Of a DNA stretch of 64,000 nt, positions 1 to 64,000 are shown in pieces (position 1 is the stretch's first letter; each line of letters begins with the position of its first letter). Position numbers and translations under genes: made by a program. This DNA comes from Dermatophagoides farinae (lineage: Eukaryota; Arthropoda; Arachnida; Sarcoptiformes; Pyroglyphidae), in assembly GCF_024713945.1 (NCBI RefSeq), contig NC_134677.1:2793001-2857000 (forward strand), read 5' to 3'. The notes beneath the pieces are model-generated. The model worked only from the letters and a program-made list of their open reading frames with translations. It ran no database searches and was not told where the DNA came from.

Positions 1-1952
1 CAGAAATATATGTTAATTATTATTAATTTTTATTATTATCCTTGAAAAAAAAATTAATTAACACCACGACTACCGATTTTTATTATTATTACTGCTACCA
101 CTAATACTATCATCTGGATCATCACAATTTTTTTTTTGTTTCATTATTGTGTGAAAACAAAAAAAAACAAAATTTATATGACCTGAAATGATAATAGTAA
201 TAATACACATAAATGAGACGAAAGGTTTGCGTGTTTGATATTTTGTTATGGATCAACCACAAGACCAATAACAACAACAACAAAAACAACAAAAACCCAC
301 ACACACACACACAGAGAGAACTTCATTGAATTTAGTCCCATATTCATTGAATATTATTTATCATGAACAACTTTTTTTTCATCTGTAAAAGATTTGTCTG
401 ATAGTCTCATTGATATCGATCATGTCTATGATAATTGAAATAAATAAACTATATATATAAATCGTTTCCGTTTGTTCATTTGATATTTGATTAAATAAAA
501 ACAAACAAAAAAAATAATACAAAATCAATCTGAAAATAACCATAATAATGAACGTGAAAAGTCCATTTATTAGACATATCGATATGTAATGTGTTTTTTT
601 CTGGAACAACACAATACATAATTTGTCCATCATATCATTGACAAATAATATTCATTGATCACTTTATATCAGATTTATCAATGACAATATATAGGAAAAA
701 TGTTTATTAGTATTTCATTTACACACACACTTGTACATCATGTATCCTTAGAGATTTACCACTATATATGATGATGATGTAAATAAGAAATCCAAATTTG
801 AATATACCATTCATCCATCCATTAGCACCATTGCATCCGTTATGATGAATATTCCATTATTCATTGCTTTGTTGTTGTTAGTCTATGATAGTTTCAACAA
901 TAATTTTTTAACACCTTTACATTTACAATCAAACTTGTGAATTCATTCAAGAATTTCATCATCAAATGATCAAATAAAATTTTTTCACCAAAAAAAAAAA
1001 TGAAGATGATGTGATTTTGTTTGTGCCAATTAATTTTGTTGTGTTTGTGGAATAAAAATGTGAAAAATTCGAAATTTCCAAATTCGAACTTTTTTACATT
1101 TTGTGTTTGTGTTCATTTTTTTTCAATGGAAATTTCTTTTTACTTCTCTTTTGTTGCTGTTGTCCAAAATCGATCTCTGCGGCTATTTTGGTGAATTTTT
1201 TTTTCGTGGGTGTTTTTTGTTTTCTGTTACTTTTGTGGGTTATTTGAAATAAATAAATTAATCAGATTCGACACACACACACACACACATACCAGTTCTG
1301 AATCGGATAAATTATTTATTTATCTTAATAAAAATTCTGTGTTTGTGTGTGTATTGTGTAAAACTGTAGCCACCAAATTTGTTTTCTGTGTACGTGGTTA
1401 TTCTATACCTGTGTGTATTTGTGTGTGATATTTAAGGCTAATTAGTTTAATTGGCCACAAATGTAGCTAGCTTGTTTGTGGTGGCTGGCTATCGAATTGG
1501 TCATCATCAAAATCATTATTTTATTTTTGTTGTTGTTTGTATACAAAAAAAAGAAAATTCATATAAAGTATATCAAGTATTGGATTCTGTGTTTGAAGAA
1601 TAAGTGTTAGTTGTATGTAAATGTTTCATGTGATGTGAATTTTTTTTTCTCAATCATTTTCAATGTTCAAAATTTGAAATTACACAAAAAATGCAATTTT
1701 TTTTCCATTTATAAATAGTGGGTGTGTGCACGTGTGTGATTGTATAATGTTCATATCTAATCAATGGTTTCTGGTGTTTTTTGTCATTTGAAATCTTGAT
1801 CCTATTTCCATCTGGTTTTTTCTTCAATACATACATCCTGTATTTGTGTATGTGTGTGTATGTGTGTGTGTCTAGTTGTGTTAAAATTTAAATTCCTTTC
1901 GTCATCTATCCGATTATATTGAGAAAAAATATATAATAATAATCAGATAAAA
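1..1952. other. Non-coding stretch upstream of the 1953 exon
   Basis: I see no convincing coding region here. The open frames are short and built from homopolymers and microsatellites. It contains small CA tracts (about 298-312 and 1271-1289) and many GT-rich segments. The last part may be promoter or 5' UTR of the gene starting at 1953, but I found no clear core promoter motif. Confidence 0.6.
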
Positions 1953-2201
1953 ATGGCAAAACGTGAGAGAAAAAAATTATTATCATCATCACCATTTTCA
2001 TTATTGTCTTCATTGTCTTCAACGATGTCGAAGACGAAAACGGCAAAGATGATGATCGATTCTTCATCGATACAATCATCATCATATAATGCAATCACAT
2101 CGCCGGTATCATTTGATAATCATCAAAATATGAATTCAAACCATCATTATAATCATTGCAATCGAATTCCGAATTCTTGTCCAACAAATTCCCACAACAA
2201 C

Positions 2202-2239
<38 letters not shown>

Positions 2240-2538
2240 GTACAATCGACCATTTAAATCCACCACCCAATCATCTACATCGTTAAAATATCATAATAAT
2301 AATCATTGTTTACAACAATCATCATATACATTAATATCATCATCGGATAATAACATTGAACATCATCGATACATCAATAAATTATTTCCATCATATGATG
2401 TGAAACCTTCTTATCATTATCACCAACATTCATCAACAATGACATCATTATTTTGGCGTTGGACAATGACATTTATAATGGCATTTGTATTAAGCCATAA
2501 TGGAGGCAGGGCACTTTCCTTCCCATACGACGATACAG
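1953..2538 (+). CDS. First coding exon of an unidentified secreted or membrane protein (partial gene)
   Basis: This open frame starts with ATG in a good context (AAAAATGG) and runs 195 complete codons to a strong donor, ACAG|GTATGT, at 2538/2539 (phase 1). Two codons beyond the donor the frame stops, as expected for an exon end. Residues 1-160 are Ser/Asn/His-rich and low-complexity, with a 12-His run (2202-2237). From Met163 (2439) comes a classic signal-peptide pattern: short N-region, hydrophobic core FIMAFVL, then small residues and a plausible cleavage near GRA/LS. Two readings are possible: a long cytoplasmic leader before a signal-anchor, or true initiation at Met163 with the rest non-essential. 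The protein family cannot be named. Downstream exons are not recognisable in this window, which implies a very long first intron or an alternative fate such as a small unspliced protein. Confidence 0.6.
2202..2237 (+). repeat. (CAT)12 trinucleotide run encoding polyhistidine
   Basis: Twelve consecutive CAT codons lie inside the 1953-2538 exon and end at a CAG. The run is uninterrupted, so its length is likely variable between individuals. Confidence 0.95.
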
Positions 2539-5019
2539 GTATGTTATGAAGGAATTTTCATTTCATTTCATTTTTTTTTTGTTTCTGTTTGCTGTGAACG
2601 AAAAAAAATCGTAACAAGAATTTGTTTTACTTCAAAAAAAGACCTTGTTTAGTTTAGACAAACAAAAGAGGTAAATTTATCATTTAGGGCCATTCCTTTT
2701 TTTTCCTGTAATGACTCAATTTGTATATATGTGATATCGATTAAATTGAATCGTAAATGTGTTTGTGATGATGATATATATAAATTTTGTTAAATAATTC
2801 GTCAAACTGATTAAAGCGAAGCAAAACGGAGAAAAAAAATTGGGAGTGTATCTAATCTTGAAGAAAAAAAAAAATAAAAAGAATCTGATTTTCATCAATC
2901 ATTTGAAATAAAAAAAAAAATATTCGAAAAAAATGAAAATATTCCCAGTTTTTCTGTTTCAATTCAACATGTAATATTTGATGTCAAACACAGGTAGGTA
3001 AGGTAAGGTTATCGATAAGAATAGAAAAAAAAGTGAGCAAGAAAAAAAAGGTTTGGCCTGTGATCAACGGTGATGGTGGCGGTGATGGTGATGATGGTGG
3101 TCAACGATATTATTATTCAAGGAAAAAAAGATCATTTATCGGTAATCAAGAAAATTTTTTTTTTATTTATTTTGATTATTTTTCTGATAAAAATAAACTT
3201 TTAATTAATGACATAGCTAAATATCATCATCATCATTTTAACTTACTTTGTTGGATGATGAGAATATAATCGCACCTACACTTTATGTAATATATCATGT
3301 CATCTAATTTGTTGACTACTCCTAGTGTTGACTGGACATTCTATGTGTAAATGGAGGATAGTCCGAACACACACACAACGTGATGAAGATTTTAAAAAAA
3401 CCAGGCCATTCGATGTCTGATTTGGACAAAGGACACACTCATGATTTTGACTTTTTGTTTTTGTTTTTATTACATCTAATTTGGATTGAATTATCGATCC
3501 ATTTACATATATTGACAATAATAAATTTTTAAAAGTTATGATAATGATGTGGTTGGAAAAAAATAGTATAGTTTCAAGGTTCAATTTTTTTTCTCTTATT
3601 TATCAAACGAATAATCTTGAAATTCTGAAAAAAAGACAGCAATAATTCATCTATAAAAATCGATTATCGAAAAAGGGGAAAAAAGGTTATTTTTCCACAA
3701 AAAAAACAATCGATGACTCAAACAAACAATTTTTAATGATTCTAAACAAAAATAAAATAAAATAAAAATATTCTATTTTTGAATCACGCAAACTATTTTT
3801 GTTTTTTTTCTTTACAGTTATTTTTTTCGTTTGTGTGTGTGTGTGATGAAATCGAAAATAATTGGAACCCAAGAGAATTTTCTTCATCGTTGTCGTCGTC
3901 ATTATTTGTCGTTTGATCCTGTTGAATTTCTTCTTGTTTGTTTGTGTTTGTTGTCATCATCATATGATGGTTCAAAGTTTGGCCTTCTCTTTGCATCGTT
4001 CTTTGAGGATTAAAATTTAGTCTTTCACTTTACAGTTCCATGATTTGTTTTGAACTTTTTTTTTCATTCCGAATTTAAAAAAAACTATCCAAAATGATTT
4101 GAAATGATTCAAGTCTACTGGTGGATATTTTACGTTTTCTTTTTCCAATGAATTCCAACTTTTTTTCCAAACAATTTCAGTAGCCTGTTTGAATTTTATT
4201 TTATTTTTTTTTCAATGAAAAAAAATCTGTTCAAAAAGAATGAAAAAAAATGATGAATTTGACAGGCGCTAAGAATAAAAACTGAAAGTCTTTATATATG
4301 AAAGAAAAAAAAATTCGAATGTAATGGAATGGAAAGAAATTCGAGAACCGTATTGTTTCACATAGAGAAAAGAAAAACCTCCTTAATGATAACATTAAGT
4401 AGCCAAAAAAAGTTGAGTCATTTGAGTTGTACACTGTAGTTGTTAGATAAGGGGTTCTATTATTTTCTATTTTTTTTTCATTTCATTGGCAACAACAATT
4501 TGATAGACGCATCAATCTTGTTCTTCATATACTAATCATTCATTTGTTTTTTTTTTTTTTTTTTTTTTGGTTTGTTCCCTTTATGCTAGCTGAAGAATTA
4601 TGAATTTTGATTAATTTTAATGATCATGATGATGATGATGATGATACTTGATTGTAGAAAAAAAGAGAGAATTTGTTTGGATATCTGCATATCTGGGTTT
4701 GTCTTTTGAAATATTCTGTTTTTTTTTTACTTTTCTAGTTGCGGAAATGCACATGCACACATACACAAACGCATTGGAAAAACTTGATAAATTCGTTTTT
4801 ATTTCTTGCTTGTTTTTTGATTATTTTTTTTCTCATAAATTCATGTCTTTTTTTCTTTCTTTTTAAAGTTATCATTCTCTGTCAATTTGTCAACGTTTCT
4901 TTTTTTCATTTTATTCTACATCTAAAATTTTGTGTAATTTTCTCAAAAAAAATAAAAATTCTTGTAAAAAGAATCGAATGATTCATTCTATTTAATGTCA
5001 TGTATTGTCTTAGGAACCT

Positions 5020-5055
5020 GATTTTTTTTGTTGTAACCGGTATTTTCAGGTAAGT
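5020..5055 (+). promoter_or_regulatory. Candidate recursive (ratchet) splice site
   Basis: A pyrimidine-rich stretch ends in TTTTCAG directly abutted by GTAAGT, with the junction at 5049/5050. This is the juxtaposed acceptor-donor arrangement of a zero-length exon. Reading on in the phase set by the 1953 exon meets TAA at once, so it is not a normal coding exon. It lies 2.5 kb after the exon donor on the same strand. Sequence match only; chance occurrence cannot be excluded. Confidence 0.35.
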
Positions 5056-8000
5056 AAACATGAAGAAATGCTATGTTATGCCAGTTTGAATGAAGATTGA
5101 ACGAATTTCTCCAATGTACATGAAATGAGTGTTTGTTCCATGTTTGAAGAATCTGATTTTGATCGATAATAATGTCAAGTTCAATCCTTCATGACAATTT
5201 TGATTGTTATTTGTATCTCATAAAGATTTTGTTTTGGAATACTATGGAAAATGTTTTCGAAATACTTTTGTCTATAATTGTTCCAATGTTTTCATGGAGA
5301 TTGTTTGATTCAAATGAAATATAGAAAACCAAAAAAAAAACTAGAAAAGTTTTCGATAAATGAAGTGAAGAAAAAAAATCGATTCAATCATATCATTTTG
5401 GTTTTTTTTGTAGTTTCGTGATAATAATATTTGCGTGTCTTGTTGTTGATTAAAATGATCGAAGACGTGAATTTTTTTTTTTGTTGCTGTCTTGTTCTCA
5501 TTTATTCCATATTCATTCATTCATCCATCCATCTTGGCCTTTTTTTCTTTCGTTATTGAATGAATTATATCAGTTTCTGGTATTTATACGCTTAGTTTCA
5601 TTTGGCTTTCTAATTAATCATTCTGTTTATTATGAGTAGAATGAAATAGACAACAGAAAAACTCGTAAAGTTTTTCTAACTGGTTTATGATGTTTGATTT
5701 TTTTATCTGGTGACCAGATTTTTGTTTTTTTTTCATTCGGTTGAGAAACAAAAAAAAATTCTCCAAAGGGAAATTACCATCCGGGGATTGTTTTGTCCAT
5801 TTTTTCGCATTCTTTGTCAATCGTTTGGTCTTCTTTGAGAAAAAAAAATTGGTGAGAGAACGAGTTCAATGTTCCAATTATTTATTCAATCATTCACATT
5901 CATTAGTTGTTGTTTCTGACAGATTCCATAATGTATGGAATACATATATTTGTCACCATTAATCGAGTTTTTCAGGCAATGTTCCAGCTATATATATTGC
6001 ATAATACTCTGTTTTTTTCCCACATACATATTTTATTTATTCAGCAACATTAAAATATAATGATCATAAATGATAAAAAGAAATGAATGATGAAAAAGGA
6101 ACAGACAAAAATGAATGGAAAAGAAACTGATCAAAAAACATCATCATCATCATCATTGCCATGATAATCGGTCATAGCCATAGGGCGTAATAATCAAATT
6201 GATTTCTGTTTCTCTATTTCTTTTTCTAATAAGAGAATTCATAGAGAATTTTTTTTGGGCAATGTTGTTTGTTGTTGATATTTGTATGGGCAAAAAAAAC
6301 ATACATTGATTTTTTTCCAATTGACTTGGTCTGTCATTGCCAGACACATTGAAATTGCAAAAAAAAACTTTGGTCCAACTTTTTTTCTTTTCGGCAATAT
6401 AGACTCCCATCACCACTTCACTAGGCCGCTTTGTTGTTGTTTTTTTGTCATGAAAATTGGGGCAAAAGTTTGTTTGTTTCTCTCCAATATACGATGCAGA
6501 ATCGACGATGGTGTGTGTGTGTAGTGAATAATTTACTTTCCAGTTCATTTTATGTTTTACTGAAAAAAATTAATTTATTTGAATGAATTTTTTGCCCTTA
6601 CAAACGCAGACACACACACATCACTAATGCAGCATTCGATACATGTATGACATTTATAAAACGGAATAAATTTAATTAGTAATCATGAATGGCTTGAATA
6701 ATTTTTTTCGGACACATCGGAATTGTCCAACAGTTTTGATGACCATTGATCAATTTAAAATTCAAACAATTAAGATTGATTTTTTTTTTGGTTTCAATAG
6801 AGCTACCGAAAAGATTGAAGTGGCACTTATTCATTCTCTATGGAATGTTTCAAGCTACTTGCTATCGATATTTGTTGTCATACAAACAAATTTATGGTTT
6901 GAAAATGTTATTGTTGTTGTTTGATTCTGTTCACAATCGATGTGTATAGGCCTAAACAATTGACTATTTGGTATTTATTCTTGTTAAAGTTAATTATCCA
7001 CAGCTTTTGGATGTTGGTATTGGTTTTTTTTGTTGTTCTTGTTGTTGTTATATTTATTCATTCCATCATTCATTGTTATTATGTAGATATAACTTTTTTT
7101 CTTTCTTTTTTTTTTGATCTGTTTGTTACAACATGATGTTCAATGTAACTTTAAGGGATTATATCGTCATCATCATTATTATGTATGGATATGGTTTTTT
7201 TCGATAAAAAAAAAATTATTTCAAAATTTACATTGAATGATAATTCATACAAACATACAAGTCATCATCAATATCATCACCAATGAGCCAATATTAGAAT
7301 GGCAATAAATTCTATATATAAATTCAGAATAAATATATGAAATATTCAAATATACAAACACGCACACATTAAAATTATACACAATGTGTTATTGATAATG
7401 ATGATGGTGATGATAAGAGAAAAAAAAATTCTGACAATGAATGTAAAGAAAAGAAAAACGAGACGCGGGAACTAGATGCGGCATTGAAATTGCTGCATCT
7501 TGGAATTGGAATCCAAATAATATACGAAAAAAAAATCCGGAACAATCAAATGAAAAAGGAATATACATTCTACGATTGTGAGCACAATTGTATTTGTTAT
7601 AGATATAGATATTTTTATTTTGTTTAAATATGAGAAAGTTCCGTATGAATTTTTTTTTTTCATTTCAAGATATATTCCATTTCATGTTTGTATATTTTTT
7701 TTATGTGAATCATTTTTTTCATACTTATTTTTTTTGTATGTTTTGAAATATTTTTCATCTATTTTTCCTTAACCATGTGCAATATTGATTTTGTGATTCG
7801 ACTTTTTATATTCAAAGAAAAAATGTCTATCCAAAAAAAAAAATTGTTGTCTACTATCATGATGATGGTGATGATAATAATGATAATGATGATACTTGAA
7901 TCAAATAGATATATCAACGAATTCACTACCAAATCTATGTATTATATTGGTCTTTGACTTTATCATCATCGTTTGGAATAAAAATGTATTTGATTCTTTA

Positions 8001-11000
8001 CGATTGGTGGCCCACTTATACAATATCACATATATATCTATGAGTAATTCAACAATAGAGAAAAAAAAACATCACATTCATTTATACAATTTCTATATAT
8101 ATATGTATGATAGAAACAGAATCTCCTATGGGATTTTTCATAGAAAAGGAAAAAAAAATTTCCTTCCATGTCAATAGTATGATGATGTTAGATTTGTAAT
8201 TCTTTTTTTTTATTCATTGTTCATTCATAGTATCATCATAACTGATGATGGCAACATGAACCCAGGAAGAGAAAATAAACTGAATATAGACTAATATATA
8301 GAAAATTTGATCAAATTCTATCCAACAAGATTCAGTTGAATACAAAACATCAATGACAAAATATTTGGGTAATTGCTAACAATTTATATTTATAAATATA
8401 TTGTGTGTTCTATGAAATGTAAAATTGTCACTATATATCTATCTATTATCAATAATATTGACTGATGATGAATAACGATGATATCTTTGTATTCATTATA
8501 CATACATACAAAAAAAATCATGAATAAAGTGCATTACGATGTATCGATGAATGTATTTGTTTTTTCTTCTCTCTCTCTATGTCTATAGCAAGACATTCAT
8601 TTGAATCATGATTGTTTTTATTCCTGTTTCACATAGTGATTGTGATCATTTTTGGCAATGTTAATCCATGAAATTTTTTTTTATTGGATGTGAACGTGAA
8701 AAATTTCCATAAGACCAGAAGTGAAGCAAAAAAAAAAAAATTTTAAACAATTTAATAATCATTATTATTACCATAGTACTCAATGTTTTTTGTTTGGCTT
8801 CTCATTTATCGGTAGAAGTGAGAAAAACTTTTTTTTTCAATTTCAAAGTTGTTTTGTTTGTTTGTGATGATCACTGATGAACAACAACATCGAAAAAAAA
8901 CAGACAACAATTTTGTTGTTGTTGATGATGACCTAAATCATTGGATACATTTCACAGTAATTTAGTAAGTTTAGTGTGTGTTTGTTTCATTTTTCCATTT
9001 GTTTGTACATGTTCTGGAACATTATATATTGGAGATAGAACAAAAAAACACTTTTCACCAACGAAACATTTTCAAAAACAAATTAGTAAAAAAAAAATTC
9101 TTGATCATACAAGATAATCATAATGACAATAATGATGACGACAGTAGTGGTGTTGGTAGTGGTGGTGGTGGTGATGTTGACTATAATCACTCAATGATTC
9201 TTGTTTGTTTGTTTGCTATGCTATCGCATTGATTCTCATATTACATAAAAAAAGACGTTGAAAAACTTTTTTTTTCGACCCACCCAAATGTTACTCAAAT
9301 ATATAGAAGATCTCCATTTTTTATTCTTTGATTGATGCAAAGGAGGGAATGAAGATTTTTTCATCATTATCTCTATTCTCGTGATCATCAATTTCACATT
9401 GCAACTCTTTTTTATCATCATTATATATTGTATGATAGAATTTTTCTTATTTTGTTTGTGTGTTGTGTGTGTGTGTGTGTAGAAAAGTGTGACTTTGGCC
9501 CATGGATTCGAATGTCATTGAAAAAAATTCTTTTTTTCATCATCAAGACTTTTTTTTTACTGCGAATAAAATGATGATCATCATGTTCATCATCATTGTA
9601 ATCGTGATGATGCAATTCGTCGTTGTTGTTGTTTTTTTGGCGATATCCACGACATGATGGAAGAAGCAAAAAAAAAATAAAAAGTTTTTTTTTATTCCCG
9701 ATTCTTCTTTCTTGATGTCATGAGTTTTCATACTGTTTCTCAGATGTTTCATGTATAAAATATACTCTAGAGAATTTAGTGTATGCGTTTCAGAATTCCA
9801 TTTTCAAATGATATAAATGTGTATGTGAGTAGTACACATGACGAATACATAGAGATAAATGTACAGGATACATTTTCGATCTCATAATCTTCATCATCAT
9901 TATCATCATCATCATCATTGAAGACAAGTATCGAAGATGAAAATTTTGTTTTCTAGTTCCATTTGAAAGTTTTCATATATAGACAACAATAACAACAACA
10001 ACAACAATCGAAATTGACAAAAAAACGCGTCAGCTAAAATGATAACAACAAAAAAAAATGAAAAAGAATTAGATTCAAATGAAAATGATTCTCTCCGTGC
10101 TGTTATTCTTTGTTTCAATTGAAGACTTGATGATGATAATGATAATGATCATCATGAATTGTTACTTTCTTTTTAATATTTTCCTTCTATTTGTCAAATT
10201 CTTGATGTCATTATTGTTACTGTTGTTTGATTCAAACAACAACAACGACAAATTCTGATAGAATTTTTCTGGTAGTTGGTTCAAAAATGTTCCTTTTCTC
10301 TTTGTATTTCCGTTATTTTTTTCAAGTATCGATTGATTGATTCGGTTTGTTACAATGATTTCAATTAGGCCTGATTGATTGACGAGTGGTTTTATGCTTA
10401 TAGTGAACAATATTATTGTTGTATTGAATACAAATGGTTTTTTTTTGATTTTCTTGAGAAAAGAATTTTCAATTGTTTCAAATACACTCATACAAACTCT
10501 TTTGTTTTCATTTTATTTATTTCAGGATATTTTTTTTCTCATTCACTTTGAATTAATTTTTTGTTGTATATACCACAAAGTGTATGTATGACATTGCATT
10601 GTTTCTGTATTTATTTTGATTAAACAAACAAACAAACAAAATGAAAATAGAGTAAGAATGCAAAAAAAAGTAAAACTCAAGAACTCATAGCCTCTAGTCT
10701 ATATTCTTGAAGAAAAAAAAATTCTGCAATCCAACCAATCAGTCAACCAAACCATAAAAAGATTCTTATACTTCAAAAAATTGTTTTCTTTTTTTTCTGG
10801 TGAATTGAAATTACAAAATCATCATCCACGTTTGTTAGTTTTCAACCCCTTTTTTCAAATTCCATCGGGTTAGTTATAGAAATAGTTGTAATATTTTCTT
10901 TTGTTTCTTCGTTTCGGACAAAACAATTGTCGAAACAAAAGATGTTCCACATTGATGATGATGACAAACAAAACAAAACAAAACCAAAATTAAATGAAAA

Positions 11001-14000
11001 CGAAACCTTTGGATTCTTCTACGGATTCATTTCGTTCCGTTTGGATTGTCATTTTTTTTCATTCATTCATTCGTTGCTCATTGTCATTGTTGGCATCTTT
11101 GAAAAATGAAATTGAGAAATTCTTTTTTCGCTCTAAAGAATTTACCGAAAACATTTCACAACGAGAATGATTTCATTTTTTTTTTTTTTTTGGGTAAACT
11201 ATTCTCTATATATGAATTTCAATCTGAAGCTTTAAAAACTGATGATGATCATTTTCTTGACGGTTGGTTCATATTGTAAAAAAAGAAAAGTCAAGAAAAA
11301 AAATTGTTTTGAAATCAACGAGAGTAAAAATGAACGTTTTCATTCATAACTATCATATGTAGAACAATAATAATAATGCTTTATGGATGGATATTATATT
11401 ATGATGATGATGATGATTATGATAACCGAAAAAAAATGAAATTTTTTTTTTCATTCTATAACCATCATGTACTTATCATTTATTCAGATGATGATTACTA
11501 TGAAAGAATATTGAATGAGAAATAGTAAGAAATAAAAAAAGGAAATAGGAAACCCGCGGGTTTTTTTCATTCTGTTCACTAAAGTCAAAAATGACTGGAT
11601 CTGCATTTTGGGGTTTTTAAAACTCAGATCTCTCTCTGTGTGTGCGTGTATGTGAGGACACACACACACGCTGTAGGATGTCGTTTTCTTTTCTTTTTTT
11701 TCTATCCCTAGTATCTTTCTCTCACTGAAGCATCGACCGGAACATAATCGACAAACATTTGTGATGAAAAAATAAAATAAAGAGAATAAAGCTATAGGCA
11801 TAGGGTAGTATAAAGTTTCAATTTACTGTCATTGGCGCTTGCTTCTTTATTCTTCTTCTTCTTCTTGTTATATATTCATTCAGTCATATCACTTTTATGC
11901 AATCTATTTTCCTATCACTTAAGCGATTATATATGTGTGTTGTGTGTGTGTGATGTATTGCGAAATTTTTTTGGTACCATAGTCAAAATAAAACTTGGCC
12001 AAACAGACAAGAGATTTTGTGTGTGTGTCTGTCTGTCTGTTTAATACTTTATCCACTTAGCAGTGAGCCAATATGAAATGAAATGAATGAAAAAGTAAAA
12101 GTCAAAAAAAAACAACATTGTCTACACACATCGAATGGCATCGGATATCATATGGATCACAAATGATAAATAACGTTATTATTTCGAAATGACATTTTTT
12201 TTCATCCGACTCTTACTTCTTTTGTCCATTCGATAGATTGTACCCGGCTTGATTTTTGGATTCTTGTTGTTATCGATAAATATTTCAATATCTTGTATCT
12301 CTATATGTGTGAATGAATGAAATGTGATATATAGATCAAACAATAACAACAAAAAACAACAACAACAAAGTTCAATGATCAAGTTGATTTTTACACTTTT
12401 TTTTAGGATAATATTTTTCACTAAAGTTTATGCGTTTATGTGTGTGTGTGAATTGAATAAAATTGAATAATACGTCATATAACTAGATATAAAAACGATT
12501 CATCATTTTTTTCCTGGTTATCTAACCATTTTTTTATTCTGATTCATAAAGTTTCTTCACTATGTTCATTGAATCCATACATGTGTTTATGTTATATTCT
12601 TATTCAGTGAGCAGTAGAAAAAGACTGTCAATTTTAACAAATCATACATAGATCTATTTGATTTTGAAAACAACCACAACAATAAATTTGTTGAGAGGTC
12701 TTTGATCTTTTTTGATAATTTGATTGTTGATTTATTTTTGTGTAATTATTATTGTCGTTCTATTTGTATTTCTATCAAAGACAATATTGAATGAATATAA
12801 TTTTTGTCTATTCCGGTGTTACCTAACTCATTTTAATTTTACCCTATTACATTTGTGACCAACCATAGTACATTGACATAAAATTTTTTTGGTTTTTTTT
12901 CCATGTTTGGTTATAATTCACGATAACCATTAAGCCATTTGTTTTCGGCATTTGGTCAAGATATTATATTTCTTTATAATGATGACGATCGGTTTCTTTT
13001 TGGACCATTCTCTCATTCTCTCTCTCTTTCTCTCTCTTAATTTTATTATTCGTTATTTGATCATATAGATCTTATTAATATTTTAACCATTAGGAGACGC
13101 CCTAGTTTGGCAGTCATCCAGAAATATAATTGATTGATTCTTCATCGATTTTTTTTGCACTCACTCCTCTATGTGTATTTGTTATTTTCTTATTTTTTTT
13201 CTTCGGGAGAAAGCGGGTGAAAAGGGGTCGGTTCAATTTTTTTTCTTGGGTTCCATTTGATTTTCTGGTATGCCATTCTTTTTCTCTCTTTCCATCTAAA
13301 CATTTTTAAGATTCATCAAGACACTACTATTATTATTACTATATCAGTATTATATTGGTCAACCGCAACCAGGATGTATAATGAAATCGAAACAAAATCA
13401 CCTCCCAACCATCACCAAAGTAGGATAGAAAAAGAGGAATGAAAATAAATTAATGATGGTCATGACATCAAGAATTTGCGTCATCAATAGTCTTTCTTTC
13501 GAAAGAAGAAAAAGAGAGAGAGAACAAACATTGCAATGATGCAAATACCATACATGCCATTCGGTTTCAATTGAATGTGATTCAATTACATTCACTTCTG
13601 AATTCTGAATTCTTTTATTCTGTAAATGTTTGTCTAATAAAGCCAATAAATTATTTCTATTCGTTTTGATAACAAAACAAATAAAAATTGGTGTAAAAAA
13701 ACTCATAAATTTTATTGCAACACGCGATTAAAAAAATTGATTTTAATGATGAAAAATTAATTCAATTTTTCTTAAGAAATTTTTTTCTCGTGAAAAAAAA
13801 ATAGAAATCATCAAAACGAGTGAAAAATCACGGAATTTTATTTTTTCATTATTTGTGTAAAACCCAGTTCAAGTTTTGTTGGTTGGTGTAGTTGTTTCGA
13901 TTTTCTTCAAACTTTTTTTGGGTTCATTTTTTTCGATTCATTTATATATGGATGGCAATTTGTTTTCTAGAATTTTTTTTTTTGAAAAATTTATGTTGGA

Positions 14001-17000
14001 AAAAAACAGTCATTTTTTTCTAGCCAGTCTATTGTGTGAATGTTTGCATTGGAAAGATTTTGTAAGAGTTATGTAATGTTGATGATGAAAAATTTCAATT
14101 CAATTCTTTCCCGGTCATATTTTTCATCATCATCATATTAGTATTTTTGGTGTTCTGTTTGTTCGATTTTTTTTTTGCTGTGTGCGTGTGTATGTGTTTG
14201 TTCTGTTGCCATGTCCATGGATAGAATAGTCGAAAGTTTCTGGATTCACAAACCCATTTTTGTTTTGTTTTGTTTTATTTTATTTTCATGCGACATGACA
14301 TCACACTATCTGTGTGTTTACTTGTTTATTTTGACTGTCTGTTTTGTTGAATTTTGCATTCTGTAGTTTGGAAATTTCCATTCATTTTTTGTGAAACTGA
14401 AAAAACAAACAAACAAACAAAATTTTTTTTTTTCGTTGCTATTGTTAATTTTTTTCAAAGTTTATTATTCAGTGAACGTGAATTCTGTTTTAGCTTGTGG
14501 GCAAAAATTTATTCAACTTCATGCTGGACATTCATTAACTTATCCACTAGTAAACCTTAGATTGACAATTTGAAATGATTTGAAAACAAGACGAACAAAC
14601 AAACAAAAAAAAATACGGAACAAGTATCATGGTCTGTGTACACTTCCCAATTCTTAATAATTATCATATCAATGATGGTGATGATGATGATGATCATTTA
14701 TCGCCAACAAAAAAAAAATTCAGGCGCCAGCCAAAAACAAAATTTGACAATGATCAGATAGTAAAATCATTCATAAATTCATATTAATGATCTTGATGTC
14801 CTTGTAGTTTCTAAACAAAACCCAAAAAAAAAAATTCATTTTAATGGCCATAACGCAAATGTATGTATGAATATATGATATATCAGGTCTTTTTTTGTCT
14901 TTGTAAAAATGAATGCAAAAAAAATTCTCAACTTTAATTAAAAAGGGGTGTGAGTGTGTGTGTGTGTGTCTCGTTTTCATTTCATGCTGTCCATTGTCAT
15001 TGTTCAAATTCTCTAAATGGAAAACAAAAATATCCACATCCAGAAAAAACAAATGTTTTTTGTTTTTTATTTTTCGCGTTTGTTCAGGATGGCTAGATAT
15101 TCTCCAAAATCCATGTGTATGTATGTTTAGTTTTGGACGTTAAAATTTTTCCATAGCTTTCATAAACACACACACATATTTAGTGAAGAATTTGGGCCAC
15201 ACACACCAACCAAACTAACCAACACAAACCTTCCTACCCAGAAAAAAATAATGAATTGAAAGATGAATTGTTCTCATTTTCTCATTCTCATAGTTTTCCA
15301 GTCTCTGTTTTTTTCACTCCATTTTACATTGTTCAGTGATTCTGGTAAAGTAAAAAAAAAAGAAAGAAAGAAATTGAAATGAATATTCATGGCACGATTC
15401 AAAGCAAGCTCGTGACTTTTCTTTCCAGTGTGGTGGCTTTGTATAAGCACCACAACCACCACCACCATGTACTATCAGTAAATAGAAACAACAACAACAA
15501 CAACGAAAAAAATTCACTTTGAATTAACGGATAAATACCATATCGGTCATTCGTATATAATGTAATATATGTGAATAATGATATTGCGAAATATTAATAA
15601 ATTGTTGGCCTACCTCAAAACTTGTACGAGAAAAAAAACAATACATTATGATTATTGACTTTTCTAGTATGTGTGTGTGTGTGTATATATGTGTGAATAT
15701 TCCAATTCTTTTCGGTTCTCATGACTTGACTTAAGGAAGTTTTCTTTCAATTCAATTTGAATATATTTCTATTATGATTTATATTCATATTTTTATTTTG
15801 TTTTATTTGTCGTTTACTGAGGTTTTCTTTCATTTATTTGTGAAAAGAAGTGTTTCCTTTTTTTTGTCATGTATGACTTGGCCTCGACTCTTTTTCTTTC
15901 CGATTTTTTGTTTATGACAACATTTGACAATAGTATCTAAAATTCTTCAGGAAGAGATTTTAAGAATGAAAGAACATTAAAAAACATAATTCATCGTAAC
16001 GCCCGTCATCTACGGAATTGGAATCAGACATACACACACACACAAACACTTACCCTGGAAGAAAATTTTTGTAAGGCTTCATTCTATTCTAGTTGTGTTG
16101 GTGAGATAGCAGAATAAAACTTTTTTTTTTTTGCTAACTTTTACATCTTTGTCGATGTCAAAAACGTTGTTGTTTTCTTTGAGCAAAAAAAAAAAAAAAA
16201 AAAATACGCAATTTATTATATATAACACACACATTTCGCAAGATAGTAAATGAGATGGTTAGACGAATAGAAAAAAAGTCAAGTTAGAGAATCAAAATGA
16301 AAAAAAACACGAGAGAAAATAAAAAGAATTGAGTTAGTGAATTTTTTTCTTTTCTTTTCGTTTACTTGAACACATTTGATTCATATCAAAATAATACAAG
16401 TTATATTCACATAACTACATTCTGTCTGATATGTACTTCATGTGTGTGTGTGTGTATGTGTTAGTTGGTGGGTGTGGATATTTTGATTTTTTTTTCTTTG
16501 ATTTTCATTCCTGAATTTACTCACATATACAGAAAAAAAGTGAGTGGTGAGGAGCGAAAGATATCAAGACATCAAACCCTTATATTGGATACAATTCTGC
16601 ATACGTTTACTTACGTAAACATTTGAAAACCACACACACACACACACAAACACAAAGATAGAGAAAGAGAGAGAAAAACGAAAAGATAAATTGTATGTAT
16701 GAATTCTATAAATTCCAGGAAGTTTGATATTTCTCTTTTTTTTCATTTTCTTTCCTCAACTATCCATCTGAAGAATGTATGAATTCATGGCAGTTATGGT
16801 AGAAAATTTGTTGTTTTTTATTTTTGATGAAAAAAAAATGTAAAACCGACCGCCACAATTCTAAACCCCAATGCCAAAGTAGCAATCATTTTTTTTCTAC
16901 TAGCCTGGTGAATTCCAATATTTATTAGTTGTATTTTTGGTGGGTGTTTGTCTGGTTGGTTGGTTATAGTTGATGGTGGTCGATAACATATATAAAATAT

Positions 17001-19529
17001 ATATGTGGAAAAAAAGCACAACATGCAATCAATCAAATTGTTACAAATTTTTTGGCTTTCTATTTTGTAATTTTTTTTCTTGACTTTTTTTTGTTTGGTT
17101 GATATATTCGATTGGGAACCAGACATTCACAGACACACACACACACACACATTTGGACACGGATATTTAATATTTTGTTCCAATTTTTTTTTGTTATTAT
17201 TCTCCATTTTGTCGCTACGGGAATTTTTCTTCCACCGCTCTTTTTATCCAATAATATAAGGTGCATGATCGATTAGAATAAATTTTTTTTCCAGTCATGT
17301 TTGTGACTGGATCAGATTCTTGAATACAATAGCCATAAAATTTGATGTACGGGTTGAATTCTTGATAAATTCTACTATATGGATTCATCCAATTTCAAGT
17401 TGATTTATTCACATGAAAAAAGTATTCTTTGCATTGTCTTTAGAAAATCAATATGATGATATATTGATTGAATGTTTGATTGATGTATTAATTGTTCACA
17501 ATAGTTATCAAAAAAAAGTTTCTTTGAACTAAGCTAGATAATCAGACAGTTGTCTTTAATTCAAAATGATAAATATATGAATAAAAGTTACTGACTGAAT
17601 CTCGAGCTACCACAGACAAAAATATGATAATAGTGACTGAATAAAAAATGTGATTGATTTCTGGTGGACACTATCAGTCAAAAATCTTTTGTATGTATCC
17701 TATAGTTTTTGTAGTGGATTGAAAGTTTCCATACACATATGGCGACAAAATCTGTACCATGTCATTCACATTTTTTTTGCTTTGATTTTTTTTTTTTTTG
17801 GTTATCTGGATCAAAGAACATGTTCAGAATGTGGAATTCAAAGAATTTCCAAGATTTTTTTCTGGTTTTTTCTTCATTCGACTATTTTGGATCGAAAATT
17901 TACGATTGTTTTCTATTGATTGATTTTCGTAGACTAAATAGTCATCGAGTTTTTTTTCATGTCTCTCTTTCATATTGGATTGAATTGATTTTTTGTGTTT
18001 TGTTTTTTTTTGTTGTTGTTGTTGTTGGTTTATTCTCGAAAAATTCGTACATCTAGAAGTACAAATCACCAGTGTTGGGTAGATGGGTACAAAATCTTTG
18101 GCTAAAATCCGGAACTGCACATTTCATCCTCTTATTATTATCATTGGTTAAACAAAGTCATTCTGTTTTTTTAAAAAAAAAATCTGAAGAGAAAATCTTT
18201 ACTATCTTGTTTCGTGAAAATTTGATCAAAGTAGGAAAAAAGATTTGTGATGGAAATAATTCAATTTACTTTCATCATTATCTATTCTGAATGAATGGAT
18301 AAGAAAAAAGTTCTGTACAAGTTCATGTGAACCGGAATTACACATTTCTAATGCTGGTCTTTGGTTTTTCGGTTTTTTTTTTATTTCATCATATATAAGC
18401 GTGTTGATACAAATATAATAAGCCAACCATACGTGGATACTTTTTAAAGAACACATACAACAGACAAGACAAATAAGATTTTAGTGAAAATTTAATTTAA
18501 TTTTTTTTCTCTTCTCTCGAATGACCCATAGATTCTTGGTACAAGAATCATGAGAAAAATAATTTTCTTTCAAAACTGTAAATTCTGAACAACCATCATG
18601 TTTCAACATTTTCCAACCTTTTTTTGTTATTGATACACGAATGATGGTCATTTGATTTTTTTTTTCAGTGTTTTCCACCCAATATTGGCTATGTGAAAAA
18701 AATTTTAACATTTCTATGATTGGGTAACATGAATTTTCAAGTGAAATTTTGGTTAGCAATTGCAAACATAGGCAAAATTATCGATAACAATCACTATCGA
18801 CAATAACAACCAACTCATATTGTTGGTCTTTCCTAGAAATTGATTGGAAACAAAAAAAAAGTATTTCCCTGGTAATATCGATCGAGAGATGTTCGATCAA
18901 AAATTCTTGGACAACAACAACAACAATCGTGCATGACATGATGAAAAAAAAATTTCACACCAGATTGAACAGATAAATTGGCTTTTTTTTGACTTTGATT
19001 TTATTTTTGATGAAATTGGTTATATATACGCGAACCAAAGGGTCCACGGTTTGTGTATGAGAAAACATAAGGCGTTTCAGTCTTTATAATAGTCATTTCA
19101 ACATATAATTGAATTTATGAATGTAATATTCTGTTTTCTCATTTGTTCACCATTGATTGATCAAAATGTGGCTTTGATTTTGTTCAATACCGGAATGAAT
19201 GAATGGATTTGTTGAAAGCACGACTACGACAACAACAACAACAAAAAATGCTAGACAGGAAAAAATGAAAAGAATACCATTTTTTTTTACTTTGGTTTTA
19301 CCATTGAATTCACGATAAAACAGGAAAAAATAAATAAATTCCTACTATTTATAGAAAATCTAGAGAAAAAAATCTAATGCATTTCATCATATTTTTTTCT
19401 GAATTTGGCTTGTTCCTTTCTCGTTCATCGTTTCTCATTCATTAATCAATCATAATAGAAACGTGAAATGAATGGAATATTAATCGGTTGATGAAATTGG
19501 ACAATTCAAAACCAACGTATCAAAACACC

Positions 19530-19551
19530 CACACACACACACACACACACA
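19530..19551. repeat. (CA)11 microsatellite
   Basis: Uninterrupted CA dinucleotide run in the gene-free stretch. Confidence 0.95.
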
Positions 19552-19834
19552 AATATAGATTGATCTAAAACACCGGAAACAAAATGGTAACAACTATGGT
19601 GAAAAAAAAATACAAATCAGATAAACCAAATGGAAATCGATTTTTTATATACACACACACACACATTTATTTTCATCGAGATTTCGGTTTGTTGTCGTTT
19701 ATGATTATGATGATTATTATTATTTTTTGGAACATCTATTAATTTGAACAATGTTTGAGAATAATAACATCAACCTTGCCTAAAATATGGTTGTGATACG
19801 GTTTTCTGGTTTTCCATTGTCATAGTTACATAAT

Positions 19835-19836
<2 letters not shown>

Positions 19837-19871
<35 letters not shown>
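19837..19871. repeat. Poly-T run of about 35
   Basis: The longest homopolymer in the window. It may be the poly-A tail scar of a retroposed sequence on the minus strand, but no recognisable body or target duplication is attached. Length is uncertain because assemblies handle such runs poorly. Confidence 0.9.
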
Positions 19872-19872
<1 letters not shown>

Positions 19873-22800
19873 TTACACAATATATCTGTCATGGCATAAA
19901 GTATGGATGTTGATGAACTGTAAGTGGAAAATTTGTTAAAGTGTGAAAAATAACACCCAAACTTATTGTGGATGCAAAAAAACTGAAGAAAGAAAGAAAA
20001 AATTTTGAAAACAAAAATTTACATAAAATCGATTATCATAGGATCGATTTTTTCCCGATGTTCCTTCATTTTATCTTTTCAAAGATATTTCTTGATTCCA
20101 TAGAATTTGTTATTATCGTTGCTGCTGTGTGAGAGTCTTTTTTTTCTGTCAACAGCAACTTTAAATTTTGTTTGTATCCATTTGATGACAAAAAATGAGA
20201 AAATGATGATGATCATCATAGATTTTGATGATCATTAGAATAGAGCGAGAGAACAAAAAAAAATCGGCATACGTTATACTCGGTGCATTGATCTTTTATT
20301 TAGAGCTAGAAACACAACAACAATTGCTCATCATCATTATGATCAGGATTTTGTATTTTTTTTTTTTTTTTTTGCTTTATGAACAATGAAAATGATTTTG
20401 GGCCAAATAATTTTGACTAATGTTTGAAACTTTTTTTTCTCAAATTTCATCAGCTTTTTGCTTTTGTTTTTTTTATTTCTATTTTTCTAGCATTTCACGA
20501 TGTATCACATACACACAGTGAAAATAATTAATAATTATGAAATAATTATGGAAACACACACACAAATATCATTTTTTGGTTTGTCTATTGGTGAGATGAT
20601 GATGAGAAAAGTTTTTCCGGACACACACACAATTGATGCTTCAGAATTACTTTTTCTACTTTTGGAATAAATGATTCTATAACTTTCTTTTTTTGGGTAT
20701 GAAAATTCATTTGTAAAGATGGTCAAGATGGTGGCTCGTTTTAGTGGCCAGTTTTTTTCTGATTTTGCAAATTTGAAACATCATCACCATAAACCAAAAA
20801 AAAAAGAAAAAAAGATTGCATACATTTTTGGCCTAAAATAATAATAATGGCAACATCAACATGATTTTGGCCTCTAACTTTTAATATCATAATGTATTTT
20901 ATTATTTGAACATTTTTTTTTTATTCTGAATGAATTTGAATTTTTTCGTTGTATCTATAAAAATGTAGTGACCATAAACACAAACACACATGCACATGTA
21001 GCTGAGATTCTGAAAATCTGGACCAAAGAGTTTCACAACGAGAGAAAATGAGAGTGAACGATTTTTTTTCATGATATTAAAATTTAAATTCCAAATGTGT
21101 ATGTAGCATGGTTTTTTTAATAGAAAAGTTACATCAAACATTGATTCTAGTTTTTGTTTTTTTGTGTGTGTGGGTGTGTTTGGCTGAAGAATTTTTTATA
21201 AATTTTTTTTTCTACAAAAAATCTCTCTTTGAACACAGAGGTCCAATTTTTTTTACTACTCAAGCACAATTCGATGGCGATAATTATTGGCAAACATAAA
21301 CCTGAAAAACTGGCCATATTTTATTCCGGAAAAAAAATTCTCACATGTGTGTCGTCATAAACGAATTGATCTATCATCATTATTGATAGTGTTGTTCATT
21401 TTTCATGATGTCAATCGAAAGAATCCAATTATAAATAAATTGAAATTGACCAGTGGTTAGAATTTCTTGGGATCGGAGAATTTGCATCCATTATTCATCT
21501 CTCTCTCTCTAGGATGATGTTCGAACACCCATCCAAAAAACAAAATCTGTGTACACAAATTAAACCTAAATAGATTTTTTTTGTGAGTACCGATAACAGT
21601 AATAGTGAGAAATTGCCGCCGAAAATTTCATCAGTGAAAAAAAACAACAAGAAAGTATAATGGATGAAAAAAAGAAATTCAAAATTCAAAATGAAAACTT
21701 TAAATCGGTCCAACCAATTTCATTTGGCCATGAATGTCAGACGTTTAGTGATTTTTTTTTGTGTGCCCACCACCATTCTTACGCAAGTATTTCCTTCATC
21801 TTTATCATCATATTCAATGTTTAAAAAATTGTGTTGAAATTCAATTTAATTTTGTGAGAAAAAAAAATTGTGGAGGAAAAAGTTTTATTATTTTTATTTT
21901 TTTTTATAAAGAGAGAGAGAGAGAGAAAAAGAAAGAATAAATTCTGTTACATTTTATGTCGTTGTTTTTTCTTTGCTTTCGCTCATTTCATTTCATATTC
22001 CGATGACATTCCATGCATTATATGAATGGCATGTTAGAATGAAAAACAAAATTAAGACTAAAAAAAATTCTTAATGAAAAAGTATTGCTCCAAGGAACAA
22101 ACAATTTTTGTTTATTTTGATTTCATTTTTCATCTTGGAATTAATTTCTGGGATTTCTATGCGAAACATTTTATCTTATTATTAATTAGTACAAATGGAT
22201 ACATTATAATTTTGTTTTATTTTTTTTATCATTCTTGGAATTGCCATGAATTTACTTTTAGTGAACAAAACTACAATTGAATGATTTCATGGAATTTTCA
22301 TATTTAATGATGATGATTTTTTTTTGGATCAACAAATATTTATATTGATCATTGAATAATTAATCGACTTTAACTAATATATGTTCCACACAGTTAAAAC
22401 ATCGACATTTTCTGATCATTTGATCAATTCCATTGAAATTCTTGAGTTGAATAAAAATATGGCAAAAAATTTTGACTATTTTTCTCCGTTCATTTGAATT
22501 TGGAAAATATCAGACTTTTTTCGTTGTAAAATTATCGACTTTGCTGATGATTATTATAATAGTGGTGTTAGTTGTGGCAAAAACTAACCCTAATCATCAT
22601 CATCATCGATAAAACCCCCTTTGCTTTTTTAAAATTTATGAGATTCTTTCCACAATGGATCGTTGCCTTCAATGAAGAACAATTTTTTCCACTTTTTTTA
22701 TGATTCTATTTCAAGTTTTCAGCTTTTCACCATCGTTGATTGGTTTGATCATTATTGGAACCTCATGAAATGAAAAGATTGTTATTGTGATTCTTGAAGA

Positions 22801-22928
22801 AAAAAAAATATCAAGTAAAATGATGCGAAACAATAAACTAAAAAAGTAGAATAAAAAAATTGTTCACACATATAAGCTATAAATGACCAAATGCGTCCAT
22901 GATATTAAAGGGACATTTAACGACGACA

Positions 22929-22959
<31 letters not shown>
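22929..22959. repeat. (GAT)n trinucleotide array
   Basis: About ten uninterrupted GAT units. Apparent frames over it (polyMet, polyIle or polyAsp) are simple translations of the repeat. Confidence 0.95.
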
Positions 22960-22960
<1 letters not shown>

Positions 22961-25900
22961 GTTCAAATCCCAAAATTCTTTATACTTTTTTTTCATGTTT
23001 AATTTTTTGCAAACAATAAAGATAAGAATATTTCCACCTCTCTCGTTAAGAACTACTGGGAAAAAAGAGAGAAAAACTTCCGTAATATCATTGATGATTA
23101 TCGTAAATTTGCCATCACCATTATCTATTGTCATCATCATCATCATTATTATTATCTATAGATAACACGCACAAAAAAAACACTGTCTACTCGTTCGTTT
23201 ATTTTGATGAGTATTTGGTGATTATGTGATGATAGTGTTTAAAAATTTTTATCAAGATAGAAAAATAAACAAAAAGAGAAAGGATTCTTGTTTACAATTT
23301 TCTATTCTTTTTTTTTGGTTATTTTTTTTCCAAACAGCAAGTAATTGCTGCTTATACATTAAACACCATTTTTTTTTTTGTTGTTGGTAGATTAAATAAC
23401 ATTTTTTCTATTTCGTTTCAATGAATTTTTTTCTCGTTTACTCTAGACGAAGATCTTAAAATACCCAAGATTACGATTTATGATAACTACAGAGTTGTAT
23501 TATTAAGAATGTGAGATAGAGTGGAGAAAAAAAATGTCAAACATTTTGTTTATAGATGATCAAATGTGAATGGGATTTTTTTTCATTTTTTTTTTGTTTG
23601 AACATAATCGATTCTTTTGCTTGATCGCCCATTTTTTTTCCAGAATTGACCATTATTATTGGTCTGTCCAAAAATACTTTTTTTGGATGATGATTTTTAT
23701 TTTGTAAAAGAAAATGAAAAAAATTAGTCGAATTCTATCGACCGAATGATGAAATGACGATCAAAATGTGTCATTTCAATATGTGGTCTTTTCATATTTT
23801 TCATTTTTTTCTGTTGATGGTCTACAATTTTTGTTTTGGATTCATCAAATAACCATATCCATTCATTTACACACTAACTTAACCCATTTTGACAGGTTCA
23901 TTCATTCATTCATTCATTCATTCTTTGCATTGATTTTGATTTGTGCTTCAATCTTAAAGATACAAAACTTTTTTTTTTGAAGATGAAACATACACAAACA
24001 CAGTCATGTGAAGAAAAAGAAAATTTCTTATGAACTGATTTTTTCATATTCTATGAATGTACATGTCTGGCTTGTTGATCATTATTGGATATTATTAGTT
24101 CTTTTTTTCATCCTGCTGATTTGACATTGACTTTTGCATTTTAATGGATGCTATATAATGCGCTTTTTGGTTCAACACTGAACATTTTTTTTTTGATGAT
24201 ATAATCTTTGGATTAGATTTTTCTTTTCATTCTATAGAATAGATGTTGTATTAGATAATCAAAAAACTATTTCTTTGTATATGAAAATTTTTTGTTCAAC
24301 TCTAAAAAAAAATCAAATTCTAAAATTTTAATCTCATAAGGCATGCTGTGTTTTGAAAACTTTTTTTTTGAGAGAGAGAGAGAAAAAAAAATGTTTCGCA
24401 TAACACTTTTTTTCCATTGAAAAGTCATAAAAAAAACTTGAATAAAATCATTCAATCCTTTTTGGTTGTCTGCTGGATTTATTTATTTATTTTAAGTAGA
24501 AAAATTACTTTGATTTAAATTTTTATCGTTTCAAGAGTAAGAAAAAAAACGAAAGATTGTAATCAATGCAAATTGACCATTCCAAGTTTTTATATCACCA
24601 AATTCATCATCATCATCATCGTTAACTGTGTCCATAATGAAAAAAAATGCATCCGTATATGTGGATTGGTTGTCAACATTGATTTATTATGCAGATAAGA
24701 GAAAAAAAACCAAAGAGATAAACAAACAAACAAAAAAACAAGAGATGATTTCAATCCGGTGAAATTTAGAAATTTTTAATCTAGTTTTACACTATTTGTG
24801 TGCAATTGATAAATGAAAAAAAATCCTAGATTCAGCCAAAAAAAAAATTGGTTGAATATTTGAATGTTTAATGTTATTAGTGGAATGACAAATGACAAAC
24901 TCTTTTTTTTTATTTTACTCTGAAAATAGCCTGGATAAAAATTGTTGCCAATTCATTCAATTCATTTTCCAATCAATCAGTCAAATGGCTGAATGATTTG
25001 ATAGATTCCATAGTTCAATACGAATGTTTTTCTTTTTGATCACGAATAAAAGTGTGGGTGGTCGTTCGATCGTACCAATCGGCCCCAAATTTTATTTTCT
25101 CATTTTGTTTTTGTTTTTTTTCTGCTGATCAATTCTCTCTTACACATTCGTTTTTTCTCTCGATCTTTCATTTTATTTTCAAATCATTACTTTTATTTGT
25201 TTCGATTGCAAATTTGTTTGAATTGTTTTTTTTTACATTTCTCCCATGTTTTCTCTGTGTGTGTATATGTGTTTGCTTTTAGTAATCACACGAATAATGA
25301 CGATGATGATGATGATGATGATGATGAAGATGAATCTTGTCGGACAGGATTCTCAGGTTTTTTTTTCATTTCTTGCTTCATTTAGTTGATTGAAAGGAGA
25401 GAAAATTTTTTTTTCTTTCGTGGTTCTCATTGTTCTCTGAGTTTTCACATTATCATCGAATCGAATTTATGGCCAGGTGATGGGTATTTTTTTTTCTTCA
25501 CCATAGCATAGCAATTTGCCAATATTTTTTATAATTTTTTCTATTTCTTTGATAATGATGATTCATATCAGTTGGCTGTCATCATCATCATCATTATCAT
25601 CATTTTTTTTTGTTTTTATAAATCATTAAGATTTTTCAATGGAATCCCTAGATGAATGATAAAAAAAAACAAAATCAATTCAAAGGAAATGGAATCGCAA
25701 AAAATGATGATTTTTTTAAAAAAAAGCAAATATGATTTTTCCTCTTCATATTGTCTGTCACATACACAAACACACACACACACACTTTCTTGGTTTGTTG
25801 TTTTATGTCTTTTCACCGAAAAAAAAAATCTTCAAACCATATCTTTCTGTTTATTATTCTTTCTTTCAAAAAAATTTCATAAGATTTTTTTTTTAGTTAG

Positions 25901-28900
25901 TTTTGATTTTGATTTATCGTTTTTGTTTCCCATCTTCATTAATTCATAAAATGATTCGCTCACTCACTCACACTTACATACAATCGGAATTCTTGTTTTG
26001 TTTTCATAAAAGTCGGTAAATAGCAATACAAGAAAAAAAATAAGACCAGATACTTTTTTCCTGTTGAATAAAAAAAAAAAAAGATTTTTAGTTAAGATTC
26101 ATTTATAAAAAGAACCAGAATCGCATCTTCAATATAAACACACAAATACTGCCCGTCCAATTAATTGATGATTGTTCTTGATTCACTCCGATAGTCTTTT
26201 TTATGATCCTTCATTCTCTATATTTATTTTTGCTTTATCATTCAGTTCATTCTTCGAGAATCGGATACCAGTACCAGGCCACCATTAAACTTTGAATATG
26301 AAGTTGAATGAATCAACAACAACTATCAGAATGACAATGTGAAAGAAAAATAAAGAAAATCGAATCGAATATTCTCTCATTAGTTTTGATTTATAAACCT
26401 CTCCAGTAGAATTAAATGATGAGAGAAAAAAAATTATAATAAACACTCAATAGACATATGCAGAAATTTTATTCTCAAACAAGAGAATTCTTCGACTGAA
26501 ATTAGTGTCAATGTTCAAAGAATTGTTGAATGGGAAAAAAAGTTCATCCGAGGTCAACCCAATTCAATAACGGTCGATGATATAATAATAACAAGCTCGT
26601 TGTTATTTATTTTTCGTTTTGATGTTTTTCTCATTTCTTTTTTTTTTTTGACCATCAATTTGATGATTTGGATCCATTTTCTTTCTTGACGTTTCTTTTG
26701 CCGACTAAAAATGTGAAATCTGAGATCAGTATATACCATTCTTTCATTTATTCATTCATTCATTCAACAAACTTTGATTGTTCAAAATGAATGACCGAAT
26801 ATGTTGATCACGTTCAGACATTATTCTCAATTCACAAACAACAACAACAACAACAACAATAACATGTTTGGTCCACAAATTTTGTTTCACTAGAAGATTT
26901 TAACAAAAACGAAAAAAAAGATAATTTGATATCAATCTTTTTAGTTGTTTTATATAAGGCACGAATTGAAGAATTCGATACTAAACAACGAATTCTGACG
27001 AATAGTTTGTCGATACATATTCGAATGATTTTTATTATTTTGATTATCACACAATGATTTGGTAATTTGTCATTGATCATTCAATTGATTGTCATTGATG
27101 ACAATGATTATCTGGATTCTTGTGTCTCATTTGAATCATCTTGATGATCATTATGTTTTTATTGTTTTTCTTTGGTACAAGTGTACAATTTCTGAGGTTC
27201 TTTTAGGAAAAGTGTCAAATATTCTAATGAAAAATGTGATTTAAACAATGATATGACAATTTTATCTGGAAAAAAGTTTGCCCATTACAAAATTGTTGGG
27301 CGGTTTTGTTTCCATTTTTATGAGTGCAAAACAAAAAAAAAATAAAAAATACTAGCTTGATATGATTGTATGTATGTGATCATAATGATTGTGAAACCAA
27401 TCGAATATGTTTCACCATTCACAATTTTATTGAGAATGTCCAAAACAGAACCAACAAAAAATGGATCATATGATTTATACCTGAAATCTATTGTTCATCG
27501 TTTGCAGTTATTATTATCATCATCATCATCATCGAAATTGACAGACAATCTTGACTGTTCTCATTTTTATTTTCACTGCCCCTTTTTTGTCTTTTCAACT
27601 ATCCTCTTGTCAAATCATGTTTTTTAATATATCACCCAGGAAAAAAATGAAAAAAATAGTAACAGAGAATGGAAAAAAAAACACTAAACAGGAGGTGGTA
27701 CACGCACATACACACACACACATCAAATGTTACTCTTGGGTCATCGAATAATAATGACCCATCACATTTTTTTTTTGCTTTTATGTCTTTTTCATCATCA
27801 ACACCATCACCATCAACGGTAATATTCGTGGTCGTTATCATTATTTGTTTGACTTGTTGTACATATATATACATTATTGTTAACTATTTATTCTCGAAAA
27901 AATTATATTCATTTTTCTTTCGGGTCCCGTTTTTTTTTGTTTTCAAACATATTCCTCATGAACGGACACAGTCAAAAATATAGTGGCCATACTAAAAAGT
28001 TCACGACTTTTTTTTCTCTCACTGTTTTGTTTTGTATTGCCTAATAACAAAAAATCAAAACATTAACAAACCGATCAATTTAGCAAAGAAATTGAAGGTG
28101 TCCAATTTAAATGTATCCCATCATATGGTGAAAAGGAAAAACCATTGAAGCTTTATTTTCTAATTCAATTTGATTTGTATATATGTGTGTGTGTGTAACC
28201 CAACAGCAGTAATCTTTTTTGATATAATAAAAACTGACAGATTTTTTTTCTCCTTTATTCTGCAAATTAAAAATCTTGCTTATTTCCCTTTGGTTACTAG
28301 CAAAAAAGTAAATGAAGAAGAAGAAGAAAAAAAAATCTTGTCTACAATCAACATTTAAAAAAGCTAAATTTAGTTCACATCACCTTTTTTGTTCATCATT
28401 CGTTCTCGCTTCTTATTTTTTTTCCATTCTTTGGTAAATTGAATTCAATTAAAAATAATGATGATAAGCAATCAAGCGCAAATGAAGCCATTCATCCATT
28501 TTTGGTCGTTTTAGATTGAAGCAATCAAACACACCGTAGACATATACATACACACACACACACACATACTTACGGTTAGATGAAGATGAATAAAATAAGA
28601 AAATGAAAAACAAAAAAAATTGCCCTTCAAGTTATTTTGACAGGATCCATCATCATCATCATCATCATAATAGTCTAAAATGGAAAGAAAGAATTAAATA
28701 ATGTGATTACTTTTTTTCTATGTGTGGTTGAAAAGTGGTTAAATTTTTTTTTTGATTATTTCGATGTAAAATGTCGATAAATATGATCAGTGTTTGTGTA
28801 TACGATTTTTTTTATTTAATCTTAAGATTTGCTTCGTAAAAAAAACTCTTGTTAGACTATTTGTTATGGCTTGATCATTTAAATTTTTTTTTTTTTTTGT

Positions 28901-31900
28901 TGACTACTAGAATGCTTATGATGATGAGAATCATAATTTCAAACCTTTTAGACACAGAGGATTTAGAAAAAAAATTTTTTTTTTTTTACACCATCACCTG
29001 TCTATCATTATCATCTATAATATACGGTCGTGATATAAGCTTATAATCTTTGTCAAAAGAATTTCCCAGGCTAATAAATTTTAAAATCAGTTTGACTTGA
29101 GATTTAAATCCAAATCGTGTTAAAAGGATTGCATGTCATTGTCACTCTGTGTGATTTTTTTTTGAAAAATTTCATATGATTAACCATAAATGGTTTCAAA
29201 ATTTACAATCACATCATTTTCATTGTGATTCGTAAATCACAATTGAATGTGAAAATAATATTCTGGCTAATCAATTTTCAATATACAACATACACAGACA
29301 CACATTTATCTTTTTTGTCTAATATTTCATTCTATTCTCATTTTTTTCCAAGAATATTCTTTTCAGTTTCTATCTCATGGGCATATAAAGATAGAAACCG
29401 TAAAGAGATTTATGTGCATTATACGTGTGTTTGTATGTTTGACTGTTTGTAATGAAACAATGTGAAAACAACAACAACAACAAAAACAAATGGAAAAATG
29501 AAATCCATATATTGGATGCCATATTTTTTTCTCACAATGGTGTGAAAAAAATATATATAGACACTACATTGGCCATGATGATGATCACACATTATTATTA
29601 TGAGATTCATAAACAAGGATTATTGTTGTTGTTGTTGTTATTTTTGTTATGAATAAGAATTTTGTTTTCGATTCTTGAACAGTGATGATACAAATTCTTC
29701 ATTATTATAACGAATATTTTTTTTCTTTATCATTCATCTAATTTTTTTCCATATCAATCTAATGATAAATCTTATAAAATTTAATAAGTTTCAAAAGTTT
29801 TTTTTCGATTAGTGAATGAGAGTGAGATCCGATAGTTATTTTCTTGTTGACAAATTTTTAATTAACCCCATCATCACTCATGGTGAATGTTTTTAAATTG
29901 AAATATCACTTTAGTGCACCTCGACATGATCAATCTTGTTTTTTTTTTGATCGAAATTTAGTGTGAAAAATATGTTTGAATTTTTGTGTGTAATTTATCC
30001 ATCGAATCAATCAATCTTTATGTTGAAAATTTTTTTCAACTTTTTATATTAAGTTATCATTTGGTATTTGCTTTTCGCGGTTTTTTTTTCTATCCGGAAA
30101 CACGCAAACATATTTGATTGATTGACAATGACAATGAACTATTTTTTTTTGTTGTTGATGATGATCATGATTATAATAAGTTAATTTTGATGCAAATTTT
30201 ATTTTTTTTATCCCATTCAATCTTTGATCTTGATAAATCGAATCGATTTTTCTGTGGATGTTGTTGGATTCTTTTTTTTTATTTATTTATGAACAATGAA
30301 ACAAGAATATATACACTATCTAGATAGAATCATCAAATAAAATTGATGATATGATCAGAATTTTGAAAAAAAGATTGAATTTTTCCAAAAAAAACTTAAA
30401 TCTTAAAAACTAATAAAATTTCAACATGCCAACAAAAACAACTCAATTATTCAGAAAACTATCAAACAACAACATTGTCTTGTATGGGACGAGCAAAATT
30501 AATTTGATTCGATCCCTAAATGTAAAGAGACCAAAAACAAAAACAAAAACAAAAATCAATCAATATCTAGGCTATAGATGAACGAATGAATGAATTGGAT
30601 CGATACTTGAGTATTGATTTGAATCGACCAGTTATCGAAACCCATGGGCAAAAGGAAAAACAAAAATGATAATAACAACAACAACAGCAACAGCAACAAC
30701 AACAACAAAAAAAACGATCAATCGATCTGGTGAAACAAAAACAAATTTACTTTTCAATTCTCAGATTCATTCATTAATTTTACCAAAAACATCATACACA
30801 AGTAATATAATGACGATATAAGAAAATTTCTTAGAATACCAATAATCAGAAAAATGCAAAAACAAAATAAGAATTCAAAAGTCATTTCAAAACTGAAATG
30901 AAAAAAAAAATTCTGTCAATTTTATACATTATTATTACATTCCAAAATTCCTTATTCAGATAAACAAACAAACAAACATTAGATTATCGTTTCATCTTTT
31001 TTTTCATTTCATGGTCAATATAAATACACCAATTATTTTCGAATAGGAATTTTTTCTGTTCACTCTATCTATTGAAAAGCCGGCAAGAAAAATGATGATG
31101 ATGATGATCTTGATCGTAAATTTATTACCCTCAAAGTGTTAATAATAATAATGACTATTCACATTGATGATCATGATGATGATGATCATCGTTTTCATTT
31201 ATCATAGTTTGCCGATTTAGATACAAAATTGTTATATTTGGACAGGTTTTTTTTTTGCTGCAAACATGGAATTTGCTTTTTTTGGTATTTATTTTTAATG
31301 ACCGAATAGTTTATTGATTTTTTGACCATAATAACAAACAAAACATCGGCAATCGGTGATGGGTGAAATTTTTTTTTTTTTTTTTTTTGATGAATTTAAC
31401 AACCGAAAAAAAATCTGAAATTTTAAACTAAACTAACGTTTTTTCCACGCACTCTTTTTTTTGTTCAAATTATTAATTTTATCGTCAAAGCAAAAAAAAA
31501 AAAAATATTTTCCCATAGAATGATAATTTAAAAACATTTTCAATTCAATTATGGTTATTAACATTATGAGTAGTGTGTAAAAAAAACGTGTTTCCAACCG
31601 ACCTTACACATTTTATTCTTATATAAATATTACTTATGATCAAATCCATATAATTATGGATGCTAATATTTTATATGCTTTCATATATTCCGGGTTTGAA
31701 TATTTTTGAAAAATATGGTAAAGAAAAGAAAAAACAAGCCGGCCATATGATGGTGATTGTTATGAGCATTTGATTATTGACTATGATTATAGCCATCATA
31801 ATGATGATGATGATGATGATGATGATGATAATGGTGAGGCCATCGACAGCTACTTGGCTTTTTTTTCCATCATCAGAATAATAAAAACAGTCATTTTTTT

Positions 31901-34073
31901 TTGTTCTCCTCGCCCGCGATGATAATAAAACAGATTTAGATAGCCACCAAGTGAATTTATATTTGAAAATGATAATAATTTTCATATAATATAAGTGAAT
32001 GTAAAGAAAGAATGGGATGCAAAATTGAAATTGATGCTATGATTATCTTTGGATTTTTTTTTCTTGTTTATGCTCGTGTGTGTGTGTGTTTGTGTTGATT
32101 TTTCTTCTTTTTTTATTTAATGCTCACCAAATTATATCACAAACAAACCTGACTGATTTAAATTGGTAACAGTTTTTTCCCAATATAAAATTTAATTCAA
32201 TATTTGAACAACAACAACATTTCAACTGTATTTTGATTATGACTGTAACTTCTATCCAAATCTGCTAAACAATTTCAATTATCTTTGGATTTTCTTCGTT
32301 TCACCATAACTATCATATAAATATCGTTACACATTGAATTTTTCAACCAGGTTTTTTTTTTGGTAAATTCTAATTTATTTGGATGGCCATGGTGATTGTA
32401 TGTGAATGTGTGGTAATCGCCTATTGAGATAAGTCGTATATACAGTAAGTATAGAAAAAAATGTTGTGGCATATAATCCCATTGAAATGTTTGGACATTT
32501 TGTAAATAATAATATATTTAATGTATTGAGATAATATCAGTTAGTTAGTTTTTTTCTTACCTGAATCACACAGCAGGATTTTTTATTTTGCTTATTTTAC
32601 TATCATTCGGCTGTCTATTATCCAATTTAGGAACTTTTTTTCTTCTTTTTGGATCATAATACGAATGATGATGATGATGAAGATGTATTTTTTCTGATGA
32701 AAACAAATTTTCATCTCAAAAAAATGAAGATATCTTCCTTTAACATATAACAAATTGTCCTCTGTTTTAGGAGAATTTTTTTTCTTTGAAATGAAATAAA
32801 AAAAAGCAATAGTGTGATGGAAAAACGAAAAAAAAATTGTCGAATCCTCATATACACAGGGACCGGATACATTTTTCATTCACCGAACGTCTCAATTTGA
32901 TTCAAATAACTAATCCAGGTTATTGGAAAGTGTAACTTTTTTCCAATTTTGTTATTGTTGTTGTTGTTGTTGTTGTTGTCATTGTAAAATTCAACATTTC
33001 AAATATATATCGGTAACGATTAGTTTTCTCTCCACCTTCCTCCCCCACTACTGAAAAAAATATCTAATTCAAAGTCCAGCTTTTCTTGAAATTTTTTCTT
33101 CTGGATCTTTGTTTTTCATCATGATTTTTTTTGTAATTCAAGTTTTTTCCCAATATTATTCTCTATTATCAATGATAAATTATAACTATTATGAAAAACG
33201 ATTTTGATTTCAACAACAACACAATGGTTAATGATGACAAGAACAAAAGAACAACCATAGTGATCATCAGTTTTTTTAAAGTTTCGATTTCATTTTACAA
33301 ACACAAAAAAAAAATTTTTTTCATGAAAATGAAATTTGTTCATTTCAAGAAACAACATCGAATTAAATTCGTAACTTAATTTTTGGTTTTTTTCTGTGAA
33401 AAAAAATTTACAATGAAATTTCTTTGCCAAAATGTTGAAAACTGTTGTCAACGGAATTTTTCACATTTTATTTTCACCAGAATTTTAAAGATTTCATAAT
33501 GATGTTGGTGTTAATTTCATTCGGCTTGCTACATTTAAACGGAAAATGCTTTTTCTTTGGAAAACGATCTACCATCACTTTGTTATTGCCGTCATTTTCT
33601 GTTTTTTCTCTCTAGTTACTTAATTAGTTTCGATCCATATACTACAAACACTACTTTATTCTTCTTTTTTTTTTTGACAATGTTCAACATTAATGTAATA
33701 TGCAATTTGCATAGTAAAAGAATTTTGTACATGTTAAAAAAGAAAGAATGTAATGAAACTTTTCTTGTAAGGCCGAGAATTGAGAAAAAAAACGTGCCTA
33801 TTCTCATTATTGGCCCGATTTCAATATGGCCAACATAATTTTATCCATTTTCAAGTTGTCTACACATTTTTTTCTCCAGTCGGCATTCACATCTTTTTTA
33901 TTTTCTCAAGCTTAAATTTTCAAGTTAAATTATTTCATTGGTCGTTTGTTTTTGGTTTTAAATTGATGAATAAATTTTAACAAAATCATTTCCGTCATTA
34001 CCTTTCAACTTTTTTCTGTTTTATTTTTTTACTTTAAATCTATAACAGTGATTTTTTTTGTTCAATTCTATAG

Positions 34074-34125
34074 TCATTGATGATTATCAACATCAAACAT
34101 CATTGATGTTGATGATCATCAATGA
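34074..34125. repeat. Inverted repeat, 23-bp arms with 6-nt loop
   Basis: The left arm (34074-34096) and right arm (34103-34125) are reverse complements with one mismatch, separated by ACATCA. If transcribed, either strand would fold into a tight hairpin. Similar CAT/GAT-rich words are common here, so it may be derived from simple sequence. It is shorter than a typical pre-miRNA stem. Confidence 0.8.
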
Positions 34126-35728
34126 CAATGTCACAAACTTGTGTAACGATAGAAATAAAAGAAAAGAAAAGAAAAAGTTTTAACACTCTACCAATCGGTT
34201 CAAGTTAATTAGCGTTCCAACCATTGTTTGATGAAATGAAAAAAAGTGAAGAAAAAACAAAGAATTACTTTCAAAACTAATAGAAACTAAGATTCTTTCA
34301 TGTAAGTCATTGTGTAATATACACACACACATAGTAACACACTATTGGTATGTGAAAACTTTCGGCAAAAAGAAATAAAGTTTCCGATAGTGAAAGTGAA
34401 AAAAAGTTAGAGCAAAAAAAAAATTGACAAAAAAAAAGAGTTTCATGAAACGTGTCCATGGAATGAGTTGTGTCGTTTGTCACATCATCATCATCGTGAC
34501 TTTTTTCCGGTTTTCATTCCAAAGTTATTGATACAATCAAATGTATTATAGAATTTTATTTCTCTGGTTATTCAATAACCATTCGTATAGAATGAGATGA
34601 CGTCAGTTGTGTGTTTGAATCAACATGAAATAAAACAACTAGGCCCCCGGTCAATCGTAATGTCTATTTTGTTTTCAAATGTCTCTAATGAACATTGCAC
34701 GCACAAACACACGAATACCATACTTTTTACTGTTGAAATTTGTCCACAAAAACGTCTCACATTCATGGAATCAAAATGACAAAACAAAACAAAAATAAGC
34801 GAATAAGAAAGTTTTAATTTACTCTATTCTCTACATACACACACACACCCACACACGCACTGAAAAAATAAATACTCATTGTTCATGATAAAGTGGAAGA
34901 AAATTTCCGTTTACTTGCTTTGTTTTTGTTCACACAAGAATATATTTGAGATTTCCAAATGAACCTTTTATATTTGTTTGAAATTTTTTTTTTAACACAG
35001 AAAAAAAAGTTACTCTCATCAATAAATAGAAAGATGATGATAGAATTTCCATTGGGATTCATCTTCATCATCATCATCAGTTGTCTTTAGTATTCCTTCA
35101 GTTGGATCATTGAAATTGAGAAGAATTTTCTTCATCATTTTTTTCTGGCTATTTTTATACTACTGATGATGAAAATTTTGTCTTGTGTTTTTTTTTGAAA
35201 GAAAGAAAAATTAATGATCAAGCATCTGGTACAGAAAAATGGATCAAATGTATTAAAAATTAACAACTATAAATCTTCCAAGTTCACCATCATTGAGCCA
35301 TTTTTTTTGTATCTGGTGAAAACGAATAAAAAAAATCATTCATTCATCCAACATTCATTGGCCTAGCGATAAATCCAAATGTTTGACAGATGTCAAAAAT
35401 ATTTTTTTTTCTTATCCAACAACATTCTGCTTGTTGATTTTGTTTGTTTTTTTCGTTATTCTTTTTTCTCGCATTGGATCCCATAATGAATGACTCACTA
35501 AATTGCTTGGCCTGGTTTTTTTTCATTTTTCTTAAAATTTTTTAATTGGAATAATGAGTATTTTGTTGAAATTGAATAACAAACTTAAAGCAAACATGTT
35601 GTATGTCCATTTTTTACTTTATGATTACGCTGCTGAATAATATAAATGGACATTGAAAGAATATTCTTATTTCTTTTAATAACTGTATAAATGTGATGGG
35701 AAATGTGATTCTTGACTTTTTGGATATT

Positions 35729-35831
35729 GTGTGTGTGTGTGTGTGTTTATCTAATTTACGACCAAACTTTTTTTCTCTTGTCAAACATCTTACTACACTA
35801 CATTCGACTATCGAACACACACACACACACA
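35729..35831. repeat. Inverted pair of GT and AC microsatellites
   Basis: A (GT)9 run at 35729-35746 and an (AC)8-9 run at 35815-35831 are mutually complementary and about 68 nt apart, so a transcript could fold on itself. This is probably incidental given how common these repeats are. Confidence 0.85.
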
Positions 35832-36033
35832 ATGAATAAAACCTTTGGAGGTTCATTATTGTTCACAAAAGAGATATTTCCAAAGAATACACCAAATGCT
35901 ATATTCTAAATGCTGGAATATAATGAATGATGTACATCATCATCATCATCAATCGTCATCAACAACAACAACAAAATATACTGTTCCGGTTTAATTCTTG
36001 TATATTTTTGTGAACCCATTTATCTATCTATAC

Positions 36034-36155
36034 CAGGGCTTCTTAAACTTTTTTCATTCGCGACCCCATTTCATGATTGCTCTACACAAATACACGTCAA
36101 AAATTTTGCTACGCGACCCCATTCGGGGTCGCGACCCATAGTTTAAGAAGCCCTG
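36034..36155. mobile_element. hAT-type MITE, 122 bp, with 8-bp target duplication
   Basis: The element begins CAGGGCTTCTTAAACT and ends with its exact reverse complement, giving 16-bp perfect terminal inverted repeats. It is flanked on both sides by ATCTATAC (36026-36033 and 36156-36163), an 8-bp target site duplication. Eight-bp duplications and CAGGG termini are hallmarks of hAT transposons. The inside carries GCGACCCC-type words near each end and a short palindrome around 36112-36133. There is no coding capacity, so it is non-autonomous and moved by a hAT transposase in trans. Intact TIRs and TSD suggest a fairly recent insertion. Confidence 0.93.
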
Positions 36156-36163
36156 ATCTATAC

Positions 36164-37959
36164 AACACAATAATAACAAACAAATAAACAAAACAAAATG
36201 TGGAAAGAAGAAATGTTTCTTAGATTGTGGATCCTATTTTTTTTGTATATATATTCCATTTCTATTCACTTATTGTAATTGTATAACTATAACATGCAAT
36301 GTGTGTGTGTGTATGTTTTTGTGTATAAATAAATTAACTCTATCATTCTATTCAATGATCATCATATATATGATAGTTTTTATTCTGAAATAGGTTACAT
36401 TTGTTGTACTGTTTTTTTTCTCTGTTTGTTTGTTGTCCTTGTGTGTTTCTGGAACAATGACGACAAAATACAAGAAGGTTTTTGCTGTTGTTATTATTAT
36501 TATTTTACAATACATTGTATTTTAGTTTATGTGTTTTCTTTGTGTCTAATTAATCATTCTTTGTTTTACTTATTTTTTTTGTTATCGTTGTTGTTGTTGT
36601 TGTTGTTGTTTAGTGCGATTTTACTCGTCAAATCTGTTCATGTTTATAAGTTTTTTGTTTTGTTCAAAGATTCCTACTAGACTTTTATCATGATTACGAT
36701 GATTATGATGATGATGAAAATAAAGAGAATAGAAAAAACACGAATTATACTTTGTTTTGCATGGTGGTGGTGGCGGTGGTAAGCTCCAATAATAATAATA
36801 AGAAACTTTCGATATTCCTTTGTTTTTGGTTTTCATTATTATCAAAGTTTTATTTTCATTCATTTGTTGTTATCAAAATGTGTTGATTGTTGATGTTGAT
36901 GTACATTTTTTATTCTTGTTTATTATTTTTAGTAAAAAAGTTTCCAAAAAAAAAACAACTAATTTTCAATACAAATACGAACATTACATAATGACAGTGA
37001 TGATGCAAAGAAGAAGAAGAAGAAGAAGACGAAACAAATTCAAATTTTATAGTCACATTATGGTGATATAATCTTAGAATATCTTTGACATTTATTTTTT
37101 CTCAATCTATATGTGATTACTATAAACAGAATGACATGATATATATTGATAGACAACAACATCGAGAACAGCAACAATGATGATGTTGATGAAAATCAAA
37201 TGATGAATAAAAATGAAAAAAAATGAAAGAAAAGACTTGAAAAAGTTATCATGTATATCTTTTCCTGAAATTATTATGTAACATGTTTTTTTTTCACCAA
37301 TATCCAGAAGCCTGAATAACATTTATTTTGTGTGAATGAATGTGGAAAAAAAAGTTCATTCAGCAGCTACTACTTGCTTGGTATATATATTTGTCCATAC
37401 AAATGTTTTAGTATCATGTTCAAAAAAGACAAGAAAATAAAAAATAAACTGACATAAGACACACTTATGAACAAACACAGACACAGGAGGACGGAAAAAA
37501 AATTTCAATGTTCATCAAAATTTGTGTAAATAAAAAAAAAGTTGAAGAATTTTTTTTTTTCGATGTTGCAAAAACTTGATTTCTGTGTCTGTCTGTGTTA
37601 TGGGAAATGGGCTCGATCACAACTTTTTTTTCTCTCACTGATGATATACGATATGTCCAAAAAACATCCATCCATCGAGTGTGTTTGATACATATTTTTT
37701 TCGGTGTTTTCTTTCTCATTTTCCTGCGAAATGGTTATTGACCTTGTCTCTCTCTCTCTCTCGTTCTCTCCGGGTGTCTCATTTATTCATTTGTCTTTTT
37801 TTTTGCATTGAAATTCGTTGTTTTAATTATCATTCTTCTTGTTCTTCTTCTTCGAACATTCACAAAACAAGACTACATCATTTTGATTGCTACTTAGATT
37901 CATATAGAACATTAATAATGATATATGAAAGACAAAAAATATAAAACAAAAAAAGAAAT
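36164..37959. other. Gene-free stretch before the MGSLCC gene
   Basis: No convincing exon. Contains a GTT run near 36585-36612, GGT/GCG-type repeats near 36765-36780 and an AAG/GAA run near 37006-37030. The part next to 37960 is the 3' flank of the minus-strand gene. Confidence 0.5.
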
Positions 37960-39293
37960 TCATTTATTCATATTTGATCCAACAACAAACATCTTGCTTA
38001 ATGATGATTGGAATTCATCATCATTATCATTATGATTATCATGAAATGAATGATTTTTTTGGTCATTTCTTACAATAGTATCATTTTTCTTTCTATTATG
38101 ATCATTATTCTTATTTGATTTGGATGATGATGATGATTTGGATTTTTTTCCATTTTTATCGACAGCAATTTCATCATCATCACCATCGTCATCATCATCA
38201 TCATCATCATCATCATCAACATAACTTTGGATACTGCCATCACTATTTTTGGGAGCAATTGAATATGATTGAAAATTTTTGTCTGCTATTTTTTGTCGAT
38301 CTTTCATCATTATCATTGGCTCTATTGGTTTTGTTGCTTTTGTCACAATTTCTTTGGACCTAATGATTCGTGAAGAGGCAACGGCTGATTTTGATGATTC
38401 TTTTCTCTTTATCATATCCATCATCATCATCATTTTGTTTTTTCTTTTTTCTATAGTTTTTTGAATATCGATTCCGTTTCCGATATTATTCTGCTGTTTA
38501 TTCAAAGCCCGTGAGTGTTGTCGTTGTTGTTGTTGTTGTTGTTGATTATCGTCGTTATCACAAACAACGACAATATATTCTTTACCATTCATTCGACCAT
38601 TATTTAGGTTTTCGTTATCAACATTCTTATTGATGCTAACATTTTGATTTTCAAATTCTTCTTTTTGTTGAATTTCGTTAAGTTTTACCCCACTATAATC
38701 ACCACGTTTCAGTCGTTTACTTTTACGTTTAGCTAATATTTCTAACATTCTTCTGGATAAATCATTCGAATCAATGATATTTATCGATGAATTGTCATCA
38801 TCTTTTATTTTGCCTTTCAAAATATTTTTATTTTTTACTTTGATTTTTTCCATTATTTTCACAGATGATGACTGTTGTTGTCGTTGTTGTCTTCGTCGTT
38901 GTCTTTTTGATTTATTTTTTGATGATTTTTTTGTTTTCGATCTGGAAATCATGAGAAAAAATGAAGAAAATGGACAAATAAATAATGTAACAATAATAAT
39001 GGCAAGAAAAAAACATACCTTTGACGATTCATTCCAGGAACAGCACCCATTTTTGATTCTTTCATCGATAAATATAGTAACGATGATGATGAAGATGATA
39101 ATTTACGAATCGATCTTTGTCTGTTTGTTAATTTTTCTTTTGAAGTTGACAATATTTGTTTTGAATCATGATTATGATATGAATCTAACGATTTGGAAAT
39201 AATGTCATTCAGATTTTTTTCTCCTGGCCTGATGACCGGTTTAACGATTAAATCCGTTGGTGTACAACATAATGATCCCATTTTTTGACTCAT
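37960..39293 (-). CDS. Two-exon gene for a basic, low-complexity protein with an MGSLCC N-terminus
   Basis: Exon 1 is 39019-39293 and exon 2 is 37960-38941. The 77-nt intron has GTATGT and TTTCCAG ends and splits an Arg codon in phase 2. The joined protein is 418 residues from the first ATG (39293), or 414 from the ATG at 39281. The second start has the better context (AAAATGG) and gives MGSLCC, an N-myristoylation signal followed by two Cys suited to palmitoylation; I prefer it. After about 90 Ser/Lys-rich residues comes a strongly basic block (KSKRQRRRQQRQQQ). Then follow Lys/Asn/Gln-rich sequence, a polyGln run, a polyAsp run (about 11 Asp) and another Lys/Ser-rich block. No globular domain is recognisable. 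The acylated N-terminus plus basic patch suggests membrane-inner-face attachment; the basic patch alone could also be a nuclear signal. The family is unknown. Confidence 0.7.
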
Positions 39294-39298
39294 TACAT
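39291..39298 (-). promoter_or_regulatory. Start-stop uORF (ATGTAA) overlapping the first ATG
   Basis: Read on the minus strand, ATGTAATG holds an ATG followed at once by TAA. The last two bases of that stop, TA-A, run into the next ATG of the MGSLCC gene. Such minimal ORFs can hold ribosomes at the start codon. Whether it lies in the transcript is not known. Confidence 0.4.
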
Positions 39299-42200
39299 TG
39301 ATTCATTAACGTTTTATTCATTTGATTGCATTTTATATTCGATTTGAATTCATTATTATGATATAATTAAATTATTCTGAAATTTAATTTTGATCCACTA
39401 GGTTTTCCATTTACCCTAATATACCAATGTCAATATTCGATTCGAAATAAAACGAAAAAAAAATCATGAATTTCTACATGAATTGCACCCACCACAAGCA
39501 CCACTAAAGTGTAAATGTGTGAAAGTTGCCGATTATAAGCAAAAAAAAAATCATCAATGTTTCCTGTATGATGTGGATAATGATGTGATTTTAATGCAAA
39601 AATCAAATGTATTTGAAATAATGGAAAAACAAGTCAGATATTCATTATTAAAGAATTTTTCCATCATCATCATCGTAAAAAAAATCACGAATTATTATTG
39701 CTAGATAACCAAAAGAAAGATATATTCATGCCATATGGAAATAATCCGTCATCATTCTCAAAAAAACATCATTCAAGATCAGCAGCAGATACAGGATTTC
39801 TTTGGCTATGTGTGTTTTAAGCCGCCACTTGCAATGATTTTATTGTCTTTTTTTTTGTTGAGAAATTCTTTCGTTTTACAATATAAAGTAATTTTTATTT
39901 CTTTTCTCCTCATTTTTTTTCTGATTGGGGAAAAAATTTGTCTTCTCTTTTTTCATTCAATATCTTTATTATTATTATTATTATTACAATAACCATTTTT
40001 TCCAGATAATAAAAAAAAACTAGTGAAAGTAAGCGGCAAATCTCTTGGCCGCCTCAAATATTGAATATTTTTACGTCAATGACGAGAAGACTCTTCGTCA
40101 ATCAAATCAAATCAATCTGACAAGTCAAGTTGAATCAAATTTGTGATGCCATATAGAGCTTTGTGAATCAGGAATTTTTTTTTATAAATAACGAAGCAAC
40201 AACAACAACAACAATTACATGCAATATTCAATCTCTCATCATTTTCATCATAAAATTTTTATTGTTTTTTCTTCTCATTTCATTGAATGAGTACTGATTT
40301 TTATTCTGAACAAAAAAAATATCCAGTGCTTGCGTGTGTTGATTTGATTTGATTGAATATTGAGATGAAAATGAGATAGTACCACAAGATGTTCACATCA
40401 TCATATTTAGAATATATGTGCAATTTTTTTTACGATTGCTTGATATGGTAGATTTATTCCATTGTTGAGGAATCGAGTTAAATTGATCAAGAAAAAAAAA
40501 CAGAAATCACATCAAGAGGTCACGTGTCGGCCATCAATGGCGAGTATGTGTGTGTGTGTGTGTGTGTGAGTTTCTGTTTTTTTTTCGTGATCATCATAGC
40601 ATATTGAGAATGTGAGTGACCGTTTCAGCTGGACTATGGAAAGACATTGAAAAATTGCAAATCATTTTTAGGACCATCAAGATTATCAGATGGATGGATG
40701 GATTAAATTTCTATTATTGTTACAACAGTGCATTTATTGAATTCTATCCAGAATGGCTGGCTGTCCAAACGGAATTTTTTTTTTTCAATTCCAACAAACA
40801 AAAAAAAGCGAAAATTTTAGAATTGAATTTTATTTCATTCCATGATGATGCTCTCAATTTAATAGAATTTTTTTAATGCCATCCATTTCGGTATTTCAAA
40901 TCTTGAAAACAAAAATATAGTGTGTGTGTGTGTGTGTGTGTGCGAAAAGAAAATACAAAAAAAAACTCAGGAAGGAATTCAATCTTTGTGAAATTTTTGT
41001 GTTTGAATATTTTTTTCTTTCTCTTTTTTTGTTTCATCATCATTACCACTGCTGAATTTTTGATGTTTACGTCACTGTTGTTTTTCTGTTGTCGTTGTTG
41101 TGAATTGAATTGTCGTGCTTTCAAAAAATTTTTATTTTTCGTTTGTTACGTCTCTTTTTTTCATCTCTAGATTCCCACACACACACTCACACACACAAAC
41201 AAACTCACGTCATTCGTTCGTGTGTGTTCATTGTGAATTGAAAGAAACATGTGACCGATAGAATTTGATGCTCAGATATTATTTGTCATTCATTCCTCTG
41301 TGGTACGACAATTGTCGATCACAAAAACATAGACAGAATAGTTGCAATGGCAAAGAATTACAATATTTGATGTAAATTAAATTGAATTGAATTCTCGAAA
41401 AAACAACATATACACTCTCTATTCAATGAATTCGATTTCTATTCATTTCCATTTCATTTTTTTTGGTATTGAGTTGTTGTAGTTTGTTTCTTTTTTTATG
41501 TTGGTACATTCATTTTTCCCGTTGACCAACAATCGTATTCGGTTGTTTATTTGATCTGAATTTAGAATTCTAAACATTTTCTCTAGTTTGACATGCACGC
41601 GATTCTATTTTGAATGAAAAAAAAGAGATGTGAATTTTTTTTCTTTCATTTTTTGAAATTTAATTGAAAAACTAAAATTGTAACTCACTTCAAAAAATGT
41701 GGACAATATTGTAAGAAGCTGAATGTTTTCATTTGCTGAGAAATGGAAGAGAAGAGATGGAACCGAAACAAAAAAAAAGACCTCAAGAATGACAGGGCAA
41801 GCAAGCTGTCAAAATGATAATCGTTTCGAATAAAAAGGCTCTTTGCATTTAGCATTTGAATTTTTTTTTTAGGTTGATGATCAAATGATAAAAAATAAAA
41901 TCCATTGTTGTTCAATGTGCAAGAGATGAATTATTCTTTTTTTTTGAGTGGTAAAAGAATCAAGTTACTGTTTTCTTTTTTTTTTGCTGTTTAAGAATAC
42001 TCAAGAACAAACAAAACAAAACAAAACAAAACAAAAAAAATTTGCATACAAATTGTTCGATGTTGACAAACGCACACACCACACAATAAAGATGTGATCC
42101 TTGTATATGAATGGCCATTATTTATATCATGTGTATGCTCCATACAATAAAAAAAATGTTGTGAATATAGTGGAATCGAATTCAGTGTGTATAAATAATC

Positions 42201-43257
42201 ATATAACCAACCACTTAACCAGGACAGAATTGTCAATTCAATCGATTGTGATTTTTTTTTGTTCATGAAAATTCATTCCATTCTGTTATCAAAAAAAAAA
42301 CGAACAAAAAAAAGAGAAAATTTAAATCTCAAAAAAAAAAATTAGGAAATGAAAAAATATCTTTGGAATTTCAGTAAAATTAAGCCATGGTACATTTGTA
42401 TTTGAATGATTGTACAAAAAAAAAAATTTTTTTTTTTTACTTCACTTGGCTGTGTGCGAGTGTGTTTTTGTGTGTCTGTGTTACAACTGGGTGCAATTGA
42501 ATCAATTTTTTTTTCATTTTTCTCATTCTCTGCTATGTACCAAATGTTTCCGGAAGAAATATAGAAAAAAAAGTGAGAAAAAAAAATAGAAATTTCAATT
42601 ATCTCAACTTGGATGGATGGGGATGTGTAGATGGAATAAAAAGAAAGAGAGAGAGAGTGAAAAAACTTTACAATACATCATTCTGTTGGTTGATGACTAA
42701 ATGAATTCTTAAATGAATGAATGAATGAATGAATGAAATGTTCGTTTGATCGAAATGTTTGGAATAATTTTTCAAAATTTCATCATTTCTTTGTGTTCTA
42801 TATTTTTTTATTTCTTTGCTATTTCTGCCCCTTTTTCATATTCTGGGAAGAAATTTATTATTATTTCATTTCATTTCAACGAATTTTTTTTCTTTCATCA
42901 TTCATCTGTTTAGGCTGCTGCTGCTGCTGTGTGTGTGTGTATGTGTCCGCTGTAAGTAAGCTTTTGTATTCAATTCTGGGATTTTTTTTGGGTTTCAAAC
43001 TTCGACAACTTTTTTTCGGTTGAACCATTGACAAAGAATTTTTTTTTTATTTCAACAACTGAAACGACAAGTTACAATAACGAAAAAAAAATTTGATTGA
43101 AAAATGGATTTTTATTTTCACTTTGAAACACATGAGTTTTCTGTTTGTTGTAAAATTGATGAAAATTATTTAATCAAAAAAGAGACATTGAACTGATAGA
43201 ATAAAATCCATTTTATAATTGTTTGTTGATGAACATTTTCTAAAAAAAAAATTTTCC

Positions 43258-43292
43258 TATTTTTTCTCTTTTTCTTTTCATACAGGTATGTG
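43258..43292 (+). promoter_or_regulatory. Candidate recursive (ratchet) splice site
   Basis: A long, almost pure pyrimidine tract leads into CATACAG joined directly to GTATGTG, with the junction at 43285/43286. The ACAG|GTATGT core equals the donor of the 1953-2538 exon. Continuing in that exon's phase gives ATG then TGA, so a coding exon here is unlikely. Both the acceptor and the donor halves look strong, which makes this the better of the two candidates. Confidence 0.4.
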
Positions 43293-45923
43293 ACGAATTT
43301 TTTTTTGTTGGAATCAACTCTTTATTCACCATCCTGATAATGATTCTTGGTCAATACATAAATTACAAATTAATGGGAAAGAAAATAACCGGACATTACC
43401 GCGTAGTGATACGAGAGAATTCATATGTTCGACTAAAATACTGTCCAACAAGATGAATTGTAATCCATTTTTTAGAAAAAAAGAAAAATTTCTATTCATC
43501 ATGAATAAAATATAGTGACAAACAAACAAACCTTGGATTTTACCGAACAAAAGGTCTAGGTAGTTACAAATACACACACACAACTTACGTCCTGAATTTT
43601 CCATTATTTTTTTTTGATTTGATTCGATTTGTTTTGATTTAATGATGATTATAATGATAATGAGAATTATGATTACTTATTATAAGGATGAAAGAATTTT
43701 CTTATGTTGATGATGATGATGAGAAATACGATTTCAAATTGATCCCTATTAACAATCTCAATATTTGTAGAATCTTATAATTCCATTCTTTTCGATGAAG
43801 AGATTATTCCATTATATGATGATGATGATGATGATGGTCTGGTCAAATATTGAAATGGATCTATTTACTGAATGATGAAACATTAGTACATGAACTACTA
43901 CTATTTGTAGAATAAGAGAATCCAATTGGTCTTTGGATTTTGTTTTGTATTTCTTCTCTTTCTCTCTCTCTGTGTGTTTCTTTGATTGAGAATTGGCTTA
44001 CATCACTGGCATATAATATTATATTGGCCTGATATTACCTTGATTTATATAATACACATAGCATAGAATATTCTATTTCGATTGGAAATACCACCCATGA
44101 GTATTCCGAATCATTAATCTTTGTGTAATTTTCTTTATTCATTTACTATTCCACATCATCGTCATCATCAACAACATCGTTTTCGTTTTTTTTTTGCCAT
44201 CACTTTTTTCTTCTTTTTTTTCATTTTCATCACTTTTATTTTCAATTTTTGGGTTAATTTGTTTTTTTTCATCCAATAGGCCAATATTGGTATACGCATA
44301 ATATACAGAATAGATAGAATACACAAATGGAAATTTTTTTCTCCACTTTTTTTTCGGTTTGAATCTTCAATGTGTTTATGTGTGTGTGTGTTTGTGTAAG
44401 ATGGTGTTGATGAGAAAACAGAAGGCCTCAAATAACACAACTCACAACGGGATGCTACTGATGATGCTGTCATTATCATTCAGAGACTGTTGGATCATTC
44501 AAAATGAAATCATTTTCAATACAAATCCGAATTTAATTAGTTATCTTCTTTCCAAACACACACACACAAAGTGAGTGTGTAAACTTTGAAAAGTAAACTT
44601 TAAGCAAATAGTTTTTAACCTTGTTTGATGAAATTTAACAACAACAGAATAAAAATTGAAAATTGAATATCCATCATCATGGAAAATTGAGCAAATGTGC
44701 TATTGGAATCACCACCACATTATAATCGTCTTATTACACAGTGATTGGAAGCATTGGTTTCCAGCATCAATTTTTTTCCATTCATTTATTCTTTCACTCA
44801 AAAAATATTTGTTTCATTGTAGAAAAAAAATTTTTTCAATGAATGATTTTTTCTTTCTATTCTATTTGGTTTTTGTTTATTTGTTTTTGTTGTTTTTTTC
44901 CGGTCGGTTGACTTTATTTCAAACTGAGTGCGAGAGAGAGAAAGAAGAGAAAAACAACAACAACATGGCTATCATCTCAAAAAAAGAATATGGAAGGTTC
45001 AGAGAAAAAGCGAGAGAGAGAGATTTTTTTTTTACTAGCTTTCCCTCGAAAGTCTCAATGGATTAATTTGTCAGTATATATTTTAACCATTAAATTTGAA
45101 TGTTGAGTTTTTTTTCTCATTCTAACTCTGATCTGATGAATCTGGATTCTGTTTGATGACGAGGGTGGTGGTGGTAGTGATGGTGATGGTGGTCTGCTGT
45201 CTATTCTCATTCTATGTATTCTGTGAAAAATTCTTCTGTACATACACTATTTTCAATTTATTTATATAGAATTGATAAATTGACTTTGGTTTTTTTCCTC
45301 AATTCAATTGTGTATTATCTCGTTTAAACAAAACAAAATATCCTATCAAATTTGTTCGTGTCCGCGTGTGTGTGTGTGTATGTGTGTGTAAGTTTTATCC
45401 ATAAAAACTTTTACTTACTTTGAAATTCAAGTTTAGTGAACTATTCATTTCAATTCATTCATCAGTTTTAAAATGGTTTTGTATGTGTGTGTGTGTGTGT
45501 GTGTGTGCGGGCATCAAACATCATCAGGGAATTGTTTTTTGTCTTTCTGTGTATTTGAATTAACTCATTGAACTTTTATTTTCATTTCCGGCTATAGGAT
45601 AATTGTCAAGTTTGTCGTTTGTTTTGATTTTGTTGACATTTTTTTATTCCTTTTTTTTCCATTCCCAAAAAAAGTGAAAAGAATTTTTTTTAATTAAAAC
45701 TTTTCACATCCCACTCATAATCATTAGTGATAATATGATCACGGTATTTGGCATCAGTCTCGAATTCGAATGATAATCAATCATTTGTTTGAATGAATCG
45801 GATGGAAAATAAATTTAAAAATTTAAAATTTAACCATTGTTTCCATGGTCATGACAAAAGATGGCGTTCGTGCCGAGTTTTGTAAAAAAAGGAAAGAAAA
45901 AAAAAATTAACCAGTTTCACGAT

Positions 45924-45943
45924 TGATTGCTTCGAAGCAATCA
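45924..45943. repeat. 20-bp perfect palindrome
   Basis: TGATTGCTTC is followed immediately by its reverse complement. A shorter inverted pair (TTGGTT and AACCAA) follows within 25 bp. No flanking duplication was recognised. Confidence 0.9.
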
Positions 45944-46795
45944 TCCATTTGGTTTTCGTGGAACCAAAAAAAAAAAAAAAAAAAAAAAGAAAAAAAATCT
46001 TGAATAATTGAATTTTTGGCAAACATGGATCGATATTTTTGTTTTTTTTTCTGGTTCGTGGATCAATTTTTTTTTGTTTTTGTTTTTGTTTGTTTGTTTG
46101 TTTATTCTGTTTCTAAACCATCGTATGACAGCAATTGAGCAGCCAGAAAAATAATTCTTTTTTTAAGAGCTTCAAAGTATGTGTATGCTTGTGTAATATA
46201 AATTCAAAGAATACTGATAAAATTAATGAGCTCAAATAGTATGAGAAAAAAAACAAAAAAAAGAAGAATAAAAAATAAAGACAACAAAGATTCTTGTCAC
46301 ATTAGTTCTCTCTCATTTTTTTTCATACATACACTGGATCTGATTCTGATTCAGGTTTTTTCTTTTCAAATATATGAATCGTTGATGTATTACTATTTGA
46401 GATCTTGATTTGTTTTTTTGTTTTGCTTCTCAGCAGTGTGATGCATTCATTCCTTTATTTATTTATTTATTTTTTTTTTCAATCTTCTAGAATCTAGATA
46501 ATCCAACTACACGGTGTTGTTGCCGCTGTTGTTCATGTATGTTTGCGTGTGTCAAGTTTCATAGAAATATTGTCTTTATCCTCTTTTTTTTGCATTGAGA
46601 CAAAAAAAAATGGAAATTGAATTCATTGTATTTTCAGTGTTTGTGTGTGGGTGTTTGTGTGAGAATCAACAGCAGGATTTTCATGAAATTTTTTTTTTAT
46701 TATTTTCTTCATCACTGTCAATTATTTAGATAAATGTTTCTCTCAATTCTTTTGGTTATGAAAAGTTCATGCTGTCATTATTTTCGATAGAATTC

Positions 46796-46798
<3 letters not shown>

Positions 46799-46841
<43 letters not shown>
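46799..46841. repeat. (GT)21 microsatellite
   Basis: The longest uninterrupted GT run in the window. Confidence 0.95.
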
Positions 46842-46842
<1 letters not shown>

Positions 46843-48197
46843 TTCTTGGAATTCCTAACAAAATTATTTTGTATGTTTATTTATTTATTTTGTTTTTGTT
46901 TTTTTTCAATATCTGATATAAATTGAATGGAAATTGTTCCGGTTTTTTCTAATACACGTTAAAGTAATTATTAACTCAAGCAACTTCAATCAAAATTCCA
47001 TTCAAAATGTTAGAATTCTTATGACTATTTATAATTAAACCATGTATATTTCAACAATATCATTACACTATTCAAATTGAATCAAAATGACAAGTTTTGT
47101 GAAAGAATTTGATATTTTCAGCATTCTCAAGTGTTTTGTGTGTGTGTGTGTGTGGTTATTACTGTGTTCCATAATACACACAAGCACGCAAATTGAAATC
47201 TAAAATGAACGAAAAAAAAATATTTGGCTATAATTTGACAAATGATAGGGTCAGTGTCAGTATTCCAAACTGTATTTTTTTTTATTTTGGGCATTCGAGT
47301 TTTTGTTTTGTTTTTTTTTTGGCCAATGATTGGTTAGCCAAACTATTATGGATGTTTGTAGGCGTAAAGAAAATAGATATCCAAAGAGAAGATTCAAGTG
47401 GGTTTACCATTTTTTTTTTTTTTGAATTTTTCATGGCTGTCACACTATTACATTTTTACACAATATTAATAATAATAACTCGATCCATTTTCTTCATTTT
47501 TTTTGAACGTTTACTTATTATTGTTAATAATATTATTATTATTAACATACATACAATCGTGATCAAGTACAGAAATTATAATTGTTCATGTGTTGTTGTC
47601 ATTGTAATTTAGTCTTTTTATGCAATACAATCGATTGAAAATGTATGTTTTTCCAATCAAAAAAAAAAAAAAAAACAAAAACAGAAAAAATGTACAATTG
47701 ATTCTGCATTACAGAATGATGGAACAAAGCAATCATTACATATTGGAGAACGATAAAAAAAATACCATATATTGAAATAAATACAAACTATAAACCCAAA
47801 GAATGATTACAACACACATACGCCCAATAATAATTCATTATCAACGAATATTATTTGATAAAGTTTTAGTCTTTACATTCTTTTCATTTTTTTTTCATTC
47901 GTTATTATTGTTTCTTATAATGATAATAATCATGAAAATAATGGTTCTTTTGGGTTATTGTTGTCAATGATAATGACCATATTGCCAATAATTAATTTAC
48001 TTTGTTGCCAATCATCATCATCATCATCATCATCGTCAACCACATTGTCGATATGTATTAATCATTGATTGATTCTGTTGACTCATTCAATCACTACATC
48101 ATTTGGTTAAGCCAAGAAATTGAAGGAGAAAAAAAATCTGATTTATTTTTTCCGTCATTTCAATTCTTGTCGATTCAACATAAATGAAAAACGTACA

Positions 48198-52494
<4,297 letters not shown>

Positions 52495-54002
52495 TTAGGC
52501 AATACGACGACAAATCAGATAGAAAAAGGTGCTTATATTGATCATCAACTGAATTTTTTTTGAAAAAGAAAGTTAAAAGTAATTAGTTATTTGGATTTGT
52601 ACAAGAAAAAAAAATATCTTCAACATACAGCGAATTGAGTTCTTCCTGTAATGACACTACCATCCAATAACATCATACCAACGGGACATTCCAGCATTGT
52701 ACTCGTAACCGATTCTTGCTATTTGTACATTTTCATCATGATGAACGAGAATAAGTTCAATTATCTTTAAATATTTGGTAATAAATAATCATCTTACCTT
52801 AAGCAAATATTTATTATTGAAAAAATGATGTTCATTACAAAGACATTTTCGATTTAAACGGAGAAAATTTCTATTTAGATATTCAATTTTTGAACCATAT
52901 TGTATTAATGCTGATAATGAAATTAGATGGGCAACATAGATGATAAGATATGCATTTACGTATAGAATGGGCATCCAAGCCAAAAATAGTACACATTCTA
53001 AATAGGTTAAAGCAACGGAAAAACTGATAAACAATATGGATAAAAATCGGACCAATTGTATGCTGTTGAAAACAATTTCTTTTTGTAGCTCAACAAATGC
53101 CTTATTCAATTTGACGAATTCAAAATAACGTATTTGAAATAATTTTCGATTTCCTCGTATCAATCGCAAGTAAAATCTATGCATTTTTCGCTGTAAAAAT
53201 TTTTGTTTTAAAATCAAATAATGATTGACCGTTAAAATGAAGGTCGGAAATTGATATGAGCCTATTGATTAATTAATTATCATTAATAAATATTATCAAT
53301 AATGATAATAAACATACCTGAACATGCATACAAACACCACGGCATAAAAATTGCACCCCAAAAAAATAGCCATATTATTGAATGTTCCCAAAGACGTTGT
53401 TGTATGACGCCAAATGAAACGGCAATCCATGCTGAAAATGCAATTAAACTACATGTTATTCGTTCTATTGAAAACACACGATCACGAAATAATCGTAAAC
53501 GTCGTAGATTTTCCTGATCTAAACCAAGTCCATTCGATTTATTCAAATGTAATACATGCAAAAATTGATAATGTCGCAAATCTGTTGAAAGACCATAGAA
53601 TACTTGAAATATATAGTTTACTGCCCATATTAAACTCATTGTTGAACAATATATTCGAATATTAGCTGGGTACATATACGTTACAATAAGAAAAAATGGA
53701 TGCACATAAACAATATCTGGCCAAATAAGATAGGCAATTAGAACGAAAGAGTATAAACAGCTGATCAGACCGGGTACAATTGCATTCCAGAATGGACGAC
53801 GAATCATTTCGTTTGATTTCTCGATTTGTACACTTTCATTATAATTTTCCGTTGATAGTGGATGGTATTGTTTTCGTATTATTTCATCATAATGATATAG
53901 ATTATTGATATTATTGTGTATGAAACGATAGTATTTATTTTTCATCAATTTTTTCCACAAATTTATTTCCAGATTGAGTATATTCATTTTTGTTAGTTTC
54001 AA
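52495..54002 (-). CDS. Gustatory-receptor-like seven-helix protein (GR-A)
   Basis: Four exons: 53318-54002, 52798-53261, 52629-52718 and 52495-52548. Introns are 56, 79 and 80 nt, phases 1, 0, 0, all GT-AG. The product is 430 residues. The N-terminus carries the array signature LxxEhxLW...YYRxxHNxIxxLYxxDE. Hydrophobic helices lie near residues 72-95, 112-137, 183-205, 207-245, in the C-terminal half of exon 2 (two helices), and in the last exon. A charged stretch (KQKFLQRKMHRF) forms the long loop before helix 5. The C-terminus (…GRTQFA, then MINISTFFYLIC) matches the GR layout, where helix 7 carries a T-Y/F-hydrophobic motif after phase-0 introns. The likely role is a plasma-membrane chemosensory ligand-gated channel subunit. 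Ligand unknown. It is a recent tandem duplicate of GR-B. Confidence 0.85.
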
Positions 54003-54912
54003 TTTGATTTCTCCATGATAACAGTCGAATTTAAGGTAAAATTTTCAAATGTTTGCTTATTCTTTGAACTTTTCACCAAGCAAATCAAATTTGCCAACAT
54101 CAACAACACAGAGAGGATAAAAGTCAAGATTTTCAAATTTATTTTTCAAACAAAAAAAAATACAAATTATTTTCCAGCAGTTATCGGTATATCAAGTAAA
54201 GAGACAATGATGACAATTTGAAAAGCAATGAAAAAAAGAAACGATGAACGTTTCTCTTTTTCTGGTTTAAAATTAGTCTTCGTTGGTTGTGGTGTTCATT
54301 CAATTGTGAATGACAATATTTTCACTTCAAACAAAAAAAAATAAAAATAAAATTATATCATTTGAATTGTTAAAATAGAATTTAATGTACCATTAATGAT
54401 AATTGGGAAAAATTATTGATGTAAAAATGAATAAAAAATTTTCGATACGTCCAATTTATTATTCGATTCAAAATTTCAAAGAATTCAATCAATTTTGTTT
54501 TGGGTGATATTCACAAAGCGCGAGTGTCCTCTTGCGGTTGAATCGGAAAGTAGAGCAACAACAAAAAATTTAACGAATTTTCTTCAAGCAATTTGCTGAG
54601 ATATTAGAACTGGAACACTTTTTTCTAAATCAATCGTCCTGCTGCAAATAGTTTGGTCATCTTATCATCAAATGTTAGAAATTTATTTTCTTAGACTTTT
54701 ATTGAAACAAACAAATTCAAGCATTTCTAATACAGTGCTATCATTACTACAAGTTATAATCAAGAATTCAATGCTAGAAAGGGATAACAATGAATATATT
54801 TTCTGTAATTTTGTATTTCAAATTTTAACCAAATTTGTTGACGATACTTTGAACAATGAATGAATGAACAACGAAACCAAAATTACATCTTAATATTGAA
54901 TTTCTATAACGT
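54003..54912. other. GR-A/GR-B intergenic spacer with a terminal-exon relic
   Basis: The part next to GR-A matches the 5' flank of GR-B (56428-57342), for example the word around 54190-54260. At 54584-54609 it holds the tail of a terminal GR exon matching the GR-C last exon with one mismatch; homology then stops abruptly. From about 54625 the sequence is instead the 3' flank of GR-B. The junction near 54610-54625 therefore marks the tandem-duplication breakpoint. Confidence 0.8.
54584..54609 (-). pseudogene. 26-bp relic of a GR terminal exon
   Basis: This segment equals the last 26 bases of the GR-C coding sequence (57343-57368), stop codon included, with one mismatch. The upstream part of the exon and its acceptor are missing. 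It was carried along when the unit containing GR-A was duplicated. Confidence 0.8.
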
Positions 54913-56427
54913 TTAGGCAATACGACGACAAATCAGATAGAAAAAGGTGCTTATATTGATCATCAACTGAATTTTTTTTTTGAAAAAGAAAGTTAAAAGT
55001 AATTAGTTATTTGGATTTGTACAAGAAAAAAAAATATCTTCAACATACAGCGAATTGAGTTCTTCCAGTAATGACACTACCATCCAATAACATCATACCA
55101 ACGGGACATTCCAGCATTGTACTCGTAACCGATTCTTGCTATTTGTACATTTTCATTATGATGAATGAGAATAAATCAATTAACTATAAAAATTTGGCAA
55201 TAAAAATTAATAATAATCTTACTTTAAGCAAATATTTATTACTGAAAAAATGATGTTCATTACAAAGACATTTACGATTAAAACGGAGAAAATTTCTATT
55301 TAGATATTCAATTTTTGAACCATATTGTATGAATGCTGATAATGAAATTAGATGGGCAACATAGATGATTAGATAGACAATTATGTACAAAATTGGCATC
55401 CAAGCCAAAAATAGTACACATTCTAAATAGGTTAAAGCAACGGAAAAACTGATAAACAATATGGATAAAAATCGGACCAATTGTATGTTGTTGAAAACAA
55501 TTTCTTTCTGTAGCTCAACATATGCCTTATTCAATCTGACGAATTCAAAATAACGTCCTGGAAATGATTTTCGATTTCCTCGTATTAATCGCAAGTAGAA
55601 TCGTTGCATTTTTCGCTGTAAAGTTTTTTGTTTTAGAATCAAATAATAATTGACCGTTAAAATGAATGCAGAAAATTGATACAAGCCTATAGATTGATTA
55701 ATTATCATTAATAAATAATATTGATAATGATAATAAACATACCTGAAGAAACATACAAACACCACACCATAAAAATTGCACTCCAAAAAAATAGCCATAA
55801 TATTGAATGTTCCCAAAGACGTTGTTGTATGACGGCAAATGAAATAGCACTCCATGCCGTAAATCCAATTGAACTACATGTTAGTCGTTCGAATGAAAAC
55901 ACACGATCACGAAATAATCGTAAACGTCGTAGATTTTCCTGATCTAAACCACGTCCATTCGATTTATTTAAATGTAATATATGCAAAAATTGATAATGTC
56001 GCAAATCTGTTGAAAGGCCATAGAATACTTGAAATATATAGTTTACTCCCCATATTAAACTCATTATTGAACAATATATTCGAATATTAGCTGGGTACAT
56101 ATGTGGTACAATAAGAAAAAATGGATGCACATAAACAATATCTGGCCAAATGAGATAGACAAATAGACCAAAAGAATATAAACAGCAGATCAGACCGGGT
56201 ACAATTACATTCCAGAATGGACGACGAATCATTTCGTTTGATTTCTCGATTTGTTCATTTTCATTATAATTTTCCGTTGATCGTGGATAGTATTGTTTTC
56301 GTATTATTTCATCATAATGATATAGATTATTGATATGATTGTGTATGAAACGATAGTATTTATTTTTCATCAATTTTTTCCATAAATTTATTTCCAGATT
56401 GAGTATATTCATTTTTGTTAGTTTCAA
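54913..56427 (-). CDS. Gustatory-receptor-like seven-helix protein (GR-B)
   Basis: Four exons: 55743-56427, 55223-55686, 55049-55138 and 54913-54966. Introns are 56, 84 and 82 nt, phases 1, 0, 0. The product is 430 residues, the same length exon for exon as GR-A. Exon 1 differs from GR-A at roughly one residue in eight and exon 2 at roughly one in eleven. Exons 3-4 and the intron between them are virtually identical, with one base change in the 90-nt exon and a T-run length change. The start is fixed by the MKLTKMNILNLE N-terminus shared with GR-A. The topology is that of an insect-type GR: seven helices, long helix 4-5 loop, and STFFYLIC in helix 7. Likely a chemosensory membrane receptor; ligand unknown. 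Confidence 0.85.
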
Positions 56428-57342
56428 TTCGATTTCTCCATGATAACAGTCAAAATTTTCAAGTCAAGATTTTCAAATGTTTGCTTATTCTTTTAACTTC
56501 GAGAAAATCAAATAAATAAAATTTATCAATTTTTTTCAATAAAAATTTGTCAACATCTGACCAGATTCACAGCAATTATCTTGAGATTTTTCCGCGAATT
56601 TAACTTTCATTTGTTTTTTGAAATTGCACTTGTGAACAACTATTTTTTTTATTATTTCTAATACAAAAAACAAATGAAATAAAATCCTGGTTATGCGAAA
56701 TGGTTTTTTTATCCTTGACTTTATACTCGTGATGGTCAATAAAACAATGATGATAGAACCATATTCAGTTATAATCGAAATGATGATAAATGATTTTACC
56801 ATTTGATTACAATGTCGATGATTCTTTATTGGATAAACACTATTTCAAAGAGAGAAAATATAAAAGTCAAAATTTTCAAATTTATTTTTTCAAGCCAAAA
56901 AAAAAAAATTACAAATTATTTTCTTGCTGCTATTTATATATCAAGTAAAGAGACAATGATGATGATTTGAAAAGCAATGAAAAAAAAAGAAACAATGAAC
57001 GTTTCATTTTTTTCTGATTTGAATTAATAGTTCTAGTTGGTTGTGGTGTTCATTCAATTGTGAATGACAATATTTTTCATTTCGAACAAAAATAAAAATA
57101 AAATCATTATATCATTCAAATTGTTCAAATAGAATTTAATGTACCATTAATGATAATTATGAAAAATTATTGAAATAAAAATGAAAAATAAAAAATTTTC
57201 GATACGGCCAATTTATTATTCGATTCAAAACATTCAATCTCAATATTATTGGTTTGGGTTGATATTCACAAAACACGATTGTCCGTCCCCTTGCGGTTGA
57301 ATTGGAAAGTAGAGCAACAACAAAAAATTTTCCAAATTTTCT
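56428..57342. other. GR-B/GR-C intergenic spacer
   Basis: AT-rich, no exon seen. Large parts align with the GR-A upstream spacer, including ATCAAGTAAAGAGACAATGA near 56940-56960, which shows it lies inside the duplicated unit. It ends at the GR-C stop codon. Confidence 0.7.
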
Positions 57343-58786
57343 TCAAGCAATTTGCTGGGATATTAGAAAGAAAAACGTACTGATGTTGGCGAAAAGCTGT
57401 AGTTGGAATTTAAATAATGAATTTTGTTAAAAAAAATTTTGTTAAATTTTTTGATATATTACTTACGGTAATGAATGTCCTTGATGTGATTACAGTACCA
57501 TTGAACAATATGAAACCAGTTACCTTTTCTAACATTATACGGGTTAATGAATCTAACTAAAGATTTAATAAGAAATTAGCAGTGAAAGGTATTATATATT
57601 TTCATTGAGACAAACACAAAGTTACCTTGTAAAAAGTCGTACAAGACAAAACTTTTTTTTCATTTAGGAGATGAAGGCATTTTTGATTTGTTTTCAAAAA
57701 TTCACGATTCAATTGTTCAATTCTTGAACAATTATAAATCAATACTGATAATAGACCAATATGAGCTACATAAACTAAGCTATAGATGAATAGAAAATCA
57801 ATTGTTAAATCAACTAGAAAAATCAAACAAGTTAAATAAGTAATCAAAAGATTAAAACCAATGAACAATATGTTCAGATAACGCTTCAATTGTTGATCAT
57901 TAGAAACGATTTCTTTTTGAAGGTTTTTATAATTCTGATTTAATGTATTCAATTGCGATCGCATCCAACGTTTCCCTTTGTTGATATTTTCATTGTTGCA
58001 CAAGAGACCTCGGAATCTATACATTTTCTCTTGTATAGATTTTTGTTTCAATATTAAATAATATTGTACTATGACAATGAATGTTGGAAATTGATATGTA
58101 CTCGAACAAATATGCCAAACGCAGAAATCAAAAACGATTGCCCAAAAAATTGTCAAATAAACGGACACAGTCCATGCCGAATGTTGTATAATCATCGATA
58201 ACATTAACAATGGACATATGGTTGCAATCGATATAATCAGACATCTTTCCAACGATAATAATCGATTTCGGAATAATTTAAATTGATACAATTCACATGT
58301 TCGTAGCCCACCATTATCTTTATCATTTAGATTTAAAACATGTAAAAAGCCGTATCGTTCAATTTGGGTAGAATGTCCGTAAAACATCTGAAAAAAGTGC
58401 ATTGTAGACCATATGACATTCAATGTCAATACATATCTTGGGCCATTCTTTGGAATGAATTGTGGCAATACTTGAAAGAATTTATATTGTTCCAAGAATT
58501 CCAATCGAAGAACAAATGGTAATGCACCAATAACGAACATCATGTTAACCATGCCTGGAAGGATTACATTCCAAAATGATCGTGGAATTATATCAATCGA
58601 TTCTTTCGTTGCTGTTGTTTTTGCATCCAATCGATCATTATCACCACAGCTTTTAAGGCGATCATATCTTAGTTGAATGAAATCATTATAGTAAAATAAC
58701 TGATTGATGTGATTATGAATACGACGATAATATGGATTTTTCATCCATTTTTGCCATAAATTTGTCTCCAAATCCAATAGATTCAT
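57343..58786 (-). CDS. Gustatory-receptor-like protein with fused first exon (GR-C)
   Basis: Three exons: 57626-58786, 57467-57556 and 57343-57396. The two introns are 69 and 70 nt, both phase 0. The product is 434 residues. Exon 1 covers what is split into two exons in every other complete copy. At the junction it reads CSSTYQFPTF where GR-A reads CSG|SYQFPTF, so intron 1 is missing without any insertion or deletion. The protein keeps the N-terminal LxxExxLW...YYRRIHNHI signature, the helix 4-5 loop (KQKSIQEKMYRF), the RIEQLNREF segment after helix 6, and a helix 7 of NISTFFFLIS. The 90-nt exon has the array motif G-F-x-L-x-N-G-x-V-x-T. Likely a chemosensory receptor. Confidence 0.85.
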
Positions 58787-59080
58787 TATATGGATTAGTA
58801 TTGTATTAGTTATTCATGTCACTACTATGATGATCAAATTTGCAATGAAATATCGGTATATTATTATCATTTTTGAATACAATTCATTCGGATAGATATT
58901 TTAAAAAACACATGGAAAAAATCTCATAATCATATTTATGAATGATCATAAAAATTTGGATATTTCAATATATAGAATTTTATTTGGTTTATAATTTTAA
59001 TTTTATTCTAAATTCTAAATAAATTATCGACAAAAGACGAATGTATCATTCTACCTCATTTCATAAATCACATAACCATT
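58787..59080. other. GR-C/GR-D intergenic spacer
   Basis: A short AT-rich spacer of 294 bp holding the 5' flank of GR-C and the 3' flank of GR-D. Any promoter for GR-C must lie here or inside GR-D. No motif recognised. Confidence 0.6.
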
Positions 59081-60349
59081 TTAAGAAATATTCGATGATA
59101 TTAAAAAGAAAAAGGTAGTTAAGTTAACAAAAACCTTGAATAATAATAAAAAAAAAATAAAAATAAAAATTTGATTACAAAATCAATCAAAATGAATCAT
59201 AAAAAAAATCATACGGTTATAAATGTATTCGATGTGATTGTTACACCATTGACTAATGAAAAACCAGGTGTTTTTTTCAACAAAGTACCATTAATTTCGC
59301 CAAACTATGTAAAAAAAATTCACAATAATTTGATTATGTAATATGTTGTTAATCAATTTTTTGTTTCTCAAATATACCTTATATGTTTTTCGAATAATCA
59401 TTGGTAAATAATTCAAACATTTTTGATTCATTTTCAAAAATGACCAATTTTGTTGTTCAATTCTGGAACAATTATAAATGAATATGGATAGTATCAATGA
59501 ATGATTACAGAACAAACAACGGAATGGATATTTATAACCAGGTGATACGTTGGCCAAAAATAATAGACAAGCTATATATGTTAATAATAAAATCATTCCC
59601 AGAAACAATATACTCAAGAAACGTGTCAATTGTTTATTTATGTTTTCAATTTCTTTCAATAGTTGAACAAACTGATTATTGATTTGATCATATTGAAATT
59701 GTCGTAAAAGTTTTCCATTTTGATAACTTGAATATTTAACCATACATTTTTGATAAAATTGATCAATTTTTTTCTTTATTGATCGTTGTTTCATGATCAA
59801 ATACCATTGTAAAATGACTATGAATGCAGAATATTGGTAAATTGCTTTATAAATTAATCATCAGATAGATTCAATTTTTTAAACAAACAATTAATTAATA
59901 AATTCAAACCTGAACAAATGTAGTAGGCATTTATCTGAAAAACTAGAAACCAAAATATAGTCCATACGATTGAAATATTCCACATATTTCCGGTTATTAT
60001 TGAAAATATCCATACGAAATGTGTTAAATAACAAAAAGTAAGGATCATAGATCGATTCATCGATAATAATCGATCACGAATATTTATAATCCATTGAAAT
60101 TGTTGTCGACTCATTAATTCCAATTCATTTACGTTGCTTTCAAGATGGAGAATATGCAAAAATCTATATTGTTCAATTCGTGTGGATAGACCAAAGAACA
60201 TTTGCAATATGACAATTAATGCCCATACAGCAATAACAGTTAGATTATATTTTTTTGCTTCTTCAGGAAGAAACGCTGGTAATGTATTGAAGAATGCATA
60301 TCGTTTTAAATGTTGACTCCAGATGACAAAGGACATTGCACCAAATATG

Positions 60350-60514
60350 TACACAGCCAGGGCCGGCCGAGAAAATCGCGAGGCCTTGTGCAAAAATAGC
60401 TTGAAAAGTTGGAGCCGCGAGGCCCTGTGTTGTACAGCGGAAAGGGCGAAGGCAGCGCGAGGCCTTGTGCGGTGCACAGTCTGCACAGGCGCCTCGGCCG
60501 GCCCTGTACACAGC
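60350..60514. repeat. 8-bp target site duplication around the GR-D MITE
   Basis: TACACAGC occurs at 60350-60357 and again at 60507-60514, directly bordering the element on both sides without mismatch. Confidence 0.93.
60358..60506. mobile_element. GC-rich hAT-type MITE, 149 bp, inside GR-D exon 1
   Basis: The element has 14-bp perfect terminal inverted repeats (CAGGGCCGGCCGAG) and is flanked by an 8-bp duplication, both typical of hAT transposons. It is strikingly GC-rich against its AT-rich surroundings. Inside it are three direct copies of CGCGAGGCC(T/C)TGTG at 60377-60390, 60416-60429 and 60456-60469, spaced 39 and 40 bp. There is no transposase, so it is non-autonomous. The perfect ends imply recent insertion. 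It shares only the CAGGGC start with the element at 36034, so it belongs to a different MITE family. Confidence 0.94.
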
Positions 60515-60730
60515 ATTACATATACTTGGCATTATAAGATGTAAAAATGAACGTGGAATTTTACCATTTGCGTCGATAATTTCACCATCTTCTAATTGAT
60601 GATTTTCGTATTTTTGTAATAATTCATCAAAATGATATAGGATCATAATATGATTGTGGATGATACGATAATATTTATTCAACATCATTCTTTTCCACAA
60701 ACGAATTTCCCAATCAAGCAGTGCTGCCAT

Positions 60731-60734
60731 TCTG

Positions 60735-60766
<32 letters not shown>

Positions 60767-61396
60767 ATTTGAGTGTTTCTACTGGTTTTGTATTTAAATG
60801 AAACTCTGATATTCACAAATTTTTGAGAAAAAATCAAACTTTTTTTCCTGGATCACAATCATTGATAATTCAACATGTGTTACGAATCTCAAAAAACAAA
60901 ATTTTCAATATTGATTTAACATTATCCAAAAAAACCATATTTGATTTATTATTATAACAAAATATCTTACATAACCTGTATGGACGGTGATTTATTTGTT
61001 ATTTTTTTCTTCTAAATCTTCTAGTCATCAAAACCAGCCATATCGATTCCAACTATGCAAGCTAATTCCAAAAAAATCTTTTTTTTATCTATGAATAAAA
61101 TGATTATTATCATCATCATAATAATAATTTCAAATGACATTTTTTCTGTTGATCCTCTCTTTTGTTTTTTAGACAAAGTTTTTCCAAACAAATCAACAAT
61201 AAAAATTGCTACTTTTACTTTAATGAAATATCATTATTTTTTAAAGAATAATTAATATTTTTTTTTTCATCTACATTGCAATTAAAATGAAAATATATAT
61301 GTTTTTTATGTTTTTATTATTGAAGCAAATTAAGATTTTTTTTTTTTCGTACCCAAAACAACCAATGGGCCAAATATTGGTCAATCAGAATGTTTT
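60731..61396. other. GR-D/GR-E intergenic spacer
   Basis: No exon seen. A (TG)12 microsatellite at 60742-60767 lies only 11 bp upstream of the GR-D start codon. The remainder is AT-rich and ends at the GR-E stop. Confidence 0.65.
60742..60767. repeat. (TG)12 microsatellite just 5' of GR-D
   Basis: Perfect dinucleotide run in what should be the 5' UTR or promoter of GR-D. Confidence 0.95.
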
Positions 61397-62927
61397 TCAA
61401 GCAATATGTTGAGAAGCCAGAAAGAAAAATGCACTTATATTTCCTATCACCTAAAAAAAATTTGATGTAAAAATGTATGAATTTGATGAAAAATTAAGTA
61501 AAAAATTCTTTTTTTTTTCTGTCACTTACACTGATGTATGTGGCCGTTGTGAAAACCACACCATTTGCCAATGTAAATCCAAATGGATGAATCAACATTG
61601 TATCAATTATTAATGTCCACTATATCCAGATATAAATGGAGAAAATATTGATATTAATTAATGATTGAATACATGAAAAAAAACTTACTTTCAATTTATT
61701 TTTAATAAAGAAAATATTTTTCCTCACCCAACAATTGTATAGAAATAAAAATTTTCGTTCTAAATATGCGAATTTCCGATTTTGATATTCAATCCTTGAA
61801 CTACTATATATCATTATCGATAACAATGAATCATTAACAAATAGGTTAATTGCAAATAATAGTAAAAACGCAATCGGTACTTCAACCAATAGAATGACAC
61901 AGGTCATATATGTTTGTGCCATAATCAGACACACGAACATAATGGTTGTAAACCATTTTAATTCTTCATTAGTGATGAAGATTTCTTTCAATAAATTTCC
62001 ATATAATTTATTGATCTTTGTCAATTCATTATTAAAGCGTAAATTTATCCAATATTGATCGGATTTGATTGCAGATTCATGTTGTTTTCGTTTGATTAAT
62101 TGATTATATAATTTTTCAAGCTTATTATTCAATGATTGCTGTTTTAACTGAAGATAATATTGACATACGACAATAATCATTGGTGTATGATATAAAACTT
62201 GAATCAAAATATTGATTTCCAAGAAAGTACCAGATAAACAAACAATGAAAATAGATTTTTTTTTTTTTGAAAAAAAACAAAACTTACCAACACAACCATG
62301 TAATGCTGCATTAAGCAATTGTAAATACCAAAATATTGCACCAAATAGTGAATATTTCCAAGCTTTCAATATAGCCATTGATCCGAATGCGATGAAAACA
62401 AACAAATAAATCAAAGTTATTATAGCTCTTGACAGTGAAAATAATTGATTACGAAATGAACGTAAACGTTGTAATTGTTCACTATTTAGATTACGTCCTT
62501 TGGATTGTTTCAAATGTAGAATATGTAAAAATCCATATTTTTTGAATCCAGTAAATAGATCATAGAATTTTATAGCCGTAATACTTGCACACCATATACC
62601 CATCACAAAACACAAATATTTTTGTCCTTGTGTTGGAAAAAATGAACCTAAAGTTTTGATAAATGGAAACGATTGCAAATGATCCGGTAATAGAACAAAT
62701 AAAGCACATCCAATACAAAGAATTCCAGTCATGATACCGGGTAAAATCATTTGAATGAAGGAATAATGAATCTTGATTGATTGATTACATTTTTGATGGC
62801 CATTCAATTGTTTAGTTAACAATTCATCATGATGATATAACCAATAGACATAGTTGTGAAAACGACGATAATATCTGTTTGTCATCATTTGATTCCAAAG
62901 AGCTATTTCCATATCTATAAGCTTCAT
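61397..62927 (-). CDS. Gustatory-receptor-like seven-helix protein (GR-E)
   Basis: Four exons: 62288-62927, 61689-62197, 61530-61619 and 61397-61450. Introns are 90, 69 and 79 nt, phases 1, 0, 0. The product is 430 residues. The N-terminus MKLIDMEIALWNQMMTNRYYRRFHN carries the array signature. Exon 1 is shorter and exon 2 longer than in GR-A. Helix 6 is followed by RIEYQNRKF, and the terminal exon reads NISAFFFLASQHIA. The 90-nt exon (WTLIIDTMLIHPFGFTLANG...) is close to that of GR-F and distinct from A/B, so E and F form a subgroup. Intron 1 contains no stop and is a multiple of three, so a retained-intron protein of 460 residues is possible; its donor GTAAGT is strong, so splicing is more likely. 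Likely a chemosensory membrane receptor. Confidence 0.85.
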
Positions 62928-63522
62928 TTTTCTTTAAAAAGTTTTGCGTTTTGTGAAACCAATTCTTTATATTGTTGTCAAAAGAAGAATGAAAATCTCA
63001 AAATCTTTTCCATCATAATTGTTGAGATAATTTCATTATCTTTAACTTGTTTATCTTGAATTCTTATTAGTGCTTTCTCGTGAAAACCATATTCTGTCAT
63101 TATTTTCAGCTTTTGAATAGGTTAATTGCAATCCTAAATCTCAACATTCATTCATCCATTATTCTTAAATAAAAATGATATTTTCCGACTTTTTTCAATG
63201 AACATTTCATTTATTCTGACGTTAGCAACTGATGAATATTTTGGTCAGATTGAGAAACATGAAATGTCATGAATTTTCACGAAAAAAAGAATTAAAACAG
63301 TCTGTTTTCATGGCAAATTCATTTTCACAATTATTTCATTTGAATGTGATCGTTAAATTTTTATTTCTCATAGAAAATAATAAACATTTCTTCAATTTTA
63401 AAATGAAAGAAAAAAAATGACTTCTTTTTAATTTTCTAAAAAAAAATTCATTATAATCATCATTAATTATTATGTTGATCAATTCATTGCATCGCCATAA
63501 TTTTTATGACATTCGATCGAAT
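62928..63522. other. GR-E/GR-F intergenic spacer
   Basis: AT-rich, with no exon seen on either strand. It holds the 5' flank of GR-E and the 3' flank of GR-F. Confidence 0.6.
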
Positions 63523-64000
63523 TTAAGCAATATGTTGTGAAGACAGGAAGAAAAATGCACTTATATTTGCGATTACCTTTTTTTATGATTAATCAATTAA
63601 AATTAAAAATTAATGAAAAATTTTTTTTTTTCATATACATTGATTTTAAAAAACTTACACTAACAAACGAAGCTGATGTGAATACTTGACCATTAGCCAA
63701 TGTGAAACCAAATGGATGATATAGCATAGTGCTACACATTGATGTCCACTATAGGATTTTAGATAGTTTTTTTTTAATTATTCAAATTTTATTCGATTAT
63801 GGATAACACTCACCTTTATAGTATTACGAACAGTAAAAATTTTCTTTTCACAACTTGAAACATAAAGACATTTTTGTTTCAAATGAATGAATTTCTTATT
63901 GAGACGATCAATCCTTGAACTACGATGTAACATAATTGTTAACAAAACATCATTAACAATTAAATTTGCCGTAAAAAGAAATAAAAATTGGATCGGGATT
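63523..64000 (-). CDS. Gustatory-receptor-like protein, 3' part only (GR-F, cut by window end)
   Basis: Three exons are visible: the end of exon 2 (63814-64000, continuing beyond the window), the 90-nt exon (63659-63748) and the terminal exon (63523-63576). Introns are 65 and 82 nt, phase 0, with donors GTGAGT and GTAAGT. The visible exon 2 codes for part of helix 6 and the following basic segment (SSRIDRLNKKFIHLKQKC), matching GR-E. The 90-nt exon keeps HPFGFTLANG and the terminal exon reads NISAFFFLSSQHIA. No ATG-initiated frame marks this exon because it is internal; it was recognised by alignment to the neighbours. Apparently intact as far as visible. Confidence 0.82.

Follow-up and report, generated by a model that had tools for sequence, protein, structure and literature searches.

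MITEs of the hAT superfamily are small, non-coding elements with short inverted ends that are flanked by an 8-bp duplication and occur as dispersed, near-identical copies. The element described here, which lies in the gene GR-D of the house dust mite Dermatophagoides farinae, has all these features. It differs from such MITEs in that no partner that shares its ends and encodes a transposase was found in the genome, and in that it has a G+C content of 64% in a window (the whole stretch of 64,000 nucleotides that was analyzed) of 28% G+C. In gustatory receptors, the 3´ exons are small, follow phase-0 introns and carry a C-terminal signature. The family of GR-D (family 1) resembles the arthropod gustatory receptors (7tm_7, PF08395) in its length, tandem arrays, hydrophobic segments and small phase-0 last exons, whereas the 7tm_7 model misses family 1 and has its seven genome matches elsewhere. 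According to PMC6175461, the chemoreceptor pseudogenes of the cockroach Blattella germanica mostly carry a single lesion. Like these pseudogenes, GR-D belongs to a multi-copy family whose broken members mostly show one lesion; unlike them, it was disrupted by a recognizable MITE and comes from a family whose chemosensory role is putative. Given the cockroach pseudogenes, the loss of GR-D is an expected kind of event. For D. farinae, published reports describe a culture that had been maintained in the laboratory over many generations, with a heterozygosity of 0.52% and a genome share of 0.09% for DNA transposons (PMC11074847), and transposable elements at about 9.7% in another assembly (PMC8487952). 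The literature surveyed, represented mostly by titles and the beginnings of abstracts, names neither this MITE nor a loss of GR-D.

GR-D is a four-exon gene on the minus strand (60730–59081) with introns of 65, 73 and 80 nt, and the MITE is located within its first exon, which ends at 59910 (Table 1). The region 60350–60514 (165 bases) consists of the 149-bp element and both copies of the duplicated target TACACAGC, and the net gain of 157 bp shifts the reading frame by one. The first-pass annotation had described perfect 14-bp inverted repeats and a perfect 8-bp duplication, and both are found, with TACACAGC on each side. Its assignment of the element to the hAT-type MITEs also agrees with the 8-bp duplication, the hAT-like ends and the near-identical dispersed copies; because no autonomous parent was found, the assignment is based on the duplication and the end sequence. 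The inverted ends begin with CAGGG, in agreement with the consensus of hAT ends.

Table 1. Features of the GR-D locus and of other genes of the two families (positions without prefix are those of the window).
Feature	Position	Strand	Remarks
hAT-type MITE, 149 bp, perfect 14-bp inverted ends	60358-60506	.	sequence read
Target-site duplication TACACAGC, first copy	60350-60357	.	
Target-site duplication TACACAGC, second copy	60507-60514	.	
GR-D exon 1 with element	59910-60730	-	821 nt; 664 nt once the 157 bp are omitted; GR-C-matched pieces
GR-D exon 2	59378-59844	-	GR-C genome match and splice reading
GR-D exon 3	59215-59304	-	90 nt; GR-C arranged alike
GR-D exon 4	59081-59134	-	54 nt including stop; GR-C arranged alike
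GR-C, intact neighbor for comparison	57605-58813	-	one open frame spans exons 1-2; last exons lower
GR-A and GR-B, recent tandem duplicates	52792-54044 and 55187-56463		87% identical over exon 1
Family-1 gene, in-frame TAA in exon 1	C1:1106071-1106712		L016 (C1:1106050-1108190)
Family-1 gene, frame-shifting tandem duplication within exon 1	C1:1092777-1094045		L068 (C1:1092600-1094500)
Family-1 gene without recognizable exon 2	C1:1097237-1097926		L035 and L040 (C1:1097237-1100567)
Family-2 gene, frameshift near residue 127	C5:4182576-4183938		L067 (C5:4182400-4184100)

With the element in place, the frame reads through 75 native codons and then through element-encoded and frame-shifted codons up to a stop at codon 156, which agrees with the early frame shift in exon 1 noted in the first-pass annotation. 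When the flanks are joined with the 157 bp omitted, the four exons form a frame of 1275 nt in which the sole stop is the terminal one. GR-C can be aligned with the joined GR-D over the full length and ungapped at the insertion site; the first-pass annotation had noted that removal of the 157 bp gives the phase and length expected from the paralogues. The exon-1 pieces found by searching the genome with GR-C (query residues 7–96 and 92–238) flank the MITE on both sides; a profile made from GR-D and its paralogues, which includes GR-D itself, also places exon-1 pieces on either side. No second lesion was seen in the 1275-nt frame, whether a stop, a shift of the frame or the loss of a splice site, and the remaining exons and splice sites look intact, as had been claimed. 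The insertion in GR-D, read in one assembly, is real. With the frame shifted by the 157-bp gain and translation stopped at codon 156, a working GR-D protein is very probably not made from the sequenced haplotype.

We consider it highly likely that a hAT-type MITE inserted into exon 1 of a member of a tandem receptor-like family and thereby broke GR-D on the sequenced haplotype. A hAT transposase supplied from elsewhere would have moved the short MITE into exon 1 of one member of the array, which would encode a divergent receptor-like membrane protein. Fill-in of an 8-bp staggered cut would have left TACACAGC on both sides, and the gain in length shifts the frame past codon 75, with translation ending at codon 156.

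When the element region was used to search the genome, 40 matches were scored, which include longer relatives and fragments. Both ends were read in context for 26 elements, 17 of them small (115–149 bp) and nine of 1.9–2.3 kb; the fragments L019, L025, L026 and L028, single ends and a long pair with an unread far end (C9:2017320-2019518) lie outside this set. Perfect 8-bp duplications flank 23 of the 26 elements; the exceptions are L021, L041 and L023, and in L023 the duplication has one mismatch. The exact 11-bp end of the MITE occurs 57 times in the genome, compared with no occurrence of the reversed control. Among the loci read, 15 copies are exactly 149 bp long, and 11 are within two differences of their consensus. 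This young subfamily of 11 copies shows 10 differences from the consensus in 1639 bp, of which three are private (0.18%) and seven fall at two shared sites. The copy in the window matches one copy on C8 and one on C3 at all 149 positions, and its one difference from the consensus is at a site common to five copies. The near-identity of the 11 copies, with three private differences, demonstrates that the MITE family is young and moved recently. The date of the insertion in GR-D, presumably also recent, is less tightly bounded, because 149 bases can stay unchanged for a long time.

No transposase was found in the eight relatives of 2.07–2.32 kb and the one of 1.93 kb that share the MITE ends. 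These nine long relatives, considered as autonomous parents, were rejected, as they contain repeats and no open frame longer than 126 residues. They (L037–L044 and L059) form a second non-autonomous group of 1.9–2.3 kb with MITE ends, and are alike except that some differ in how many internal tandem repeats they contain. A search of the genome with PF05699 gave five hAT transposase loci, and the MITE ends are absent as a pair from all five. One of them (L054 3123-4991; C2, near 3119921) contains an open frame of 623 residues for a hAT transposase with a BED zinc finger and the dimerization domain. The right end of this locus resembles the MITE end with 2 mismatches in 11; a search for a left end and a duplication at C2:3119921 found neither. 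A weak pair of ends around one of the five loci (L056, three mismatches at each end) was discarded, as it has no matching duplication.

Searching the genome with the GR-C protein gave 49 exon-level matches, including those of the query itself, which are located in arrays at C1:2.846–2.862 Mb (in the window and beyond), C1:1.070–1.107 Mb and C4:0.598–0.603 Mb and at more places on C10 and C3. The genes form tandem arrays and encode several hydrophobic segments, and in both GR-D and GR-C two phase-0 introns precede exons of 90 and 54 nt. The length, arrays, hydrophobic segments and small phase-0 last exons of family 1 look like those of gustatory receptors. The Pfam search of family 1 gave nothing above the cut-offs, and a whole-protein Pfam search at E values up to 10 gave one unrelated sub-threshold match and no 7tm_7. 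Over the genome, 7tm_7 (PF08395) has two of its seven matches above the cut-off, and none of the seven is within the family-1 arrays. The PDB profile search of family 1 returned chance-level matches only. The single-sequence fold model of GR-C is helical, at a pLDDT of 44.6 that is too poor to use, and has no PDB match at E values up to 0.001. Family 1 is thus called 'receptor-like' by the form of the gene family only, since the match to 7tm_7, a defining feature that was tested, is absent. Of the chemoreceptor identity proposed in the first-pass annotation, the gene-family form stands, and Pfam, 7tm_7, the PDB and the fold model add no support. Family 1 could instead be another, non-chemosensory class of multi-pass membrane protein, as the lack of matches to 7tm_7, to other Pfam models above cut-off and to PDB sequences would allow; we regard this as rather unlikely, since family 1 resembles gustatory receptors in its tandem arrays, protein length, hydrophobic segments and small last exons that follow phase-0 introns. 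The related D. pteronyssinus has four gustatory-receptor-like genes, according to PMC12105342.

GR-D is not a single case of a broken family member. Four of the 15 family-1 genes read are broken, where the 15 comprise GR-A to GR-E, three genes outside the window (L048), three on C4 and, from the array at C1:1.07–1.11 Mb, four; the count thus covers part of that array and excludes the matches on C10 and C3. The same MITE at C9:3061096-3061244 (L013 997-1145; duplication, TTCATATG) interrupts an open frame of 428 codons in family 2, a second multi-copy membrane-protein family with paralogues at C4:1.030–1.039 Mb, C4:2.478 Mb and C5:4.183 Mb. Two of the seven family-2 genes read are broken and the other five are open. 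The PDB profile search of family 2 gave chance-level matches, and a comparison of the two families with hhalign revealed no link (probability 0.4%). Over both families, 6 of the 22 genes read are broken, five of them with one visible lesion, with the proviso that most of the 22 were judged on exons 1 and 2 and that single-base lesions may be assembly errors. The first-pass annotation had presented GR-D as a gene just silenced and caught at the first step of pseudogenization. One insertion plausibly inactivated the sequenced copy recently; the emphasis on a special first step is overstated, given the six broken genes.

Since family-1 members are often broken, relaxed constraint in this family is likely. 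The recent tandem duplicates GR-A and GR-B have a dS of 0.08 and a dN/dS of 0.73 over exon 1, and one family-2 pair has a dS of 0.16 and a dN/dS of 0.53. Judged from these pairs, constraint appears weak in families 1 and 2, which says nothing on GR-D itself. A comparison of dN/dS between GR-D and its paralogues, suggested in the first-pass annotation, was uninformative, because the synonymous distance over exon 1 is too high (1.02, 1.07, 2.49 and 1.69 to GR-A, GR-B, GR-C and GR-E, respectively), at least 1.02 in all four pairs. GR-D could have been dead already, through a regulatory or missense change, when the MITE arrived. The frequency of broken genes in family 1 and the dN/dS of the duplicate pair in the array of GR-D would fit such a history; the 1275-nt frame of GR-D, in which no further lesion was seen, speaks against it, and we think it unlikely. 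At the private divergence of the MITE family, about two substitutions are expected per 1275-nt frame, and 6.3% of substitutions create a stop. A clean remainder of GR-D would therefore be seen even with a gene that died at the insertion, and is evidence neither of polymorphism nor of an ongoing loss.

Open frames of more than 200 codons are interrupted at 2 of the 26 elements, in GR-D and at C9:3061096-3061244. The next-longest frame that crosses an element has 194 codons and is of low complexity; the shorter frames across other element sites, of up to 158 codons, may or may not be coding. Elements also occur upstream of two of the broken family-1 genes. A MITE copy is located 331 bases upstream of the ATG of the TAA-bearing gene (L016), and a 2.3-kb relative of the MITE is located 331 bases upstream of the gene without a recognizable exon 2 (L035/L040). 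A common ancestral insertion for these two elements was rejected, as the flanks are dissimilar (best local score of 37, whereas 50 shuffles reach up to 44) and the two elements have different duplications; the shared distance is therefore taken as a coincidence. The binomial tail for elements within 60 kb of family-1 arrays is 2.3e-6 for 3 of 26 elements and 2.7e-4 for 2 of 25 when the GR-D copy is left out, where two of the three elements lie in one array and one of them had set the boundary of that array. For coding insertions in both families, with a roughly guessed coding length, the tail is 1.5e-4 for 2 of 26 and 0.017 for 1 of 25. We do not rely on these tails for an enrichment in receptor-like arrays, as the tests were chosen post hoc and selection purges insertions elsewhere. 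That a recently active MITE family recurrently disrupts receptor-like genes, and could prefer such loci beyond the effect of weaker purging, is an unlikely proposition.

The insert could in principle be partly spliced out or bypassed, so that GR-D would still yield a protein altered near the N-terminus. Five GT-AG pairs could remove part of the insert in frame. The MITE contains no stop in the three frames along the gene, and because the downstream frame is open through the MITE to an ATG just upstream, an altered protein by internal initiation is possible, though not indicated. In contrast, 300 shuffled inserts have on average 8.0 in-frame GT-AG pairs, and 73% give at least five (the splice sites of the family itself were not used in the scoring). 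Since shuffled inserts give as many or more, the five pairs are no sign of selection, and we consider rescue of GR-D very unlikely. An assembly artefact, in which a wrong join or collapse placed the MITE in GR-D, would be conceivable with many near-identical copies in the genome and a single assembly, and is extremely improbable, since a complete MITE with a perfect local duplication fits transposition and hardly a wrong join, and GR-D continues in order on either side of the element.

Insertion of the MITE into an otherwise clean GR-D thus remains the preferred explanation, and the loss is a clearly documented and ordinary kind of gene loss. Family 1 is missed by the domain models tried and merits annotation. 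The presence or absence of the insertion can serve as a marker to distinguish a fixed from a segregating loss. GR-D illustrates clearly how a gene can be lost to one small transposon in a rapidly changing family of the house dust mite, an ordinary case of birth-and-death turnover.
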